Shown here: in pieces, positions 1-64,000 of the stretch
Position numbering within the stretch: position 1 is the first letter of the stretch
Layout of the letters: every line of letters begins with the position of its first letter
Source of the DNA: Gemmatimonadaceae bacterium
GTDB taxonomy: Bacteria > Gemmatimonadota > Gemmatimonadetes > Gemmatimonadales > Gemmatimonadaceae
Assembly (NCBI GenBank): GCA_020851035.1
Contig: JADZDM010000021.1
Coordinates: 124,001 to 188,000 of the forward strand
Direction: 5' to 3'
Length of the DNA: 64,000 nt
Translations under genes and position numbers: made by a program
The notes under the pieces: generated by a model
What the model was told of the DNA's origin: nothing
Databases searched by the model: none
What the model saw: the letters and a program-made list of their open reading frames with translations, nothing else

Positions 1-273
1 GGCCGCATGTGCCGTCGGCACACCGCGGGACTCCGCACCAGCCTCCGCTGGGAACGCGTATGGCACGCCAGAGCCCAGAAACTCCAGCAGTGCCGGACCG
101 TGGACCTGCGTCGCGTTCGCCAGTACCAGGCGAGCGCCGCGCAGGCGGCGGACGGCATTGTGCACCTCGCCCTGGCTGATACCGGTCGCGGCGGCGAGCG
201 CGGCGTACGTCAGCCTGGGCGTCAGCGCCAACTGGAGCGCGACGGCAATATCCTGAGGCTTGAGCGGCGGCAT
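1..273 (-). CDS. Winged-helix transcriptional regulator, truncated by the window edge
   Basis: The minus strand reads open from an ATG at 273 to base 1, 91 codons with no stop, so the gene continues off the left edge. The visible part begins MPPLKPQDIAVAL and has a MarR-like winged-helix: a helix, then TYAALAAATGISQGEVHNAV as a helix-turn-helix, then RRLRGARLV leading to the wing. After it comes a stretch ending RGVPTAHAA that I associate with small bacterial DNA-binding proteins of unknown role. No clear Shine-Dalgarno precedes the ATG. The codons are GC-rich at third positions, as in the intact genes further right. The partner gene cannot be seen. Confidence 0.6.
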   Translation of the reverse strand, partial: MPPLKPQDIAVALQLALTPRLTYAALAAATGISQGEVHNAVRRLRGARLVLANATQVHGPALLEFLGSGVPYAFPAEAGAESRGVPTAHAA

Positions 274-480
274 CGATCAGGCGGACGAGGGGGCGAACGA
301 AACTCTTCACATTTCATGAATCTTGAACAAACGCCACGAGCTGTCAATAGCAACGCTCGTCAGTCACGCGGGGGGCGGACATTTGGCTAGGGAGCACAAA
401 GCCCGCAGCGGAAAAGCTTCGAGCGCTCACCGGCGGGCCTGACGACCGTCCGCCAACCCGCTTCGAGCGGAACCTCAAAA

Positions 481-756
481 CGGTTATACCGACACATCTC
501 CCAGGACGTGTGTCCGTGGAACGTGAAGTTCTCGCAGGAGCTGGCAGAAGACTCGCCGTTCCGGGCGCGACCGTTTCTGGACGGGAAGGGCGCGGTGACA
601 CTGGCGAAAGACATTCTGACACTCGATCACGACGCGTTCAGCGCGGCGTTCCGGAAGTCACCGATGAAGCGGGCGAAGCTGGCGGGGCTCAGGCGGAATG
701 CTGCGGTGGTACTTGCCAATGCGCGTCTGACCGCAGTGCCCGAGCCAGACGCGTGA
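481..756 (+). pseudogene. queG C-terminal fragment 1 (epoxyqueuosine reductase remnant)
   Basis: Reading from 481, the frame gives QDVCPWN followed by about 70 residues ending at the stop at 754-756. QDVCPWN is the last cysteine motif of the second 4Fe-4S cluster of QueG, the enzyme that makes queuosine in tRNA. The SPMKRAKLAGLRRNAAVVLA stretch matches the C-terminal HEAT-like region of that family. The catalytic B12/flavin half and the first cluster are absent, so this is a gene fragment. Its first 24 bases (481-504) recur at 2758, and its last part recurs at 7581, so three pieces of the same ancestral gene lie within 7.2 kb. Confidence 0.7.
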
Positions 757-957
757 GGCGCGAGCACCCTCTGTGCATGTTCCGGGCGAGGCCGCTGCGG
801 ACCCGTCGCCTGCCTCGCCGCCGACTGTCGACGCCGATTGAGATCGGACACTGCGATTGCACCCTTCTGCTGTTCGAAATTGTACATTCGGCAGGGGCTG
901 GCGAGCGGGAGCGGTCAGCGCTCCTTGCGGCGGCCGGACCGCCGGCCGGCGTCGGAC

Positions 958-1062
958 GCGGTCCGGTGCATGGGCAGAGTCCGGTGCTGCCGCATGCGGT
1001 AGCTGTTGCTGCGGATGTCGACGATGTGGCAGTGATGCAGGAGCAGCCCATCACGCCCGGCC
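958..1062 (-). pseudogene. IstB-like transposition helper, C-terminal remnant
   Basis: On the minus strand one frame reads GLLLHHCHIVDIRSNSYRMR then QHRTLPMHRTA. This closely follows the C-terminal signature of IstB ATPases of IS21-type elements, which have a leucine-rich helix, HCHIVNIRG-like and SYRMR motifs. No Walker motifs, IstA gene or terminal repeats remain nearby, so only the 3' tip survives. It is too short for certainty. It fits the decayed character of the first 8 kb and is the only trace here of an IS21-type element. Confidence 0.45.
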
Positions 1063-1216
1063 GCTGAACGCGACGATCGAGTTCCTGCGGGCGCATCACG
1101 CCTGCGCAGAGCCCGTGTCGAACAGTTCGGGCCTTGCGCCCGTCGGCAGTGAGTGTCATGTCAGCGCCGGTGACGTCGCGAACGGTATGAGCCAACCGAC
1201 GGCGACCGCGCGCCTG

Positions 1217-1825
1217 CTACACCGGCAATGGCGGTCCGAGCAGCTCCATGCCATGCGCTCTCCAGAGTGCTGGGTCCTGGACCGGCATCGAATTGCCCTT
1301 CGATACCAGGCGGAAGAAGTCTTCCATGGCTCCCGGTGGCGTGAACGTGATCAGCATCCGGCCGACTGTGTGCCCCATGTACGCCCAGACGTGCGGCACG
1401 CCTCGCGGCGCCATAATCGTGTCACCAGGCTTCAGGTCGAATCGCTGATCACCAATCATGATCACGTATTCGCCCTCGATGACGCAGAACAGTTCGTCCT
1501 GAGCGAGGTGCAGGTGTTTCGCTGGCCCGCCCCTGCCACGGTTCGTGTTCTCGATGGCGAGCATGGCTCCGCCGGTGTCAGCCGACGTCACCTTGAAGTC
1601 GATCGTGCTGATGCCCAGCGTCTTGTGGACGCCATCGCGATCCGTGCCCGCGCGAACGTACACGGGTTCGGACGGCGGTGACGGGCGGGACCACTGTGGC
1701 AACCGATCGTTGCCGTGGCGGTGTGGCAGTGGCAGTGGCAGTGGCAGTGGCAGTGGCAGTGGCAGTGGCAGTGGCAGTGCAGCGAGGGCGATCCCAACGA
1801 ACGTGCGGCGCTCGATCGGCTGCAT
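1217..1825 (-). CDS. Exported cupin-domain protein with Leu-Pro repeat in the signal peptide
   Basis: A 202-residue protein from the ATG at 1825. The N-terminus has a twin-arginine-like motif (ERRTFVGIALAA), directly followed by nine Leu-Pro pairs encoded by a hexanucleotide repeat. Residues about 85-165 form a cupin barrel: HLHLAQDE supplies two His and one acidic ligand, EGEYVIMIGDQRFDLKPGD is the first half, and APRGVPHVW gives the third His. Such single cupins often bind a metal and act as dioxygenases, isomerases or small-molecule sensors; the substrate cannot be told. It stands alone, downstream of a broken hydrolase on the same strand. The Leu-Pro tract sits where the hydrophobic core of the export signal should be, so its length may affect secretion. 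Confidence 0.8.
   Translation of the reverse strand: MQPIERRTFVGIALAALPLPLPLPLPLPLPLPLPHRHGNDRLPQWSRPSPPSEPVYVRAGTDRDGVHKTLGISTIDFKVTSADTGGAMLAIENTNRGRGGPAKHLHLAQDELFCVIEGEYVIMIGDQRFDLKPGDTIMAPRGVPHVWAYMGHTVGRMLITFTPPGAMEDFFRLVSKGNSMPVQDPALWRAHGMELLGPPLPV
1723..1776. repeat. Perfect hexanucleotide tandem repeat, 9 copies
   Basis: Nine uninterrupted copies of GTGGCA on the plus strand, followed by the partial unit GTGCAG. Because the unit is six bases, gain or loss of copies leaves the frame intact and changes only the number of Leu-Pro pairs in the cupin protein's signal region on the minus strand. Confidence 0.95.
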
Positions 1826-1974
1826 GACGAGCCTCGGTCAATCAGAGGGGAGACGTTGTGCACCCCGGCGGCCAGAAGGGATGCGACCCGCGGGGAGTGA
1901 GACGATGATCGATTCGGGTTCAGGCAGTATGCCACGGTGGTATGCGAGCTGAGAAGTCCGACCAGCCCACGCAC

Positions 1975-2413
1975 GACAAGGCTCTGCAGATCCCGGCTCC
2001 GGCCGGCCAGGGCCGGCCTCGCGTACGGCGTCGCCGACATTGCCGCCTCGGGTAGCGACGGCAAGGATGAGCAGACCGCGGCATGCCCGGGCCCGCTTTG
2101 CTCGAACGCGGCGTCGAGACACACGAGCCGCGACACTCGCGCGGCCAACCGCTCCGCGAACCACGTGATCTCGTTGCCACCGAACGAGAGCCCGCCGAGC
2201 GTCATCGTGTCGAGGTGCAGCGAGTCGAGCAGGCCCGCATCGTTCGTCACTTCGTCGAGCGTGAACGGCGTGGATGGCACCTGTGACTGGCCGTGCCCCC
2301 GTCGTGCCGGCGCGGCGACGCGATAGTGCACGGCCAGCACGGGCGCACGTCGTCGAAGTGGTGTCGGCTGTCTCCCGATCCGTGGACAAATACCACCGGC
2401 TCGCCATGCTCAC
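1975..2413 (-). pseudogene. Alpha/beta hydrolase, frameshifted
   Basis: Two minus-strand frames carry successive parts of one alpha/beta hydrolase. The first gives GEPVVFVHGSGDSRHHFDDV, the oxyanion-hole HG region. Near 2345 the reading frame changes, and the second gives APARRGHGQS, then LDSLHLDTMTLGGLSFGGNE with the nucleophile elbow G-L-S-F-G-G, then VSRLVCLDAAFE. After about 1975 similarity fades and no acid/His triad region is recognisable. At least one frameshift and a lost C-terminus make it a pseudogene. Sequencing error alone would not explain the missing end. Confidence 0.6.
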
Positions 2414-2756
2414 CCCGAGTCGGTCCTGCGGGCAGAGACCTCCAACATGCAGCGCCGCCGAGCGATGGGGCGCGCCACGGTTCAGGGACCGCATCCGAGC
2501 GTCTACCGACCTCTTCTATTTGGGTCGATCGCGCTGTTGAGTAAACATTCAGACGTTCTTGCGCGAATCCTCTTGCATGATTCTCTGACTTTGCGACGAT
2601 TTGCATGATCCTGCCTTGTTCCGGCCGTTTGAGTGTGGACTTTGCCGAGCTCGGCAGTGGGTGCCGAAGCACCATTCGCTGAAGCGGCAGACGCGCATCC
2701 TGGCTAAGTCGCTGCGCCACATACAGTTCGGCCGCCAGTCGAAAGTTTGAGCCCTA
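2414..2756. other. Gene-free stretch upstream of the hydrolase remnant
   Basis: No convincing gene. It is less GC-rich than its surroundings around 2520-2620. A minus-strand open frame runs through it, but I recognise nothing in the translation. It may hold the decayed 5' end of the hydrolase and its promoter. Confidence 0.4.
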
Positions 2757-2817
2757 AACGGTTATACCGACACATCTCCCAGACTGTGTGCCCGTGGTAC
2801 GTGAAGTCACGGATGGA
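2757..2817 (+). pseudogene. queG fragment 2
   Basis: The first 24 bases, from 2758, are identical to 481-504. After them comes a diverged copy of the cysteine-motif segment encoding a CPWY/VK-like stretch (tgtgtgcccgtggtacgtga). The copy stops being recognisable near 2817, just before the mazE promoter. Both this and fragment 1 begin at the same point, which suggests a shared recombination or duplication boundary. Confidence 0.6.
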
Positions 2818-2821
2818 GTCG

Positions 2822-2860
2822 TTGGCGCACACGACCTCGCTTGGCTATACTATGTGTATA
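2822..2860 (+). promoter_or_regulatory. mazEF promoter with dyad operator
   Basis: A -35-like TTGGCG (2822-2827) is followed after 18 bases by TATACT (2846-2851). The -10 lies within the inverted repeat TATAC-TATGT-GTATA (2846-2860). A dyad over the -10 just upstream of mazE is the arrangement expected for autorepression by a MazE/MazEF complex. The promoter role is inferred from spacing and position. Confidence 0.5.
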
Positions 2861-2876
2861 CTTTTCTGAGGCGGAT

Positions 2877-3107
2877 ATGCGGACGAGAATCCGGAAGTGG
2901 GGCAACAGCCTTGGCGTGCGGATCCCGAGCGCACTGGCCGAGGACGCGCACCTGCATGAGGGCGCCGAGGTGGACGTGAGCATCCGGGAAGGGCAGCTGG
3001 TGATCGTGCCGGTGCTGTCGCTGGCTGAACTGGTGTCAGGGATCACCGCCGCGAACCTGCCTGCCCTCGACGTGGATGATGCGCCGCGCGGTGGCGAGCT
3101 GTGGTGA
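2877..3107 (+). CDS. mazE: MazE-type antitoxin (AbrB/SpoVT fold)
   Basis: A 76-residue protein starting MRTRIRKWGNSLGVRIPSAL, the swapped-hairpin AbrB/MazE DNA-binding signature. The C-terminal half (SLAELVSGITAANLP) is the segment that in this family wraps around and inhibits the toxin. An upstream in-frame start at 2841 exists, but it lies inside the promoter; the ATG at 2877 has a purine-rich GAGGCGG just before it and matches the family N-terminus. It overlaps the toxin gene by a few bases, so the two are translationally coupled. The operator overlapping its promoter suggests autorepression. Confidence 0.85.
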   Translation: MRTRIRKWGNSLGVRIPSALAEDAHLHEGAEVDVSIREGQLVIVPVLSLAELVSGITAANLPALDVDDAPRGGELW

Positions 3108-3454
3108 GAGCACCACTCAACGCCGACTGGGTGCCGGACCGCGGCGATGTGGTGTGGCTCGAGTTCGATCCGCAGGCGGGACGGGAGCAGGCGGGCCGTC
3201 GCCCTGCGGTCGTGCTGTCGCCGGCGAGTTACAACGCACCGACCGGTCGGGCGCTGTGCGTGCCCGTGACCACGAAGGCGAAGGGGTATCCATTCGAAGT
3301 CGCGCTTCCCGCGGACTGCGCAGTGCAGGGCGTGGCGTTCGCCGATCAGGTGAAATGCATGGACTGGCGCGCCCGGCACGCGAAGCTCGCGGCGGTGCTT
3401 TCAGCGTCCGTCGTCGCACAACTCCTCGCCCGAACGCGCGCGCTACTCGAGTGA
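3101..3454 (+). CDS. mazF: MazF-type endoribonuclease toxin
   Basis: A 117-residue protein of the PemK/MazF family. RGDVVWLEFDPQAGREQAGR is the conserved first strand and active-site loop with its arginine, followed by RPAVVLSPASYN and the VPVTTKAKGYPFEV strand. DQVKCMDWRAR corresponds to the usual 'DQvrtvD..R' segment. In this family the enzyme cleaves single-stranded mRNA at short motifs and is held inactive by MazE. Translation starts at a GTG at 3101 (or the adjacent GTG at 3104), overlapping the mazE stop. The pair looks intact amid otherwise decayed DNA, as expected of an addictive module. Confidence 0.9.
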   Translation: MVRAPLNADWVPDRGDVVWLEFDPQAGREQAGRRPAVVLSPASYNAPTGRALCVPVTTKAKGYPFEVALPADCAVQGVAFADQVKCMDWRARHAKLAAVLSASVVAQLLARTRALLE

Positions 3455-3486
3455 CCCTGCGGAGGGTGCGGCATCGTGGCGCACAG

Positions 3487-3503
3487 CCCGAGTCACCCTC
3501 GGG
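3487..3503. terminator. Short hairpin between convergent genes
   Basis: CCCGAG-TCACC-CTCGGG, a 6-bp stem, sits 33 bases after the mazF stop and before the convergent gene ending at 3540. No T-tract follows, so termination is only suggested. Confidence 0.35.
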
Positions 3504-3539
3504 CGGGGTTCAGCATTCGAGCGCCGGTCGCGCGCGCAC

Positions 3540-4781
3540 TCACGTCTTCCGCCGATAGAGTCGCCCGCCGACATACAGCTGGCCCAAGGCGCCCACGACC
3601 GAGCCCCGCGCGGGCACGAGGGCGATCAACTGCTCTGCGGGACCCCTCGCGGACCGGAACGTGATCGTGTCGTCGGCGTACATCCAGCGACCGGTGTCTT
3701 CCGTCGAGCCACCGTACGAGTCTCCGACCGACCGATACAAGCCGACGGCGGTGCGGGAGTAGGCCCCACCGGCGCGCAGCTCGAGGTCGCTCGCCGTGCG
3801 GAGCGCGCCGAACCCGCCGCTCGACGTGTCTTGCCCCATCTGCGTCTGTGCATTGGCGACGGGCACGACCTTGGTGCAGAGGGACGCCTCCCGGCCTGGC
3901 TGGAAGTTGTATTGCGCCGTCCGACCGTTGTCGGTGGTGACATCCACCTTCGTGCCGTTGCGACGATATCTGACGCGCGTGCCTGCGTCGACCGCGTCGA
4001 GACCGGCCTGAGTGAAAGCGCCGACGAGCCGATGATAGACGAGCCCCTGCTGGGAGAAGTAGAAGGCGTCCACGGACTCGAAATCCTGCGTGTAATCATA
4101 CGGCCCGGCGACGCCGGCACCTGCGCCGGTCGCGAGCGCAGGCGCGGGAGCAGCTGCGGCTGGAGCGGCCTGCGCTGCCCGACCGGCAGGCGGTGTCGGC
4201 TGAGCCTGGGCTGCGACCGCGATTGGCATCGCCGGGCCAGTGTACGTCAGCGTCCCTGCCTCTTCCTGCTGCTGGCCGTTCAGCGTCAGCCGCTGGCCGA
4301 GCCGCAGCTTCCCGCTCACGAACACGGCAAGCAGCGCGCTCTGCCACACGCTGTTGTCCGACGGCGAGCGCAGGCCGCCCTGCAGCTGCAGTACGCCGGC
4401 CGTGTTGATCGCACCGGTCAGGTCTCCCTCACCCTTCAGTCCATCGTACTCGCGCAGATATGCCCGCACCGCTCCGGTGGCACTGATCGACCGAATGTCG
4501 AGCGGGGTCTTGCCCGGGTCCTTCCCCGCGGTGTTGCGCACCGGTCCTTCGTAGCGACCGACGCGAAACCCCTTGTGGTCAGGGCCGGGTTGCTTCCCAG
4601 CATCCCCCGGCAGTCGCACGCGATCCGGGGAAAGGCCTTCGGTCGAGGTCGATCGATGATTCGTGGAGTATACGGCGCACGTGCCTTTCCGGCGGGCCGT
4701 GCCGGGGGGGGGACGGCGGGCGCGCGGAAGGCGCGGGACGAGGGCAGCGAGCCCGATCCGTGCCAGCGACGGAATCGGCAT
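3540..4781 (-). CDS. Uncharacterised exported protein with a poly-C tract near its 5' end
   Basis: About 413 residues if the ATG at 4781 is used (MPIPSLARIGLAALVP, a weak signal-like segment). I recognise no family. After a basic N-terminal region there is a domain (GFRVGRYEGPVRNTAG to KLRLGQRLTLNG), then an Ala/Pro-rich linker of about 50 residues (nt 4070-4200), then a C-terminal domain beginning YDYTQDFESVDAF and ending with GRWMYADDTITF. That last part is loosely like the C-terminal domain of the paralogues at 12.6-15.9 kb. A run of nine C (coding strand; 4704-4712) lies 20-30 codons after the start, so the N-terminus could be frame-variable or the start misassigned. It converges with mazF. 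Confidence 0.55.
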   Translation of the reverse strand: MPIPSLARIGLAALVPRLPRARRPPPGTARRKGTCAVYSTNHRSTSTEGLSPDRVRLPGDAGKQPGPDHKGFRVGRYEGPVRNTAGKDPGKTPLDIRSISATGAVRAYLREYDGLKGEGDLTGAINTAGVLQLQGGLRSPSDNSVWQSALLAVFVSGKLRLGQRLTLNGQQQEEAGTLTYTGPAMPIAVAAQAQPTPPAGRAAQAAPAAAAPAPALATGAGAGVAGPYDYTQDFESVDAFYFSQQGLVYHRLVGAFTQAGLDAVDAGTRVRYRRNGTKVDVTTDNGRTAQYNFQPGREASLCTKVVPVANAQTQMGQDTSSGGFGALRTASDLELRAGGAYSRTAVGLYRSVGDSYGGSTEDTGRWMYADDTITFRSARGPAEQLIALVPARGSVVGALGQLYVGGRLYRRKT

Positions 4782-5027
4782 AGATGTACCACCACTACGG
4801 TGACGTGCCGCCTGATGTCTACTGGCACGAACCGGCGCGGCGACCAACAGACTTGCGAACGCGTTCTGCATTACATGACCACAGCACAGGCTGCGAGGAG
4901 ATCCTCGAGTTTCCCCGTCGCACGCCGGAATCCCGGGCGGCTGCGATCCGGATCTGTACGACGTGAGCGTGCTGCGGACCATCGACGCCGCACGCGTCCG
5001 CGGCCCGTTGTCAGGCCGGCTGACCAA

Positions 5028-5876
5028 TCACGGTGGCCGGCTGAACTGCGGCCGTCGCGCCAGTGTGTCAGGCTGCCACACCGCGATGACGATGGCGGCA
5101 GCGAGCACCATGATCACGCCGGCGATACGCATGTCGAAGTGTGAGCCGTAGACCGGGAACAACATGTAGCTGAGGTTCAGCGTCGCATGGAATAGCGCTA
5201 CGGCACACACACTCTGGCCCGTGTTGTTGAAGAGCCAGACGATGAGGATCCGTGCCGCCACGGCGTACAAGCACCACCAGGCGATCCAGCGTGGTGACCG
5301 GTGCACCAGCAGCAGTGCCGGGAGGTGCCACAGGACCGCTACCAACGCCAGAATCAGGCCGGTCTGCAGCGCGTTCCATCGGCGCTGCAGCTGGCCTGTG
5401 ATATAGCCCGACCAGCCCAGTTCCTCACCAAGGGCACCGGCGAAGAACGCCACGAACATCAGCGATGCCGAGGTCAGCTGGATCTGCGGCGATGGAAGGG
5501 GCATGCCCAACCCGACCATCACACCGTACACCGCCAGGTTGACCCCGGCCATCAGGAACAGAACAGGGATGTACCAGCGCTTCGATCGGATGCGTTCGAA
5601 GTCGAAGGACCTGCTGAGCAGTTCGGCCACCCGCGCACCACCGCCCTCCCGGTGAACGAGGATCAGCGCAGCGGCCATGGGACAGAAGGTCATCAGCGCA
5701 CTCACCGAAAGCCCAGGCATCAACTGGAGGTCCGACACGGCGCCAGCCAGCCAGAACGGAACGGAGAGCGCGAAGACCAGCCCGAAGAAGTTCAGCGGCG
5801 ACCGGACCGGCGGCGCGCACTCGTTCGCCGGCGCAGCGGCGCACTCATCGCCTTGCCCTCTGCCGGGCGTTCTCAT
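5028..5876 (-). CDS. CPBP-family intramembrane glutamic protease homologue
   Basis: About 282 residues from the ATG at 5876. There are roughly seven to eight hydrophobic segments. The CPBP motifs are GALGEELGWSGY (Glu-Glu), VLWHLPALL (His) and LFHATLNLSYM (His/Asn). The family includes CaaX prenyl endopeptidase relatives and bacteriocin-immunity proteins. An oddity is that the usual EE-x-x-x-R reads EELGWS here, so the conserved Arg after the glutamates is Ser, which may weaken or change activity. It lies 246 bases upstream of the exported protein gene at 3540-4781 on the same strand. Function beyond the family is unknown. Confidence 0.8.
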   Translation of the reverse strand: MRTPGRGQGDECAAAPANECAPPVRSPLNFFGLVFALSVPFWLAGAVSDLQLMPGLSVSALMTFCPMAAALILVHREGGGARVAELLSRSFDFERIRSKRWYIPVLFLMAGVNLAVYGVMVGLGMPLPSPQIQLTSASLMFVAFFAGALGEELGWSGYITGQLQRRWNALQTGLILALVAVLWHLPALLLVHRSPRWIAWWCLYAVAARILIVWLFNNTGQSVCAVALFHATLNLSYMLFPVYGSHFDMRIAGVIMVLAAAIVIAVWQPDTLARRPQFSRPP

Positions 5877-6631
5877 CGGGGCTCGCCGAGAGCTGCGCGC
5901 GAGCAAGGGCACGGGCGCTGCACGAACGGCGCAGGCTCGCGAAACGTGCGTTCGGTCCTCTCCACGGCCACGATGCCTGCTCCGTCGTTGTGGCGCGCCG
6001 CGACTTCATCACCAGGTCGCCCGTGGCCCGCATGACCAGCGTCGGCTGCTGCCGCATCACTTCCCATTCCTCAACGCAGTGTTGGCGCATCTCACGACTC
6101 CGCCAACGCCGCCCCAGCGCCCTTCCGATCTCGTCAGCGGAGTCTCCCTCGGGACCAGTTGACTCATCGTCGAGCATACGGCGCGATCATCGACCTCGCC
6201 AGCGCCGCGTGACAGGCGACGACGAGTCCGCCACCGCTGCGCTGTGTCATGCGGTCCGATCGGGCTTTGGAGGACCGAGCGGTGACGCGGAGCAGGCAGG
6301 GCCCTTCGTGACGCTCGGGTGGGCACGGTCGCGCACGTCGAACGTCGCTGCGCGGTCGCGGGGCGTCGGTCGGCGCGCGGCCCGACGTCGCATCCCAGGC
6401 GGATGGCTGGGATACCAGCCCGTCGTACCTCGGCGTGACGGGGTCCTTGTCAGAATTGATCGGCGTTCCCACTGTTCAGAGAGTGATCGCGGCACCGGCC
6501 CACCTTGCGTGTCTCCCATCACCGAGTTCCGCGGTGCGCATCGAGCGGGGACACACGATGTCACCTTACGGCAACAGGCCGCGGCGCGCATCGTCAGCCA
6601 GCATCCAGCACGAGTCGGAGGTGCGGATTTC
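5877..6631. other. Gene-poor stretch, possibly with a permease-prefix remnant
   Basis: No intact gene. On the minus strand, 5990-6177 reads DEIGRALGRRWRSREMRQHC followed by a segment like EEWEVMRQQPTLVMRATGDL. This loosely resembles the cytoplasmic prefix found on ABC-permease proteins of Acidobacteria and Gemmatimonadota. The rest of such a permease is missing. I see nothing further between 6180 and 6600. Confidence 0.3.
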
Positions 6632-7039
6632 ATGTACGCCATCAAGGTCGCGGTCAGCGACCTCACAGCCGCGACGTTCTCGTTCCCGTCGCAGAAGACG
6701 ATGTACGGCGGCAAGCAGATCGCGGCGGGCGACACGATCTACCTCTTCGACAGCGAGAACGAGGGCGGCGCCGGTCTCTTCGCGCGCGGTGTGGTCCTGA
6801 CGGTGACAGCCGTTCGGAAGAAGCCGGGCCTTGAGCGCCAGACACCACGTGTCAACATCACCGTCAGTCAGACCGCGCGCGCGACGCGTGCGCTGGGTCG
6901 CGCGGAGCTGAAGGCGCATGCGGGTCCGGCGGAGAACGGACCGGAGGCCGAGCTGCACTTCAAGTTCTATCGGCAGGCGACCAACAAGATCATCGGGCTG
7001 TCGGGCGCTGCGGCCGCGATGCTGGAGCGCTGCTTCTAG
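6632..7039 (+). CDS. Conserved small protein, possibly PUA/EVE-like fold
   Basis: A 135-residue protein from the ATG at 6632, which has GGAGGTG about 9 bases upstream; the open frame extends much further 5' but without coding character. The sequence (MYAIKVAVSDLTAATFSFPS, then GDTIYLFDSENEGGAGLFAR, then LHFKFYRQATNKIIGLS) has the pattern of a small beta barrel in which 'gd.iy.f.s...g.gl.a.g.v' recalls EVE/PUA nucleotide-binding domains. I know similar conserved hypotheticals but no function. It is an intact gene in a decayed neighbourhood. The C-terminal AAAAMLERCF ends four bases into the serine-hydrolase remnant on the other strand. Confidence 0.65.
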   Translation: MYAIKVAVSDLTAATFSFPSQKTMYGGKQIAAGDTIYLFDSENEGGAGLFARGVVLTVTAVRKKPGLERQTPRVNITVSQTARATRALGRAELKAHAGPAENGPEAELHFKFYRQATNKIIGLSGAAAAMLERCF

Positions 7040-7285
7040 CATCGCCGCAATCGCCGGCTCGATCCGCCGTGCGAACGCAATCGGCTGGATCTCCTTCCCC
7101 TTGAACATCCACTGAGTCAGCACCGTCGCCACCACCCTCGGGCCAGCGAATGCCAGACGTCATCGTCACCAGATGACGAAAGGTGATCTGCTTCCGCAGC
7201 GAATCGCGGAAGGCGTCAGCGTGCGCCGGGAGGAATGACGATCGGCTGGTCGATGGTGGCGATGTCCCTTCGTCCGACGGCCACG
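7036..7285 (-). pseudogene. Serine hydrolase (beta-lactamase fold) remnant, internally deleted
   Basis: Two blocks match the intact serine hydrolase at 32772-33911. Bases 7040-7135 encode QWMFKGKEIQPIAFARRIEP, the C-terminal end (QWMFDGKEIQPIAFARRIEA in the intact gene). Bases 7150-7285 correspond to 33424-33560 and encode the DVATIDQPI-like segment. The roughly 545 bases between them in the intact gene are missing here, including the catalytic Tyr motif, and the SxxK motif is also absent. It is therefore a dead paralogue or a fragment carried in with other debris. Confidence 0.7.
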
Positions 7286-7757
7286 TCGAATGCGCCGGGG
7301 ACGAACGTGTTCGTCGCGAGGATCACCGCATGACTGCCCGACGTCCGGAGCGCCGTCGCGATGCCGATGGCGCCGCCCAGCGCGGCAACGGCCGTGGCGA
7401 TCACGCCAGCGCTGAAGATCCACGGATACGCCTGATGCGTGAGCGTGTTTCTCGCCTTCGGCGGCGACGCGTTCCCTGCCATGCTGTCGAAGATGCGGGT
7501 GAGCAACCCATCGACGACCAGTGCGGCACCCGAGAGCTTGCCGAGTGCCTTGCGATGCAACCGGTGCACGGGGGTCGTGAGATGAAGCGGGCGAAGCTGG
7601 CGGGGCTCAAGCGAAATGCCGGGGTCGTACTCCAGAATGCTCTCAGGAAGGAACGCGCCGGTCGCCTGTAAGGGGCCGTCCCACCCCAACGACGGACGGA
7701 GCCGCGCGCACCGGCTGCCCGTCACGCTCGGCAGCCGGTGCGCGGGTTCCGCGTCGC
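7286..7757. other. Membrane-protein remnant and intergenic sequence
   Basis: On the minus strand an open frame spans 7290-7560 with a plausible membrane segment (YPWIFSAGVIATAVAALGGA) preceded by LVVDGLLTRIFDSMAG. It has no start of its own and merges into the serine-hydrolase remnant, so it is probably a fragment of an unknown membrane protein. The plus strand carries the third queG fragment here. Nothing else is recognisable up to the glyoxalase-like gene. Confidence 0.35.
7581..7671 (+). pseudogene. queG fragment 3
   Basis: The segment encoding EMKRAKLAGLKRNAGVVLQN closely repeats the PMKRAKLAGLRRNAAVVLAN of the first fragment. This is the start of the HEAT-like C-terminal region of epoxyqueuosine reductase. 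Only this short part is present and it ends at a stop at 7669-7671. Confidence 0.6.
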
Positions 7758-8165
7758 TCACTGCATGTACACCTCCCACTTGATGCCATCCGGGTCCCGG
7801 AACGCCACGTAATCCTTGCCGAGCACCTCGTCGGTCTTGACGCCCGTGTGCTCCACCCCCCAGTCCGTGAGTGCCGCGGCCACCCGCTGCAGCTCGGCAG
7901 GATCGGCGCACATGAGCGCGACGTGGTCGAGGCCAACACGGAACGGGTCGAAGGTGTCGGTGCTGTCGGTGGCCGGCCCCGGCGCGCGGACGGCGACCGC
8001 CGTCTGGCCCGCCGCCACGATGAACAGGCTTGGCGTGTCAAGCAGTGGGACGAAGCCCAGCATTTCGACGTAGAACCTCCGCGATCGCGCGAGGTCGGTA
8101 CACCGCAATGCAAGGTGGTGGACGCCGGTGGTCACGATCTGAATCGGGGCGGGTGTGGCGGGCAT
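7758..8165 (-). CDS. VOC-family (glyoxalase/bleomycin-resistance fold) protein
   Basis: A 135-residue single vicinal-oxygen-chelate domain protein. The N-terminal module has GVHHLALRCTDLARSRRFYV (His metal ligand) and the second module has VGLDHVALMC (second His), ending DPDGIKWEVY with the usual C-terminal Glu ligand. Such proteins dimerise and use a metal for isomerase, dioxygenase or antibiotic-binding roles; the substrate here is unknown. The ATG at 8165 is preceded by AGGAGGAC, a good ribosome-binding site. It is divergent from the giant regulator at 8288, so the 122-base spacer carries both promoters. Confidence 0.85.
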   Translation of the reverse strand: MPATPAPIQIVTTGVHHLALRCTDLARSRRFYVEMLGFVPLLDTPSLFIVAAGQTAVAVRAPGPATDSTDTFDPFRVGLDHVALMCADPAELQRVAAALTDWGVEHTGVKTDEVLGKDYVAFRDPDGIKWEVYMQ

Positions 8166-8287
8166 GCTGTCCTCCTGATGGGCGCGTGGCGCCGAGGCGT
8201 ATCGACGGGCGACTCCCTCGACGCTTCTCCTCGGCGAGCCTATACTCAGCCAGCGGTCTCACCTGCGTCTCACCTGAGCTCCCACCC

Positions 8288-11200
8288 ATGGCTGATCCCC
8301 GCCGGCCACGGCTGAGGCTGCACACCTTGGGAGGCTTGCGGCTCCTCGATGGCGAGACGCCGGTGGGCGGCGCCGGCCAGCAACCACGGCGACTCGCGGT
8401 GCTGGCCATGCTCGCCGCCCACCCCACCACGGGTGTGACGCGCGCCAAGCTCCTTGGCCAGCTGTGGCCCGAGACGTCCGAGGACCGCGGACGCCAGGCC
8501 CTCTCGCAGGCGCTGTACGCCTTGCGTCGTGACGCCGGCGGGCAGTCGCTGGTGCGCGGTGCAGCCGAATTGCTGGAACTGGATCCGTCGGTGATCAGCA
8601 GCGACATCGGCGACTTCCTGCAGGCCGAGGCATCCGCCGATCACGCCCAGATGGCGTCGCTGTACGTGGGTCCCTTCCTCGACGGCATCTTCCTCGACGA
8701 CGCGCTCGGGTTCGAGCGATGGGCCGACGATTTGCGGGCCCGACTGGCCTCACGTGCGGCGTCGGCGTTCGAACACCTCGCGACCAGCGCCGACGCCGCA
8801 GGCGACCACGCCGCGGCCGTACACTGGTGGCGGCGACTGACCGACATCGATGCCCTCGGTACGCAGGCCGCGCTGGGGTTGATGTCGGCACTCCACCGCC
8901 ACGGGCAACGCGCCGTGGCACTGGAGCACGCCGACCGCTATCACGCCCGTGTCCGTGAGGATCTCGACCGTGAGCCCTCGTCCGCAGTGCGCGACGCGGC
9001 CGACCGCCTGCGTCGGCGGTCGGCGACGGCGGCGCACACGTCGGAACCGTCGCCGCCCTCGACGCCGGACGAGTCCACGCTCGCCGGGCGCTATGTGCTC
9101 GGGCGCGAGATCGGACGCGGCGGCATGGCGGCGGTGTTCCTGGCGCGCGACGTGCGCCACGAACGGGACGTGGCGATCAAGATGCTGCACCCCGAACTGG
9201 CCGAGGCGCTGGGGCGCGAGCGGCTGTCCCGCGAGATCCTCGTCACGGCGGCGTTGCGGCACCCGAACATCCTGCCACTCTTCGACTCGGGCGAGGCGGA
9301 CGGCACGCTGTTCTACGTCATGCCTTTCGTGGATGGGGAGACGCTCCGCGCGATGCTCGCGCGCACGGGCACGCTGTCGGTCGACGTGGCGGTGCGGCTG
9401 TGCGGCGAAGTGGCCGACGCGCTCGCACACGCGCACGCCCGTGGCATCGTCCATCGCGACATCAAGCCGGAGAACATCCTGGTCAGCGACAGTCATGCGA
9501 TCGTCGCTGACTTCGGCATCGCGCGACTGGTGTCGGATGCCTCGCAGCCGATGCTGACGCAGGCCGGGTTTGCGGTGGGCACGCCGGCCTACATGAGTCC
9601 CGAGCAGTTCACCGACGGACGCGATGCGGACGGCCGTAGCGACGTCTTCTCGCTGGCCTGCGTGATGTACGAGATGCTGGCGGGTCGTCCACCATGGATC
9701 GCCGCTTCCGCGCACATGCTGCTCACCAAGCGCCTCGTCGAGGTGCCACCGCTCGTGAGCACGTTCCGGCCGGAGACGCCAGCCGCGATTGCAGACCTGC
9801 TGGCGCGCGCGCTGCACCCTGATCCCGGGCAACGTACGATCACGGCGGCGGCGTTCGCCGCCCAGCTGGCCTCCAGTGCCGCGCCGTCACCCATGCGTGA
9901 CGCGGCGCCCCTGCCACGTCCGCCGGGTGCACTCATCGGACGCGACCGTGAGCTGGTGACGGCTGGTGCCCTGCTCACGCGCCCCGACATCCGCCTCCTG
10001 ACGGTGACCGGCGCCGGCGGCGCCGGCAAGACGCGGTTTGCCCTGCGGGTGGCGGCTGAGGCATGCGCAACGTTCACCGATGGCGTCCGCTTCATCGACC
10101 TCTCCTCGGTGCACGACACTGACGGCCTGCTGACGCACATAGCAGCCGCACTCGGCGCCCGTGAGGGCGAAGGGCGTTCGGCACTCGACGCGCTGGTGCA
10201 CGTGATCGGCGAGCGACAGGTCTTGCTGCTGCTCGACAACTTCGAGCAGGTCGTGGCAGGCGCGATGGCCCTCACGCCACTGTTGACCAGGTGCCCGCAA
10301 CTCACACTGCTGGTCACCAGTCGCATCCGCCTCCGACTGCGTGGTGAACACGAGTTCCACCTCACGCCGCTGGCCGTACCGGACCTCGCGAGCGCTGACA
10401 CCGACGCGTATCGCGCCAGTCCGGCGGTGGAGCTCTTCCTGCGCGTGGCGCGCGATGCACAGCAGGATTTCGACGCCGACGACGCCACGCTGCGCGCCAT
10501 CGCCGAGATCTGCACGCGCCTCGACGGCCTGCCGCTGGCCATCGAGCTGGCGGCATCGCGGTGTCGCGTGCTGTCACCGCGCGCAATCATCGCGCGCCTG
10601 GATCGCCGCTTCGACCTCCTCGTGGGTGGCGCCCGCGACCTCCCCGCACGGCAGCAGACGCTCCGCGGCGCGATCGCATGGGGCTATGACCTGCTGGCGC
10701 CCGCCGAGCAACGTGCACTGCGGGGGCTGGCGGCCTTCACCGGTGGTGCCGCATTCGCCGATGCCGTCGCAGTGCTGTCGACGACGGAGGATGCGCTCCT
10801 CGACGCGGTGCAGACGCTGGTGGACAGCTGCCTGGTGCGGCGGGTGGAGATGCCGGATGGCGACACCCGGTTCACCATGCTCGAGAGCATCCGTGAATTC
10901 CGCGCCACCGCCGCCGTCCCTGCCGGCGAGGCCGACGAAATCCGCGACCGTCACTTTCGTGTGTTCGCCGACCGCGCCGCATCGCTGCCGGCCGAGCTCG
11001 AAGGGGAACGCTCCGTCTCAGCGCTGGCACGCTTCGACCATGAACGAGGCAACTTCAACGCCGCGCTCGACCATGCCGATCGCAAGGCTGACGGCGCCGG
11101 CTTCGGCCGCCTGGTGCTGTCACTCTGGCGCGCGTGGCTGGTCCGCGGCGCGTGGGGCGAGGCACGCCGTCGCATCGCGCAGGGAATCCAGCTGCCCGAC

Positions 11201-12106
11201 ATGCACGGCACCGCACTGCACGCGGAGTTGCTCGGCGCGGACAGCACCCTGGCGCAGAACCAGGGCGACTACCAGATCGCCTACCAGTCCGCGGAACATG
11301 CGCACGCCCTGTGGCGCGCGCTGGGTGATCGCAGCGGCGAGGCGCGGACGCTGGGCGTGATGGGATGGCTGGCGTGGCGGCTTTGCGCGTTCACCGACGC
11401 GCGGCGCCTGTCCACCGAGTGCCTGGCGCTCCATCAGGAGCAGGGAAACCCACGCGGCGTGGCGCTGGCGCTGTCGAACCTCGGCTGGGTCGCACTGTTC
11501 GAGGGTCAGATGGAGACCAGCCGCGAGGCGCTGACAGAAAGCCTCGCCTTGCGCCGCGCTCTGGGTGACACGCGTAACGTGGCGTTCACGCTCACGGTGC
11601 TGGGATGGACCACGCTGCGGTGTGGCGATCACGATCGCGCCGAGGCGCTCCTGCGTGAAGCGTGCGAGCACTTCGAGACCCTCGGCGAACGCCAACTGCT
11701 TGCCTTCAACGGAAGCATCCGGGCGCAAGCCGCGGGCGAGCGCGGCGACCTGGCGATCGCCGCACAACTCGTCGCGGAGTCGACCACGGTGTTCCGGGAC
11801 ATCGGCGACCGCTGGGGACTGAGCCTGGCGCTGCGCGTCAGCGCCGATGTGGCCATGCAGCAGCGACGCCACGAGGACGCAGCGCGTGCTGTGGACGAGG
11901 CCCGGGCCATTGCCAGTGCAACGGGGGATCGCTACGGCGTGCTGCAGGCCGACGCCCGACGCGCGCTGCTGCAGCGCGCGACGGGCCTTGCCGAGACCGA
12001 CCTCACCGGGCTCGGGGATCACGTCGCGGCGGGCGCGGTCGCGCTTGGCATACCGAATCCGCTGGCGCCACCTGAGGCGCCCATCGCTCCGCCGTCGCAT
12101 CCATGA
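8288..12106 (+). CDS. BTAD regulator / Ser-Thr protein kinase / STAND ATPase / TPR fusion
   Basis: A 1272-residue multidomain signalling protein. Residues about 8-100 form an OmpR/SARP-like winged helix (LRLHTLGGLRLLDG) and about 105-250 a bacterial transcriptional-activation (BTAD) repeat, as in AfsR. Residues about 268-535 are a complete Hanks-type kinase: GREIGRGGMAAVF P-loop, VAIKML lysine, VHRDIKPENIL loop near 387, DFG near 408, and SPEQ. From about 549 there is a STAND/NB-ARC-like ATPase with VTGAGGAGKT (Walker A, about 573) and VLLLLDNFEQ (Walker B, about 644), then helical TPR-like repeats from about 900 to the end. The ATG at 8288 starts the winged helix; the open frame upstream is non-coding. 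The likely role is one polypeptide that senses, phosphorylates and binds DNA, with no transmembrane segment seen. Confidence 0.88.
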   Translation: MADPRRPRLRLHTLGGLRLLDGETPVGGAGQQPRRLAVLAMLAAHPTTGVTRAKLLGQLWPETSEDRGRQALSQALYALRRDAGGQSLVRGAAELLELDPSVISSDIGDFLQAEASADHAQMASLYVGPFLDGIFLDDALGFERWADDLRARLASRAASAFEHLATSADAAGDHAAAVHWWRRLTDIDALGTQAALGLMSALHRHGQRAVALEHADRYHARVREDLDREPSSAVRDAADRLRRRSATAAHTSEPSPPSTPDESTLAGRYVLGREIGRGGMAAVFLARDVRHERDVAIKMLHPELAEALGRERLSREILVTAALRHPNILPLFDSGEADGTLFYVMPFVDGETLRAMLARTGTLSVDVAVRLCGEVADALAHAHARGIVHRDIKPENILVSDSHAIVADFGIARLVSDASQPMLTQAGFAVGTPAYMSPEQFTDGRDADGRSDVFSLACVMYEMLAGRPPWIAASAHMLLTKRLVEVPPLVSTFRPETPAAIADLLARALHPDPGQRTITAAAFAAQLASSAAPSPMRDAAPLPRPPGALIGRDRELVTAGALLTRPDIRLLTVTGAGGAGKTRFALRVAAEACATFTDGVRFIDLSSVHDTDGLLTHIAAALGAREGEGRSALDALVHVIGERQVLLLLDNFEQVVAGAMALTPLLTRCPQLTLLVTSRIRLRLRGEHEFHLTPLAVPDLASADTDAYRASPAVELFLRVARDAQQDFDADDATLRAIAEICTRLDGLPLAIELAASRCRVLSPRAIIARLDRRFDLLVGGARDLPARQQTLRGAIAWGYDLLAPAEQRALRGLAAFTGGAAFADAVAVLSTTEDALLDAVQTLVDSCLVRRVEMPDGDTRFTMLESIREFRATAAVPAGEADEIRDRHFRVFADRAASLPAELEGERSVSALARFDHERGNFNAALDHADRKADGAGFGRLVLSLWRAWLVRGAWGEARRRIAQGIQLPDMHGTALHAELLGADSTLAQNQGDYQIAYQSAEHAHALWRALGDRSGEARTLGVMGWLAWRLCAFTDARRLSTECLALHQEQGNPRGVALALSNLGWVALFEGQMETSREALTESLALRRALGDTRNVAFTLTVLGWTTLRCGDHDRAEALLREACEHFETLGERQLLAFNGSIRAQAAGERGDLAIAAQLVAESTTVFRDIGDRWGLSLALRVSADVAMQQRRHEDAARAVDEARAIASATGDRYGVLQADARRALLQRATGLAETDLTGLGDHVAAGAVALGIPNPLAPPEAPIAPPSHP

Positions 12107-12625
12107 CGCGCGCACCGTCACGTGGCGTGGCCGTGACGAGCTGCATCGGGGCAGGAGAAACGGGCCAGCTGATCAGCTGGGTCTGCGGCGCGCCGTGCTC
12201 GCGGCCAGCGGCGAGGCAATGAGCTGATTGGGACTCGTTTCCGGCTTACTCACGAGGAGCGAGTGCGCGCAAAGAGACTCGGACGTCCAGAGGGACGGCT
12301 GCTGCCCCTGATGCTGGGCGACCACGCCAACACTCGTCCGTCCCCGATTGCCTGTCCGATCCCGATCCCGCGTGGAGGTGACCCGTGCACACACCGCACC
12401 GAGTTGTTCGCGTATCGATCCTTGCATCGTGCCTTGCCGCCAGTGTGCCGGTCGGACTGCCGAGCCTCTCCGTGCGTGGGGGATCGGATCCCGAAGCGGT
12501 CGGCGGGCAGGGGGACGTGACGTCGGTCGCCAGGCTGGCGCTCAGGCGGAGTGCGGCCATGGTGGCCGATCGCACCTCACCGTTCCGTCATTCCCGCGCA
12601 CCACGCCACCCACGGCGGCCCGCAC
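12107..12625. other. Intergenic region with a possible small exported ORF
   Basis: Mostly without recognisable features. A GTG at 12385 on the plus strand has a strong GGAGG six bases ahead and would encode VHTPHRVVRVSILASCLAAS, a signal-like start. The frame then runs into the antisense of the next gene, so it may be a decayed gene or chance. Confidence 0.25.
12117..12137 (+). terminator. Hairpin after the giant regulator
   Basis: GTCACG-TGGCGTGGC-CGTGAC, a 6-bp stem with a 9-base loop, 10 bases after the stop at 12106. No T-tract; a weak terminator candidate. Confidence 0.3.
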
Positions 12626-14077
12626 CTACCGCACGAACGCCGTCGACCCCACGAACATCATGTCGCGATCGATGGCCTCCGTGTCACCACCCGAGCCGAA
12701 GGCGAAGAAGAACTCCTTCACCTCCCCGCTGTCATAGGTCAGCACCAGCCGATGGCCGGTCACACGATACCGGCCGGCGTTGCTGCTGCTGGCACCGGCC
12801 GCGGTGCTGACGCCGCTGGTTTCGCCACTGCCGATGGCCGCGAATTCGTTGGCGCCGGTGAAGCGTCCATCCGGCGCAAAGCGGAGCTGCGTGGTGCTCA
12901 GCGTGTTCGTCTCGCCCATCGTCATCCCCGACACGGCCTTGTACGTGCCGTCGAGCGTGGTGCCGGGTGGCGCGGCGAACGCCGTGTGGAAGCCACCGCC
13001 GCCAAGCGTGTAGTCCCGTTCCTTCTCTCCCTGCCCGGACAGGTAGTAGGTCTGGCCCTCGTTGCGCCAGCGACCCCACCGGCGTGGCTGCGCCGCACGC
13101 GACGCCCTCGCATCCGTCTGCTCCAGCGGCACATCGCTGACGTCGAACGACGTGCCGTCACGGAAGAGCGCGACGGGGTGGAACTGCAGGTCGCCGAACT
13201 GATAGAACACCACCTTCACCAGCGACGCCGCGAGCGCCCCGGTCGCGACCGTCGGCGTGGTCGCGGAACCGGTCCGGGTGCCCCGTGCGCGCCCGGCCGT
13301 CGCCGGCGAGCGCGCCGGACCCGCTGTCGCCGCAGCGGGCGTCGGCTCGAGCTCGGCGACGGCATCGGTGATGGCGGCACCGATCGCGGCCCGGCCGGCC
13401 GAATCACCGGTCGCCGCCGGCGCGGTGGCGGCCGCGACGGGCACTGCCGTGTCGGCGGGCGGCGGCGTTGCGCTGGCAAGACCACGGAACGACGTCACCG
13501 GCTGCGCCGCCATCGCGACCGACCGCTGCACGCGCATGCTCTCCATCGGCGCGAGGACATACGGCATCAGCGCCTCCACACTCGACCGGAACACCCGCGC
13601 CAGCGTCAGCGCGTCACCGAAAATGCTGCGTACCACGATCACCGGTGCGCCTGTCGGCGTGTCCTGCAGGATGCCGTAGGCCACGTACTTCGTTCCCGAT
13701 TGCGTCCGCACGGTCTGCGCGGCGGTCACGACACGTTGTCCGGCAATCGTGCCGACCGCGATCTCGTCCTTCACCCCCGAATCCACCGTGCCGAGGGTGG
13801 CGGCGTTGCTGCGCGCGAAGGTGGAGATCCAGATCTGCAGCGCTGGCCCCTCGCGCAGCACCGGGCCGAGCAGCTCGGCCTTCGTGTCAGTGCTCAGCAT
13901 GCCGCCCCGGCGAACCGCCACCGGCACCCCGCCCGTCGTGTCGATGGTCCAGCCGCGGGGCGGCGCCGGTCGCTGCGCGCCAGTCGGCATCGCGATGAGC
14001 ACCCACACCGCGAGCATCACGCAGCGGGCGCGCCAGCGGGGGGGCGGGCGGTGGTGCGACAGTGCGGTACGTGTCAT
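12626..14077 (-). CDS. Uncharacterised exported protein (paralogue of its upstream neighbour)
   Basis: About 483 residues from the ATG at 14077, which overlaps the upstream stop as TGATG. A signal peptide is visible (CVMLAVWVLIAMPTGAQ). An N-terminal domain (GWTIDTTGGVPVAVRRGG to SSVEALMPYV) is followed by an Ala/Pro/Thr-rich low-complexity linker at about nt 13240-13470 and a C-terminal beta-rich domain (RRWGRWRNEGQTYYLSGQG to AGRYRVTGHRLVLTYDSGEV). The upstream gene has the same order and shares the C-terminal pattern 'P.RWGRWR', 'F.pdG.F', 'G.YRV.G..L...YD.G.V'. No known family is recognised; periplasmic or surface location is inferred. The linker is probably flexible. Confidence 0.7.
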   Translation of the reverse strand: MTRTALSHHRPPPRWRARCVMLAVWVLIAMPTGAQRPAPPRGWTIDTTGGVPVAVRRGGMLSTDTKAELLGPVLREGPALQIWISTFARSNAATLGTVDSGVKDEIAVGTIAGQRVVTAAQTVRTQSGTKYVAYGILQDTPTGAPVIVVRSIFGDALTLARVFRSSVEALMPYVLAPMESMRVQRSVAMAAQPVTSFRGLASATPPPADTAVPVAAATAPAATGDSAGRAAIGAAITDAVAELEPTPAAATAGPARSPATAGRARGTRTGSATTPTVATGALAASLVKVVFYQFGDLQFHPVALFRDGTSFDVSDVPLEQTDARASRAAQPRRWGRWRNEGQTYYLSGQGEKERDYTLGGGGFHTAFAAPPGTTLDGTYKAVSGMTMGETNTLSTTQLRFAPDGRFTGANEFAAIGSGETSGVSTAAGASSSNAGRYRVTGHRLVLTYDSGEVKEFFFAFGSGGDTEAIDRDMMFVGSTAFVR

Positions 14078-15918
14078 CAACGGGTCTCCCGGTTCAGCGT
14101 CACAACTTTCCCCTGCCAGTAGATCGCGTCCCGATCGTGGTCGAGGAAGAAGGCCGGCTGGCGCACGACGCGCCCGTCGTCATAGCGCGCCTCCAGCGTC
14201 CATCCGATCACGCGATAGGTGCCACTCCGCGCTGCGGCCTCGGCGCGCCGCGTTCCCGTCACGATCACGCCCGGCGTCGATGCGACCGTCGCCGATCCCT
14301 CGTCATCACGTGCGACCTGCACGCTGGTCCCGCCGGTAACCTGCGTGAACGAGCCCGTCCCCGTGCCGCCGCGCGAATCGGTCTCGAACGTCCGCCCGGG
14401 TCCGAACGTGACACCGTAGAGCGAGTAGCTCCCCACATCGCCGGCGGCCGACGATTCGCCACCGCTGAACCGTCCGCGCAACTCGTACACCGGCGGAATC
14501 TTCACCATCGGCTCGCCCGGGAGCGGCACCCACTCGTCGGGCTTCACGTTCCAGGCCACCTGCAGCGCCGCCCCCACGCGGCGCCAGCGCCCCCACCGCT
14601 CCGGCTCTCGACGCCGGCTCGCCACGAGGTCCATTTCATCCGGCGCCACGGGCACGCCATCATGCACCGTGCCATCGGACAGCAGCAGGTAGAGTGACAG
14701 CGTACTCGACACACCGAGCTGCATGCTGAGCCCGACGGTCTGGTGCATCTCCGCATGCAGGTGGATCCCGGCGATCTGCGCCTCCTGCAGGCCACGTCCC
14801 GGCGCGACGACATACTTGTAGCGTGCTTCTTCCGCCGCCGCTGCCGCTTCTGCGGCCTTCATTGCCGCCGGGGACGGTCGGTCGTTCGGCCCCGCACGCA
14901 CCAGCAGCGTGCGGAGGATGTGGAAGCCGCGATCGTTCTCGGCCAGCAGCGCCGGCACGCCGTCGTCCGTGCTTCCCATCACGGCGAAATCCGTCCGGGG
15001 TTCGATACGGCTGTTCACGATGGTCATGAGCGAGCCCCACTCGAGATCGATCCGGCCGGTGGCGGGGTCGTAGGCGAACTGCCCTGTACCGGGCTCGCGC
15101 GTGCTGCCCTGCCACACCTGGCGGTACTCACCGGATGGATAGATCCACAGCGTCATCTCGTTGAGGACCTCACGTGTGTCGGTGTACACCTGCTTTCCCA
15201 CGTACATGCCCGGCGCCAGCACCCCGCCGGCGCGAAACCCGTTCCTTCGCGGAGCAGGCGTGCGCACGACGACATTCGGCGAGATCCGACCGACGTCACC
15301 GGCATCCGACACCGGCACGGTGGGCGCGCCGATGGCGCCGGGGCCCGGCGATGACGTCGCCTCTGCGGCGGGTGTTGCGGGCACGGGGAGTGCCGCGACC
15401 TGCGGCGGCTGCAGGGCGCTCACCTGCCGCACGACCTGCGTGACGGCGTCGGCGTGCTCACTCAGCAGCGCCGCCGAGGACGAGAGCACGCGTACCAGTC
15501 CTGCACGGCCGCTCCGTGGAGTCACGCCGAAATACAGCGCGAGCAGGCGCGCACCGGATGGCGTCACCAGGACGCGGGAGGTCGAGCGAATGCCGTCGGC
15601 ATCCGGGGTCACCGGGGTGCGGCGCTCCACGCTGGCGTTCGCCACGGTCGCGATGTCGGCATCGGCGCGTGAGGCCAGCCACTGGTCGGGGGCCTCGGCG
15701 CCCGGGGCGACAGGCGCGTAGACCGTGACGGTGAACACCGTACGCGGTTCGACCTGTGGCGGCCTCAACAGTACGAGGCCCTCGGCGCGGCGTGACGTCC
15801 ATCCTGCTGGCGCCACCACCTCCTGTGCTGCAAGCGGCAGTACAAGGCAGATACCGAACGCCAGCGCCAGCAGGGCCCGGAGCGCGGCAAGCAGTCTGGT
15901 CACCGGGAACGGGAGCAT
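14077..15918 (-). CDS. Uncharacterised exported protein, first gene of a paralogous pair
   Basis: About 613 residues from the ATG at 15918, which begins a good signal peptide (MLPFPVTRLLAALRALLALA with cleavage near LPLAAQ). The N-terminal domain (APAGWTSRRAEGLVLLRPPQ to TQVVRQVSALQPP) resembles that of the downstream gene. The middle contains MYVGKQVYTDTREVLNEMTL, a stretch of strands, and an Ala/Glu-rich helical part (KAAEAAAAAEEARYKYVVAP). The C-terminal domain ends with SGTYRVIGWTLEARYDDGRV. It is in an operon with 12626-14077 (stop and start overlap by one base), and the two look like an old tandem duplication with divergence. Function unknown. Confidence 0.72.
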   Translation of the reverse strand: MLPFPVTRLLAALRALLALAFGICLVLPLAAQEVVAPAGWTSRRAEGLVLLRPPQVEPRTVFTVTVYAPVAPGAEAPDQWLASRADADIATVANASVERRTPVTPDADGIRSTSRVLVTPSGARLLALYFGVTPRSGRAGLVRVLSSSAALLSEHADAVTQVVRQVSALQPPQVAALPVPATPAAEATSSPGPGAIGAPTVPVSDAGDVGRISPNVVVRTPAPRRNGFRAGGVLAPGMYVGKQVYTDTREVLNEMTLWIYPSGEYRQVWQGSTREPGTGQFAYDPATGRIDLEWGSLMTIVNSRIEPRTDFAVMGSTDDGVPALLAENDRGFHILRTLLVRAGPNDRPSPAAMKAAEAAAAAEEARYKYVVAPGRGLQEAQIAGIHLHAEMHQTVGLSMQLGVSSTLSLYLLLSDGTVHDGVPVAPDEMDLVASRRREPERWGRWRRVGAALQVAWNVKPDEWVPLPGEPMVKIPPVYELRGRFSGGESSAAGDVGSYSLYGVTFGPGRTFETDSRGGTGTGSFTQVTGGTSVQVARDDEGSATVASTPGVIVTGTRRAEAAARSGTYRVIGWTLEARYDDGRVVRQPAFFLDHDRDAIYWQGKVVTLNRETR

Positions 15919-16167
15919 GCGGATGATTCGGGAGTCTGCGGCCAACTGCATGTGGGCACCGAGGAGCATAACAACCCGTAAAGACCAGATTCGCGGGCGC
16001 GTGTTCCTTCCGGGCAATGCCGCGGGGAGACCGGAACGAGGGATATCCCGGAGCTCGTTGATCCCTCGGGCGGTGGGAGCGTCTCCCTCCTTCCGGATGC
16101 CGCCACGCAGCGCATCCGACTACGCCGTTGGGGTTCGAGCCGGAGACGCCGCTCCGCGATCCGGACC

Positions 16168-16551
16168 TCAGCCGCCAGTGAACGAGAACGACGTCCTGAT
16201 GTTCTGCCGTACCGGGCCGACGAAGGCGTGCAGGCCGAGCATGGTCTCCGGCAACGGCACGTCCAGCAGCTCACGGTCGATCACGCCAAGGAACAGCTCA
16301 CCGTCGATCATCCAGCCGAGCGCGCGGCTCGGCCGGACGAACGCCCTGGTGAAGCGGAAGCCAAAATTGGCCGTGAAGTGTTCCTGTGCATCCGTGAAGA
16401 CGGCGTCGTCGTCGTCGATCGCGTAGCTGACATACGAAAAGCCGAACGCGTTGCGGCGCGGCGTCACCTCTCGCGTCGCCTGCGCCAGGCTGAGGGCCGG
16501 TGCGGCGCTGGCAGCGCAGACCAGCAGCACCCGTCGAATCGTCGGTCGCAT
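16168..16551 (-). CDS. Small exported, possibly outer-membrane beta-barrel protein
   Basis: A 127-residue protein from the ATG at 16551, which has GGAGGATCC directly before it. A signal peptide (MRPTIRRVLLVCAASAAPAL, cleavage near SLAQ) is followed by alternating strands (NAFGFSYVSYAID, EHFTANFGFRFTRAF, GWMIDGELFLGV) and ends in NIRTSFSFTGG, with a near-terminal aromatic as in barrel proteins. It is short for a full eight-strand barrel, so it may be a truncated or small barrel. It lies on the same strand as, and 163 bases downstream of, the M20 hydrolase gene, with a run of eight G at 16693-16700 between them. Confidence 0.6.
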   Translation of the reverse strand: MRPTIRRVLLVCAASAAPALSLAQATREVTPRRNAFGFSYVSYAIDDDDAVFTDAQEHFTANFGFRFTRAFVRPSRALGWMIDGELFLGVIDRELLDVPLPETMLGLHAFVGPVRQNIRTSFSFTGG

Positions 16552-16714
16552 GGATCCTCCAGGAGAATGGGCGCGTCTGACCGGAACGGCGCGCGAGCGC
16601 ATGCTGCGAGTGATCAGCACCGAGCGGGAACGACGTGGGCTGATTCGCACGCTCGTGCCACGATGCCGGGGGCTGCCACATCCTGCAAGACCGGGGGGGG
16701 CCAAGCGAACTGAA

Positions 16715-17932
16715 CTAGCGTCGCAACCGGTCGAGGATCACGGCGGCCATGGCGCGTGCACCGACCTGGATCGCCCCCTCGTCCGCGACGTAGCCCGGCG
16801 TGTGCGGCATCCCGACCGTACCGTTCGCCGAGCTGCTGACACCGAGGAAGAAGTAAGTGCCGGGCACCTGTTCGGTGAAGGCGCCGAAGTCCTCGCTGAA
16901 GGCGGGAATGATCTGGTTCACCTCGAGGGTCGCGGCGCCACCCAGCTCGCGCCCGAGCGCCGCGACGGCACGCGGAGTCAGCGCCGAATCGTTGGTGACG
17001 CCCGCCATCAACTTCGGGCGGTAGTCCACCCGCACGGTGACGTTCGGCCGTGTCATCGCGCGCAGCTCCGCCATCGCTGCGACAACGCGGGGCCGGCTGA
17101 GCGCCGTCGCCATGATCGTTCCCTGCACCGTGCGGATTCCCGCAGAATCCGCCTCCGCGCGCGATTCGATCAGGATCAGGTCACGGGCTGCCGGCGCAAA
17201 CGACTGCTCCGCCGTGATCGTCGCGATCGCATCGAGGCGCTGCTTCACCGTTCCTGCCGCAGCCGCGAGGTCGCCGGAACCACTGAGCGTGATCCGGTAC
17301 GCATCGCGCCCACTCATCAGGTCTCCCGCGATCGTTCCCAGCTGCCCCACCTCGAGCGGTGCGGTGTGGAGGGCGTAGATCGCGTCCGGCGCGCGGGGAC
17401 CGAAGACACCGGCGCCAAGCATGGCGTGTGCGCCCGTTGCGCGTTCCTCGGCTGGCTGGAAGATGAACAGCACCGTGCCCGGGAGTTGCGCGCGGACCGC
17501 ATGCAACGCGGTGGCGAGCGCCAGCCCGATGGTCGTGTGCAGGTCGTGCCCGCAGATGTGGCGGACACCCGGCGTGAGGGAGCGAAACGCCACCGGGTCG
17601 GCGTCGTCCGTCATCACGGCATCCATGTCGGCACGATACGCCACGACCGGCCCTGGCCTGCCGCCGGGCAGCACCGCCACAACGCCGTGGCCGCCAACCC
17701 CCGTGCGAACCTCCAGCCCAAGTGCGCGAAGCCGGGCGGCAACACGTTCGGCCGTACGCACCTCGTTGCCTGACGCTTCGGGGTGCTGGTGGAGGTCCCG
17801 ACGGAAGGCGATGAACTCACCTTCGGTTGCACTGAGTCGCGCCGCCACGGTCTGCATGAGCGGATCGCGCTGCGCCAGCGCGGCCGAGCTCCCGATGACA
17901 GCGACGGCGACTACGGCGGCATACCGATGCAT
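16715..17932 (-). CDS. Exported M20-family amidohydrolase (peptidase/aminoacylase type)
   Basis: A 405-residue protein with a signal peptide (MHRYAAVVAVAVIGSSAALA). M20/IAA-amino-acid hydrolase motifs are in order: FRRDLHQHPEASG, VVAYRADMDAV (Asp ligand), VRHICGHDLHTTIGLA (Cys/His ligands), IFQPAEERATGA (catalytic Glu-Glu), AIYALHTAP (His), and a C-terminal LGVSSSANGTVGMPHTPGY with the last His. The lid domain lies between about residues 190 and 305. Expected chemistry is metal-dependent removal of an acyl group or amino acid from an amide in the periplasm; substrate unknown. It is divergent from the lipoprotein gene at 18106. Confidence 0.9.
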   Translation of the reverse strand: MHRYAAVVAVAVIGSSAALAQRDPLMQTVAARLSATEGEFIAFRRDLHQHPEASGNEVRTAERVAARLRALGLEVRTGVGGHGVVAVLPGGRPGPVVAYRADMDAVMTDDADPVAFRSLTPGVRHICGHDLHTTIGLALATALHAVRAQLPGTVLFIFQPAEERATGAHAMLGAGVFGPRAPDAIYALHTAPLEVGQLGTIAGDLMSGRDAYRITLSGSGDLAAAAGTVKQRLDAIATITAEQSFAPAARDLILIESRAEADSAGIRTVQGTIMATALSRPRVVAAMAELRAMTRPNVTVRVDYRPKLMAGVTNDSALTPRAVAALGRELGGAATLEVNQIIPAFSEDFGAFTEQVPGTYFFLGVSSSANGTVGMPHTPGYVADEGAIQVGARAMAAVILDRLRR

Positions 17933-18105
17933 CGATGGCTCCTCGTGTGGGGTCGGCCACCCTACGCCAGGGGACTGGCGGGAGTTTCCTGTCGCGGCGT
18001 GAGACGACCGCGCCAGTGGCTGCGGCCTACAGTGATGCGCCGCAGTGCGCCGCCGCAGCAGGTGAGCGCTCGCGTGTCCTCTCCCCCCGACAGCGGGATC
18101 GCCAG

Positions 18106-20043
18106 ATGCGTATCGTGACCGTCCGACGCCGGTCTCTTGTGCAGGCCGTCACCGCCGTGCTGTTGCTCGGCAGCTGCACGGCGGGCAACAGTGGAAAGGG
18201 CGACCCCGTCGAACCACCGGGGAGTGTCGCGATCATGGTCGCGACACCGAACGTGACGCTGCAGGCGGGCAGTGACGGCACGGTGGGTATCACGATCGCG
18301 CGGAGCGGCGCCTTCACGGGTGCCGTCTCGCTGACGTCGAGTGGCGCGCCCAGCGGCGTGACGGTCTCCTTCGCACCCGCGACGATCGCCCCAGGCGAGA
18401 CCGTCGCCGTTGCGACGCTCAGGACTACTGCAGCGACAGCGACGGGGCCGTTTGCGCTGACCATTGCGACGACCGGACTCGCGGGCGGTGCGACCGCCAC
18501 CCCGGCGAACGTCACCGTCACCGTGACGGCCGCGCCGACAGGCAGCGTGGCGATCGCCGCGTCACCTGCACTCGTCGCGATCGTGGCTGGCGGCGCGGCA
18601 GGCACAGCGGCGATTGCCATCACCCGCACCGCACCGTTTGCTGGCGCCGTCGACCTGGACGTGAGCAACGTGCCAGCCGGCCTCACCGCCACGGCCACAC
18701 CCGCCACCGGGATTGCAGGCACCAGCGCGACACTCTCCGTGCGCGCAGCGGCGACCCTCGCACCCGCCACGTATCCCCTGATCGTCACGGCCAGCGGCGA
18801 GGGTATCAGCAAGTCCGCCGATACGATCGACGTCGCCGTGGAGGCGCCGGTGAGCACCGGGATTGCGGTGACCTACTGCGCCCCCGACGCCCCGATCTGG
18901 GTGGCGCAGCAGGACGGCGCCGGCGCGTGGACGCGCGTCCTTCCCACGACCGGCAGCACATACCACATCAACTTCACCACCGGTCGGGGCGGGCTCGCCG
19001 TCGTCGACACGACCGGCTCGGTCAGTGCGCTCGGCGTCAGGTACCTCACGGTGGAGGAGTTGACGGCATACGCGAGCAGCGTGAACATCGGACGCTGCGG
19101 GACGAAGACGGTCTTCGTGCCGTCTCAGGATCTCGGCGCCCTCATCTCCCTGCGCGCGTCGCTCGGGCACGCGACCGGCTCTGGCAGCGGCGGCACGATC
19201 ACGATCCGCGGCGTTGCGGCCGGACCACAGGTGCTGCTCGGAACCCGCACGAGCGTGGGCTTCGCGCCGCGTCTCGCGATCCGCCGCAGTGTCAGCATTG
19301 CCGACGGCGGGACCGCGGCGTTCCTCGACTTCAACGGCCCGGAGTCATTCGACCCCGATTCCGCAACCATGACCGTCACCGGCATGAGCGATTCGGAGAC
19401 CGGAAGCGGCGGCGTGTACTTCACCGGATCACAGGGGTCGGCACGGAGTCCGATCCAATCCCTGAACAACCATGGTCGCGTCACGCGGTACTATGGGCTG
19501 CAAGGCAGCCGGCTGCTGTCCGGCGAGTTGCAGATGTTCCAGACGAGCGTGCTGAGCAGCGATCAGCGGTCGCGGCGAACCGTCGCGCGGTACTTCCGCA
19601 GCGTTGCCACCACCTCCGCCGTGATCGGGCCAGCGCTCCCCACCCCGACCATCACCCGCATCGAGAGCGGGGCTTTCGCGCGCGGCCGCGCGACGTTCTC
19701 CTCGCAACCGGAGTACAACCGCTGGGCACAGGCGTCGTTCAGCACCGGTGCGCGCGTGAACACGATGCTGGTCACGGCCGCATTCGCCGGCGCGTCGCTG
19801 CCGACCACGTGGGACCTGCAGATGCCCGATCTGTCTGCCGCGAGCGGCTGGAACGATGCGTGGGCGATTGCTGCGACGGGCGAGTTGCTGTGGGAGGTAA
19901 CGGCGGCTGGCGGAAGCCTCTTCCGCCTGCCCCCCGCACCCGCCGATGGCGCGCGAGGCATTCTCGCCACGCGGTCCAACGCGCTCCTGCCTGCGGACCT
20001 GCGCCTCTCGCAACACCCGCACGCGTGGCTGCCCATACCGTAG
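18106..20043 (+). CDS. Surface/periplasmic lipoprotein with Ig-like repeats, copy 1
   Basis: 645 residues from the ATG at 18106. The lipobox LLLGSC puts the lipidated Cys at residue 24. After a short linker come two Ig-like/BACON-like repeats of about 85-90 residues (GSVAIMVATPNVTLQAGSDG and GSVAIAASPALVAIVAGGAA starts; each has a 'G..V.LT.SGAP.GVTV.F.PA.I' core). A C-terminal region of about 400 residues begins VTYCAPDAPIWVAQQDGAGA, probably another beta-rich binding domain. A related gene follows on the same strand, and the segment around VAQQDGAGAWTRVLPTTGST is almost identical in both. Role unknown, possibly adhesion or polymer binding. No own terminator is visible before the second copy. 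Confidence 0.75.
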   Translation: MRIVTVRRRSLVQAVTAVLLLGSCTAGNSGKGDPVEPPGSVAIMVATPNVTLQAGSDGTVGITIARSGAFTGAVSLTSSGAPSGVTVSFAPATIAPGETVAVATLRTTAATATGPFALTIATTGLAGGATATPANVTVTVTAAPTGSVAIAASPALVAIVAGGAAGTAAIAITRTAPFAGAVDLDVSNVPAGLTATATPATGIAGTSATLSVRAAATLAPATYPLIVTASGEGISKSADTIDVAVEAPVSTGIAVTYCAPDAPIWVAQQDGAGAWTRVLPTTGSTYHINFTTGRGGLAVVDTTGSVSALGVRYLTVEELTAYASSVNIGRCGTKTVFVPSQDLGALISLRASLGHATGSGSGGTITIRGVAAGPQVLLGTRTSVGFAPRLAIRRSVSIADGGTAAFLDFNGPESFDPDSATMTVTGMSDSETGSGGVYFTGSQGSARSPIQSLNNHGRVTRYYGLQGSRLLSGELQMFQTSVLSSDQRSRRTVARYFRSVATTSAVIGPALPTPTITRIESGAFARGRATFSSQPEYNRWAQASFSTGARVNTMLVTAAFAGASLPTTWDLQMPDLSAASGWNDAWAIAATGELLWEVTAAGGSLFRLPPAPADGARGILATRSNALLPADLRLSQHPHAWLPIP

Positions 20044-20197
20044 GTCGCACCGCATCCACTGCGGTGGGACGCGACCTGCGGCGCAGCCGCGCCGTGAGAA
20101 AGACACGTGGAGTGATGCGGCACACCCAGTCGCGTCGCACTGCGCCGTTGCAGCTCGCGCGCCCAGTCGGCACTCACCCACCACTCGGGCTCGCCTC

Positions 20198-22174
20198 ATG
20201 GTCCGCTCCATCATGCCACTCCGCCACGCACTGCTCGCGCTCACGACCCTTGCGCTTCTGACCAGCTGCACGAGCGGTGGCGACGATGATGACGACGATC
20301 CGGTCGGTCCGACCGGGAGCGTCACCATCGTGACCTCCTCGGCCACGATGTCGGTTGCCGCCGGTGATTCCCGCGCCGTGACGATCACGGCGGTCCGTAG
20401 CGGAACCTTCTCCGGTGCAGTGCCACTCAGCGTCACCGGCGCACCGGCTGGCGTCACCGTGACCCTCACGCCGGCCACGATCGCGGTGGGCGCCACGAGC
20501 AGCACGGCGCTCGTCACGACGACCGCGACGACGCCCGCCGGCACGTCGTTCACGCTCACCGTCTCGGCGACGGGTCTGGCCGGCGGTGCGACCGTCACCG
20601 CCGGCACCGTCGTCGTGACCGTGAGCGCTGCAACACCTGGCAGCATTGCGGTCGCCGCCGCGCCACCAACCCTCGCGCTCATCGCCGGCGGCGCCGCGGC
20701 AACGTCGACGGTCACGATCACCCGCACGGCACCCTTCACTGGCGCGGTCGCGCTGGCGCTGAGTGGCGCGCCGCCTGGACTGACGGTCACGGCCACCCCC
20801 GCCACCGGCATCACAGGGACCACGGCCGCGGTGTCGGCGCAGGCGGCGAGCACGCTCGCCGGCGGGTCGTACCCGGTGATCGTCACGGCCAGTGGCGCTG
20901 GCGTGAGCAATGCCACCGCGACGATCACCGTGACCGTGTCGCCGCCGGCGATCGGGAGCGGCATCGCGGTGGCGTACTGCGCTGAAGATGCGCCGGTGTG
21001 GGTGGCGCAGCAGGACGGCGCCGGCGCGTGGACGCGGGTGCTGCCCACGACGGGGAGCACGTACCACATCAACTTCGCATCGGGACGCGGCGGGCTGGCT
21101 GTCGTGGACACTGTGTTCAACAGCCCGCTCGTCGACGTGATCTATCTCACCACTGCGGACCTCACCGAATACGCCGCGACGGTGAACACGGGCGGTTGCG
21201 GGAGCAAGACGGTGACCGTGCCGTTCACGGGTGCGACCACCGCCCAGCGCAAGAGCATCGGCATCGGGTACGCCAATGCGTCGATCAACGCCAACACGCC
21301 TGCATCCGGCACCTTCCAGCTGGACCTCGTGGCGCCAGGCCCCCAGGTACTGCTGGCCACCACGCGCAACGGGTCGGCACCCGATCAGCCGCTGCGTGTC
21401 GTGATGCGCCGCGATGTGAACATCCCGGCCGGCGGCACGGGCGCCAGCATCGATTTCGCCAGCAGCGAGGCGTTCACGCCGGAGACAGCGAGCGTCGCCA
21501 TCACCGGCCTCACCACAGGCGACCAGCAGGACGGGTACGTGCACTTCAACGGGTCGCGCGGATCGGCGCTGGCGGAGCTGTTCTACGCCTTCGATGTCCC
21601 CGGGACGTGGCGTTACTACGCGCTGCCGGCGTCACGGCTGAACACCGGGGAGTTGCAGCAGCTGCTGACGAGCGTGGTGAGCGGTGACCAGCTCGAGACG
21701 CGCACCGTGATGCGGTACTTCCGGAGTGCCGCCGCCGCGTCGCTGACCTTGCCACCGCGGCTGAGCGTCCCCACAGTGACACGGCTCGCCAGCGCGCCGT
21801 ACGGACGCGGGCGCGCCGCGCTGACGTCGCAGCCGGAATACGACCGCTGGGTACAGGCCACCTTCAGTACGGCCCCCCGTCACAACAGCGTGCTCGTCAC
21901 GGCCGGATACGCCGGCGCGTCCCTGCCGGCGACGTGGGACATCCAGATGCCCGACCTGTCAGGCGTGACGGGATGGAACAACGCCTGGGGCCTCACCACG
22001 GCGCCCTTCGCGTGGAGCGTCTCGGCGGCGGGCGGCAGCCACCACCAACTGGCCAGCCCACTCGCCGACGGTGCCACCGGCGTCACGAGCACGCGCGAGA
22101 GCGGATCGGCCGTCGTGACTGCGGCGCCGGCCGTCAGCCGGCATGCACGGGTTCTTGGGCTCCGCCGGCCGTGA
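20198..22174 (+). CDS. Surface/periplasmic lipoprotein with Ig-like repeats, copy 2
   Basis: About 658 residues from the ATG at 20198 (another ATG at 20213 is equally possible). The lipobox LLTSC is followed by an acidic linker GGDDDDDDPVGPTG. Two Ig-like repeats are followed by the same C-terminal domain type as the upstream gene: VAYCAEDAPVWVAQQDGAGA, then YHINF.SGRGGLAVVDT, then a shared MPDLSG..GWN.AW segment near the end. The two genes are 154 bases apart, so they arose by tandem duplication. The gene ends before a perfect hairpin. Confidence 0.75.
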   Translation: MVRSIMPLRHALLALTTLALLTSCTSGGDDDDDDPVGPTGSVTIVTSSATMSVAAGDSRAVTITAVRSGTFSGAVPLSVTGAPAGVTVTLTPATIAVGATSSTALVTTTATTPAGTSFTLTVSATGLAGGATVTAGTVVVTVSAATPGSIAVAAAPPTLALIAGGAAATSTVTITRTAPFTGAVALALSGAPPGLTVTATPATGITGTTAAVSAQAASTLAGGSYPVIVTASGAGVSNATATITVTVSPPAIGSGIAVAYCAEDAPVWVAQQDGAGAWTRVLPTTGSTYHINFASGRGGLAVVDTVFNSPLVDVIYLTTADLTEYAATVNTGGCGSKTVTVPFTGATTAQRKSIGIGYANASINANTPASGTFQLDLVAPGPQVLLATTRNGSAPDQPLRVVMRRDVNIPAGGTGASIDFASSEAFTPETASVAITGLTTGDQQDGYVHFNGSRGSALAELFYAFDVPGTWRYYALPASRLNTGELQQLLTSVVSGDQLETRTVMRYFRSAAAASLTLPPRLSVPTVTRLASAPYGRGRAALTSQPEYDRWVQATFSTAPRHNSVLVTAGYAGASLPATWDIQMPDLSGVTGWNNAWGLTTAPFAWSVSAAGGSHHQLASPLADGATGVTSTRESGSAVVTAAPAVSRHARVLGLRRP

Positions 22175-22223
22175 GGCGGGCGCTCAGCGAGCGGTAGCGG
22201 CCGGCGAGGTGCCTGTGGTACCG

Positions 22224-22266
22224 GCGATGGCACCGGCAGCGGACGGGGCGCTGCCGGTGCCATCGC
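22224..22266 (+). terminator. Perfect 18-bp hairpin
   Basis: Left arm GCGATGGCACCGGCAGCG (22224-22241), 7-base loop, and an exactly complementary right arm (22249-22266). It sits 49 bases after the lipoprotein stop and 150 bases before the CHAT gene. There is no T-tract, but the stem is exceptionally stable; it may end transcription or stabilise the mRNA 3' end. Confidence 0.6.
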
Positions 22267-22417
22267 GTGCGCGGGTCGCATTCGTTCACTCCGCGACTAA
22301 CGTTGAGGGGTGTGCATCGTCGCACTTCGGCGGGGCAGCCGGAGTCGGGCGATCCGCGCCACTTCACCGCGTGACGACGAGGGCGCCCGGCGCCTGACGG
22401 TCGCGCCGGAGTTGCCG

Positions 22418-25219
22418 ATGCGGCCTTGGCTGGCGCTGGTTCTGCTCATCCATGGTCCGCTCGTGGCGCAGCGCCCGGGGCGCGCGCGCGACGTGGTGGA
22501 CGAAGCCCGTGCGGCGGCAGCGCGCGGTACGCTGCAGGCCTTCCGCGACAGGTGGGAGCGTGCGCCGGCCTCGGTCGACCGCCGCCTCGCGGCGCTGGCA
22601 CTCGGATCAGCGGCGCGACTCGCCTACCGATTCCCCGAGGCCGCACGCCTGTTCCGCGCGGCCGAGGGCGATACGACCGTGCCAGACGAAGTCACGGCGC
22701 GCGCGGCGCTGGGCCTGGCATCGGTGGAAGCGCAGCAGTTCAACGTGCGTGAGGCAAGCCGTCTGTTGCTGCGTGCGCGAGCGCTCGCCGTGCGGTCGGG
22801 CTCCACCGATGTGATCGCGGAGGGATTGCTCCAGCTTGTCTCGATCCGCCAGCGCACCGACGGTGTTGCGTCAGCGCTTGCAACCGCGGATTCGGCCGCG
22901 CGTCTCTTCGGACCGGCAGACGCCTCGTGGAAGCTCGAGCTCGCGTGCCGCAGGGCGCAGGTGCGCGTTCGCACCGGTGACACCGTGGCCCTCCGCGACG
23001 CGCTGACACACGCAGCGAGCGCCGCGGCGCTCGGCGACGCACGCGTCGAGGGCCAGTGCTGGCTGGCGGCCGCCCAGGCACACTTCGGCCATGACAAGTA
23101 TCGCGATGCAGCGATCGCGTTTGGTGCGGCAGCCGATCGATTCGAGGCGGGGCGGGACCAGGCGTCCCTGTCAGCCGCTCTGCAGTGGCGTGGCTACACC
23201 AACCGGCTGCTCGGTGAGTTCGACGCGGCCAAGGCGGATTTCAGTCGCGCGATCGAGGCCGGCACTGTCTCGGGGAATCGCTCCCCGGTGGCATGGGCAT
23301 GGCTCGGGCTGAGCGCGCTGTCGCTTGCCGCGGCCGAACCGGTGCGTGCGGCGGACGAGGCGCATCGCGGTCGGCTTGCCCTGGCGGCCATCGACGATCG
23401 CTGGGGGCTGGCCGAGGCCAGCGACCTGGCCGGCGCCGCCGCGCATCAACTCGGTGACCTGAAGCGCGCCCGGGCGCGCTTCCTGGAAGCCATCGCGCAG
23501 AGCGAGTCGCTCGGTGCCGTGACGAACCTGGTCAACCACGGCGCCCCGCTCATTGACATCGAACGGGAACTCAGCGGCGAGACCGCAGCGCTGGCACGGC
23601 TGGCGTGGATGGACTCCATCGCGCGACGCGCCCGGAATCCCACATGGGACAACGAGCGGCACTACCACCTTGGACTGCTGGCGCTGCGACGGGGCGACGG
23701 TGCCGGCGCGCTCGGGCACTTTCGCCGCTTCCGTGCCACGCTCGACGAACGGACGCTGAACGCCGTCCGTCGCTTCGACTTCGCCGTGCGGCATGCGGAG
23801 GCGCAGTCACTCGCGGGTGATGTCCTGCAGGGGGCGCGGATGCTGGACAGCGCGATCGCGCGCTTCGGCGCGTGGCGGGCGAGCATCAGCGATCGTGCGT
23901 TGCGGATCGCGAGCTGGGACGAGCGGTCCATCGACTCCGATCCGGACCTGGGCATCGCGACGATCATCGCCAGGACGGCACACGCGGGGCACGACACGCT
24001 GGCCCTCCGACTCGCGAACGCCCGTCGCTCACGCGACCTGCGCAGCGCGGTGGTCGCGGGCGCTGATCGCGCACCGGCGGCCGGCGAACTCTGGCTCCAG
24101 TTCGTGACCGGACGCCGCGGCGAGCCCACCACACTCTTCATCAGGCGCGGCACCTCCCTGCGCAGCGCCGCGCTGCCGCCGGTGGACTCCCTGCTCCGCT
24201 CCATTGCCGCACTGCGCTCATTGCTCGCGGGCAACGCGGCTGCAACGGACCTCGCCCGGGTGCTCGGCACGTCGCTGCTCGGCAGCGCCATCCCGGCCGC
24301 GGATTCGTCCACACGCCATCTCGTGATCGTCCCAGACGGCATGTTGCACGGCGTGCCATGGGCGGCGCTCGTGCTGCCGGACGGTCGGCGCGTGATCGAG
24401 CGATTCGCCGTGACGACCAGGCCGGTCGCCCCAGCCCCCCCGCGGGAGCGCACCGGCGCGCGTGGCAGCCCGATCGTTGCGTTGGGCCTCTCGGCGGGCG
24501 CTGCGCGCTGGGAGGGCGCGACACTGGCACCGTTGCCGCGCGCCGAGCGCGAGGCGCACGGCGTGGCGACCGCGGCGACCAACGGCCGCGCGATCGTTGG
24601 CGCGGCTGCGACGGAGCGGGCCGTCAGGAGTCTCGCGGCGTCACCGCCATCGATCCTGCACTTCGCCATGCACGCCATCGTGGACGATCGTGCCGCGTCG
24701 CGCGCGGCGATCGTCCTTGCTCCCGCCGACGGTGACGACGGCCTCCTGACCGCGCACGAACTCGCGTCGATGCGGCTGCCGGCGGAGCTGGTGGTGTTGT
24801 CCGGCTGCAGTACGGCATCGGGCCGCGTGCTGGCCGCTGAAGGGGTGCAGGGTCTCGTGCGCCCGCTGTTCGACGCCGGCGTGCAGGGAGTGGTGGCGAC
24901 GCAATGGCCGACCAGCGATGCATCCGCCGCACAGATGATGGCGTGGTTCTACGCGGAGCTGGCGCGCGGACTGTCCACGGCGGACGCGCTGCGCGCGGCG
25001 CAGCTTCGCGGCCACCGCGCCGGCCTGCCGCCGGGTGAGTGGGCGGGGTGGAGCTATGTGGGTGATCCATCGACGCGTGTCTCGGCCACACTCATGGCAC
25101 CACGCAGCACCAGCGACCTGCCGCCGCTGATCGCGGGATTCAGCGGCCTGCTCGCCGTTGGCGCCCTGGTCGCCTGGTTCTACCGCACCCCGAGCCGCCG
25201 CGTGCGGCTGCGCACCTGA
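22418..25219 (+). CDS. Exported TPR-CHAT protease candidate
   Basis: 933 residues from the ATG at 22418. The start MRPWLALVLLIHGPLVAQ looks like a signal peptide. Residues about 25-550 are TPR-like helical repeats (for example GEFDAAKADFSRAIEAGTVS, LGDLKRARARFLEAIAQSES). From about 600 to 880 there is a CHAT domain of the caspase-HetF class, with ILHFAMHAIVDD (catalytic His at about 752) and LVVLSGCSTASGRVLAAEGV (Cys at about 797), then GVVATQWPTSD. A C-terminal hydrophobic segment (LIAGFSGLLAVGALVAWFYR) is followed by a basic tail, a likely membrane anchor. The domain would lie on the periplasmic side. Its 3' end overlaps by 40 bases the convergent anti-sigma gene, next to an ECF sigma gene, which suggests it could regulate that sigma factor by proteolysis. 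Confidence 0.82.
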   Translation: MRPWLALVLLIHGPLVAQRPGRARDVVDEARAAAARGTLQAFRDRWERAPASVDRRLAALALGSAARLAYRFPEAARLFRAAEGDTTVPDEVTARAALGLASVEAQQFNVREASRLLLRARALAVRSGSTDVIAEGLLQLVSIRQRTDGVASALATADSAARLFGPADASWKLELACRRAQVRVRTGDTVALRDALTHAASAAALGDARVEGQCWLAAAQAHFGHDKYRDAAIAFGAAADRFEAGRDQASLSAALQWRGYTNRLLGEFDAAKADFSRAIEAGTVSGNRSPVAWAWLGLSALSLAAAEPVRAADEAHRGRLALAAIDDRWGLAEASDLAGAAAHQLGDLKRARARFLEAIAQSESLGAVTNLVNHGAPLIDIERELSGETAALARLAWMDSIARRARNPTWDNERHYHLGLLALRRGDGAGALGHFRRFRATLDERTLNAVRRFDFAVRHAEAQSLAGDVLQGARMLDSAIARFGAWRASISDRALRIASWDERSIDSDPDLGIATIIARTAHAGHDTLALRLANARRSRDLRSAVVAGADRAPAAGELWLQFVTGRRGEPTTLFIRRGTSLRSAALPPVDSLLRSIAALRSLLAGNAAATDLARVLGTSLLGSAIPAADSSTRHLVIVPDGMLHGVPWAALVLPDGRRVIERFAVTTRPVAPAPPRERTGARGSPIVALGLSAGAARWEGATLAPLPRAEREAHGVATAATNGRAIVGAAATERAVRSLAASPPSILHFAMHAIVDDRAASRAAIVLAPADGDDGLLTAHELASMRLPAELVVLSGCSTASGRVLAAEGVQGLVRPLFDAGVQGVVATQWPTSDASAAQMMAWFYAELARGLSTADALRAAQLRGHRAGLPPGEWAGWSYVGDPSTRVSATLMAPRSTSDLPPLIAGFSGLLAVGALVAWFYRTPSRRVRLRT

Positions 25220-25812
25220 GTGCCGTCGTCGAGCCGTGCCGTGACCCACCAGCGGTAGTCACCGCGCGGTACGGCACCGGCCGCCAGTGACAGCGTGCTG
25301 TCAGCGGTCTCGCGTTGCACCACGGGCACACCACCGGCCGAGTACACCTCGACCTCGTAGGTGGCGTCGGCGATCCGCTGCCACACGAAGGTCACGCCGC
25401 CGTCTGCGGTGGCACCGTCGCGTGGCGTGACGAGCGTGATGGAGGCATCGGCGCTGCGCAGCACGCGAGCGGCATCCCGATCGCCGATCGCGCGGGCACT
25501 GACGACGACAGCGACGACGGCGGCCGCGGCAAGTGCCGCCGGCCGCCACCAGCGCCGGACACGACCCGCCGTGGGCACGATCGGGACGCTCGTCCCGACG
25601 TCCTCCGCGAGGCCTTGGCGGAGGGCACGCACCATCGCCAGTTCTGCGGCGCCATCCGGCGTGGCCATCAGCCGGTCGAGCGTGTCGAGGCGTTGCCGTT
25701 CGTCACCGGTGCCGTCGACGAGGTCGACGATCTCGCCGGCGGTCGGCTGCTGGTCGGGCGGCATCGAGAGCGACGCGAACTCCCGGCGCAGGGTGTCGTC
25801 GTTCACGCTCAT
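25180..25812 (-). CDS. Membrane-anchored anti-sigma-factor-like protein
   Basis: A 210-residue protein. Residues 1-85 are predicted cytoplasmic and resemble the sigma-binding region of zinc-finger anti-sigma factors (GEIVDLVDGTGDERQRLDTL, MATPDGAAELAMVRAL), but the usual His/Cys ligands are missing. A single transmembrane segment (about 91-108, AALAAAAVVAVVVSA) is followed by a C-terminal Ig-like domain (TLVTPRDGATADGGVTFVWQ to RWWVTARLDDGTQVRSRT) predicted to be periplasmic. It starts within the end of the upstream sigma gene (ATGA overlap), so it is co-translated with it. Its own end overlaps the TPR-CHAT gene. This is inferred to be the sigma factor's inhibitor and possibly a protease substrate. 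Confidence 0.7.
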   Translation of the reverse strand: MSVNDDTLRREFASLSMPPDQQPTAGEIVDLVDGTGDERQRLDTLDRLMATPDGAAELAMVRALRQGLAEDVGTSVPIVPTAGRVRRWWRPAALAAAAVVAVVVSARAIGDRDAARVLRSADASITLVTPRDGATADGGVTFVWQRIADATYEVEVYSAGGVPVVQRETADSTLSLAAGAVPRGDYRWWVTARLDDGTQVRSRTRRLGVR

Positions 25813-26348
25813 GATCCCCCCTCGAAGCCGGCGTGCCGGAGACAGAGCCGCAGATCCTCGAGTCCACGGTACAACAGGTTGCGTGTCTTCGCCTCACTCC
25901 AGCGCAGGAGTGCAGCGATCTCCTCGCGCGGGCTGCCGCGGAGGTGCATCGCAACCACCGCGCGGCGGCTCTGCATGAGCTTCGCGAAGCAGGTGCGGAG
26001 CGCCGCCTGCAGCGCCACCTGATCGAGGGCGTTGCCGTCGCGCGCCGCGATCGCGGCCGCCGCCTCGGCCGGCACCTCACGCCGCGCATCGCGCCGGCGC
26101 AGCAGGTCGATCGCGGCGCCGGCGGCGATCCGGTAGATCAGCGCGGGGCGCAGGTCGTCGGGCGCGTCGCCGCGTTCCGCGTGCCGCCAGATCCGCAGCC
26201 GGGTCTCCTGCAGGACGAGCTCGATGTCGGCCAGGTCCACCCCGTACTGGCGCGCCGCGGCGCGCCCGCGCGGGGCGTGCGCGGCGATCACGGCCTCGAT
26301 CCGGTGACTCAGATCGTCGTGGCGCGGCGTGACGTCAGTGGTCGGCAT
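25809..26348 (-). CDS. ECF-type RNA polymerase sigma factor
   Basis: A 179-residue protein with the two conserved sigma regions. Region 2 includes VLQETRLRIWRHAERGDAPD, RPALIYRIAAGAAIDLLRRR with the usual '..n.aiD.lR.' motif; region 4 has LMQSRRAVVAMHLRGSPREE and IAALLRWSEAKTRNLLYRGL, a helix-turn-helix. The spacing is normal for ECF sigma factors, with no region 1 or 3. It is first in a two-gene unit with the anti-sigma-like gene (4-nt overlap). What it switches on cannot be seen; the CHAT gene is the obvious neighbour, but it is on the other strand and convergent. Confidence 0.82.
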   Translation of the reverse strand: MPTTDVTPRHDDLSHRIEAVIAAHAPRGRAAARQYGVDLADIELVLQETRLRIWRHAERGDAPDDLRPALIYRIAAGAAIDLLRRRDARREVPAEAAAAIAARDGNALDQVALQAALRTCFAKLMQSRRAVVAMHLRGSPREEIAALLRWSEAKTRNLLYRGLEDLRLCLRHAGFEGGS

Positions 26349-26629
26349 GGGTTCATCGCTCGGCGGGGGTACCGCATTGCCGCAGCCGGACGCGGAAATG
26401 TCTCACGTGGGGGCCGGGGGCGCGACGTGGCTGATGCGTGATCCACCGCCGCATGCCGGGAGCGAGCGTCGTTCCGCACCTGGAACGGGTGAACGGCGCG
26501 CAGCACGACCTCCGTGCCTGCCGCCGGCGCCTCCCTTCGGCGCGTGCAGCACGTCCGGCTCCTCCGGCCTCCTCCGGCCTCCGTCGTACGCGGCGCTGGC
26601 GGGCTGCGGCGTACCCGCCGGTCACACCA

Positions 26630-27730
26630 TCACTTCGTGACGTTGTACCCGAGCTCCCGGATCAGGAAGCGTCCGTACGTCCACTCGCCCGTCGACGGGA
26701 TCCAGTTCGCGTCACCCCTGGTGCCAACCCGGTGGCCGTCCACCTCGGCATAGGCCGAGATCGGCGTCGACCACGGCACGTGCGTGACCGTGGCGCCGTC
26801 CACCTGGGCGCGATCCGTGGAGAGGAAGCCGACCAGGTCTCCGGCATCGTCGAACGTCAACGTCGCCGCCACGGTGAAGCCGGCGTTGGTGAACGTGGCG
26901 CGCAGCGCGTGGGGGCCGAGTGTCGTGTAGGTGAAGGGCAGGTCAAGGACCGCAGCCGGCGCCATCACCACGATGTCGTTCATCAGGGTCACGGTTTCGG
27001 CCCTCGTCATCACCGGGCCGCCCTGGTTCACCATCGGGTACAGGCCGGCCACCTTCACCTGGAACGTGGCGGCACCGTCGACGTACCGGTGATACACGTC
27101 GAACGGCACACCGCTCCGCGATGCCGTCATGTGGAAGAGGCGCGCCGGTGGATTGAAGGACTCGTACTGCGTGGCCGTGGAGGCCATCCACGGCGCTGCC
27201 GCACTGCTGCGCATCTGGGCGTCGAACACGACGCGCATGTTGTGGATGTGCGGCCGTCCGACGGCGCCGACATTGCGCAGGTAGCGCTGCAGCAGGGGTG
27301 GCAGGACGGCGAGATCCGCATTCGTGACGACAGGCGCGGACGCGACAGGCCGAGCCAGCAGCGTCGCGCTGTCGCGCGAGAATCGCGAGCGAAAGCTTCC
27401 CGGCCGTGCATCGAGCGCGGCGAGCAGCACCGGCCCGACGATCAGGAGATTGGCGAGCGTGCCGAACCGGGCGTCGCTCCATGCCTGCATGATCAGCAGC
27501 TGCGAGAGCACCACCGCCGGCAGCGCGAGCCACCACCACCATCGCGCTCCGACGAGCACGGTGATCGCGGCAGCGACCATCAGCACGGCCGCGAGCAGCC
27601 AGAGCGCGCCTCCGATCGGGGAGATCGGCAGCCGCAGTTGCGTCATATCCCAGGACCCGAACGCCTTGGCCGGGCCGATCAGGTGCAGGAGGCCGTGGAG
27701 CGCGAGCAGCACCGCGAATGCAATCTTCAT
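26630..27730 (-). CDS. Conserved membrane protein, DUF6544-like
   Basis: 366 residues from the ATG at 27730, preceded by AGGAACTCC. Residues about 1-115 hold three to four transmembrane helices (MKIAFAVLLALHGLLHLIGP, GGALWLLAAVLMVAAAITVL, WWLALPAVVLSQLLIMQAW). The rest is a soluble domain starting near PVVTNADLAVLPPLLQRYLR and with RLFHMTASRSGVPFDVYHRY, PMVNQGGPVMTRAETVTLMN and ending WTYGRFLIRELGYNV, which I associate with the DUF6544/DUF6920 group. Function is not known. It appears to be a single-gene unit with clear flanks; the 480 bases upstream hold no gene. Confidence 0.75.
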   Translation of the reverse strand: MKIAFAVLLALHGLLHLIGPAKAFGSWDMTQLRLPISPIGGALWLLAAVLMVAAAITVLVGARWWWWLALPAVVLSQLLIMQAWSDARFGTLANLLIVGPVLLAALDARPGSFRSRFSRDSATLLARPVASAPVVTNADLAVLPPLLQRYLRNVGAVGRPHIHNMRVVFDAQMRSSAAAPWMASTATQYESFNPPARLFHMTASRSGVPFDVYHRYVDGAATFQVKVAGLYPMVNQGGPVMTRAETVTLMNDIVVMAPAAVLDLPFTYTTLGPHALRATFTNAGFTVAATLTFDDAGDLVGFLSTDRAQVDGATVTHVPWSTPISAYAEVDGHRVGTRGDANWIPSTGEWTYGRFLIRELGYNVTK

Positions 27731-28211
27731 GGAGTTCCTGCGTGTGGGACAGCAGCGCGCCGGGGTCGCGAGCGCTTGGCGGCGCGGCGCGCGATTGGCG
27801 TGAGAGGCGAGGATCGTGCGCCCAGACGACACGGTGGCCGGGTCGGACCGGTGTGAACCAGCAGCGCCCTGCCCGACGCGTGGTGTCCACGTGTCGCATT
27901 CCACCGGGCGACGGGCTGCATTCGCCATTCGCTCAGCATGTTGCACCCGTCACGCACGGCGGTGCGAGTGCGGCAGGCGTCAGCGTCGTCCCGCGTTGCA
28001 ACAGGGGATGGATGTGCCTCGCCGTGAAGATATGTCGCCGCGCTTCCGCGAGCGTACTGGACGGGTGCGTGTGTGACGGCTCGCGCTTCGGTGACGTGCG
28101 CGCCTGGTCGTTCTCTCGCAACTCGCATGGGACGGATCAGGTCATGAAGCGCACGGTGTTACCGCAAGGACGGGCCCCCGTCGCGTCGAGACGCGCGACC
28201 CGACGTGCGCG
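27731..28211. other. Intergenic stretch without recognisable genes
   Basis: Both strands were read. The open frames present have no family resemblance and mixed third-position GC. The promoter of the gene at 27730 should lie at its left end. No repeats or hairpins stand out. Confidence 0.4.
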
Positions 28212-28979
28212 CTACTCCGTCTCCGGCCGCCGCTCCAAGGCAACACGAAGCGCCCGGGCCTCGTCCCACACCTCCTGCATCACGAGCGTCGCCTCCGTCG
28301 TCGCCGGGCGCGCCTGCCGCGCGGGGGGTGGGAGCACCGACCCTGCGGCGCCGGCCGCAGTGGCGCGCGCCGGATGGTCATCCAGGTCGCCCAGTCCCGT
28401 GGTCCCGACGCGCCGGACTCCGTCGAGGATCAGGTCACGCACCTCGTGCGGATGCGCCAGTCCCGGCAGGCGCGCCAGGTGCGGCGTCATGCCGTTCTCC
28501 CCCGACCCACCACCTGCCGTCTCGACCTCCACCGTCGAGAATCCGAACAGGCGCTCGAGTGGCCCCTGCGTCACCCGCACGTTCTGTGCATTGGCGTAGG
28601 TGAGCGTGATCTCCTTCACGTTCCAGACGCCCTCCCGGATCATGAGGCTCCGGTCGGTGAGGACGTACCAGCGCAGCTCGTAGTCGAGGCGCATGGTGAC
28701 GTAGAGCGTCGCGGCCTTGGCCAGCGCCACCAGGATCAGGGGAATGACCAGCAGCAGCAGGCGCACGTCGGCGACCAGCAGCAGCGTGCTCGCGATCACC
28801 ACGGCGAGCCCCCACGCGGCCGCGTACAGCCCCCACCAGAACAACTTCAGCCGCAGGTAGCCGGGCGCTGCACGCTCGATGCGACGGATCTCGGCGGGCA
28901 CGTGCCCTGCGGGCGGGTGCGGCTCTCCCCCCTCGATCCGGAGGAGGGGCAGGATGATCGACTTCAGCCACTCATACAT
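28212..28979 (-). CDS. Bacterial PH-domain membrane protein (YdbT/YdbS-like)
   Basis: 255 residues from the ATG at 28979, eight bases inside the end of the upstream gene. Two adjacent hydrophobic segments (FWWGLYAAAWGLAVVIASTL and LLLLVIPLILVALAKAATLY) precede a bPH2 (DUF304-type) domain: LRWYVLTDRSLMIREGVWNV, then ITLTYANAQNVRVTQGPLER and FGFSTVEVETAGG. The C-terminal 60 residues are Ala-rich and without a recognised domain. In Bacillus, paired proteins of this type are envelope-stress related; the exact job here is unknown. It is in an operon with the next gene, a second PH-domain protein. Confidence 0.8.
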   Translation of the reverse strand: MYEWLKSIILPLLRIEGGEPHPPAGHVPAEIRRIERAAPGYLRLKLFWWGLYAAAWGLAVVIASTLLLVADVRLLLLVIPLILVALAKAATLYVTMRLDYELRWYVLTDRSLMIREGVWNVKEITLTYANAQNVRVTQGPLERLFGFSTVEVETAGGGSGENGMTPHLARLPGLAHPHEVRDLILDGVRRVGTTGLGDLDDHPARATAAGAAGSVLPPPARQARPATTEATLVMQEVWDEARALRVALERRPETE

Positions 28980-29559
28980 CGGGCGCCCGGGGCGACTGGC
29001 CTTCGAGCAGCTGACGAACGGCCCGCAGCTCGTCGCGAATGCCGGTGAGCGCCTCGACGGCGAGCGCCTCGCTGCCCGTGACCAGTGCGCCGTGCGCGGT
29101 GTCACCGGGCGGCGTGGCCGCGGCAGGTGCGGCACCGTGATGCCCGCGCATGCGCGCATAGAGGAAGTTCCGGACGTCCTGGTACGCGACCAGGCCGGGA
29201 ATCGACTCGGTTGCGGCCGCGCTCCCCGATGCCGTCTGGATCTTCACCGTGCCGATGCCGAGCCAGCGCTCGAAGATGTTGCGCGTCACGTGGATGTCCT
29301 GGATCCGCGCGTACGTCAGGTAGGTCTCGCGGCGCCAGAAGAGGCCGTGTGACACCGCCACCCCCTCGTCATCGAACCGGAAGCGCAGTGTGCGATACAG
29401 GAAGTAGTACGGCACCACCGCCAGCGGGAACGCCACGTTGGCCAGCACCGAGTAGATCAGGTACAACTTCCAGAGCTGCGGGTCCGGGCGCGCGATGGCC
29501 TGCACCCGGGACGCGGGAACCGGCTGCAGGTGCGCATCGCGATCAGGAAGCATCGACAC
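28972..29559 (-). CDS. Bacterial PH-domain membrane protein, first of pair
   Basis: About 195 residues starting at a GTG at 29559 (or the ATG at 29553; neither has a clear ribosome-binding site). Two transmembrane helices (LIYSVLANVAFPLAVVPYYF) are followed by a bPH2 domain: LRFRFDDEGVAVSHGLFWRR, ETYLTYARIQDIHVTRNIFE, LGIGTVKIQTASG. The remaining Ala/Arg-rich C-terminus (about residues 140-195) is probably a cytoplasmic helix. Its arrangement with the downstream homologue, overlapping by 8 bases, indicates that the two proteins form a complex, as suspected for YdbS/YdbT. Confidence 0.8.
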   Translation of the reverse strand: MSMLPDRDAHLQPVPASRVQAIARPDPQLWKLYLIYSVLANVAFPLAVVPYYFLYRTLRFRFDDEGVAVSHGLFWRRETYLTYARIQDIHVTRNIFERWLGIGTVKIQTASGSAAATESIPGLVAYQDVRNFLYARMRGHHGAAPAAATPPGDTAHGALVTGSEALAVEALTGIRDELRAVRQLLEGQSPRAPDV

Positions 29560-30016
29560 AAGTGAGCATCACGGGTTCGGGCACGCGGAGTCACCACGGC
29601 CGTTCGCCCTCCCCGTGGATCGCCACACATCTATCCTGCGGCGTGCTGCGAGGCAAGTGCCGCATCGGGCGACGTCGAAACCCTGCGGGGCCGCGTTGCG
29701 CAAGTCGCCGCCGGTGGCATCCTGGCGTATGCGCACAACAGCACCGGAGGAACGCCGTGGACGCCACGCCCATCTGCGCGGGGTCCGGCGGAGCACCTGC
29801 ACCACCACACCGGTGCGGGCTGGTCACGCACATCCGCCGCAGCACCGCAGACGTGCATGGCACGGCACCGCTGTCGAGCTGTGGTGTGGACAGCGTCGGG
29901 TTCGATTGCGTTCGCGTGCGTGACACGTCTTACTGCAGCACCGGGGATCGGCTGTACACAGAACGATTCGGTCCTGTGCGCCTCCCATCAGGTGCCGTCA
30001 GGCACAGAGTGCTCTC
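29560..30016. other. Intergenic stretch between divergent genes
   Basis: No gene recognised. It separates the PH-domain operon (leftward) from the peroxidase pseudogene (rightward), so both promoters should lie here; I could not pick out convincing -35/-10 pairs. Confidence 0.4.
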
Positions 30017-31440
30017 ATGCGGACGACGAGTCTTCCTGCCTCGACCATCAGCGAGGCCCTGCTGCATGCCGTGTTGCCGGGCTTGCTGCTCGCGACGCTC
30101 ACACTGCTGCTGGGTTTCGGGCTGGGGGTGGTGTTCGGGTTGAACGAGGAGGCGATCACCACACGCCTCGCGGCCGCAGCGGCCGCCGCACCCGCGCCGG
30201 TCTACCATGGCGATGCGGCCGCGATCGCGGTGGTGCTCGCGAAGTCGTGGGCCTACATGCAGCGCGCGCACCTGCATGCCGGCGCGCTCGGCACCACGGC
30301 GGTCGCACTCTCGCTCATCGTGGTGCTGCTCGGCATCGCGCCGCTGCTTGCGCGCATGATCAGTGTCGCGGCCGGTGCCGGTGGCCTTGGCTATTCGCTC
30401 TTCTGGGTCTGGGCGGGTGCGCGCGCCCCCGGCATGGGCAGCACCGGCGCGGCGAAGGAATCACTCTCGTGGCTGGCGATCCCCGCGTCGGGTCTCGTGG
30501 TCGCGGCGACGTGCGCGGTGGCTGCCCTGCTCGTGTTGCGCATGTGGCGCCGCCCATTCGGCATTGCACCGGCGGTGCTGCGGCCCGCGGTCGTGGCAGC
30601 CACGGTCGTGGCGTGCGGACGCGCGGCACCGCCCCCTCCGTCCACTGCGGACAGCGCCGGCGCGCGCTCGCGCAGCGTGGTCGAGAGCCCGGTGCAGGTT
30701 TCGACGCTGACGCGCGCCGAGCTGGCGATGTTCGGCGTGCTTCCGGCGGTGATGTCGGCGCCGGGGGCACCCGGCACCCCGGCCTTGGTCGCACTTGGCC
30801 GCCGGCTGTTCTACGAAACCCTGCTGTCGAACGGGCATGACGTCTCCTGCAACAGCTGTCACGCGCTGAACGGGTATGGTGCAGACGGGCGACGCGTGAG
30901 CTTCGGGAGTGTGGGGCACGTCGGCGGCCGGAACGCGCCCACCGTGTACAACGCGGCCGGGCGATCGGCGCGTTCGAGCGCGGCCTGGTCACGCCATCGC
31001 GATGGGATGCGTACCTCGCAGGCGACACCACCGTGCTCACACCGGCCGAGCGCGCGGGCGCTGCGCTCTTCGTGCAGACCGGCTGCGCAAGCTGCCACGG
31101 CGGCGTGTCCGTCGGCGGCCAGATGTACCGCCGCCTTGGCCTGGTGACACCGTGGCCGACGGCGACGGACAGCGGACGGATCGCCGTGACGCATCTCGCG
31201 TCCGACCGCTTCGTGTTCAAGGTGCCCTCGCTGCGCAACGTCGTGCAGACGGCGCCGTACTTCCACGACGGCTCGGTCGCGTCACTGGACAGTGTGATCG
31301 TCCTGATGGCGCGCCATCAGCTCGGGCGTGAGCTGGGCACCGGCACGGTCGCGGGCATCCGCGTGTGGCTCGGCACGCTCACGGGCGAATTGCCGGCGTC
31401 GTACATCGCCGAGCCTCAGCTTCCCGGCGGCGCGCCGTAG
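30017..31440 (+). pseudogene. Membrane protein fused to a di-heme cytochrome c peroxidase, deleted and frameshifted
   Basis: The frame from 30017 gives about 185 residues with four membrane segments (LLHAVLPGLLLATLTLLLGF, LGTTAVALSLIVVLLGIAPL, YSLFWVWAGARAPGMGSTGA, GLVVAATCAVAALLVLRMWR). A second signal/lipobox-like stretch (VVAATVVACGRAA) follows, then the first heme domain of a MauG/CcpA-type peroxidase (DVSCNSCHALNGYG; CxxCH at 30848). After NAPTVYNAAG at about 30960 the frame is lost. The protein resumes one frame over as AIGAFERGLVTPSRWDAYLA and continues through the second heme (GCASCHGG, 31084) to the end at 31440. Comparison with the family suggests that 70-90 residues between the heme domains are missing, so a deletion caused the shift. 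As written it cannot make the di-heme enzyme. Confidence 0.72.
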
Positions 31441-31446
31441 CGCGGG

Positions 31447-32592
31447 CTACGGCAGCACCGGAAACACCGCCCGCTCCGTCGTCAACGGCAGCACTTCCTG
31501 CACCAGTGTCAGCAGGAAGCGACCCGACTCCTCGAACATCGGGTAGTGCGCACTCCGCTCGAAGGTGATGAACCGCTTGTGCGGTGACCGGATCGTCCCG
31601 AAGTATTGCCGGGCGGACTCATACGGCGTGTGCAGGTCGTAGCGCCCCTGCAGGATGATGATGGGGACCCTGAACTCCCGCCCGAGGTCACTCAGGTCGA
31701 GGGAGACGGTCCTGGCGGCGAGCTGCTCGCCCCCCCAGCGGACGCCGCGCATGAACGCCTCGACCTCGGCCGCGGTGTACTCCGGTGCCCAGTCAGGCAG
31801 CGCGAACCAGAGCCTGAAGTCGGGGCGCCCGTACCAGCCCCCGTTGTAGACGCGCGCGGCGCGGCGCACGGCGATGATGTGCTGCAGCGGTGTCGGCCCG
31901 CCGACGCTGGGGTATGGCGCCAGCGCCTGCAGGGCCTTCAGTGTCGAGTCGTCGCCGCGCTGCCGGGCGATCTCCATGACCCGGTTGTAGACCGGCGTCT
32001 CGATGTCACCGGCCGCGACCTGCCCCACGCCCACATAGGCTGATACCCACTCCGGGCGACGCTTGACCAGGCGCATGCCGATCTCGCTGCCGAACGAGAA
32101 TCCCATCACGACGATCTTGTCGCGACCGAACTGGCGACGCAGCTGCGCCACCACCGCCTCGGCGTCGGTCACCATGCGCTCGACCGACATCGTCGGCGCG
32201 AGCGCCGTGGTGTCCGCGTCCACGTGGTTCTTGCCGACACCGCGCTGCTCCCAGTGGACGACGGTGAAGTAGTCCTCCCATGGCCCCTGATAGGCCCAGG
32301 CCGAGCCCATCATCGGCGCCCCTGGACCACCATGGATGAAGAGCAGGATCGGGTTGTCGCGATTGAGCCCGCGGATCGAGATCCACTGCTGGCTGCCGTC
32401 GATGGACAGCCGCTGCAGCGTGTCGATGCCTTCCGGGGTGCTGATCTTACGCAGGTCGCGGATGCGCGCGACGATCGAGTCGCGATACGGAACCGGCGGG
32501 GGGAAGAGCGACTGGGCCGGCGCGGCTTGTAGTCCGGCGACTGCGGCCAGGAGCGCGGCCACCGCGCATCGGGCAAATGATGGAAGGCGCAT
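31447..32592 (-). CDS. Exported alpha/beta hydrolase, proline iminopeptidase-like (S33)
   Basis: 381 residues from the ATG at 32592, with a signal peptide (MRLPSFARCAVAALLAAVAG, cleavage near APAQS). The hydrolase core has LLFIHGGPGAPMMGSAWAYQ (HGGPG oxyanion motif of prolyl iminopeptidases), VVHWEQRGVGKN, IVVMGFSFGSEIGMRL (nucleophile Ser), ILQGRYDLHTP (acid) and ITFERSAHYPMFEES (His). All triad residues are visible. The likely reaction is release of N-terminal residues from short peptides in the periplasm, though esters or amides are possible. It is last in a set of four minus-strand hydrolase genes. Confidence 0.88.
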   Translation of the reverse strand: MRLPSFARCAVAALLAAVAGLQAAPAQSLFPPPVPYRDSIVARIRDLRKISTPEGIDTLQRLSIDGSQQWISIRGLNRDNPILLFIHGGPGAPMMGSAWAYQGPWEDYFTVVHWEQRGVGKNHVDADTTALAPTMSVERMVTDAEAVVAQLRRQFGRDKIVVMGFSFGSEIGMRLVKRRPEWVSAYVGVGQVAAGDIETPVYNRVMEIARQRGDDSTLKALQALAPYPSVGGPTPLQHIIAVRRAARVYNGGWYGRPDFRLWFALPDWAPEYTAAEVEAFMRGVRWGGEQLAARTVSLDLSDLGREFRVPIIILQGRYDLHTPYESARQYFGTIRSPHKRFITFERSAHYPMFEESGRFLLTLVQEVLPLTTERAVFPVLP

Positions 32593-32771
32593 GTATCCAA
32601 GCATGCCGCCTGAGCCCGGCGGAAGCCACCCCCGCATTGGCACCGGATGCCGGGCACCGATCAGGTCTCGACGCATCTGACCCACCGCCACCCGCCACAC
32701 GCGGCACTATGACGTTGCGCGACGAGCGGGACGCCAGCCTCCGACGTCACGCATCCTGGCGACACGTGCCC

Positions 32772-33911
32772 TCACGGCATGGCCGCAATCGCCGCCTCGA
32801 TGCGACGCGCGAACGCGATCGGTTGTATCTCCTTCCCGTCGAACATCCACTGGTACAGCACCGCCACCGTGCGCGACTCCGGGAAGACGAAGACATACTG
32901 GCCGCCATATCCCCAGCCGAAATACGCCCGCGGGTCCTGCAGCACGCCTGCGCCGACGGTCCACCACATCAACCCGTAGTTCACCCGCGGTGCCGCCTTC
33001 CCCGCCGCGGTCGGCCGCTGTCCGCGCACGGACTCGGCCACCCACTCCGCGCTCACGAGTCTCGTGCCGTTCCACATGCCCTGATCGAGCATCAGCTGGC
33101 CGAGCTTCGAAAGGTCGGCTGGCTCGAGGTACAGGCCGCCCTCGGAATCGGTCAGCCCACCGGATGAGCCCTTCCAGTGAAAGCGCGCGATGCCCAGCGG
33201 GGCGAACAGGTGTTGCGCAGCATACACCTGCAGGTCCACGCCGGTCGCGCCACGGAACACCTCGGCCAGCAGTGCCGCGGCACCATCGTTGTAGTGGTAC
33301 GCCGTGCCTGGGACCGTGTCCATCGGCTGTGCGAGGACCATCGAGACCCAGTCGGCGCTGTTCTCCATGCGCTGCGTGATGTCGTCGTCACTGCCGTACC
33401 CGCCGCCCTCGGGCCAGCGGATGCCGGAGGTCATCGTCAACAGGTGACGGATGGTGATCTGCTTTCGCAGTGAATCACGGAACGCGTCAGCGTGCGACGG
33501 GAGGAAGGGCGCGATCGGTTGGTCGATGGTGGCGACGTCCTTCCGCGTGATCGCCACGCCGTACACCAGCGAGACGATGCTCTTGGTCACCGATTGCAGG
33601 GTGTGCAGCGTGCGGCGCTGATGGAAGGGATGCCAGTCCGGGTCCTGATAGTTGTACGCGCCGGGTGGCGCCTTCATCGGGTAGATACCGGCGTAGCTCC
33701 GCGGGAAGGTCCGCGAAAGCAGCGGCACGCCCTTGCGCGCCACGTGCAGGGCATCCACGTAGCCCAGGTCGCCGCGCGCCATGGAGTCTGCCAGCGCCGT
33801 CAGTGCCGGCGATGACGCAAGCGCCGGCGTGCCGATCGCGCGCGCCTGCGCAGCGATCCGGTCAGGGGCGGCGCAAGCGGCGAGCAGTCCCAGTGCGAGA
33901 AGTCGGTTCAT
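32772..33911 (-). CDS. Exported serine hydrolase, beta-lactamase fold (S12-like)
   Basis: 379 residues from the ATG at 33911 (MNRLLALGLLAACAAPDRIA; a signal peptide, possibly with a lipobox LLAAC). Class C beta-lactamase/D-peptidase motifs: LQSVTKSIVSLVYG (SxxK nucleophile), AYHYNDGAAALLAEV (Tyr-x-Asn), and FGWGYGGQYVFVFPE near the C-terminus, which replaces the usual HxG/KTG triad. It ends QWMFDGKEIQPIAFARRIEA. Enzymes of this type hydrolyse D-amino-acid peptides, esters or beta-lactams. A decayed partial copy lies at 7036-7285 in this window. It is flanked by the alpha/beta hydrolase and an N-acyl-D-amino-acid deacylase-like gene. Confidence 0.85.
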   Translation of the reverse strand: MNRLLALGLLAACAAPDRIAAQARAIGTPALASSPALTALADSMARGDLGYVDALHVARKGVPLLSRTFPRSYAGIYPMKAPPGAYNYQDPDWHPFHQRRTLHTLQSVTKSIVSLVYGVAITRKDVATIDQPIAPFLPSHADAFRDSLRKQITIRHLLTMTSGIRWPEGGGYGSDDDITQRMENSADWVSMVLAQPMDTVPGTAYHYNDGAAALLAEVFRGATGVDLQVYAAQHLFAPLGIARFHWKGSSGGLTDSEGGLYLEPADLSKLGQLMLDQGMWNGTRLVSAEWVAESVRGQRPTAAGKAAPRVNYGLMWWTVGAGVLQDPRAYFGWGYGGQYVFVFPESRTVAVLYQWMFDGKEIQPIAFARRIEAAIAAMP

Positions 33912-34064
33912 GGAAGGTGGAGTCGTTAGGGGATGCCGACGACGTCGCTGTTCTATCTCGGCAATGAGGAGGCGCGAAAGCGGCTGAGGAACGTATAGGA
34001 GGGTCGCGATGGAACTGTCACGTACCGGACCACGCATGCATCACTGACGCAGCACCGGGCCCGC

Positions 34065-35663
34065 TCACCGTCGCGGCGCTCGCCCTCGTGCGAGGAACAC
34101 GCCCGGCAGCGCGCCCGTCATCGTCCCGCCCTCGAGCACGACGGCGCCATTCACGGCGACCATCACGATCCCCGCCGGCCACTGATGTGGCTCGGTGTAG
34201 GTCGCGCGGTCCGCAACCTGCGCGGCATCGAACACAACGACGTCGGCCTTCTGCCCGACCGCCAGCGTCCCGCGGTCGCGGATACCCAGCCACTGCGCCG
34301 GCATCGATGTCATGCGCTGCACAGCCGCCTCCAGCGTGAACACCTTCCGCTCGCGCACGTAGCGCTCAAGCACCCGCGGGAACGACCCATAACTGCGCGG
34401 ATGCGGGAACCCGCGTCCGAAGGTCACGAGGTCGCCGTCGGTCTCAACCATGGTCCCCGGGTGACGCAGGAAGCGCTCGACATCGGCTTCGTCCATGCCG
34501 TGGAAGATGCCGATGAACCCACCTCGCAGTTGCAACGCGATCAGCGCCTCGACTGCGGCCGCGATGGTTGCCGGACGGCCATGCGCCACGAGGTAGTCCT
34601 CCAGCGTCTTGCCGGCGAGCGACGAATCCGACGGCACCTCGCGGAACTGGATGGACGCCGGCCCCGCGCCGGACTGCTGCGTGAATCGCACCAGCATCTC
34701 GCGAACGAGCCGCGCCCTCGTCCCCACATCCGCGACGCGCCGCGCGAATGCCGCAGGGCCATCCGCCAACGCCCACGGCGGGAACATCAGGTCGGAATAC
34801 GTGCTGTAGGCGGTGTACGGATAGACATCTGCTGCCACCTCCAATCCCGCCACACGCGCCGAATCGAGCAGCGCCAGGACACGCTCGCTCCATCCCCACT
34901 GCGCGGCTCCCGTCACCTTCAGGTGATTCACCTGCACGGGAATCCGCGCACGACGGCCAACCTCGAGTGCCTCGCGCGTTGCGTCGAGCACTGCGACGCC
35001 CTCATCACGCATGTGTGTGACATACAGCCCGCCGGATCGCGCTGCCACGTCAGCGAGCGCAACAAGCTCGTCCAGTGTCGCATACGTCGCCGGCACGTAT
35101 TCCAGTCCCGTGGACAGCCCCAGCGCCCCTTGCTGCATGGCGGAGTCCACGAGCGCGGCCATCCACGCCAGTTCCGCAGCGGACGGGGCGCGGTTGGCGA
35201 GCCTCATGACGCGCTTGCGAATCCAGGTGTGCCCCGCGAACAACCCCACGTTCGGCGCCATGCGCACGCGCGCCCGGTACGCATCCATCGGGAATGCCTC
35301 GTCCTGCGAGTGCAGCGGCGCCAGCACGGTGGTGATGCCCTGCCGCACGAAGTTCTCGGCCTGCGGATGGTCTGCCAGGGTGACCAGGTGTGCGTGGTTG
35401 TCCCAGAAGCCCGGCGCGACCACGTGGCCGGCCACGTCCATCACGCGAGCAGCGCCATTCCGCGGCAGGGCAGCGCCGATCGCCACGATGCGATCGCCCG
35501 TGATCGCCACGTCCGCGACACGCCGTGGCGCTCCGGTACCGTCGATCACGGTCCCGCCGGTCAGCAGCAGGTCATAGGCAGGGGCTGCCTTCCCGCATCC
35601 TGCAAGCAGCGCGACCAGCATGGCTGCGCGTGTCGCATGCCTTGCGCGCGGCGCGGACTTCAT
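34065..35663 (-). CDS. N-acyl-D-amino-acid deacylase-type amidohydrolase, lipoprotein
   Basis: 532 residues from the ATG at 35663, whose ATGA overlaps the upstream stop. A lipobox is present (AAMLVALLAGC). The amidohydrolase core follows D-aminoacylase/dihydroorotase-like enzymes: YDLLLTGGTVIDGTGAPRRV, VVAPGFWDNHAHLVTLADHP (HxH metal ligands), IPVQVNHLKVTG (His), VYPYTAYST, FIGIFHGMDEADVERFL and RGTLAVGQKADVVVFDAAQV. A conserved Cys that acts as a bridging ligand in some D-aminoacylases cannot be assigned. Expected action is removal of N-acyl groups from D-amino acids at the outer membrane or in the periplasm. It is co-translated with the large fusion upstream. Confidence 0.85.
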   Translation of the reverse strand: MKSAPRARHATRAAMLVALLAGCGKAAPAYDLLLTGGTVIDGTGAPRRVADVAITGDRIVAIGAALPRNGAARVMDVAGHVVAPGFWDNHAHLVTLADHPQAENFVRQGITTVLAPLHSQDEAFPMDAYRARVRMAPNVGLFAGHTWIRKRVMRLANRAPSAAELAWMAALVDSAMQQGALGLSTGLEYVPATYATLDELVALADVAARSGGLYVTHMRDEGVAVLDATREALEVGRRARIPVQVNHLKVTGAAQWGWSERVLALLDSARVAGLEVAADVYPYTAYSTYSDLMFPPWALADGPAAFARRVADVGTRARLVREMLVRFTQQSGAGPASIQFREVPSDSSLAGKTLEDYLVAHGRPATIAAAVEALIALQLRGGFIGIFHGMDEADVERFLRHPGTMVETDGDLVTFGRGFPHPRSYGSFPRVLERYVRERKVFTLEAAVQRMTSMPAQWLGIRDRGTLAVGQKADVVVFDAAQVADRATYTEPHQWPAGIVMVAVNGAVVLEGGTMTGALPGVFLARGRAPRR

Positions 35664-38600
35664 GGCTGCTCCGCCGTGATGCGAAGCGCTGTCAGCTTGC
35701 CCTGCGGTCCCAGCGATACCAGCACTCGGAATCGCTCCGCGCCGAACCACGCGAAGTACTGGCGTTCCACATCATCACCGACCTCCCGCCTCGCGAGCAA
35801 TTCGAGTCGCGTCGGGGCGCCCCTGCCCCGCAGCGTCGCCGTCAGGGCTGCCTTCAATCGCGGGAAGGTGGTCTGGCGCACCACCTCGAAATCGTCGAGC
35901 GCCAGCCCACCGCCGGCCACTCGCGTCAGCACCGTCCGCACCGCCGCAGTGGCCTGCGGCTCCCGATCGGGAATCGCAATGACCGGTGGCGACGACGCGG
36001 CCAGCGACGAGTCCACCAGCGCGGCGACCTGCATCGCCAGCGCGGCAGGGGCCATGGCGCGTGCATTGGAGAGCACCGCCACGGCGAGATCGTCATCCGG
36101 GAAGCGTGTGTACTGCGACACGAAGCCCTGCCAGACCCCGCCGTGCTCCTGCACGGGGTGCCCATTGGCCTCGCCGAGAAACCAGCCGAGCGCGTACGGA
36201 TAGGCGCGTCCGCTGTTCAGCCGCGTGGCGGAGAGCATCAATGCCCAGCTCTCCGGACGCAGCAGCCGCCGCTGACGCACCACCTCGTTCCACGCGATCA
36301 TGTCGCGGAGCGACAGCAGCATGGATCCGTCGGCGGTGGTATTCAGTCGCGGTGCCACCCACGCCGCGTGGTCCCAGCCGGTGGCGGTGGGGAGGTATCC
36401 GTGCGCGCGGTGCGGCACGACGGCGGACTCGGTGATCACGCGGATGGTCGGCATTCCCGCCGGCGTGAAGATCCGCTCGCGGAGGAACTCGTCGTACGGG
36501 CGACCGGTGACGCGCGTCACGATGATGCCAAGGAGCACGTAGCCGGTGTTGGAGTAGTTCCACCGGGCGCCGGCCGGAAATTCCAGCGGCAACGCGGAGG
36601 CCATCGCGATCAGGTCAGCGTCACTGTAGTCCTTGCGGTAGTCGAAGCGGTCGCTGGTGTAGTCCGGGACGCCGCCGGTGTGACTGAGCAGATGGCGGAT
36701 GGTGATCGGTTGCCACGTGGCCGGGACTTCGGGGAGGTAGCGGCGCACGGAACTGTCGAGCGCCATGCGTCCGTCCTCCACCAGCGCCAGCACGCCAGCC
36801 GCGGTGAACTGCTTGCCGAGCGATCCGGACTGGAACATCGTCTCGTCGGTGACCGGCGTGCGGTTCTCCAGCTCCGCCACGCCAAAGCCGCGTGCCAGCA
36901 GCACCTCGCCGCGCCGCATCACGGCCACCGCGAGCCCGGGGATGCGGGCGGCGTCCATGGTGTGGCGAACGAGGGTGTCGATCGCCGCGGTGGTCGGCAG
37001 TGCCTCACGGCGCAGTGACCACGGCAGCGTGAGCGGCGCCGGGTTCGGCCAGAGCCGATCCAGCGTGCCGCCACGATAGAGCACCCCGCCCTTCATCACG
37101 CTGCTGACCGACCGCGCATTGCGGATGTCCTGCAACGGGTCGGCATCGAGCACCACCAGGTCCGCGACCTTGCCAGCCTCGATCGAACCGAGATCCGCAT
37201 CGAGGCCGAGCGCGTGCGCGCCTTCGATGGTGGCGACGCGCAGGACTTCGTCAGGCCGCATGCCGCCATCCGCGAGCAGCCCCATTTCCCAATGATTCGA
37301 GAGGCCCTGCACCTCGCCGTGCCCGCCCAGGCCGATGTGACCGCCGGCGCGCAGCACCGCCACAGCGCCAGCCGCGGCGTCGCTATCGTTGAAGTCCTGC
37401 GGGGGAAACCAGAGCACGCGCGACGAGGACTTCTGGAACAGCGCCCCGTCGGGGAACCAGCGATTGATGCGGGCGTCCTGGTGCGGCCGTTCCTCGGCGA
37501 GGAGACGGTACACCGGCAGCGCACCACCGAACGCGACGACCAGCGTGGGGGTGTTGGTGATGCCGGTGCGCGCCATGAGCTGCACCACATCGTCGTGGAT
37601 GGGTGCCTCGGGGATCGCGTGTTCCAGGCCGCTGAAGCCGTCCATGATGTGCGTGAGATCTTCCTTGCCGTCGGCGCCACCCTCGGTGGTCGGCATGAGA
37701 CCGAGCTCTCGCGCCGCCTCCACCAGCCACTGTCGCTGCTGGCGGGATCCCGTCAGGTACGACTTGAGGTAGGCAGTCCCGTACTCGTCGCGGTAACGGC
37801 GGAGTTCGCGCCGCGCGTCATCCAGCGACTGGAAGTTCGTGCCGGCGAAGATGCCCGGTCCGGCGGACAGCACGCGGGGGCTGGGGGCACCATCCACCTC
37901 GACGAGATCGGCGAGGTCGAAGATGTCCGGCGTGACCTGCGGGTCGCGGATGGTGGTGACGCCGAGCGCGAGGTTGGCGAAGCCGTTGGTGGACTCGGGT
38001 TGCAGGAGCGGTCCCGATGGTCCCCAGTGGGCGTGCAGGTCGATGAAGCCCGGGACGATGAACTTTCCGCTCACGTCCACCACCCGCACGCCCGGTGGAG
38101 TGCGGATGCTGTCGCGCGGTCCGACGCCGACGATGCGGCCGTCGGTGACCGTCACATCGGCGTTCCTGCGCACCTCCGTGCCGCGCATGGTGATCACCGT
38201 CGCGCCCCGAAGCACGACAGTGCCGGTGACAGTGGCACGCGGCAGCGAGACCTCGAAGGCACGCGCCGGCGGCGCCGGCGCAGTGGCGCCGGCCGGCGCG
38301 TTGGCCGGCTGCGCGGTGGACGCCTGCGGCCGCGGAGCAGGACCAGTCACACGGAAGTCGCCACCGGCGGCGGCGACTTCCGCGCGTTGTGCGTCCGGCG
38401 GGAGTGCACCGGGCGGCACCAGCAGCGTGGATCGCAGCGGTGCCGTGTTCGCGATGATCGTGCGGCCATCCAGGCTCCAGGTGGGGTCGGCCCACCACGC
38501 CGGCGCCGTCGTGAGGCGCACCGGGGCCTCACGTCCGTCAGCGCGTGCCTTCCACAGGGCGCCGCCGGTCTCGTCCCACGTGACGTACGCCACCCAGCGG

Positions 38601-39835
38601 GCATCGGGCGACCAGGCGGGCATGAACTCCCGCGCGCGGGGCGTGTTCGTCAGTCGTCGTGGTGTACCGCTGGCATCGGTGACCCACACACGGCCCAGTG
38701 CCGAGAACGCCACGCGGCCGTTCGACGCCGTCACCTGATGCTGGACGCGTCGGGTACGCACGGCGCCGGTGTCGAGCCGCTGCGGGACGTGCAGCGTCGG
38801 CGTCACGTCGAGCGCGACGTCGACTGTGAAGGGGATGATGGTGTCGGTGCCGTCCTGGAGTCCGAGGCGGTGGATCCTGCCGCCGAAGGCCGCGAAGACG
38901 AACCGGCCGTCGGGCGAGAAGGCGGCGTTGGGCAGGACGTCGCGCGACGCGCGCGCCTCGAGCTGATGGCGGTCCACCGGGTACGCCAGCCAGCGCTCCG
39001 CACCCGTGGCGAGGTGTCGTGCGCGCAGTCCCGTCTGTCCTTCGCGCACGGTGGCGTAGACCAGCGTGCTGCCGTCCGGCGAGAGCATCGGTTTCATGGC
39101 CGGCGTACCCTCGACCGGCATCGGCGTCGCGGCGCCGCCGCTGGCCGGGATGCGCATCAGCATGCTCGTCGCGCCATTGCGGCTGCCATACGGGCGCGGC
39201 GTGACGGAGGTGAACCAGACACTCGCGCCATCGGGGGCAGGCCAGGCGCCGTACGGGCCTGGCGCCGGTGCCGAGACGAGCGGTTGTGCCGGGCCATTCG
39301 CGTTGGCAACCAGTCGACTGCCTTCACCGGTCGTGACATCGAAGCGCCACAACTCGGCCGTGCGCGTCACATGCGGGTCGGTGACGGTCACGAGGATGGC
39401 GCGGCCGTCGGACGACCAGGCCGGTGAGAGCATCCCTGATCGCGGGAGGCGGCTCACTGGTCGTGGGTCACGACCGTCCGCGGTGGCCACCCAGATGTTG
39501 TCGGACCCGCTCGCGTCGCTGATGAACGCCAGCTGCGCTCCATCAGGGGAGAGACGGGGCTGCGACTGGAAGGCGCGCCCGGTGAGGAGCGGCCGCGCCT
39601 GACCGCCCTCGACCGGCAGGCGGTAGATGTCTCCCAGCAGTTCGAAGACCAGTGCACGCCCGTCCCGGGTGACGTCGAGCGAGACCCACGTGCCTTCCGT
39701 GGTGGTGAACGCCACGCGGCGCACCGGTGGATGGTCCTGCGCACACACGGTGGCGGGTATCGTCGTGGCGGCCATCGACCAGGTGCTGACCAACTGCACG
39801 ACGGCCACTGCGGCAGCGCGGCTACGATGGATCAC
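35660..39835 (-). CDS. TolB-like propeller / amidohydrolase / beta-lactamase-fold triple fusion
   Basis: A 1391-residue exported protein with a signal peptide (QLVSTWSMAATTIPATVCAQ). Residues about 40-460 form TolB/WD40-like propeller repeats (QPRLSPDGAQLAFISDASGS, LSPAWSSDGRAILVTVTDPH, FMPAWSPDARWVAYVTWDET). Residues about 535-930 form an amidohydrolase of the imidazolonepropionase/prolidase-like kind: VPGFIDLHAHWGPSG (HxH near 600), ANLALGVTTIRDP, IGLGGHGEVQGLSNHWE and VADLVVLDADPL. Residues about 950-1275 form a serine hydrolase: SGSLGKQFTAAG (SxxK near 1003), WNYSNTGYVLLG (YxN near 1092) and HPVQEHGGVWQGF. A tail of about 100 residues follows. Two different hydrolytic centres on one chain suggest sequential peptide or amide processing. 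The gene leads an operon with the deacylase. Confidence 0.85.
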   Translation of the reverse strand: MIHRSRAAAVAVVQLVSTWSMAATTIPATVCAQDHPPVRRVAFTTTEGTWVSLDVTRDGRALVFELLGDIYRLPVEGGQARPLLTGRAFQSQPRLSPDGAQLAFISDASGSDNIWVATADGRDPRPVSRLPRSGMLSPAWSSDGRAILVTVTDPHVTRTAELWRFDVTTGEGSRLVANANGPAQPLVSAPAPGPYGAWPAPDGASVWFTSVTPRPYGSRNGATSMLMRIPASGGAATPMPVEGTPAMKPMLSPDGSTLVYATVREGQTGLRARHLATGAERWLAYPVDRHQLEARASRDVLPNAAFSPDGRFVFAAFGGRIHRLGLQDGTDTIIPFTVDVALDVTPTLHVPQRLDTGAVRTRRVQHQVTASNGRVAFSALGRVWVTDASGTPRRLTNTPRAREFMPAWSPDARWVAYVTWDETGGALWKARADGREAPVRLTTAPAWWADPTWSLDGRTIIANTAPLRSTLLVPPGALPPDAQRAEVAAAGGDFRVTGPAPRPQASTAQPANAPAGATAPAPPARAFEVSLPRATVTGTVVLRGATVITMRGTEVRRNADVTVTDGRIVGVGPRDSIRTPPGVRVVDVSGKFIVPGFIDLHAHWGPSGPLLQPESTNGFANLALGVTTIRDPQVTPDIFDLADLVEVDGAPSPRVLSAGPGIFAGTNFQSLDDARRELRRYRDEYGTAYLKSYLTGSRQQRQWLVEAARELGLMPTTEGGADGKEDLTHIMDGFSGLEHAIPEAPIHDDVVQLMARTGITNTPTLVVAFGGALPVYRLLAEERPHQDARINRWFPDGALFQKSSSRVLWFPPQDFNDSDAAAGAVAVLRAGGHIGLGGHGEVQGLSNHWEMGLLADGGMRPDEVLRVATIEGAHALGLDADLGSIEAGKVADLVVLDADPLQDIRNARSVSSVMKGGVLYRGGTLDRLWPNPAPLTLPWSLRREALPTTAAIDTLVRHTMDAARIPGLAVAVMRRGEVLLARGFGVAELENRTPVTDETMFQSGSLGKQFTAAGVLALVEDGRMALDSSVRRYLPEVPATWQPITIRHLLSHTGGVPDYTSDRFDYRKDYSDADLIAMASALPLEFPAGARWNYSNTGYVLLGIIVTRVTGRPYDEFLRERIFTPAGMPTIRVITESAVVPHRAHGYLPTATGWDHAAWVAPRLNTTADGSMLLSLRDMIAWNEVVRQRRLLRPESWALMLSATRLNSGRAYPYALGWFLGEANGHPVQEHGGVWQGFVSQYTRFPDDDLAVAVLSNARAMAPAALAMQVAALVDSSLAASSPPVIAIPDREPQATAAVRTVLTRVAGGGLALDDFEVVRQTTFPRLKAALTATLRGRGAPTRLELLARREVGDDVERQYFAWFGAERFRVLVSLGPQGKLTALRITAEQP

Positions 39836-40158
39836 GGTTCGGAACTCCTCGACGCGTGCGAGGGGGAAGCGACGTCACGGGGCGCACCAGGCACTCCACC
39901 AGCCGAAAAGGTCGCCTGACACGCAGCGGAGCGCACGGGCTGCTGCATCGTGGCAAGCGGAATCGCCGTCGCCTCGACGCAGCGGGCGACACCAGGCGAC
40001 ACCGATGACGGACGGACGCCCGCGTCAGGCACTCGCCATGCCCGCCTCCTGCATCCGCCACGCGCTGGCTCCGGGACGCCCGGGCTTATTTCACCAGCCG
40101 GCTCCCGACCACCTTGCGATTGCGGCAAGCGGGAGCGGTGCCGTTCCGGCCGTGGCGG
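39836..40158. other. Intergenic stretch upstream of the hydrolase operon
   Basis: No gene or clear hairpin seen. It lies 5' of the minus-strand hydrolase operon and 3' of the TetR gene, so the operon promoter should be at its left end. Confidence 0.4.
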
Positions 40159-41031
40159 TCAGTCCGTGGCCAGGTACCGCTCGATCCCGTCCAGCACCCG
40201 CTGCAGCCCCCAGTCGAAACTCTCGTCCATCGTGCGCTGCTTGCCGTCCCGGGTGGGGAGCGACGAGCCCTCCGTGATCCCGCCCGAGGTCGACGTCAGG
40301 ATCCCGGAGAGCATGGGATATCGCGGGTCGCCGATCGCGCGACTGAGATCGGCCCCGACCGCCGCGGCCCACTGTTCCGGCGTCACACCACGCGCGGTCG
40401 CGCGGCTGAGCGAGATGATGGTGTCCGCACTGCCATGCACGTAGCCGTGCACCACGCTCAGCACGTCCATCATGTCCTCGGGCGTGAGGCCGGTGTGGGC
40501 GATGGTGCGCAGGAACGCCTCGTGCCAGCTCAGCCAGTTCGGGCCATGCGGCGCCGCGACGAACGGCAGCTCGGCCAGCCACGGACGTGCACAGAGCATC
40601 TCGCGCTTGGCGCAGGCCCAGTGCCGGATCTCCGCGCGCCACCCCTCGTGCGGGCCGTCGCGCCGCGGTGGTGCGCCGAGTGCCGCATCCACCGCGGCGT
40701 CCACCAGTGCTTCCTTGTTCGGGAAGTAGCGGTAGAGCGCCATCGGCGTGTAGCCGAGCTGCGCGGCGACGGCGTGCATGGTGAGTGCCGCGAGATCACC
40801 CTCGTCCGCGACGCGGATGGCGGCGGCCACCACGTCATCACGACTCAGCGCCGCCTTCGGGCCACGCGTCGCCTTGTGCGGCGTGTCCCACAGCAACTCG
40901 CTGCGCTTGCGGATTTCCTCGGCGTCGAAGGCAACGCCTGATGCCGCCGGGTGCGTCGGCTCGGCCGTGCCGCGCCGTGGTGCCGCCTTGGTGGTGCCCT
41001 TCCGGCCCTTCGCTGCGGGACGTGCCGCCAT
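40159..41031 (-). CDS. TetR/AcrR-family transcriptional repressor
   Basis: 290 residues. A basic N-terminal extension (KGRKGTTKAAPRR) precedes the DNA-binding domain ALSRDDVVAAAIRVADEGDL, then LTMHAVAAQLGYTPMALYRY and FPNKEALVDAAVDAAL, the classical TetR helix-turn-helix. The remainder (AEIRHWACAKREMLCARPWL, EDMMDVLSVVHGYVHGSADT) matches the TetR_C ligand-binding domain of the tetracycline-repressor subgroup. It faces an outer-membrane protein gene at 41137 across a 105-base gap holding a palindromic operator, so it probably represses itself and that gene. The inducer is unknown. Confidence 0.88.
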   Translation of the reverse strand: MAARPAAKGRKGTTKAAPRRGTAEPTHPAASGVAFDAEEIRKRSELLWDTPHKATRGPKAALSRDDVVAAAIRVADEGDLAALTMHAVAAQLGYTPMALYRYFPNKEALVDAAVDAALGAPPRRDGPHEGWRAEIRHWACAKREMLCARPWLAELPFVAAPHGPNWLSWHEAFLRTIAHTGLTPEDMMDVLSVVHGYVHGSADTIISLSRATARGVTPEQWAAAVGADLSRAIGDPRYPMLSGILTSTSGGITEGSSLPTRDGKQRTMDESFDWGLQRVLDGIERYLATD

Positions 41032-41070
41032 GTCGCTCCGGTTTTCAGCCCGCCCATTGACAGGCCTGAA

Positions 41071-41098
41071 ACTGTGTATATCGTATACTCGTAACAGT
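41071..41098. promoter_or_regulatory. Predicted TetR operator in the divergent promoter region
   Basis: Nested dyads. The inner arms are GTATA-TCG-TATAC (41076-41088). The outer arms are ACTGT (41071-41075) and ACAGT (41094-41098). A TTGACA at 41057-41062 precedes it on the plus strand. The position between the TetR gene and its divergent neighbour makes this the natural repressor site; inferred. Confidence 0.55.
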
Positions 41099-41136
41099 GT
41101 ATGACGTAAACATAGCCCACCTCACGGAGCCTGACA

Positions 41137-41787
41137 ATGTCACAGCCCACCTCGGCACCCACCCGGATCGCCCGCACCGCACGCCGCGCCGCCGGCACCC
41201 TGACCCCACTGGCGCTGGCAGCCGCCCTCGCGGCCACGGCAAGCTCATCCATTGCGCAGGGTGCGCCGGCGCAGCCGGTGGAGCGGTCCCGGTTCGAGTG
41301 CATCGTCTCCTCGGGCGGCCTGCTGCCCACCGGCGACCAGCGGGATGCCCTGAAGCGTGCCAACATGACGCTTGCCCAGGCGTCGTTCGCGGTCTGGCCG
41401 AACCTGGCCGTGACGGCGTCCATGGGCTGGGCGCGGAGCCGCGACATCGCGACGACCGGAGCGCCGAAGCTCGACGTGTTCACCTACGACGTGGGCGCGG
41501 AGCTGCGCGCGGATCGCTGGCTGTCGGGCCGGGCACTGACCTTCACGCCGTTCGCCGGCGGCGGCGCAGGCGGGCGCAGCTACAACTATCGCAGCCTCGA
41601 CGTGGATGCATCGCACAACCTGGCGGCGTACGGCAGCGCCGGCGGTGAGCTCGGCTACCGTCGCATCCGGTTCCGCGTGGAGGCCCGCGACTACGTCTCC
41701 GGCTTCACGCCACTGACGGGAACGGGCACCGCTGCACGACGGAACGACGTGAGCGTGATGGCCGGGTTCCGCATCACGACGCACTGA
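41137..41787 (+). CDS. Exported outer-membrane beta-barrel protein
   Basis: 216 residues with a long, arginine-rich signal peptide (IARTARRAAGTLTPLALAAA, cleavage near SSIAQ). Alternating strands follow (QASFAVWPNLAVTASMGWAR, LDVFTYDVGAELRADRWLSG, LTFTPFAGGGAGGRSYNYRS, ELGYRRIRFRVEARDYVSGF) and it ends NDVSVMAGFRITTH, typical of eight-strand OmpA/OmpW-like barrels. The preceding dyad and divergent TetR gene suggest repressor control. It is followed after two bases by a DUF2306 membrane protein, so the two form an operon. Confidence 0.75.
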   Translation: MSQPTSAPTRIARTARRAAGTLTPLALAAALAATASSSIAQGAPAQPVERSRFECIVSSGGLLPTGDQRDALKRANMTLAQASFAVWPNLAVTASMGWARSRDIATTGAPKLDVFTYDVGAELRADRWLSGRALTFTPFAGGGAGGRSYNYRSLDVDASHNLAAYGSAGGELGYRRIRFRVEARDYVSGFTPLTGTGTAARRNDVSVMAGFRITTH

Positions 41788-41789
41788 CC

Positions 41790-42455
41790 ATGGCGCCGAT
41801 GCGCGCCGCGCCCCGATCGGGCTGGCTGGTGCCGGCGGGGCTGATCGCACTGGGTGTCGTTCCGGCGCTGGCCGGAGCGGCACGGGTGCTGGAGCTGGTG
41901 CGCGGTGCGGTCGTCACCGCCGCCAACGCACGCTTCTTCGACATGCCAGAGCCGGTGGTGCTGCACATCACCGCTGTCATTCCGTTCAGCGTACTCGGCG
42001 CACTGCAGGTCTCGCCGGCGCTGCGTGCGCGGCACCCGAGGTGGCACCGGGGCGCCGGGCAGGGTGTGCTGGCGTGCGGCTTCATCGCCGCGCTGACGGG
42101 GCTGTGGATGACACTGACCTATCCATGGCCGCGCGGCGACGGCGTGGTGCTGTACGTCGAGCGGCTCGTGGTCGGCATCGCGATGCTCGGGTGCCTGCTG
42201 CTGGCGACCGGCGCGATCCGGCGACGCGCCTTCGCCGTGCACGGCGAGTGGATGATCCGCGCCTATGCGATCGGCATGGGCGCGGGGACGCAGGTGCTGA
42301 CCCACCTGCCGTACTTCGTGCTGGTCGGGCGGCCGGACGAGACGGGTCGGGCCGTGCTGATGGGCGCGGGGTGGGCGATCAACGTGGTGGTGGCGGAGTG
42401 GATCATCCGGCGCGGGAGCCTCAGTCGATCGCCCATCCCGCGAGCAGCTTGTTGA
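41790..42455 (+). CDS. DUF2306-family integral membrane protein
   Basis: 221 residues with six to seven transmembrane helices (WLVPAGLIALGVVPALAGAA, VVLHITAVIPFSVLGALQVS, GVLACGFIAALTGLWMTLTY, VVGIAMLGCLLLATGAIRRR, AIGMGAGTQVLTHLPYFVLV). The family motifs 'lH...a' (VLHITAVIPF), 'R..hp.wHR..G' (RARHPRWHRGAGQ) and HGEWMIRAYA are present; these His and Arg residues recall heme-binding membrane proteins of the cytochrome b561 type, but function is not established. It begins two bases after the barrel gene and is probably under the same TetR control. Its 3' end overlaps by 35 bases the convergent gene ending at 42421. Confidence 0.82.
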   Translation: MAPMRAAPRSGWLVPAGLIALGVVPALAGAARVLELVRGAVVTAANARFFDMPEPVVLHITAVIPFSVLGALQVSPALRARHPRWHRGAGQGVLACGFIAALTGLWMTLTYPWPRGDGVVLYVERLVVGIAMLGCLLLATGAIRRRAFAVHGEWMIRAYAIGMGAGTQVLTHLPYFVLVGRPDETGRAVLMGAGWAINVVVAEWIIRRGSLSRSPIPRAAC

Positions 42456-43248
42456 TGCCGCCCACCGACCCCGTCTCGAGTGGTGCCTTCAGCGTGCTCA
42501 CGTAGTTCGGGTAGTTGCCGGCGCCCTGGAACACGATCGGCTTGCGCGTGCCGTCGGGCAGGATCGCCACGCCCGTGATGTCGTAGTTCGCCGGCACGAG
42601 GTCGTTCAGGTCGTCGTTGTGGGTGATGGCCGCGGCCTTCCAGGCCCGCTCGATCACCACCGGCGCCAGCACACGGCCATCGATCGAACGGCTCGTGGCC
42701 GTCGCGGTGAACACGAGCCGCGTGCCATCCGGTGGTTCCACCGAGCTGCGTTTCAGGTCGCTGCGGTAGGTCTGGAATCCCATCCCGACCGACATCCCGT
42801 ACCAGTGCGTGTGGTTGTTCGGGCTCGGCTGGCCGGCGGCGTATCGCGTGGCGCCGGTGACCTTCCACGTGAAGTGCTGCGTGATGCCATCGTCGGCGTC
42901 CTGGTTCTTGTTCCAGTTGCTGCCGACCGGCTCGAGTTGCAGCGCGAACTGCGCCGAGCCGAAGGTCACGGTGATGCGCGACGTGGAGAACGAGTACTGC
43001 CCGGGCGCGACCCGCTGGCGATACGTGCCATCGGGACGCACCACGGGGCTGTAGCTGACGTTCGCGCCGGCCATGGTGATGCCGTTGATGCGGATGGCGA
43101 TGTCGGTGATCTCACCGCGCAGCGGCGTGCCGTCGGCCATCGTCACGCGGCCGCTGATGACGTTCGCCGGCGGTGCGGTGACGGTGGTGCGCGGCGGCAG
43201 CGCGGTTCCGGAGACGAGCGCGCACAGTGAGAGCGCGAACATGGACAT
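42421..43248 (-). CDS. Exported protein with carboxypeptidase-regulatory-like domain
   Basis: About 275 residues from the ATG at 43248; a GTG at 43266 is an alternative and neither start has a good ribosome-binding site. The signal peptide is MSMFALSLCALVSGTALPPR. The domain NVISGRVTMADGTPLRGEIT, with its 'G.V...dG.pl.g' pattern and RQRVAPGQYSFS, resembles the carboxypeptidase-regulatory/transthyretin-like fold. The rest (GITQHFTWKVTGATRYAAGQ, FTATATSRSIDGRVLAPVVI, LNDLVPANYDITGVAI) is unrecognised. It is convergent with the DUF2306 gene, overlapping by 35 bases. Function unknown, likely carbohydrate- or surface-related. Confidence 0.65.
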   Translation of the reverse strand: MSMFALSLCALVSGTALPPRTTVTAPPANVISGRVTMADGTPLRGEITDIAIRINGITMAGANVSYSPVVRPDGTYRQRVAPGQYSFSTSRITVTFGSAQFALQLEPVGSNWNKNQDADDGITQHFTWKVTGATRYAAGQPSPNNHTHWYGMSVGMGFQTYRSDLKRSSVEPPDGTRLVFTATATSRSIDGRVLAPVVIERAWKAAAITHNDDLNDLVPANYDITGVAILPDGTRKPIVFQGAGNYPNYVSTLKAPLETGSVGGINKLLAGWAID

Positions 43249-43306
43249 GGAAGGTGCAGGGATCACGGGTCAGCCCGGGTGAGATGTGGAGGTCGCCGTG
43301 CGCGCG

Positions 43307-44014
43307 TCAGTTCCCGCCGCCGGCGGCAACCATGTTGCCTCCACCCGCCGCGACCATCTGGCCGGCGGCGTTCACCGCGATCAGCGTGCTGCCGTCGTTG
43401 CCGATCAGGCTCGCCCCGTCATTGCCCACCAGCGACGAGCCATTCCACGTGTAGGTGCCTGGCCTGCCTGCGATCGCCACCACGGCACCGCGCCGGAGCG
43501 CCGCCGTTGCGATGCTGGTGCGCGGCGCCGAGCCGGCGAACCACTGCTGGTTGCGTGCCCCGCCCGCCCACTGCCGGTTGCGATCGCCACTGCACGGCCA
43601 GAGGATGACCGGGCGGTTGCCGCCGTTGTTCTGGCCGAACCACCCCGCACCGCTCAGGTCCACGCAGTACCCCGAGTTGTGGCCGATCTTGCTGTTGGCC
43701 CAGACCGCGAAGTTCTGCGTGGCCACGTCGCCGTTGCAGGTGCGGAGCCGCAGCTGTGCCCCCTGCGCACGCCCATCCGAGGCCACGCAGTAGTTCGTGC
43801 CCTGCAGCCTGATGACACCATTCGTCACCACGAACTTCTCGTTGGCGCCACCGCCGCAGTACCACCCGATGATGCGCGCCCCCTCGATCACGCCGCCTTC
43901 CACGTTCATGCACACGCCACCGACACCGCTGAACACGGTCTGGGCGCCGGCGACCGTCGGTGCACTTCCTGCCACAGCGGCGACGAGCGCCAGCACTCCT
44001 GCGAGCTTCTTCAT
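43307..44014 (-). CDS. Exported ricin-type (R-type) lectin with a Gly/Asn-rich tail
   Basis: 235 residues from the ATG at 44014, with GGAG a few bases ahead. The signal peptide is MKKLAGVLALVAAVAGSAPT. A ricin B-type beta-trefoil follows: CMNVEGGVIEGARIIGWYCG, NYCVASDGRAQGAQLRLRTC and YCVDLSGAGWFGQNNGGNRP, each with Cys pairs and Q/N-x-W or 'NQQWFAG' motifs that bind sugars. The last 60 residues have repeating VGNDGASLIGNDGSTLI and AAGGGNMVAAGGGN units that look like a flexible or polymerising tail. The start overlaps the stop of the gene upstream (ATGA), so the two are co-translated. Confidence 0.75.
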   Translation of the reverse strand: MKKLAGVLALVAAVAGSAPTVAGAQTVFSGVGGVCMNVEGGVIEGARIIGWYCGGGANEKFVVTNGVIRLQGTNYCVASDGRAQGAQLRLRTCNGDVATQNFAVWANSKIGHNSGYCVDLSGAGWFGQNNGGNRPVILWPCSGDRNRQWAGGARNQQWFAGSAPRTSIATAALRRGAVVAIAGRPGTYTWNGSSLVGNDGASLIGNDGSTLIAVNAAGQMVAAGGGNMVAAGGGN

Positions 44015-44706
44015 GGGAACTCCGGTGTTTGGGTTGGGACGGTTGCGTGGTGCAATGCGAGGCGCCGAGGCGCTGATCGCGGGGGAATCACGGTGTCTGG
44101 TGGCGCGGCAGGTGGCGCGGCAGGTGGCGTGGCAGGTGGCGCGGCAGGTGGCGTGGCAGTGGGCGTCGGCGCCGCCGCCTGGACCTCGCCCTGCGTGAGC
44201 GGGATGCCCCGGATCACGGTCGCGGCACCGACCTTCAGTGCCGCCTCCCCCGTGGCCGCCTTGTCGAGCGTGAACACGAGCTCGAATCGCGAGCGCTCGA
44301 GCGGCGGCACGGTCAGCACGCCCTGCGCGGCCCCCTCGCGAACCCGGACCGACACGCGCGGCAGGCGGCGGCCGGTGCCATCCACCAGCACGAACGCGCT
44401 GTCGGGCGGCACGGGGAGCGTGACCGCCGCCTCGCCCGTGTTACGGAGAAACAGGTGAAGTCGCACCACCACGCCGGGAACGAGGTCCACGGTCGGGACG
44501 GCAGCCTGCAGGTCGCCGAACGGCACCGAGACGCCACCGGCCGCCGGGACGTCGATGCTGGCCGCACGGGTGAGCGCCACGTCGGCCGACATCGACGCGA
44601 TCCGCTGCGCCGCACGGGCGAGCACACCCTGCGCGCTCGCGACCGCGGTCGGGAGGCACAGGAGCGCCACCAGGCGGGACACAGGCCGCCCTCGGTGGCA
44701 TCGCAT
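44011..44706 (-). CDS. Exported protein with Ig-like fold and Pro/Ala repeat tail
   Basis: About 231 residues from the ATG at 44706 (MRCHRGRPVSRLVALLCLPT, signal peptide with cleavage near ASAQG). A beta-sandwich-like region (VPFGDLQAAVPTVDLVPGVV, LHLFLRNTGEAAVTLPVPPD, LTVPPLERSRFELVFTLDKA) reads like an invasin/chaperone-type Ig fold. The C-terminus is a Pro/Ala-rich tail encoded by five 12-base repeats (TPPAAPPATPPAAPPAAPPD). It overlaps the lectin gene by four bases. The pair may form a surface structure with a sugar-binding subunit and a stalk-like partner, an inference from order and composition only. Confidence 0.62.
   Translation of the reverse strand: MRCHRGRPVSRLVALLCLPTAVASAQGVLARAAQRIASMSADVALTRAASIDVPAAGGVSVPFGDLQAAVPTVDLVPGVVVRLHLFLRNTGEAAVTLPVPPDSAFVLVDGTGRRLPRVSVRVREGAAQGVLTVPPLERSRFELVFTLDKAATGEAALKVGAATVIRGIPLTQGEVQAAAPTPTATPPAAPPATPPAAPPAAPPDTVIPPRSAPRRLALHHATVPTQTPEFP
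44099..44158. repeat. 12-bp tandem repeat, five copies
   Basis: Five contiguous 12-base units of GGTGGCGYGGCA, with Y = C or T. Units begin at 44099, 44111, 44123, 44135 and 44147. On the minus strand they encode Pro-Pro-Ala-Ala/Thr units in the tail of the exported protein. As multiples of three they can vary in number without a frameshift. Confidence 0.9.
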
Positions 44707-44827
44707 GAGACCGCTGCCTATCATGGCTCTGTACCGAATTGGGGGAGATGATGCGTCGTACCGGGAAAGCAGGAACCGGCCGCGAATCGGCTCATGCCGC
44801 TGCCGGCGCCAACCGCCGTGGGGTGAC

Positions 44828-45397
44828 GTGACGGCGTCCGGACCGGTCGACCTGACGGGGTACGTGGTGCCCGGCGCCTCGCTCGAGCGGAGCGCCCTGG
44901 ATGCGCTGCTGCCGGCGGTGTACGGCGAGCTCCGCGCACTGGCCGCGCGACATCTGCGTGCCGAGCGCCCGGACCACACCCTGCAGCCCACGGCGCTGGT
45001 CCACGAGGCCTACCTGCGCATCGCCGCCGTACCACAGGTGAGTGTGCTGGATCGCAGCCAGTTCTTCGGGCTTGCGGCGCAGATGATGCGCCGGATCCTG
45101 GTCAACCACGCCGAGTCGCGGCAGGCAGCGAAGCGCGGCGGCGGGGCGACACGCGTCACGCTCGACGACTCGGTCTCGTGGGGTGGCGGGCAGGCGCTCG
45201 ACCTGGTGGAACTGGACGACGCGCTCACGCGCCTCGCCGCGATCAGCCCGCGGCAGGCGCAGGTGGTGGAACTGCGCTTCTTCGCCGGCCTCGGCATCGA
45301 CGAGGCATCGACGGTGCTCGGCATCTCGCCGGCGACACTCAAGCGCGAGTGGACGCTGGCGCGCGCGTGGCTGCGCGACGCACTGCGCGCCGACTGA
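44828..45397 (+). CDS. ECF-type sigma factor linked to a Ser/Thr kinase (TIGR02999/PF07638-like)
   Basis: 189 residues from the GTG at 44828. Sigma region 2 has LLPAVYGELRALAARHLRAE, TLQPTALVHEAYLRIAAVPQ and FFGLAAQMMRRILVNHAESR, the hallmarks of the 'ECF sigma factor' group seen in Acidobacteria, Planctomycetes and Gemmatimonadota. Region 4 has LAAISPRQAQVVELRFFAGL and VLGISPATLKREWTLARAWL. No anti-sigma gene is near; instead a protein kinase gene begins 10 bases after its stop. ECF groups next to Hanks kinases are known to be activated by phosphorylation, so this pair is likely sigma and kinase. Confidence 0.88.
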   Translation: MTASGPVDLTGYVVPGASLERSALDALLPAVYGELRALAARHLRAERPDHTLQPTALVHEAYLRIAAVPQVSVLDRSQFFGLAAQMMRRILVNHAESRQAAKRGGGATRVTLDDSVSWGGGQALDLVELDDALTRLAAISPRQAQVVELRFFAGLGIDEASTVLGISPATLKREWTLARAWLRDALRAD

Positions 45398-45406
45398 CCT
45401 CACGCC

Positions 45407-48238
45407 GTGACCGCGCCATCCTGGGAGGAGGTGTCCGCGCTCTTCCACGCCGCTCTCGACCAGCCCGACGCGACCCGCACGGCGTTCGTCCAGTCCCGCA
45501 GCCGACACGATGCCGCGCTGGGCGCACGCGTCATGGCGCTGCTGTCGGAGCATGAATCACCGGATGACTTCCTCGCGGTGCCCGCGGCGGCGCTCGCGCT
45601 CGACGAGGTGAGCGAGCCGCTCCCATCGAACGGGCGCATCGGGCCGTACAAGCTGCTGCGCGAGATCGGGCGCGGCGGCATGGGTGCGGTGTACCTCGCA
45701 GACCGCGACGACGGCGAGTACCGGCAGCAGGTCGCCCTGAAGCTGGTCAAGCGCGGGATGGACACCGACCGGATCGTGGCGCGCTTCCGCCAGGAGCGAC
45801 AGCTGCTTGCCGCGCTCGACCACCCGAACATCGCACGCCTGCTCGATGGCGGCACCACCGCCGACGGCCGGCCGTACGTGGTGATGGAGCACGTGGATGG
45901 CACCGGGATCCGCGAGTATTGCGAGCGCCGGTCGCCCTCGATCGACGAGCGGCTGGCGCTGTTCCGCACCCTCTGCGCCGCAGTGCAGCACGCGCACCAG
46001 AACCTGATCGTGCACCGCGACATCAAGGCTGCGAACGTGCTGGTGACGGCCGGCGGCGTGCCGAAGCTGCTCGACTTCGGCATCGCACGGCTCCTGGATG
46101 CCACCGGCGCCGAGGGCGCGACGGCCACCGAGACGCTGCACGCCCTCACACCGGAGTACGCCAGCCCGGAGCAGCTGCTCGGCGCCCCGCTCTCGACCAG
46201 CACTGACGTCTACTCGCTGGGTGTGCTGTTGTACGAGCTGCTCACGGACCAGCGGCCGTTCGCGACGGCTGGTCGCAGCCTGGCCGAGATCACGCGGCTG
46301 GTGCGCGAGACCGAGCCGCCCCTGCCGAGTATCGTGGTCGCACGACGCGACGCCACCCTCGCACGCCGGCTGCGCGGTGACCTCGACACGATCGTGCTGA
46401 TGGCGCTGCACAAGGATCCGGCGCGCCGCTACCGCTCCGTCGAGCAGCTCTCCGAGGACGTGCGCCGGCATCTCGACCGGCTGCCGGTGGTGGCGCAGCG
46501 TGACCGCGCGTCGTACCGGCTGATGAAGTTCGTGCGACGGAACCGCGTCGGCGTGACAGCGGCGACGCTCGCGTCACTCGCGCTGCTCGGTGGCACGACC
46601 GCCGCGCTCTGGCAGGCGCGGATCGCCCGGACCGAGCGCGCACGGTCGGACCGGCGCTTTGCCGAGGTGCGTTCGCTGGCCACGTCGTTCCTGTTCGACA
46701 TCAACGATGCGCTGGTGACCCTGAAGGGGTCCACGCCGACGCGCGCCCTGCTGGTGAAGCGTGCGCTGGAGTCGCTGGATGGCCTCGCGAAGGAGGCCCC
46801 CGGCGACCCCGCGCTGCAGCGCGACCTGGCCGCCGCCTACGTGCGCGTCGGCGCGGTCCAGGGCAACTCGTCCACGTCGAACCTCGGTGACACACCGGGT
46901 GCGCTGCGCAGCTACGAGCGCGCGGTGGCGCTGCTCGATGCGATCCCGGCCAGCCAGGCACGCGACACCAGCATCCTGCAGGTGACGTGGCAGGCGCACG
47001 AGGGCCTGGCCAACATGCGCAACATCACCGGCGACCTGCCGGCGGCGATCCAGAGCTTCGGCCGCGCGCGCGACGTGCTGCGGATGCTGGCCGCCGCCGC
47101 GCCAGGCAGCACCGAGCACCCGCGCATGCTGGCGATGGTGCTGCGTGAGCTCGGAGAGACCCTCGGCGCCGACGGGCAGGCGAGCGTCGGTGACATTCCA
47201 GGCGCCCTCACCAACCTTCGTGAGGCGGTCGCCATCGGCGAGCGGCTGCTGCAGCGGGCGCCATCGGACCGGCGCGTGCGCATCTCGCTCTCGACGAACC
47301 TGATGGCGCTCGGGTCGCTGGCGGTGGCGGTGGGCGACTCGCTCGGCACGACGCAGCTCGCGCGCGCGGTGGGCCTGCTCGAGCGCGCGGTGGCGGAGGA
47401 GCCGCGGAACGTGTTCGCGCGCGAGGAGCTGCTGTCGGCGTACAGCCGCATCCGGCAGCCGTGGGCCGACGCGGCGCGCTATGCAGAGGCGCTGGCGATC
47501 GACCGGAAGACCATCGCATTGCTCGACGCGATGATCGCCAACGACCCGCAGAACACGCTCTACCGCCGCAATCGCGGCGTGATGCTCAACTCGCTCGGGC
47601 GCGACCTGCGCGCCGCGTCGCAGGCTGCGGCAGCGGTGCCCTACCATCGCGCTGCGCTCGACGTGGCCGAGCAGCGCCGCGCGGCCGACCCGCAGAGTGT
47701 CGAGAACCAGCACGACGTGGCGGTCACGCTGGAGTTCCTCGGTGAGGCGCTGGCAGATGCCGGCCTCGCGCGTCCGGCGCTCGAGGCATTCGACCGGGCG
47801 CAGGTGGCGAGCGAGGCCCTGCAGGTGGCTGAACCCGCCAACCCGCGGCACGGCTCCGATCTGTCCCTGATCCACGCCGGCCGTGGCCGCGCCTTCGGGG
47901 CGCTCGGCGCCCCCGCGCCGGCCGACTCGGCGCTGGCGCTGGCCGTGCCGCTGGCCGAGGCAGCCGCGCGCGACACACTCAACACGCGGTGGCAGGTCAA
48001 CCTCGCGCTCGTGTACGCGACGGCGGGTGACGTGTTGCTGGCGCGCAGCCGGCGCCACGGCGCGGGGCCAGCGCACGATGAGGAGTGCCGCGCCGCGGCC
48101 ACATGGCACGCGCGCAGCGTCGCGACGTTTCGTCGCATGCAGCAGAAGGGGATCCTGCCGGCACGGCTGCTGCCGCGCCTGGCGGTGTCGGAGGCGGGAT
48201 CGAACGGCTGCGGGGTGACGGTGCGGCGCGGTGGCTGA
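45407..48238 (+). CDS. Membrane Ser/Thr protein kinase with TPR-like C-terminus
   Basis: 943 residues from the GTG at 45407. Residues about 75-360 form a complete Hanks-type kinase: LLREIGRGGMGAVYLADRDD (P-loop), VALKLV (Lys), LIVHRDIKAANVLV (catalytic loop), LLDFGIARLL (DFG) and YASPEQLL. A transmembrane segment (about 383-405, VGVTAATLASLALLGGTTAA) is followed by about 530 residues of helical TPR-like repeats (TRALLVKRALESLDGLAKEA, PGALRSYERAVALLDAIPAS, LTNLREAVAIGERLLQ). The kinase is therefore cytoplasmic with an extracytoplasmic sensor. It follows the ECF sigma gene by 10 bases, so a sigma-kinase operon is likely. Confidence 0.9.
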   Translation: MTAPSWEEVSALFHAALDQPDATRTAFVQSRSRHDAALGARVMALLSEHESPDDFLAVPAAALALDEVSEPLPSNGRIGPYKLLREIGRGGMGAVYLADRDDGEYRQQVALKLVKRGMDTDRIVARFRQERQLLAALDHPNIARLLDGGTTADGRPYVVMEHVDGTGIREYCERRSPSIDERLALFRTLCAAVQHAHQNLIVHRDIKAANVLVTAGGVPKLLDFGIARLLDATGAEGATATETLHALTPEYASPEQLLGAPLSTSTDVYSLGVLLYELLTDQRPFATAGRSLAEITRLVRETEPPLPSIVVARRDATLARRLRGDLDTIVLMALHKDPARRYRSVEQLSEDVRRHLDRLPVVAQRDRASYRLMKFVRRNRVGVTAATLASLALLGGTTAALWQARIARTERARSDRRFAEVRSLATSFLFDINDALVTLKGSTPTRALLVKRALESLDGLAKEAPGDPALQRDLAAAYVRVGAVQGNSSTSNLGDTPGALRSYERAVALLDAIPASQARDTSILQVTWQAHEGLANMRNITGDLPAAIQSFGRARDVLRMLAAAAPGSTEHPRMLAMVLRELGETLGADGQASVGDIPGALTNLREAVAIGERLLQRAPSDRRVRISLSTNLMALGSLAVAVGDSLGTTQLARAVGLLERAVAEEPRNVFAREELLSAYSRIRQPWADAARYAEALAIDRKTIALLDAMIANDPQNTLYRRNRGVMLNSLGRDLRAASQAAAAVPYHRAALDVAEQRRAADPQSVENQHDVAVTLEFLGEALADAGLARPALEAFDRAQVASEALQVAEPANPRHGSDLSLIHAGRGRAFGALGAPAPADSALALAVPLAEAAARDTLNTRWQVNLALVYATAGDVLLARSRRHGAGPAHDEECRAAATWHARSVATFRRMQQKGILPARLLPRLAVSEAGSNGCGVTVRRGG

Positions 48239-48696
48239 GTCGCGCAGTCACGCGCCGGACTGACGAAGGGGCTCGACGGCAGCGGCAGCATCACCAGCGC
48301 AGCCGTCGTGCGGTCCGGCAGCTCGAGGAGGCGGTGGATGCGCCACTGGGGTGCACCCGCATCGCCGATGTGCTGGCCGACCTCCAGGAAAGGGCGCGGC
48401 GCAACGCTTTCACAGAACCACACGGGCGCACGGGCACATCGGCAACACCTGCGGATCCGTCCGTGTTACCGTTGCACTGACGACAGGGCGCGCGCAGGAG
48501 CGCCTTCCTGACACTCACCAAGCCCCCGCTTCCCATGCCGAGACGCACGATCGCTCGCCGCAGCGGCGAAACCATTCACCGCAGCCAGGATGACACCCGA
48601 CAGCGTGTCGCTGGCGGACCGGCACCAGCATCATGGCCAGCTGATCGCGTCTGCGCGCCCGAACGCCATCGTGCCGGCGTCTGGACTGCCGAAGCG
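48239..48696. other. Intergenic stretch with a possible small-gene remnant
   Basis: No clear gene. On the minus strand, 48250-48423 has high third-position GC and reads FLEVGQHIGDAGAPQWRIHR followed by LLELPDRTTAALVML, which looks like a small-protein remnant. The antisense reading is equally coding-like, so I do not call it. The promoter of the exported gene at 48697 should lie at the right end. Confidence 0.3.
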
Positions 48697-49449
48697 ATGA
48701 GGCGACGCCGGAATCCGAGCACGGTGTGGCGGTGTGCCGCAGTGCTCCTGTCGTCGCTGGCGATCATCGGCACCCCTCGGGCCGCTGTGGCGCAGGCCGC
48801 GGGCGTGCGACGGGTGCCCGTCGAGTCGGCGGAGGGGCTCACCCTTCACCGGGTGAGCGCGACGGCCGTGGTGCACGGCGGACAGCGCGCGGTGCGCATC
48901 CAGACCTCGGCCGAGACGGAGCGTGACCTCGCCGCGCTGCCGATCGCGCAGCAGTCGCAGGTCGACCGGCTGGCGGTGATCACGGGCACCGACTTCATGA
49001 ACGGCACCATCGAGGCAGAGGTCGCTGGCGCGCCGGCGCCCAACGCGCCGGCGGGCGCACGCGGGTTCGTCGGCATCGCGTTCCGCGTGCAGCCGGACAT
49101 GCGCACGTATGACGCGTTCTACCTGCGGCCGACCAACGGGCGCGCACCGGAGCAGGAGCGACGCAACCACGCGGTGCAGTACATCTCGCATCCGGACTGG
49201 ACGTGGAACCGGATGCGGGCGGAGACACCGAGCCGGTACGAGGCGTACGTGGATCTCGTGCCGGACGCATGGACGCGCATCCGCATCGAGGTCCGCGGCG
49301 ACACGGCGCGCCTCTTCGTGCACGGACAGCGGCAGCCGACGCTGGTCGTGACTGACGTGAAGACCGGCTCGGCTGGGCGCGGCGCGATTGCACTCTGGAT
49401 CGACGCCGGGACGGTCGCGCACTTCCGCGCTGTGCGGGTGCGGCCGTAG
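48697..49449 (+). CDS. Exported LamG/3-keto-disaccharide-hydrolase-like domain protein
   Basis: 250 residues from the ATG at 48697 with a signal peptide (VWRCAAVLLSSLAIIGTPRA, cleavage near AVAQA). The mature part (VITGTDFMNGTIEAEVAGAP, GARGFVGIAFRVQPDMRTYD, AFYLRPTNGRAPEQERRNHA, WTRIRIEVRGDTARLFVHGQ, GRGAIALWIDAGTVAHFRAV) has the concanavalin-A-like jelly-roll pattern of DUF1080/GH16-like domains: 'F.dG..E', 'GF.giAFR', 'yD..YlRP' and 'W..irieV.Gd.ar.yv'. It has no catalytic Glu-x-Asp-x-x-Glu motif, so it is more likely a binding or keto-disaccharide domain. Confidence 0.75.
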   Translation: MRRRRNPSTVWRCAAVLLSSLAIIGTPRAAVAQAAGVRRVPVESAEGLTLHRVSATAVVHGGQRAVRIQTSAETERDLAALPIAQQSQVDRLAVITGTDFMNGTIEAEVAGAPAPNAPAGARGFVGIAFRVQPDMRTYDAFYLRPTNGRAPEQERRNHAVQYISHPDWTWNRMRAETPSRYEAYVDLVPDAWTRIRIEVRGDTARLFVHGQRQPTLVVTDVKTGSAGRGAIALWIDAGTVAHFRAVRVRP

Positions 49450-49713
49450 GACATGCACGGGGTCGGCGCCTCCATGCGACGGTGCGACGTGACGGCGCCC
49501 GCGCCTCGCACCGGTGGTGTCGCAAACAGGTGACGACCTGTGGCAGGCGGTCGGCCGCCGCGCCTGTGCGCAGGGCGCATGCCACCGCCACCGCCCGTGT
49601 CGCGCGCCGCGGCATGCGCGGCAACCGACGGCACCACACCGAGTTGCGCGACACTGGCCGGAACGCGCCGACGCCGCTGCCGGGCGGCCCGCGACTCGCT
49701 CCTGGTGCGACGC

Positions 49714-50553
49714 ATGCCTTCCGTCGCGCCGCCGAGCCTCGCCATCCCGTCCAGCGCACCGCACCGCCGCCCTCGCCTGGCCGCCGCGCTCGCGACGCTG
49801 CTGGCCGCGACCGCGGTGCAGGCGCAGGTGAGCCTCGATCGCACGGAGCTCGTGCTGCGCCCCGACAGCGCGGCACGGCGCAGCGGCGTGATGATCGTGC
49901 GGAACACCGGCCCGGCGCGTGCGGAGGCGGTGATCCGCACCGAGGACTGGGACCGCGCCGCGGATGGCGCGCATCGCTTCTACGAGGCCGGCACGCAGCC
50001 GGGCAGTTGCGCCACGGTGCTCACCATCGCACCGCTCGAGTTCACGCTCGCCCGTGGTGAGAGCCGCGCGGTGCAGGTCGGCGTCGAGGGCCCCGTCAAC
50101 TCCGCCTGCTGGAGCCTCGTGCTGGTCGAGACAGTCGAGCGTGTGCGGGACGAGACCGGTCGCGTGGTCCTGGCGACCGTGCGCACGGGCATGAAGGTGT
50201 ATGCCGAGCCGTCGGATTCGCGGGCGCTGGGCGAGGTGAGTGCGGTCGAGGTGGAGGCGTCGGAGGCCGCGCACAGTGATGCGGCGCGCAGCGGCGCGAG
50301 GCAGGCGGCGGTGACGTTCCGCAACACCGGCGAGCGGCACCTGCGCGGCGAGGGGCGCGTCGAGATCCGGCGCGCGGACGACAGCGTGCTCGCGACGCTG
50401 CCGCTGCCGGCATTGCAGGCGCTGCCGGGCGCCGTGATGACGGCGCGAGTGGCGCTGCCGGCGACGCTCAAGGGCAGGTACCGGCTGCGCGCGGTGGTGG
50501 AGTACGGCGGGGCGAGTGCGGCGGCGGCGGAGCGCGAGGCGGCGATCCCGTAG
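49714..50553 (+). CDS. Exported fimbrial-chaperone-like Ig-domain protein
   Basis: 279 residues from the ATG at 49714 (a long signal region with core RLAAALATLLAATAVQAQ). The N-terminal domain SLDRTELVLRPDSAARRSGV, VIRTEDWDRAADGAHRFYEA, LTIAPLEFTLARGESRAVQV and CWSLVLVETVERVRDETGRV follows the first Ig domain of periplasmic pilus chaperones (beta-strands with the 'l.p..v.l.pg....v.v' pattern). A second Ig-like domain ends YRLRAVVEYGG. A usher or pilin gene is not nearby. A diverged copy of its last 120 bases is present at 51825-51955, after the RAYT element, so the element may have landed next to or within a duplicated 3' end. Confidence 0.68.
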   Translation: MPSVAPPSLAIPSSAPHRRPRLAAALATLLAATAVQAQVSLDRTELVLRPDSAARRSGVMIVRNTGPARAEAVIRTEDWDRAADGAHRFYEAGTQPGSCATVLTIAPLEFTLARGESRAVQVGVEGPVNSACWSLVLVETVERVRDETGRVVLATVRTGMKVYAEPSDSRALGEVSAVEVEASEAAHSDAARSGARQAAVTFRNTGERHLRGEGRVEIRRADDSVLATLPLPALQALPGAVMTARVALPATLKGRYRLRAVVEYGGASAAAAEREAAIP

Positions 50554-50576
50554 GGCGGTGGACCAGATCCCGCAGT

Positions 50577-50622
50577 TCGAAAAGGGGTCTGAGTCACGGA
50601 GGGGTGCGTGACTCTGAGTCAT
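50577..50622. repeat. REP-like repeat, upstream of the transposase
   Basis: Contains an AAAGGGGTCTGAGTCA element followed by a 13-base near-perfect palindrome TGACTCTGAGTCA (50609-50621). Related elements in the opposite orientation lie after the RAYT gene. It starts about 24 bases after the stop of the chaperone-like gene. Confidence 0.75.
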
Positions 50623-50793
50623 TTCGCGGTGCGAGGGCGGTACGCCGAATTCTTGCGCAGTTTCGGAACAGGATGGGCGTGAATGGTGTGCGCTACGGAG
50701 ATCGCCGTAACACCTTCGCCGCGTGTCTCACCGCCTCCCAGCCAACGCGTGCCGTCGCACGATGCGCCAAGGGGCACACTCTTCGAGGCCGCC

Positions 50794-51498
50794 ATGCCGC
50801 GCCGCCTGCGCCTAGTGGTCCCAGGCCTGCCGATGCACATCACCCAGCGCGGACACGACCGCGCCCCGATCGTCGCCGATCCGTACGACTCGGCGAGGTT
50901 CCTGGCATGCGTGCGTCGCGCGAGCCTCCACACGAAGTGTGCGATTCATGCCTACGCAGTGATGTCGAACCACACCCACTTTCTCGTGACACCTCCCAGC
51001 GTCACTGCGGCGGGACGCATGATCCAGCTGCTCGGACGCCTGTACGTCCCCTACTTCAACACCCGGCACAGGCGCAGCGGTACGCTGTGGGAACGACGGT
51101 ACAGTTCGGTCGTAGTCGACACGTCTGCGTACTTCCTGGCGTGCTGCCGCTACATCGAGCTCAATCCCGTGACAGCAGGCATGGTGAAGGCGCCGTCGGA
51201 CTACGAGTGGAGCAGCTACGCGCACCTCGGCTGTGGTCAGGCCAACGACCTGATCACGCCCCACCCAGAGTATCTGGGGCTTGGCGATACACCCGCGCAG
51301 CGCGCGAGCGCCTATCGGGCCATCTGCGCCGCGCCAAACGGCAACCGGGCGCGTCCGATCATTCGTGCCGCCACCAGGCGCGGCGGCGTGTTGGGAGGGG
51401 AGGAGTTCCGGCGCAACCTGGAGCGTGTGCTCGGTCGCACGATCCCGCCGCCCCCACGACGCTGGCGGCACAAGGACCAGGATACGCGGCCGCATTGA
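50794..51498 (+). CDS. REP-associated tyrosine transposase (RAYT, Y1 family)
   Basis: 234 residues from the ATG at 50794. It is a Y1/HUH transposase: MPRRLRLVVPGLPMHITQRG at the start, the HUH-like motif AVMSNHTHFLVTPP (HTH in place of the usual H-x-H within 'MPNHvHLL'), then GRLYVPYFNTRHRRSGTLWE with the active-site Tyr in the helix, and CRYIELNPVTAGMVKAPSDY-EWSSY. Such proteins are domesticated single-copy transposases that mobilise or maintain REP palindromes. Here REP-like repeats flank the gene on both sides, so the gene and its repeats look like a functional unit. Confidence 0.9.
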   Translation: MPRRLRLVVPGLPMHITQRGHDRAPIVADPYDSARFLACVRRASLHTKCAIHAYAVMSNHTHFLVTPPSVTAAGRMIQLLGRLYVPYFNTRHRRSGTLWERRYSSVVVDTSAYFLACCRYIELNPVTAGMVKAPSDYEWSSYAHLGCGQANDLITPHPEYLGLGDTPAQRASAYRAICAAPNGNRARPIIRAATRRGGVLGGEEFRRNLERVLGRTIPPPPRRWRHKDQDTRPH

Positions 51499-51617
51499 AA
51501 CGACGCCAGCAACATCCGGACATCGACACGATCGGCTTGCCCGCTCCTCCGTGCCACGAGAGCGCCGTGCCACCGTACCCACGGGGCATGGCGCTCTCGT
51601 GCCTCGTGCGACGGTTC

Positions 51618-51786
51618 GGACTCTGTCCCCTTTCTGTGCCCGGACTCTGTCCCCTTTCTGTGCCCGGACTCTGTCCCCTTTCTGTGCCCGGACTCTGTCC
51701 CCTTTCTGTGCCCGTGACTCAGAGTCATCCGGACGGCACCTGCGGTGCTGACTCTGTCCCCTTTGCACCTCCCTGACTCAGAGTCA
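51618..51786. repeat. REP-like array downstream of the transposase
   Basis: Four perfect 24-base direct repeats (51618-51713; each holds GACTCTGTCCCCTTT). Then come a TGACTCAGAGTCA palindrome (51715-51727), a degenerate fifth GACTCTGTCCCCTTT (51750-51764) and a second copy of the palindrome (51774-51786). The GGGGACAGAGTC core and palindrome are the same modules as at 50577-50622 but reversed, giving an inverted arrangement around the RAYT gene. Confidence 0.9.
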
Positions 51787-51824
51787 TCGTTACAAAGACT
51801 CATCGCTACACAGCCGCCGCCGGC

Positions 51825-51955
51825 CGCAGTCACGTCGGCGCGCGTGGCGCATGCCGGCGACGTCCACGGCCCATACCGGCTGCGCGCGGTGGTGAAGTAC
51901 GACCGACAAGTGCGGCCGCGTCGGAGCGCGCGGCGGCGGGACCGTCGGCCGCCGC
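51825..51955 (+). repeat. Diverged duplicate of the 3' end of the chaperone-like gene
   Basis: A segment encoding TSARVAHAGDVHGPYRLRAV and VKYDR matches the end of the upstream gene (MTARVALPATLKGRYRLRAV, VEYGG; nt about 50440-50550). The block TACCGGCTGCGCGCGGTGGT is identical in both. The RAYT gene and its repeats lie exactly between the two copies. Confidence 0.75.
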
Positions 51956-51970
51956 ACACACCGGGGTGCC

Positions 51971-52954
51971 TCACCCCCCGCGCCGCACCCCGATGAGGAA
52001 TCCGCCGCTCCGGTGCGCCAGCGCGCCGCGGAACTCCCGCGTGGCGTCGGTGCGATAGTACTCGATGAATCGCGATCCCGAGCGGTACACCACGCCGACC
52101 TGGTGCCGGAAGACGAACCGCGCGATGTCGCGCGCCGGGATGGTGTACGGGCTGGACCGGTTGAACACCCCACCCTGCAACGTCGCATCGTACCCGACCA
52201 CGTTGAGCTGCGGCTTCAGGTACACCCAGACGCGTCGGCGTCGATCAGGAGCCACACTGAACGGCGTGCCGATGCGGCCGAGCATGAGCGTGGTGGCGAG
52301 CGTGGCCGCGGTGTTGAAGGTGCCGATCCGGGCCACCCCCGATGTCGTCAGGAGCACGGCATCGCCGGCACGGGCGACCTGCTCCTCGATCCCCACCTCG
52401 TAGTTCACGATCGCGTCGTTCCGCACCTGGTGCACCCAGCCGCGCGGCGTGGTGTTGCCGGTGTGGCGATGGATGAAGGTCTGGATGGCCGCGCCGCCGG
52501 CACCCTGGCCGATGATGCCCAGCGTCAGCGCCGATGTCACACGACGGCGGTGCAGCGTGTCCGTGGCGAGCTGCATCACGCGAAACTGCTTGGTCCCCAC
52601 GTACGGGTGGTCGCCATGCAGGATGCCTGGCGCCTTCAGGTCGCTCGGAGTGTACCCGTCGTCCTCGTAGGCTATGCCGACGCGCGACACGCTGCCACGG
52701 GGCGCGAAAAGGGCCCGCGCGATGGGCAGGCGCGCGAGACGCGGATCGATCACCTCGAGCACGAGCCCCTGGGTGAAGTACCGGTCCGTGGCGGTGAAGA
52801 AGTCATTGTCGTACGCCAGCCGCCAGGCATGCGGCTGGCCGGCGTCGCGCTCGACTCCGCTGGTGTTGACGGCCTGCGCCGCGACCGACGCGGCGGTGAC
52901 GAGTGCGGCGAGGAGGGTGACGGGGAGGGTGGCAACCATGGCGGATCTCGGCAT
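51971..52954 (-). CDS. Lipid A deacylase LpxR-family outer-membrane protein
   Basis: 327 residues with a signal peptide (VATLPVTLLAALVTAASVAA). LpxR/DUF2219 signatures: RLAYDNDFFTATDRYFTQGL (the 'NDnd.f..tDryyT.G' opening with active-site Asn-Asp), LGIIGQGAGGAAIQTFIHRH (His), TTPRGWVHQVRNDAIVNYEV ('P.GW..Q..ne...n..y') and a barrel-like alternating pattern to the end. LpxR enzymes remove the 3'-acyloxyacyl group of lipid A in the outer membrane, so this organism probably has lipid A; that is an inference. A small gene and a PepSY gene precede it on the same strand. Confidence 0.85.
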   Translation of the reverse strand: MPRSAMVATLPVTLLAALVTAASVAAQAVNTSGVERDAGQPHAWRLAYDNDFFTATDRYFTQGLVLEVIDPRLARLPIARALFAPRGSVSRVGIAYEDDGYTPSDLKAPGILHGDHPYVGTKQFRVMQLATDTLHRRRVTSALTLGIIGQGAGGAAIQTFIHRHTGNTTPRGWVHQVRNDAIVNYEVGIEEQVARAGDAVLLTTSGVARIGTFNTAATLATTLMLGRIGTPFSVAPDRRRRVWVYLKPQLNVVGYDATLQGGVFNRSSPYTIPARDIARFVFRHQVGVVYRSGSRFIEYYRTDATREFRGALAHRSGGFLIGVRRGG

Positions 52955-52961
52955 CCCTCAC

Positions 52962-53165
52962 TTACGCCAGACTCGCGCCGCCGGATCCGTTCGCGCGTTC
53001 GCGCCAGCACGCAGGTTCTGGGCGCAGGCAGGTCACGCACACCCCGCTGGACCACGCATGCCGGTCCAAGGCGTCGACCCGCGAGCGCGTCGCCATGCCG
53101 CGCAGCGTCGCGATCGAGCGCGACACCGGTCGGTCCAGTGGCGCACCACGCGTGGTGGCATTCAT
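52962..53165 (-). CDS. Possible small Cys-containing protein between PepSY and LpxR genes
   Basis: 67 residues from the ATG at 53165 (MNATTRGAPLDRPVSRSIAT). Near its end is GVCVTCLRPEPACWRER with three Cys. Codons are strongly GC at third positions, as in real genes here, and it ends 7 bases before the LpxR start, on the same strand, which favours an operonic small gene. A GGGGGGC run lies 5 bases before the ATG. No family is recognised, and the ORF could be spurious. The Cys residues could bind a metal. Confidence 0.4.
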   Translation of the reverse strand: MNATTRGAPLDRPVSRSIATLRGMATRSRVDALDRHAWSSGVCVTCLRPEPACWRERANGSGGASLA

Positions 53166-53259
53166 TGCTGCCCCCCGTGTCCGCCGAGGCTCGTGACGCT
53201 CCACCGACGGACGCAGTGCACGCGCGCCAGAGTCCACGCACCACGACGTCCACCTTCCT

Positions 53260-54390
53260 TCAACCGGACGGCTGGCCTCCACGATCGCGCGTCCGCAGTC
53301 GACGCTCCCGGATCCGCCCTCCCCAGGACAGGAGCCCGAGCGCCGGGAGCATCACCAGCGCGACGCCGGACACGAAGACGAGCAGTTCGCCTGTCCAGCC
53401 TGCGATCCGGCCACTGTGCACATCGACCAGCCCGGCCAGCAGCCAATCCCCGGCGGCAGCACGCTCCGGCCGCACGACACCGAGCACCGTGCCACAGGTG
53501 CTGATGGTCACGACACCCGCCCCACGGACCGGCATCGTCGACCCACGCCGTCGCAGCGTCACGCGATACACGCCGATCGAGTCCGCCGGTACGTCGAGCG
53601 TGCCGAGTTCGGTGCCGGGCAACACCGAGCGGGCCGTCGCGAGCACCTGGCCGGGCGTTACCGTGTGCGCGCTGCAGCCTGGCGCCGTGATGTCCGACCG
53701 GGTCGCGCCCAGCCGGAGGGCGACGGACCGTGCCAGTGCCTTGTCCGACATGAGCAGTCCGGACAGCGCCAGCGCGACGAGCGGGAGTGCCGTCCACGCC
53801 CCAAGCGCACCGTGCAGGTGTCGCGCCCGACCGGCCGTGCCACGGACGCCCCCCGCCCGGGGCGCGCGCACGCGGCGCCGTCGTGGCCACCAGGCGACGA
53901 CACCAGACACGGCGAGACCCGACAGCACCCAGGCCAGGAGCACGAGCACGCTCCACATGACGGTGTACGGCAGGAAGAACCCCATGTGCAGGGTCAGCGG
54001 GACGAGCGACCATCCGTCCTGCGCGATGAAGTGCGCGAGCGGTGCACCCGTGTAGGGCTCGACCACCACCACACCGGTGGCGAACTCACCGTCTCGCATC
54101 GTGGAGTACTGCATCGTCGGCGCCCCGATCCGCATCGGTGTCGCCAGGGGCGCATTGAAGCTCTCTATCGGCGGAAGCCGGCCGAAGCGGGCCTCGGCCT
54201 TCTGCAGCCAGGTGTCGGGTGAGACATACGCCGCGTCGGCGCGCTCAGCCGGCTGGGCGGGAATCCCGCGCTCGAGGGCAAAGAGGTACGGCGCGAGCAC
54301 GACGCCGGCGCCGGAGAGCCCGAGCATGCCGAGGTAGAGTCCGGCGGCGAGTCCGACCCATCGATGCACGCGGACCATCATCTGTCGCAT
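53260..54390 (-). CDS. PepSY-domain membrane protein
   Basis: 376 residues from the ATG at 54390, overlapping the regulator upstream by 13 bases. It has four transmembrane helices: VRVHRWVGLAAGLYLGMLGL ('hrwlGl..gl....GlsG'), LTLHMGFFLPYTVMWSVLVL, LPLVALALSGLLMSDK and LLVFVSGVALVMLPALGLLS. Soluble PepSY-type domains lie between them; the 'HRW' and 'WWPRRR' motifs are typical of the PepSY-associated TM family (ferric-siderophore reductase relatives). It may reduce or transfer electrons to metal chelates, but this is inferred. It is second in a GlxA / PepSY / small / LpxR operon. Confidence 0.8.
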   Translation of the reverse strand: MRQMMVRVHRWVGLAAGLYLGMLGLSGAGVVLAPYLFALERGIPAQPAERADAAYVSPDTWLQKAEARFGRLPPIESFNAPLATPMRIGAPTMQYSTMRDGEFATGVVVVEPYTGAPLAHFIAQDGWSLVPLTLHMGFFLPYTVMWSVLVLLAWVLSGLAVSGVVAWWPRRRRVRAPRAGGVRGTAGRARHLHGALGAWTALPLVALALSGLLMSDKALARSVALRLGATRSDITAPGCSAHTVTPGQVLATARSVLPGTELGTLDVPADSIGVYRVTLRRRGSTMPVRGAGVVTISTCGTVLGVVRPERAAAGDWLLAGLVDVHSGRIAGWTGELLVFVSGVALVMLPALGLLSWGGRIRERRLRTRDRGGQPSG

Positions 54391-55367
54391 GCGCGATCGC
54401 CTCCCGAATTCCTGAGCCGGAAGGCACGCCGGTATGCGCCGGGGCTCGTGCGCAGTGCACGACTGAAGTGCACCCGCATGTTGATCGCCGTGCCGAACCC
54501 GCACCGGCGGGCCACGTCCTCGATCCGCTCGTCACTCTCCTCGAGCCATTGGCGCGCGGCGGCAAGGCGCTGGGTGAGCAACCAGCGCACCGGCGACGTC
54601 GCGGATTCGCTCGCGAAATGCCTCGAGAACGTCCGCACGCTCTGCCCTGCGCGCGCCGCCATCTGCTCGAGCGTGATCGGCTCGTGCAGGTGTTCCAGCA
54701 TCCAGCGGCGCGTTGCGTCGAGCGGGCGCGGCAGCGTCTCGGGTCCCATCGGCCGCTGCGCAAACTGTGCCTGGCCACCACTCCGATGCGGTGCGACGAC
54801 CATGCGGCGCGCCACGGCGTTGGCGACGACCGCACCATAGTCCGCGCGCACGACGTGCAGGCACAGGTCGATGCCGGAGGCGATCCCGGCCGAGGTGAGC
54901 ACCTGGCCGTCATCCACGTAGAGCACGTTCGGATCGCAGGTGGTGCCGGGAAACCGTCGGCGGAACTCCGGTACGTCCATCCAATGCGTCGTCGCGCGGC
55001 GACCGGCCAGCAGCCCGGCCTCGGCGAGCACGAAGGCGCCCGAGCAGATGGAGACGATGCGCGTGCCGCGATCCCACGCGCGACGCAGGGCGCGCAGCGC
55101 AGCCGGTGGGAACGGGGTCTCGAGGTCATCCACACCGGGCACGACGATGGTGTGGGCCCGTTGGAGCGCGCGGAGTCCGTGCTCGACGAGGATCGAGAAC
55201 CCGGTGCTCGTGGGGATCGGCCCCGGCGTGTCCGCGCAGACCGTCAACGTGTAGCGCTGCACGCCAAGGTCGGGGCGCGGGTAGCCGAACACCTGGGCCG
55301 GCACCCCGAGATCGAACGGGACGACGGAGGGGACGACCAGCACCGCCACGGCGAGAGGAGCAGGCAT
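54378..55367 (-). CDS. GlxA-family transcriptional regulator (DJ-1/PfpI + AraC)
   Basis: 329 residues from the ATG at 55367. Residues about 1-190 are a DJ-1/PfpI class-I amidotransferase-like domain (VVPSVVPFDLGVPAQVFGYP, HTIVVPGVDDLETPF, TRIVSICSGAFVLAEAGLLA with the nucleophile Cys), and about 215-320 are two AraC helix-turn-helix motifs (ITLEQMAARAGQSVRTFSRH, IEDVARRCGFGTAINMRVHF). Such regulators control arginine, carnitine or glycine-betaine use in other bacteria and bind a small molecule in the N-terminal domain. It leads the PepSY/LpxR operon, and is divergent from a rhodanese gene at 55469; its promoter lies in the 101-base gap. Confidence 0.9.
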   Translation of the reverse strand: MPAPLAVAVLVVPSVVPFDLGVPAQVFGYPRPDLGVQRYTLTVCADTPGPIPTSTGFSILVEHGLRALQRAHTIVVPGVDDLETPFPPAALRALRRAWDRGTRIVSICSGAFVLAEAGLLAGRRATTHWMDVPEFRRRFPGTTCDPNVLYVDDGQVLTSAGIASGIDLCLHVVRADYGAVVANAVARRMVVAPHRSGGQAQFAQRPMGPETLPRPLDATRRWMLEHLHEPITLEQMAARAGQSVRTFSRHFASESATSPVRWLLTQRLAAARQWLEESDERIEDVARRCGFGTAINMRVHFSRALRTSPGAYRRAFRLRNSGGDRACDR

Positions 55368-55468
55368 GGCCAGATTATAGCGAATCTCGGCAAAGCAGCC
55401 AGTCGCGCCCCGGCCGATTGCCGTCCAGTATTGAGGCAGGTCACCACTTCCTCCGCCTGGGCTCCACG

Positions 55469-56383
55469 ATGCTGCCATTCCGTGCCACCGCGATCCTCGC
55501 CTCCGGGTCGCTGCTGTCCATGACCGTCGGCCACGCCCAGCGTCGCGCAGCACCGGCCACCGATCCGGCATCTGGGTTCGTCACGACGCCGGCCTGGCTC
55601 GCGAAGCACCTCGCCGATCAGGATGTGGTGGTGATCGAGGTCGTGGACAGCGCTGGGGTGCGACGGGAGCGCATCCCCGGCTCGCGCGAAATGGCGTACG
55701 TGCGGATGGTCGTCAGGCGCGACGGGCTCTCCACCGAGTTGCCGAGCGCCGACTCGCTGAAGCAGCTGTTCGAGGGGCTGGGTATCTCCGACCGGACCCG
55801 CGTCGTCGCGTACGCCGAGGAAGCACCGATGGCCACCCGGCTGCTGCTGACGCTGGCGAGCATCGGCCACGACAATGCCGCATACCTCGATGGCGGGCTG
55901 CCGCGCTGGAAGCGGGAGGGATACGCGCTGAGTACGGGCGAGCCACCCGCACCGACGCGCGGATCCATCACCGTCGCGCCCAGGCCGGCGCTGATCGTGA
56001 CGTCCGACTGGCTTGGCCCACGCGTGGGCACGCCCGGGCTGGCGCTGGTCGACACGCGCACCACGGGCGAGTACAACGGCACCGGAAACCGGAGCGGCAT
56101 GCCAAGCGCGGGGCACCTGGCTGGCGCGCAGCAGCTGGAGTGGCAGTCGCTGTTCTCCTCCGAGCGGCCGCTGGAGCTGCGGCGCCGGGACGACCTGCGC
56201 CGGTTGTACGCGACGCGGGCGAGGCCGACGGATACCGTCGTCACGTATTGCTGGGTCGGGTATCGAGCCAGCGCGACGTGGTTCGCGGCGCGGCTCCTCG
56301 GGTACGATGCGCGGTTCTACGATGGCTCGTACCAGGATTGGAGTCAGCGGACGCTCCCGGTGCGGTCGGGCGGCACGCCGTGA
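55469..56383 (+). CDS. Exported two-domain rhodanese-like sulfurtransferase
   Basis: 304 residues from the ATG at 55469, with a signal peptide (TAILASGSLLSMTVGHAQ). Two rhodanese domains: the first (about 30-150, VVVIEVVDSAGVRRERIPGS, TRVVAYAEEAPMATRLLL) lacks the catalytic Cys; the second (about 175-300) has ALVDTRTTGEYNG and TVVTYCWVGYRASATW, with the active Cys in the CW-V-G-Y-R-A loop. It resembles thiosulfate/3-mercaptopyruvate sulfurtransferases that have one active domain. Expected role is periplasmic sulfur transfer; the physiological donor is unknown. It is divergent from the GlxA-type regulator. Confidence 0.88.
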   Translation: MLPFRATAILASGSLLSMTVGHAQRRAAPATDPASGFVTTPAWLAKHLADQDVVVIEVVDSAGVRRERIPGSREMAYVRMVVRRDGLSTELPSADSLKQLFEGLGISDRTRVVAYAEEAPMATRLLLTLASIGHDNAAYLDGGLPRWKREGYALSTGEPPAPTRGSITVAPRPALIVTSDWLGPRVGTPGLALVDTRTTGEYNGTGNRSGMPSAGHLAGAQQLEWQSLFSSERPLELRRRDDLRRLYATRARPTDTVVTYCWVGYRASATWFAARLLGYDARFYDGSYQDWSQRTLPVRSGGTP

Positions 56384-56536
56384 CCCGCGCACGCGCACTG
56401 CCGGGCGTCGCGGGCATCGCGCAGACGTGAGTCTCGCGTGGCATTCCTGCGCTGATCCGGCGACGGGATGTGGTTCGGATGTGCGCACCACGGGGGACAC
56501 GCGACGGATAACGGACGTCTCCGCCGCCCGCCGCCC

Positions 56537-58345
56537 CTACGGCACCGCGCGACCCTTCCACACAAACCAGGGGTAGTCCGCCCTGTCGGCCCTCGGCACG
56601 CTGTCCACGACGACCATCTCGCAGTGCCGGGCGCCATGCTCCTCGGCAAAGCGCACGATGCTGCGGGCGTCGGCCGTGTCACCGATGAACGAGGCCCGCT
56701 CGCCGCAGGCGGCCGCGATCAGCGGGCGATCCAGGCCGGCACGGGCGGCCGCCCGCCGGTTGCCGGCGAGGTTCGAGCTCCAACCCAGGATGAGCCAGTC
56801 GTGGCGATTCAGTGTCGAGTTGCCGCCGATCGGCGACCACCAGTCCTGGGCAGGGGCCGACGACAGCGACGTCACGAGCAGTTCGGGCGCCAGTGCACCA
56901 AGTGTGGCGGTCGCCGCACGGCGCTGACGCCAGTGCCGCGGCGCACCGAGCGCGGCATCGAGCAGCGTGCACGCGGACGCGAGCGCCAGCGCGAGCGTGG
57001 CACCCGTGACGGCGCGCCGCGACGGCTGCAGCAGCACCACGACGAGGACGGTGGACACCGCGGTCGCCAGCCAGACCGGCTCGTACACCCGCGCAGGTGG
57101 AAACTTGGTCAGCACCGCGAGCAACGCGACGATACCACCACCGACACACACCGGGACCAGGGCGGTGACGCCGGCGCGCGTCCGGACGATCGCCGCCACC
57201 AGGACCAAGGCGAGGCAGAGCGCGAGGAAGGCGACGTTCAGCACCAGCCGGCCCAGTTTCGACCCGACCGCGACTGGGGCCGGCGGCGATGACGCCGCAG
57301 CGGGTGCGGCGGGAACCGCGCCGGCAGCCATCGCGGGCGCACCGACGACACCCTGTGCAGGGATGACAGGACGGCCCGCGACACCGGCGAACCGCAGCCG
57401 TAGCCGCGACGCGAGCGTCGCGCCGGACGGAAAGAGGCGGCGGTGCACCAGCTTCAGGTTGTCGTTCGAGAAGACCTGGGGGTCATCCGTCATGAAGTGG
57501 TCGAGGAGCCGGATGTCGTTCACGCTCCACACCTTCACCAGGTCCGCACATGCCTGGGGCGCGCAGACCCGCCGGTGCATCCCGAGATCGGTCATGGGCG
57601 CGATGAGTGCGAGTTGCTCCGCGCTCGCACGACGCTCGGCAGTGCTGCGCATGAACCACACTCCGTAGGTCCGGACACCGACCACGCCGAGCAGGGCGGC
57701 GCCGACCAGCACGGTGCCGGTGATCGCCGTCATGCGATCATGGTGCCGGATGGCCTGCGCGAACAGGATCGGCAGCGCGAGCAGGACACCCAGCACGGCG
57801 CCGTCGACGCGGTACATCGCCGCCAGCGCGATGATGGCCAGCGCGACCAGCAGCCGCGGGTCTCGCCACGTGTGCGCCGCCGCAGGCCGGACCCGCGACA
57901 CCGCGAGCGCGACGCCGGCGAACGCGAGGAGGATCGAGACCCTCGTGTACTGCAGGTGGAGCGCACCGAATGCGAGGATCGTCACGGCGCCGGCCGCCGC
58001 GAGGACCTCAGCGCCACCGCCCGTCACCAGCGTGCGGATGGCCGTCCACATCGCGAGCGCGGCGACGAGGACACCGCCGACGAGGCAGATGCCGTACCAC
58101 TCGATCCCGGGCACCCACGCATACGCCCAGTTCATGGCCGTGCCGAGCACCGGACTGACGTACATCAGGTCCGCCGAGCGCTCACGACCCGCGCCTGCGC
58201 CGCTGGCCCAGAGCATCATCTGGAGGTCGTCGTTCGCGTCGAAGCGCATCAACGGCGCCATCAGCGCGAGCCCAGCCAGGATGACCAGCGGCGCCAGGCG
58301 GGTCCGCTGCCGCGGTGCGCTGCCCGGGTCGTTCCCGAGCGTCAC
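56537..58345 (-). CDS. Polytopic membrane protein, GT-C-like, third gene of the sugar operon
   Basis: 602 residues from a GTG at 58345 that overlaps the upstream stop (GTGA). About 10-12 transmembrane helices (LAPLVILAGLALMAPLMRFD, WYGICLVGGVLVAALAMWTA, LVALAIIALAAMYRVDGAVL) with a large soluble loop at about 230-340 and a long C-terminal soluble part (about 480-602, LLVTSLSSAPAQDWWSPIGG). Asp-containing FDANDD near residue 35 recalls the first-loop aspartates of GT-C glycosyltransferases, but I cannot make an exact match. The preceding genes are a GT2 glycosyltransferase and a methyltransferase, so transfer of sugar from a lipid carrier is a reasonable guess. Confidence 0.6.
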   Translation of the reverse strand: MTLGNDPGSAPRQRTRLAPLVILAGLALMAPLMRFDANDDLQMMLWASGAGAGRERSADLMYVSPVLGTAMNWAYAWVPGIEWYGICLVGGVLVAALAMWTAIRTLVTGGGAEVLAAAGAVTILAFGALHLQYTRVSILLAFAGVALAVSRVRPAAAHTWRDPRLLVALAIIALAAMYRVDGAVLGVLLALPILFAQAIRHHDRMTAITGTVLVGAALLGVVGVRTYGVWFMRSTAERRASAEQLALIAPMTDLGMHRRVCAPQACADLVKVWSVNDIRLLDHFMTDDPQVFSNDNLKLVHRRLFPSGATLASRLRLRFAGVAGRPVIPAQGVVGAPAMAAGAVPAAPAAASSPPAPVAVGSKLGRLVLNVAFLALCLALVLVAAIVRTRAGVTALVPVCVGGGIVALLAVLTKFPPARVYEPVWLATAVSTVLVVVLLQPSRRAVTGATLALALASACTLLDAALGAPRHWRQRRAATATLGALAPELLVTSLSSAPAQDWWSPIGGNSTLNRHDWLILGWSSNLAGNRRAAARAGLDRPLIAAACGERASFIGDTADARSIVRFAEEHGARHCEMVVVDSVPRADRADYPWFVWKGRAVP

Positions 58346-59121
58346 GGGTGTCGTCCGACCACCGCGAACTGGCCACCGATGGGCAGCCAGCGCAGCAGTC
58401 GTTCGACGGGCCTGAGCCCGTAGAGTGCCGGTGGCAGGAACAGGTAGTGGATGACCCGGACGTCCACGAAGCCCGCAGCCTCGAACAACCCGACCGTCTC
58501 GCGGTGCGTGAGCAGCACCGCGTCAGCGTCGAACGGACAGGCATCGACCGCGCGCAGCGTCAGCGGGTTGCCCGGGTTGTGCTCGAACATCATGAAGATG
58601 CCGTCGCGGTCCAGGGCGTCGAAGATCCGCGCCATCCAGCCCGCCCGCGCCGCCGGGGGGATGTGGTGGAACACGCACGCCGCCACCGCCGCGTCGAAGG
58701 TGCCGATGCCTGCCGGCAGCGCCGACTCGGTGCCACGCGCGAACCGCGCGCGCGGCTGGCCCGTGGATGCCGCCGTGGCCGCCGCCCGCTCGATCGAGTC
58801 CGCCGAGGTATCGGTGCCCGTCACCTCGGCGTCCGGGTAGACCGTGCAGAGGGAGAACGAGAGGGCACCCACGCCGCAGCCGAAGTCGAGGATGCGGTGC
58901 CGTCCCGGCGCGAGCACCTGCCGCAGCACGTCCGCCTTGCGCCTGGCGTAGTGTGCCACGTCACCGCCCACCATCGCAACCGACTTCGCGACCACGGCGT
59001 CGTAGTTGTCGGCGTACTGGTCGAACAACTCGGCATTGGGGTCATGCGGCACCGGCGTCGCCGCCGCGTGGGCCCCGTGCTGCGCGGGCGGGAGCGGCCG
59101 CGGCGTCGCGGCGTCGCTCAT
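58342..59121 (-). CDS. Class I SAM-dependent methyltransferase
   Basis: 259 residues from the ATG at 59121, overlapping the GT2 stop by four bases. SAM-binding motifs: HRILDFGCGVGALSFSLCTV (motif I), AEVTGTDTSADSIERA (motif II), GTFDAAVAACVFHHIPPAAR (post-I/motif IV) and DGIFMMFEHNPGNPLT (post-motif). The family pattern is that of UbiE/Methyltransf_11 enzymes, and a 25-residue Pro/Ala-rich N-terminus precedes it. It probably modifies the same sugar, lipid or phosphorylated intermediate as the neighbours. The stop overlaps the next start. Confidence 0.85.
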   Translation of the reverse strand: MSDAATPRPLPPAQHGAHAAATPVPHDPNAELFDQYADNYDAVVAKSVAMVGGDVAHYARRKADVLRQVLAPGRHRILDFGCGVGALSFSLCTVYPDAEVTGTDTSADSIERAAATAASTGQPRARFARGTESALPAGIGTFDAAVAACVFHHIPPAARAGWMARIFDALDRDGIFMMFEHNPGNPLTLRAVDACPFDADAVLLTHRETVGLFEAAGFVDVRVIHYLFLPPALYGLRPVERLLRWLPIGGQFAVVGRHP

Positions 59122-60101
59122 GGGCCGCTCGTGATCGAGATCTGGTCGGCGCCGACGTATGCCCGCAGGTGCTCCTGCACGACGTAGAGGGGGCGCGCCT
59201 TCGACTGCATGAAGATGCGGCCGATGTACTCGCCCATGATGCCGAGGGCGATGAGCTGGATGCCGCCAAGGAACATCACGGCGACGAACAGCGCCGCCCA
59301 GCCGGGAACCCAGGCATTCGTGAAGATGCGCGCCGTGATCGCGTAGCTCATGCCGCCGAAGGCGATGAGCGCCGCGGCGAAGCCGCACCAGGTGGCGATC
59401 CGCAGCGGGCCGGTCGAGAAGCTCGACATCCCGTCGAGCGCGAAGGTGAGCATCTTCGTCAGCGGATACTTCGTGGTGCCGGCGAACCGCGGCTCGCGTG
59501 CGTATGGCAGCGGCTCCTGGCTGAAGCCGGCCCACGCGACCATGCCGCGGATGAACCGGTCGCGCTCGGGCATCCGGTTGATGATGTCCACCACCTTGCG
59601 GTCCATGAGCCGGAAGTCACCGGTGTCGACCGGGATGCTGATCTCGCTGATCCGGTTGAGGAGGCGGTAGAACAGGGCCGCCGTGGCACGCTTGAAGCGG
59701 GAGTCGCCCATGCGCTCCTGGCGCACGCCATAGACCACGTCGATGCCAGCCATCCACCGTTCCACCATGCGTGGAATGAGTTCCGGCGGATCCTGGAGAT
59801 CGGCGTCGATGAGCACCACGGCATTGCCGCGCGCATGATCGAGTCCCGCGCTGACCGCGACCTGGTGGCCGAAGTTCCTGGCGAAGGTGAGGACCTGCAC
59901 CTTCTCGCACCGCTGATGCAGTCCATGCAGCAGTTCGGTGGTGCCGTCGCAACTGCCGTCATCGACGAAGATGAGCTCGACCGTGAACTCCGGCCTGTTC
60001 CCGAGCACGTGCATCAGCCTCTCGAACGTGGCCATGATCACCTCGGCCTCGTTGAAACACGGAATGACGACGCTGATCAGGGGGTGACGTACACGTGCCA
60101 T
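59118..60101 (-). CDS. GT2 glycosyltransferase, polyprenyl-phosphate sugar synthase-like (GtrB/DPM1 type)
   Basis: 327 residues from the ATG at 60101. GT-A fold motifs: ISVVIPCFNEAEVIMATFER, ELIFVDDGSCDGTTELL, VLTFARNFGHQVAVSAGLDH and VVLIDADLQDPPELIPRMVE (DxD), with GDFRLMDRKVVD and DRFIRGMVAWAGF. Two C-terminal helices (TWCGFAAALIAFGGMSYAIT, FVAVMFLGGIQLIALGIMGE) match the membrane anchors of GtrB-like enzymes, which load a sugar onto a polyprenyl-phosphate carrier. It is first in a three-gene operon with the methyltransferase and the polytopic protein, which could then be the flippase or transferase. Divergent from the RiPP locus by about 760 bases. Confidence 0.9.
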   Translation of the reverse strand: MARVRHPLISVVIPCFNEAEVIMATFERLMHVLGNRPEFTVELIFVDDGSCDGTTELLHGLHQRCEKVQVLTFARNFGHQVAVSAGLDHARGNAVVLIDADLQDPPELIPRMVERWMAGIDVVYGVRQERMGDSRFKRATAALFYRLLNRISEISIPVDTGDFRLMDRKVVDIINRMPERDRFIRGMVAWAGFSQEPLPYAREPRFAGTTKYPLTKMLTFALDGMSSFSTGPLRIATWCGFAAALIAFGGMSYAITARIFTNAWVPGWAALFVAVMFLGGIQLIALGIMGEYIGRIFMQSKARPLYVVQEHLRAYVGADQISITSGP

Positions 60102-60864
60102 GGGAGAGAGGGACAGTGTGGAGGTGGTCACATCGGCGTGGCTACCAGAACAACAGCGGCGGTCATCCGCCCCGGAGCTATCACGACGGCACGCGTGATT
60201 TCGTCTCGGAAGGATGAGGCCGTTTCTACGTCTCCCTGCGTTCGCCTGCCCGGGCATTCGTGCGAACCGGGGCATGGCCGAGCGTAAGTGTCTACTTAGT
60301 CGCCAGTGCATCTTCAAGGCGCAGAATGGCCCGTCGCCCAGATATCCAGACAGCCACATCCATTCACTGGCGAGCGCGACCGCACTGAAGAAGTGACGTG
60401 TTCGTCTCAGCAGGCAGGATTCACGTCGCTCTTCCCGCGTTCTGAGATGCCCGCCGTGCGCGACCATACGGCAGCACTGCGCGAACCGGCACCTGCACGC
60501 CCTCATGTGCACCGGGCCGCCATGACCGCCGCACTGTGCCGCGACACCATCGCGTCGGGGATCACGACGCACGCGCCGTGCTGTCCGCGCAGTCACAGGC
60601 GCTGAGTGCGGCGTGCGTGTCACGTGCGTGGAACGCGCGCGCGTTTGCAGCGCGGGCGTCGATGGCACGGCGTGTGCCATGCGGCACCGCGCCGTGGTCG
60701 CACGACACCGGCACATGATCCGTGCGTCCCGCACCCGCCTGGACGACAGATGTCACACGCCTGTTTCCGACGGCAGCTTGCCGCCACCGGCACCACGGCG
60801 CAGGTTGCGGCAGCTTCAGTGCAGCCATCAGTCGACGCGGTGCCGGCATGCCGCTCACACGGAG
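60102..60864. other. Long divergent intergenic region
   Basis: No recognisable gene. It is less GC-rich around 60270-60440 than the flanks and contains the promoters for the leftward glycosyl operon and the rightward RiPP operon. I see no terminator, tRNA or repeat. A small RNA or leader could be hidden here, but nothing in the sequence shows one. Confidence 0.4.
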
Positions 60865-61692
60865 GTGACCCTGACCAGCCTGACGACGCCGGCAGGGCAC
60901 GCGGCGCTGGACGGATCGCGCCGCGATGTCCAGGACGCACTCTACGGACCTGCCAGCCGTCGCCTGCTGCGCGAAGCCGGCATCGGTCCCGACATGCGCG
61001 TGCTGGACCTGAGCTCGGACGGTGGCTCGCTCGCGCGGCACCTCGCGATGCTGGTCGGGCCGCGCGGCCACGTCACCGCCTTCGCGCGCAGTGAGGCCGA
61101 CGCCGCCGGCTGCGCCGCGCGACTGCGTGCCGAGGGCATCACGAACGTGAGCGTCGGGCACGGTGGCATCGAACCTCGCGATGCCACCATGCCGTTCGAC
61201 GCCGTGGCCGGTCGCTTCGTGCTGCGCGAGCTGCGCGCGCCGATCGAGACGCTGCACCGCCTCATCCCGCGCCTCGCCCCCGGGGGCCGGGTGGTCTTCC
61301 TCGAGAAGGTGCTGGCGGTGCCGATCCGCGTCTTTCCACCGGTCCCGGAAGTCGAGAAGGTGGTTGCCTGGATGGATGAGGCGCGGGTGCGCTCGTCGGT
61401 GCAGCGCGAGATCGGCGTGCGCCTGCCCGAACTGCTGGAGCGCGCCGGACTGCCGGCGCCCGAGGTGCGCTGCGAGTCGCCGGTCGATTGTGGCCCCGCG
61501 TGGCCCGCATGCGACTACCTCGCGGAGCAGCTGCGCGTCATGGAGCCACTGATGGAGCACTTCGCCATCGCCACGCCTTCCCAGCTCGCGCTCGAGACGC
61601 TGCCGGCACGCCTCCGAGCGGCCTGCGCACGGTCACCCGGCACGGTGATCCTGCTCGCGCCGATGATTGCCGCCTGGTCGCGGGTGCCGTGA
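60865..61692 (+). CDS. SAM-dependent methyltransferase-like protein, first gene of the RiPP locus
   Basis: About 275 residues from a GTG at 60865; the start is uncertain because GGAGG ends exactly at that GTG, so an in-frame CTG at 60871 is also possible. The Rossmann part reads RVLDLSSDGGSLARHLAMLV (motif I, degenerate 'DLSSDGG' for 'DLGCG.G'), GHVTAFARSEADAAGCAARL and FDAVAGRFVLRELRAPIETL, then LAPGGRVVFLEKV. The C-terminal half (QREIGVRLPELLERAGLPAP, LEHFAIATPSQLALETLP-like) fits a UbiE/small-molecule-methyltransferase fold with a helical lid. It is followed by two further genes and a RiPP precursor on the same strand, so it may modify the peptide. Confidence 0.75.
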   Translation: MTLTSLTTPAGHAALDGSRRDVQDALYGPASRRLLREAGIGPDMRVLDLSSDGGSLARHLAMLVGPRGHVTAFARSEADAAGCAARLRAEGITNVSVGHGGIEPRDATMPFDAVAGRFVLRELRAPIETLHRLIPRLAPGGRVVFLEKVLAVPIRVFPPVPEVEKVVAWMDEARVRSSVQREIGVRLPELLERAGLPAPEVRCESPVDCGPAWPACDYLAEQLRVMEPLMEHFAIATPSQLALETLPARLRAACARSPGTVILLAPMIAAWSRVP

Positions 61693-61747
61693 TGCCGGTG
61701 CCGCGCCACCGCCGTGCGACACCGACGCCGCAGCCCGTGCACGACCC

Positions 61748-62839
61748 ATGAGCGCGCCGGTGGCTCACGCACACCCGTTCTTCGGGCTCGATGCCTCGGT
61801 GCAGCACGCGGCACGGCGTCTGCCCGCGATCCTCGCGCCCTCCGCCGCGATCCGCGAGGCCGCGGCGCGCTTCGCCGAGATGCCGGCCGCGCTCAGCAAC
61901 TGGCTGTACTTCGAGGTGCGCCTCGATGAGCGCCACAGCGCGCAGGTCGACGTGAGCACGCGCATCCGGCGGCCACAGCGCGACCTGCTGCTCACGACGC
62001 CGGTGCTCCAGGAGCACGAGTCTCCCGTGCCGGGACTGGCACGCTGGTGGGGCGACGCATCGACGGGTTCCCGCATCATCTCGCAGCTCTGGCTCGAGTT
62101 CGACGTCCCGGTGCCGATCCCGTCAGCACCACCGCCCGTGTCGTCCCTACCCGGCATCTTCATCGAACTGACCGCGGCGGCGCGACTCGACGACGCACCC
62201 GCGGTGCGCTGCGCGGCCCTGCTGCAGACCCTGCCCCACCTGCTCGGTCACGAACCACCCCCGGCGCTCATCCGCGCCGTGACCCGTGCGGTGGGCGCCC
62301 TCCCGCCGCACGCCGACGTGATGTACGTGGGATCGTTCGCGGGCCGCCATGCCGACACGGTCCGCCTCTGCGCCATGCGGATGGCCGATGCGGACATCGA
62401 GCCGTACCTGCGGCGGATCGGCTGGCCCGGTGACGCCGCCGCCGTGGGCGCCGAGATCGACACGGTGTGCGCACGCAAAGGCGGGGTGCCGCGCGTTGGC
62501 GTGCTCAACATCGACGTCTCGGTCGATGGTGTGCGGCCGCGGCTCGGCCTGGAACTGCCGCTCCCGCGCGCACCGCAGTATCGCGGTGCACTGCCTGATG
62601 GCGACTTCCTCGACGACCTCGTCGCGCGCCGGATCGTGGGTGCGGCGTACCGCGATGCGCTGCGGCGATGGCCGGGGGCGGAGCGCATCGCGATGACACA
62701 TGAGCTCTGGCCGAGTGTCGCCGCCCGCTGCGTGAACCACCTGAAGCTCATCCACGTCCCCGGCGAGCCGCTGGCCGCGAAGGCCTACCTGGCGTGGACG
62801 CACCTGCCGGCGGGCAGCGGCGTGCCGGCCGCGCAATAG
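61748..62839 (+). CDS. Unrecognised protein, probable RiPP-associated maturation factor
   Basis: 363 residues from the ATG at 61748. I do not recognise a family. The sequence begins HPFFGLDASVQHAARRLPAI, then IREAAARFAEMPAALSNWLY, FEVRLDERHSAQVDVSTRI, a central ELTAAARLDDAPAVRCAALL, MYVGSFAGRHADTVRLCAMR, then VLNIDVSVDGVRPRLGLELP and a C-terminal RCVNHLKLIHVPGEPLAAKA. It has no signal peptide or transmembrane segment, so it is probably cytoplasmic. It starts 55 bases after the methyltransferase-like gene and lies directly before the precursor peptide, so a role in modifying or recognising the peptide is inferred from position alone. A hairpin overlaps its stop codon. Confidence 0.6.
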   Translation: MSAPVAHAHPFFGLDASVQHAARRLPAILAPSAAIREAAARFAEMPAALSNWLYFEVRLDERHSAQVDVSTRIRRPQRDLLLTTPVLQEHESPVPGLARWWGDASTGSRIISQLWLEFDVPVPIPSAPPPVSSLPGIFIELTAAARLDDAPAVRCAALLQTLPHLLGHEPPPALIRAVTRAVGALPPHADVMYVGSFAGRHADTVRLCAMRMADADIEPYLRRIGWPGDAAAVGAEIDTVCARKGGVPRVGVLNIDVSVDGVRPRLGLELPLPRAPQYRGALPDGDFLDDLVARRIVGAAYRDALRRWPGAERIAMTHELWPSVAARCVNHLKLIHVPGEPLAAKAYLAWTHLPAGSGVPAAQ

Positions 62840-62853
62840 AGCCAGCGCTCTAT
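62836..62853 (+). terminator. Hairpin over the stop codon of the unknown RiPP-locus gene
   Basis: ATAGAGC-CAGC-GCTCTAT (7-bp stem, 4-base loop) starts at the gene's stop and lies before the precursor gene. With no T-tract it is a weak terminator or attenuator candidate that could make the precursor a separate, more abundant transcript. Confidence 0.4.
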
Positions 62854-62991
62854 CCGATGGACTCCTGCGTCCGCGGCGCGCGCGGCGCAGGCGGTGCCTG
62901 AGCGCACCAACTCCATGCGCTGCAACGTCTTGCATGACGCGATCAGCCGGCATGCCGATTGCACCGGGACGGGGGGCACCCTTCGTCAAAC

Positions 62992-63336
62992 ATGTCCGGA
63001 GTGATCGTGGGCCAAACCAATTCGCACGAATCGCCAGAACGTTCACGTGCGCTGCAAGCCGTGCTGGCGCGCGCGTCCACCGACCGGGATTTCCGGCAGC
63101 GACTGCTGGTCGACCCGAAGAGCGCGATCCACGATGCGCTCGGGATCGTGATCCCGCCGACCTTCCGCGTGCGCTTCATCGAGCGTGATCCGAGCGTGGA
63201 TTCCCTCGTGGTGCTCCCGGACTACACGTCGCCCGACGGTGAGCTCTGCGATGCCGATCTCGAGACGATCGCCGGCGGGACCGACGGCGGCTGGGACGGC
63301 GGTGGCAATCCCCCGCCGCCATCCGGCACCTGGTGA
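62992..63336 (+). CDS. RiPP precursor peptide with nitrile-hydratase-like (NHLP) leader
   Basis: 114 residues if the ATG at 62992 is used; a GTG at 63007 (with GGAG before it) is an alternative. The leader follows the NHLP/proteusin pattern: RALQAVLARASTDRDFRQRL, then LVDPKSAIHDALGIVIPPTF, VRFIERDPSVDSLVVLPDY and ELCDADLETIAGG, ending in a Gly-Gly cleavage site. The putative core is TDGGWDGGGNPPPPSGTW (18 residues), rich in Gly, Pro, Trp and Asp, with one Ser and two Thr and no Cys. Such leaders direct maturase enzymes to the core. The adjacent methyltransferase-like, unknown and CPBP genes form the candidate machinery; no LanM, radical SAM or YcaO enzyme is visible in this window. Confidence 0.8.
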   Translation: MSGVIVGQTNSHESPERSRALQAVLARASTDRDFRQRLLVDPKSAIHDALGIVIPPTFRVRFIERDPSVDSLVVLPDYTSPDGELCDADLETIAGGTDGGWDGGGNPPPPSGTW

Positions 63337-63890
63337 GCCGTCCCGGGCGGGCCACGATGCTCCAGGTCGTGGCTCCGCTGCTCGCCATCGCGATCGTGCT
63401 GGTGGTCTGTCGGGTGCGCGGGCTTCCGCTGCGCCAGACGCTGGCGCTGCGCCTGCCCACGGCGCGCATGGCGGTCATCTGGACGGTGGCGTTCTGCATC
63501 CTCATCGCGGTGGAGGAATGGGTGAGTCGCACGCAGCTGGGCCTCACGATCGATCGATGGGACCTCTCGTCCCCCGCCGTGCAGCTGTCGCTGCGCGTGG
63601 TGGCGATGGTCGTGCTGGCACCCGTGGGTGAGGAACTCGTCTTTCGCGGCCTGATGTTCGACCAGGTCAGTCGCGGCGCGGCGGGGGTGTGGGGCGCGGT
63701 GGTGCTCTCGGCAGCGGCGTTCGCGGTGCTGCACGGACAGTACGGCGTGGCCGCGTTGTCGCTGATCTTCATCGATGGGCTCTTCCTCGGGGCCGCACGC
63801 GCCGCCAGCGGGTCGGTGCTGCTCCCGATGGGCCTGCACGCGCTGGGCAACGCCTACGCGGCGGCACAGCGGTTGCGGGTCGTGTCATGA
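63333..63890 (+). CDS. CPBP-family intramembrane glutamic protease
   Basis: 185 residues from a GTG at 63333, whose GTGA overlaps the precursor stop, so it is translationally coupled to the RiPP precursor. Transmembrane segments include LQVVAPLLAIAIVLVVCRVR and MAVIWTVAFCILIAVEEWVS. CPBP motifs are LAPVGEELVFRGLMFDQV (EE-x-x-x-R intact), AAAFAVLHGQYGVAA (His) and LLPMGLHALGNAYAAAQR (His/Asn). In other RiPP and bacteriocin clusters these proteins act in leader removal or as immunity/processing factors; here it may cleave the NHLP leader or protect the producer. Confidence 0.85.
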   Translation: MSRPGRATMLQVVAPLLAIAIVLVVCRVRGLPLRQTLALRLPTARMAVIWTVAFCILIAVEEWVSRTQLGLTIDRWDLSSPAVQLSLRVVAMVVLAPVGEELVFRGLMFDQVSRGAAGVWGAVVLSAAAFAVLHGQYGVAALSLIFIDGLFLGAARAASGSVLLPMGLHALGNAYAAAQRLRVVS

Positions 63891-64000
63891 GCCACATGCA
63901 TCGCGCCACCACCGTCCCGCGGCGCGTCGCGGCACTGCTGCTCGTCGGTGCGCTTGGCACCAGCGGCGCGGCAGCGCAGGCGGCAATCGACGGGCCGATG
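63887..64000 (+). CDS. Exported protein, truncated by the right edge
   Basis: The ATG at 63887 overlaps the CPBP stop (ATGA). The visible 38 residues (MSHMHRATTVPRRVAALLLV, then GALGTSGAAAQ) form a signal peptide and the start of the mature protein. It continues beyond base 64000. Its coupling to the CPBP gene places it in the RiPP operon; its function cannot be told from this portion. Confidence 0.7.
   Translation, partial: MSHMHRATTVPRRVAALLLVGALGTSGAAAQAAIDGPM

Follow-up and report, generated by a model that had tools for sequence, protein, structure and literature searches.

An exported TPR-CHAT protein encoded beside an ECF sigma factor and a single-pass anti-sigma-like protein: a candidate site-1 protease

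Introduction

To our knowledge, CRISPR (Csx29), separase and a single anti-sigma factor, DdvA of Myxococcus xanthus, account for most of what is known of TPR-CHAT proteins. PDB entries 8rot and 8rw5 are of DdvA, a transmembrane anti-sigma factor with a TPR-CHAT extracytoplasmic part; the structures reportedly appeared in Science Advances in 2024 (reference 287 of PMC12288465). In type III-E CRISPR systems the target of Csx29 is Csx30, which inhibits an ECF sigma factor and is cleaved at a site that has no essential residue (PMC10028731).

The DNA analysed here is a 64,000-nucleotide stretch of a Gemmatimonadaceae genome, hereafter the window, in which a TPR-CHAT gene runs tail-to-tail into a sigma/anti-sigma pair. 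An earlier note on this DNA had proposed that the CHAT protein may be a site-1-type protease acting on the anti-sigma factor.

Results and Discussion

Organization of the locus

The locus consists of three genes, given here in window positions:

22418..25219, forward strand: exported TPR-CHAT protein of 933 aa, candidate site-1 protease (Pfam CHAT, AF2 model and PDB matches)
25180..25812, reverse strand: anti-sigma-like, single-pass protein of 210 aa (family alignment A2, cross-phylum alignment A4 and structure model)
25809..26348, reverse strand: ECF sigma factor of 179 aa (TIGR02937, Sigma70_r2 and Sigma70_r4_2, all over their cut-offs)
25180..25219, no strand: 40 bp in which the CHAT and anti-sigma genes overlap tail to tail (gene coordinates)

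The sigma stop and the anti-sigma start have the ATGA at 25809-25812 in common according to the gene coordinates, and a similar tail-to-tail abutment or overlap of CHAT and anti-sigma genes is found at other loci (L057, L059, L060, L071, L148, L149 and L160). The coordinates given in the earlier note, its 40-bp overlap and its overlap of the anti-sigma start with the sigma gene were all correct.

The sigma factor contains regions 2 and 4 only, matching TIGR02937 (E = 2.9e-12, 46.5 bits vs a cut-off of 42.9) as well as PF04542 (Sigma70_r2) and PF08281 (Sigma70_r4_2) over their cut-offs. Only 28 Sigma70_r2 matches exist in the 4.97 Mb of the source genome, in which two of the four CHAT genes are adjoined tail-to-tail by a sigma/anti-sigma pair; RseP is also encoded (TIGR00054, 244.5 bits). 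A link to type III-E CRISPR and Cas7-11 was rejected, because the RAMP-family model PF03787 found no match in this genome (95.7% complete) and did find matches in control genomes. No defence-type Pfam match occurs among ten flanking genes at the locus. PADLOC gave no more than a weak match to BovA (E = 0.0018), which is attributed to the common CHAT domain.

The exported TPR-CHAT protein

The following features are assigned to the CHAT protein:

22418..22468, forward strand: signal peptide, residues 1-17, MRPWLALVLLIHGPLVA-Q (sequence)
22478..24037, forward strand: TPR superhelix, about residues 21-540 (modelled helical repeats; weak TPR_1/TPR_8)
24248..25057, forward strand: CHAT domain, residues 611-880 (Pfam PF12770)
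24671..24673, forward strand: catalytic-position His752 (invariant in 25/25 and in 19/19 aligned relatives)
24806..24808, forward strand: catalytic-position Cys797 (invariant in 25/25 and in 19/19 aligned relatives)
25121..25186, forward strand: C-terminal TM helix, then the basic tail RTPSRRVRLRT (hydropathy; model helix 902-923)

The CHAT domain is recognized by PF12770 with E = 1.9e-57 (195.3 bits vs a Pfam cut-off of 24), and the TPR part gives weak matches to the Pfam models TPR_1 and TPR_8. The AF2 model of the protein (pLDDT 84.3, pTM 0.76) retrieved DdvA at rank 1 from the PDB with Foldseek (E = 1.2e-14); the two superpose with Z 23.2 over 636 residues (rmsd 4.7), and the model and Csx29 with Z 28.4 over 524 aligned residues (rmsd 8.9). 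A phmmer search of PDB sequences with the whole window protein found nothing at 1e-3. The CHAT-only family profile picked out DdvA as its best match among PDB sequences (E = 1.9e-12), and it also aligned the His and Cys in the TPR-CHAT protein of Craspase.

Judged from its sequence, the His-Cys dyad of the window protein is intact. The catalytic His is replaced by Tyr or Ser in four linked operon-type CHAT proteins (L042, L046, L047 and L082), so proteolysis cannot be universal. Export signals were found by a crude rule in 62 of the 66 evaluable linked CHAT relatives, placing the CHAT and Ig domains on the same side of the membrane. The signal peptide, the dyad and the C-terminal TM helix described in the earlier note were all confirmed.

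The anti-sigma-like protein and its stalk

Four parts can be distinguished in the anti-sigma-like protein:

25588..25812, reverse strand: cytoplasmic helical domain, residues 1-75, a degenerate zinc anti-sigma domain (model helices 5-13, 25-33, 38-49 and 54-72)
25477..25545, reverse strand: TM helix, about residues 90-112 (hydropathy; model helix 90-117)
25456..25458, reverse strand: Arg119 of the stalk, which is predicted disordered; putative cleavage point VLR/SAD (conservation in A2 and A4; pLDDT under 50)
25183..25446, reverse strand: Ig/Fn3-like extracytoplasmic domain, residues 123-210 (model pLDDT about 90; Fn3 matches)

In alignments A2 and A4 the window protein has DRLMATPDG where the zinc ligands H-x3-C-x2-C, the mark of class I zinc anti-sigma factors (ZAS), are expected, and it lacks these ligands. 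On its own it matches no Pfam zinc-finger or anti-sigma model. The H-x3-C-x2-C motif is retained in relatives such as L058, L066, L068, L146 and L148, and one member of alignment A4 matches zf-HC2 (E=0.0048). The window protein has a helical cytoplasmic N-terminus and one TM helix and is encoded together with the sigma factor, all of them features of class I anti-sigma factors in the wider sense; sigma binding and inhibition are predicted properties. The C-terminal domain of the model matches Fn3 folds with Z about 10.7. Alignment and model thereby bear out two further points of the earlier note, the lack of zinc ligands and the Ig-like domain beyond the membrane.

The stalk is predicted by the model to be disordered, and its one near-invariant residue is an arginine (R119 here), present in 50 of 53 rows and invariant in A2 and A4, a conservation to be read with the caveat that high-GC proteomes are rich in Arg and that gaps in the alignment favour its lining up. 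The residue following it in the 53-row set is G, S, A, N, D, E or T. The ExxR sites of separase are cleaved behind their Arg, which agrees with the conserved stalk Arg, and sequence conservation suggests that the CHAT protein perhaps cuts the anti-sigma factor at this residue. Two observations weigh against this: no residue at the Csx29 cut site is essential (PMC10028731), and the Arg is also kept in the anti-sigma factors of L124-L127, which have no adjoining CHAT gene, although three of these four genomes (G047, G064 and G016) carry such a CHAT gene elsewhere.

In a rather unlikely alternative the CHAT protein serves as a receptor and not a cutter: it would bind the Ig domain, in the way the TPR-CHAT part of DdvA works within a single chain, and its holding or release would decide whether the anti-sigma factor is inactivated by a DegS-like protease or a conformational change. 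DdvA shows TPR-CHAT serving as the sensor of an anti-sigma factor, four linked CHAT proteins are without the catalytic His, and Ig-like domains similar to that of the anti-sigma factor occur in secreted neighbours of sigma-less CHAT genes (L187, L192 and L206), which fits binding. However, a pure receptor would need neither the His nor the Cys that are invariant in the window-type set, and the stalk Arg has no evident binding role.

Conservation of the three-gene arrangement

The survey of genomes for a conserved neighbourhood that had been suggested for the three families was carried out, and the association proved to be real, conserved and reciprocal. In the bacterial family of the source genome, an ECF sigma gene lies within 2.5 kb of 40 of the 66 CHAT genes, and for 4 the nearest sigma gene is in the wider ring of 2.5-7 kb; the orientations are 21 convergent, 19 same-strand and 0 divergent. 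Conversely, a CHAT gene adjoins 38 of the 44 anti-sigma relatives that are full-length and evaluable, and about 25 of 30 close sigma relatives. Across 118 genomes, the window-type anti-sigma factor and CHAT protein occur together in 21, singly in 3 and 2, and neither in 92 (Fisher p = 5e-18). Ten other flanking genes of the window are not conserved beside CHAT in related loci. Beyond the family, with genome contigs searched by alignment A3, the arrangement recurs in Aminicenantes, Acidobacteria, Calditrichota, Bacteroidetes and other phyla. At many loci sigma, anti-sigma and CHAT genes follow one another as one operon. CHAT homologues consistently without sigma/anti-sigma neighbours were looked for as contrary evidence and did not turn up. 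The linkage is old and specific.

Convergent overlapping genes in a single genome need no functional tie, but two arrangements conserved across phyla, reciprocal and with a co-occurrence p = 5e-18 leave chance neighbours with next to no credibility, and the neighbourhood and co-occurrence surveys contradict this explanation. Since the same three genes occur together in several phyla, the exported CHAT protease very probably acts on the anti-sigma factor, from outside the inner membrane.

ECF sigma factors often target neighbouring genes, which makes it conceivable, if unlikely, that the CHAT gene is an output switched on by the sigma factor, its product cutting elsewhere in the periplasm, for example in defence or cell death. 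In Myxococcus an anti-phage island is under the control of DdvS (PMC12288465), which fits such an output. Against it, no ECF promoter motif common to the sigma and CHAT upstream regions rose above the shuffled level (at most 5 sequences in a dyad search, a weak test with guessed start sites), the operon order sigma, anti-sigma, CHAT suits a component no less than a target, and the fused DdvA carries TPR-CHAT inside the sensor. A very unlikely arrangement is a common signal without direct contact, in which the CHAT protein cuts secreted Ig-domain proteins that the anti-sigma Ig domain senses or competes with. Secreted proteins with an anti-sigma-like Ig domain are indeed encoded near the CHAT genes of L055, L060 and L067, but most loci have no such proteins, and the secreted genes upstream in the window itself were not found in related loci.

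Proposed signalling model

We favour cleavage, and propose that the three genes act together as a single signalling module, with the CHAT protein as site-1 protease whose cut at or near Arg119 would free the sigma factor; we regard this proposal as evenly poised between right and wrong. It builds on the linkage, the intact His-Cys pair, the common compartment, the disordered stalk with its near-invariant Arg and the presence of RseP. Docking, cut site, order of events and signal are, like cleavage, inferred parts of the scheme.

Through its cytoplasmic domain the single-pass anti-sigma factor would hold the sigma factor at the inner membrane, exposing a floppy stalk and the Ig/Fn3 domain on the outside, where the exported TPR-CHAT protein would sit beside it, anchored by its own C-terminal helix. 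The TPR superhelix may take in a signal, either a ligand or a misfolded partner, upon which the CHAT domain would dock on the Ig domain and cut the stalk, with Arg119 or its immediate surroundings as the likeliest point. Once the Ig domain is lost, the remainder of the anti-sigma factor would lie open to the intramembrane protease RseP, and after this step the sigma factor would be freed.

More tentatively, and with the balance somewhat against it, such CHAT proteins might constitute a new class of dedicated extracytoplasmic site-1 proteases in several phyla, which recognize an Ig/Fn3 domain and cut at one stalk Arg, DdvA being a fused offshoot. If the proposal is true, stand-alone exported CHAT proteins with sigma/anti-sigma pairs across phyla would point to a general role of CHAT proteases in envelope signalling, in a simple two-protein system whose cutting step is testable at a single predicted residue. 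A way in which one kind of module could have given rise to both the CRISPR version and the fused DdvA would also be suggested.

Comparison with known systems

The CASP/Craspase system (Csx29, Csx30 and CASP-sigma) resembles the window locus in combining a TPR-CHAT protease, an inhibitor protein and an ECF sigma factor; Csx29 is cytoplasmic and RNA-activated through Cas7-11, whereas the window CHAT protein is exported and membrane-anchored. RseA/DegS/RseP and RsiW are comparable in having a single-pass anti-sigma factor, an extracytoplasmic first cut (here a proposal) and available RseP, but their first protease is of the DegS or PrsW type and the candidate in the window belongs to the caspase-like CHAT clan. 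Separase has a helical repeat and a caspase-like domain like the window CHAT protein (Z about 25), yet it is eukaryotic and cleaves cohesin. The ECF54 group is alike by context, with CHAT genes conserved in its genetic neighbourhood; it is described as acting without an anti-sigma factor, with a model member from Actinobacteria (PMC8999054), whereas the window-type sigma factor is always paired with one.

DdvA also involves an ECF sigma factor held by a transmembrane anti-sigma factor, and it has the TPR-CHAT extracytoplasmic fold with both the His and the Cys positions aligned in its CHAT domain. It differs in uniting anti-sigma domain, TM helix and TPR-CHAT in one 991-residue chain, which in the window are divided between two genes on opposite strands, the window anti-sigma factor having an Ig/Fn3 domain in place of TPR-CHAT. 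The sigma factor of DdvA, DdvS, controls a CRISPR/CBASS defence island. The earlier reading of the locus is partly supported: the association of TPR-CHAT with sigma and anti-sigma factors is upheld, but Csx29 is not the only nearest known relative, DdvA being another, and in DdvA a CRISPR-free version of the type III-E logic already exists in fused form. What is new is the split into two genes and the Ig-stalk anti-sigma factor, in a kind of TPR-CHAT/anti-sigma system that DdvA had already made known.

Organization of the locus

The module comprises three genes:

22418-25219, + strand: CHAT gene, first of the three, for an exported 933-aa TPR-CHAT protein
25180-25812, - strand: anti-sigma gene, between the CHAT and sigma genes, for a 210-aa single-pass protein
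25809-26348, - strand: ECF sigma gene, last of the three

The CHAT protein matches the Pfam CHAT model at 195 bits (cut-off 24) and has an intact His752-Cys797 dyad; the sigma factor scores above the cut-offs of the sigma region 2, region 4 and ECF family models. The family model search gave no known-family match for the anti-sigma itself, save one sub-threshold Ig-like match. The earlier note had described this protein as devoid of zinc ligands, which the alignments bore out: the ligands are lost here, while its relatives show the H-x3-C-x2-C signature of zinc anti-sigma domains in the corresponding place, and one relative weakly matches zf-HC2.

Directly upstream of the CHAT gene (17935-22174, + strand) are two large, mutually related genes in tandem; they have Ig-like repeats and a start that resembles a lipobox, show no Pfam matches and are absent from the related loci compared. 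A second copy of the module (locus L055; contig C21 of the same genome, G000, 45889-50083) lies outside the window, about 100 kb off, its CHAT gene convergent with the anti-sigma and sigma genes.

Conservation of the neighbourhood

The surroundings of 66 CHAT genes were collected from 118 genomes of the same family. An ECF sigma gene is found within 2.5 kb of 40 of the 66, and the nearest one lies in the 2.5-7 kb ring for only 4 (50 CHAT genes with both flanks present). The orientation of the 40 linked pairs is non-random, with 21 convergent as in the window, 16 reading sigma, anti-sigma, CHAT on one strand, 3 with the sigma/anti-sigma pair downstream on the same strand and none divergent. The reciprocal survey, tallied by hand, took in 46 full-length anti-sigma relatives (at least 60 bits), leaving out one further match, a secreted Ig protein that is not an anti-sigma. 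With two set aside at contig ends, 38 of 44 adjoin a CHAT gene, a count that includes genome G050, where the gap is 3.5 kb. About 25 of 30 close sigma relatives also lie beside CHAT. The conserved neighbourhood that the earlier note had suggested looking for is found from all three genes. Window-type CHAT and anti-sigma genes occur together in 21 genomes, singly in 3 and 2, and neither in 92 (p = 5e-18, only a guide because the genomes are not independent). Of the genomes in which the pair lacks an adjacent CHAT gene, three (G047, G064 and G016) carry a CHAT of that group elsewhere, unlinked to the pair. Ten other genes that flank the module in the window served as a control: none was conserved as a CHAT neighbour, and only a beta-lactamase-fold protein gave matches, three weak ones at scattered positions.

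Named relatives of the window kind are Gemmatimonadaceae. A wider survey took in eighty CHAT loci of other, named bacteria. A sigma gene lies within 2.5 kb of 33 CHAT genes from these loci, among others in Aminicenantes, Acidobacteria, Calditrichota, Bacteroidetes, a Lysobacterales MAG and a MAG labelled Clostridiales; the cyanobacterial CHAT genes surveyed are unlinked to sigma. Five Aminicenantes loci (L148, L149, L156, L160 and L161) have convergent genes with abutting or overlapping tails, like the window, and the Aminicenantes anti-sigmas match its layout in detail, with a zinc anti-sigma domain, one TM helix, a stalk and an Ig domain. In L160 (613-9102) and L161 (5092-14075) a single sigma/anti-sigma pair is flanked by a CHAT gene on each side. 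In a tree built from 148 CHAT domains, linkage states cluster strongly, changing 25 times against 50 in shuffles, and both arrangements arose more than once, the deep forks being weakly supported.

Variation in components at related loci

Secreted proteins with Ig domains resembling that of the anti-sigma are encoded near CHAT genes without sigma (L187, 8911-9975; L192, 16263-17468; L206, 846-1874, where the Ig domain stands behind a FecR-like part, with TPRs), so the Ig domain may accompany CHAT independently of sigma. Other secreted Ig-domain proteins are encoded near sigma/anti-sigma loci (L055, 6025-7101; L060, 7476-9065; L067, 4673-6112; L127, 6780-7937), with CHAT present in L055, L060 and L067; these are possibly a fourth component or a substrate. 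CHAT-adjacent anti-sigmas of six loci (L041, L044, L045, L182, L188 and L203) have a TPR-like instead of an Ig-like outer part, which makes them another kind of sensor for this module. Upstream of the sigma genes of L058, L061, L062, L063, L065, L066, L068 and L071 is a TAGCTT/TAACTTTG-like box ending a few bases 5' of the sigma ATG, a position that suggests leaderless sigma transcripts from housekeeping-type promoters.

Topology and the candidate cut site

The CHAT protein has an N-terminal signal peptide and a C-terminal TM helix followed by a basic tail. Under the positive-inside rule this order places the CHAT domain outside. A crude rule detected an export signal in 62 of 66 evaluable linked CHAT relatives (14 of these with a lipobox); it informs on compartment and not on linkage, because it is permissive and unlinked CHATs also pass. 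By analogy with other anti-sigmas, the N-terminus of this one lies inside and the Ig domain outside, in the compartment that it shares with the CHAT domain.

AlphaFold2 models the CHAT protein well (pLDDT 84.3, pTM 0.76). In the anti-sigma model (pLDDT 67.8) the N-terminus is helical, the TM helix long and the Ig/Fn3 domain confident (Z about 10.7 against Fn3 structures), and the stalk is unstructured, with residues 104-122 at pLDDT below 50. Within the stalk, between the TM helix and the Ig domain, R119 is invariant both among 20 aligned anti-sigmas and in an independent alignment of the window protein with seven anti-sigmas from other phyla. All other stalk columns vary, the residue after the Arg being G, S, A, E, N, D or T, and this is the look expected of a protease site, making R119 a candidate for the cut. 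The Arg is kept in 50 of 53 rows, which are related to each other; the exceptions are the secreted Ig protein of L067 (4673), which is no anti-sigma, and two poorly framed rows, L171 and L212. However, a stalk this long often has an Arg in a high-GC proteome, gaps favour its alignment, and it persists in some anti-sigmas whose genes have no CHAT gene beside them.

Proposed mechanism

We propose as the likeliest course that a signal would be received by the TPR part of the CHAT protein as receptor, that the CHAT domain, docked on the anti-sigma, would then cut its stalk, and that RseP, an intramembrane protease found in the window's genome, would finish the release of sigma. The main doubt is that the CHAT protein might bind the anti-sigma without cutting it, and four of the linked, operon-type CHATs have lost the catalytic His, which favours this reading. 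In these proteins (L042, L046, L047 and L082, one clade) Tyr or Ser replaces the His and the Cys is retained, and they are possibly pseudo-proteases still tied to sigma/anti-sigma pairs. A second doubt is that CHAT might be a target of sigma rather than a component of the module; a search for a promoter common to the sigma and CHAT upstream regions rose no higher than with shuffled sequences and does not discriminate between the two.

Comparison with known systems

In the Csx29-Csx30-CASP-sigma system an RNA-activated TPR-CHAT protease cleaves an inhibitor of an ECF sigma factor (PMC10028731), and the logic of the window module is alike. The module is not a member of that CRISPR system, because its CHAT protein is exported and no RAMP protein was found in the window's genome (4.97 Mb, 95.7% complete). 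ECF54 sigmas also have CHAT genes nearby and are proposed to work without an anti-sigma (PMC8999054). We found no description in the open-access literature of an anti-sigma whose partner is a stand-alone, exported CHAT protein.

DdvA of Myxococcus xanthus, a transmembrane anti-sigma, already provides a case in which a protein of the TPR-CHAT fold forms the extracytoplasmic part of an anti-sigma. Foldseek against the PDB ranks DdvA first for the CHAT model (E = 1.2e-14), then the Craspase TPR-CHAT protein and separase; in VIA-align, Csx29 scores Z = 28.4, separase about 25 and DdvA 23.2, and the 636 residues of DdvA aligned at 4.7 A form the longest low-rmsd stretch among these bacterial proteins. 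A profile of the CHAT domain alone again finds DdvA best among PDB sequences (E = 1.9e-12, with His and Cys aligned), followed by the Craspase proteins (1e-8) and separase (2e-5). In DdvA the TPR-CHAT and anti-sigma parts are fused, whereas in the window the same parts are two genes; by analogy, this fusion is the strongest hint that CHAT and anti-sigma act together. A 2024 paper on DdvA reportedly raises its caspase-like self-cleavage ahead of RseP; if so, our proposal that the CHAT protein cuts the anti-sigma would be a close cousin of that idea.
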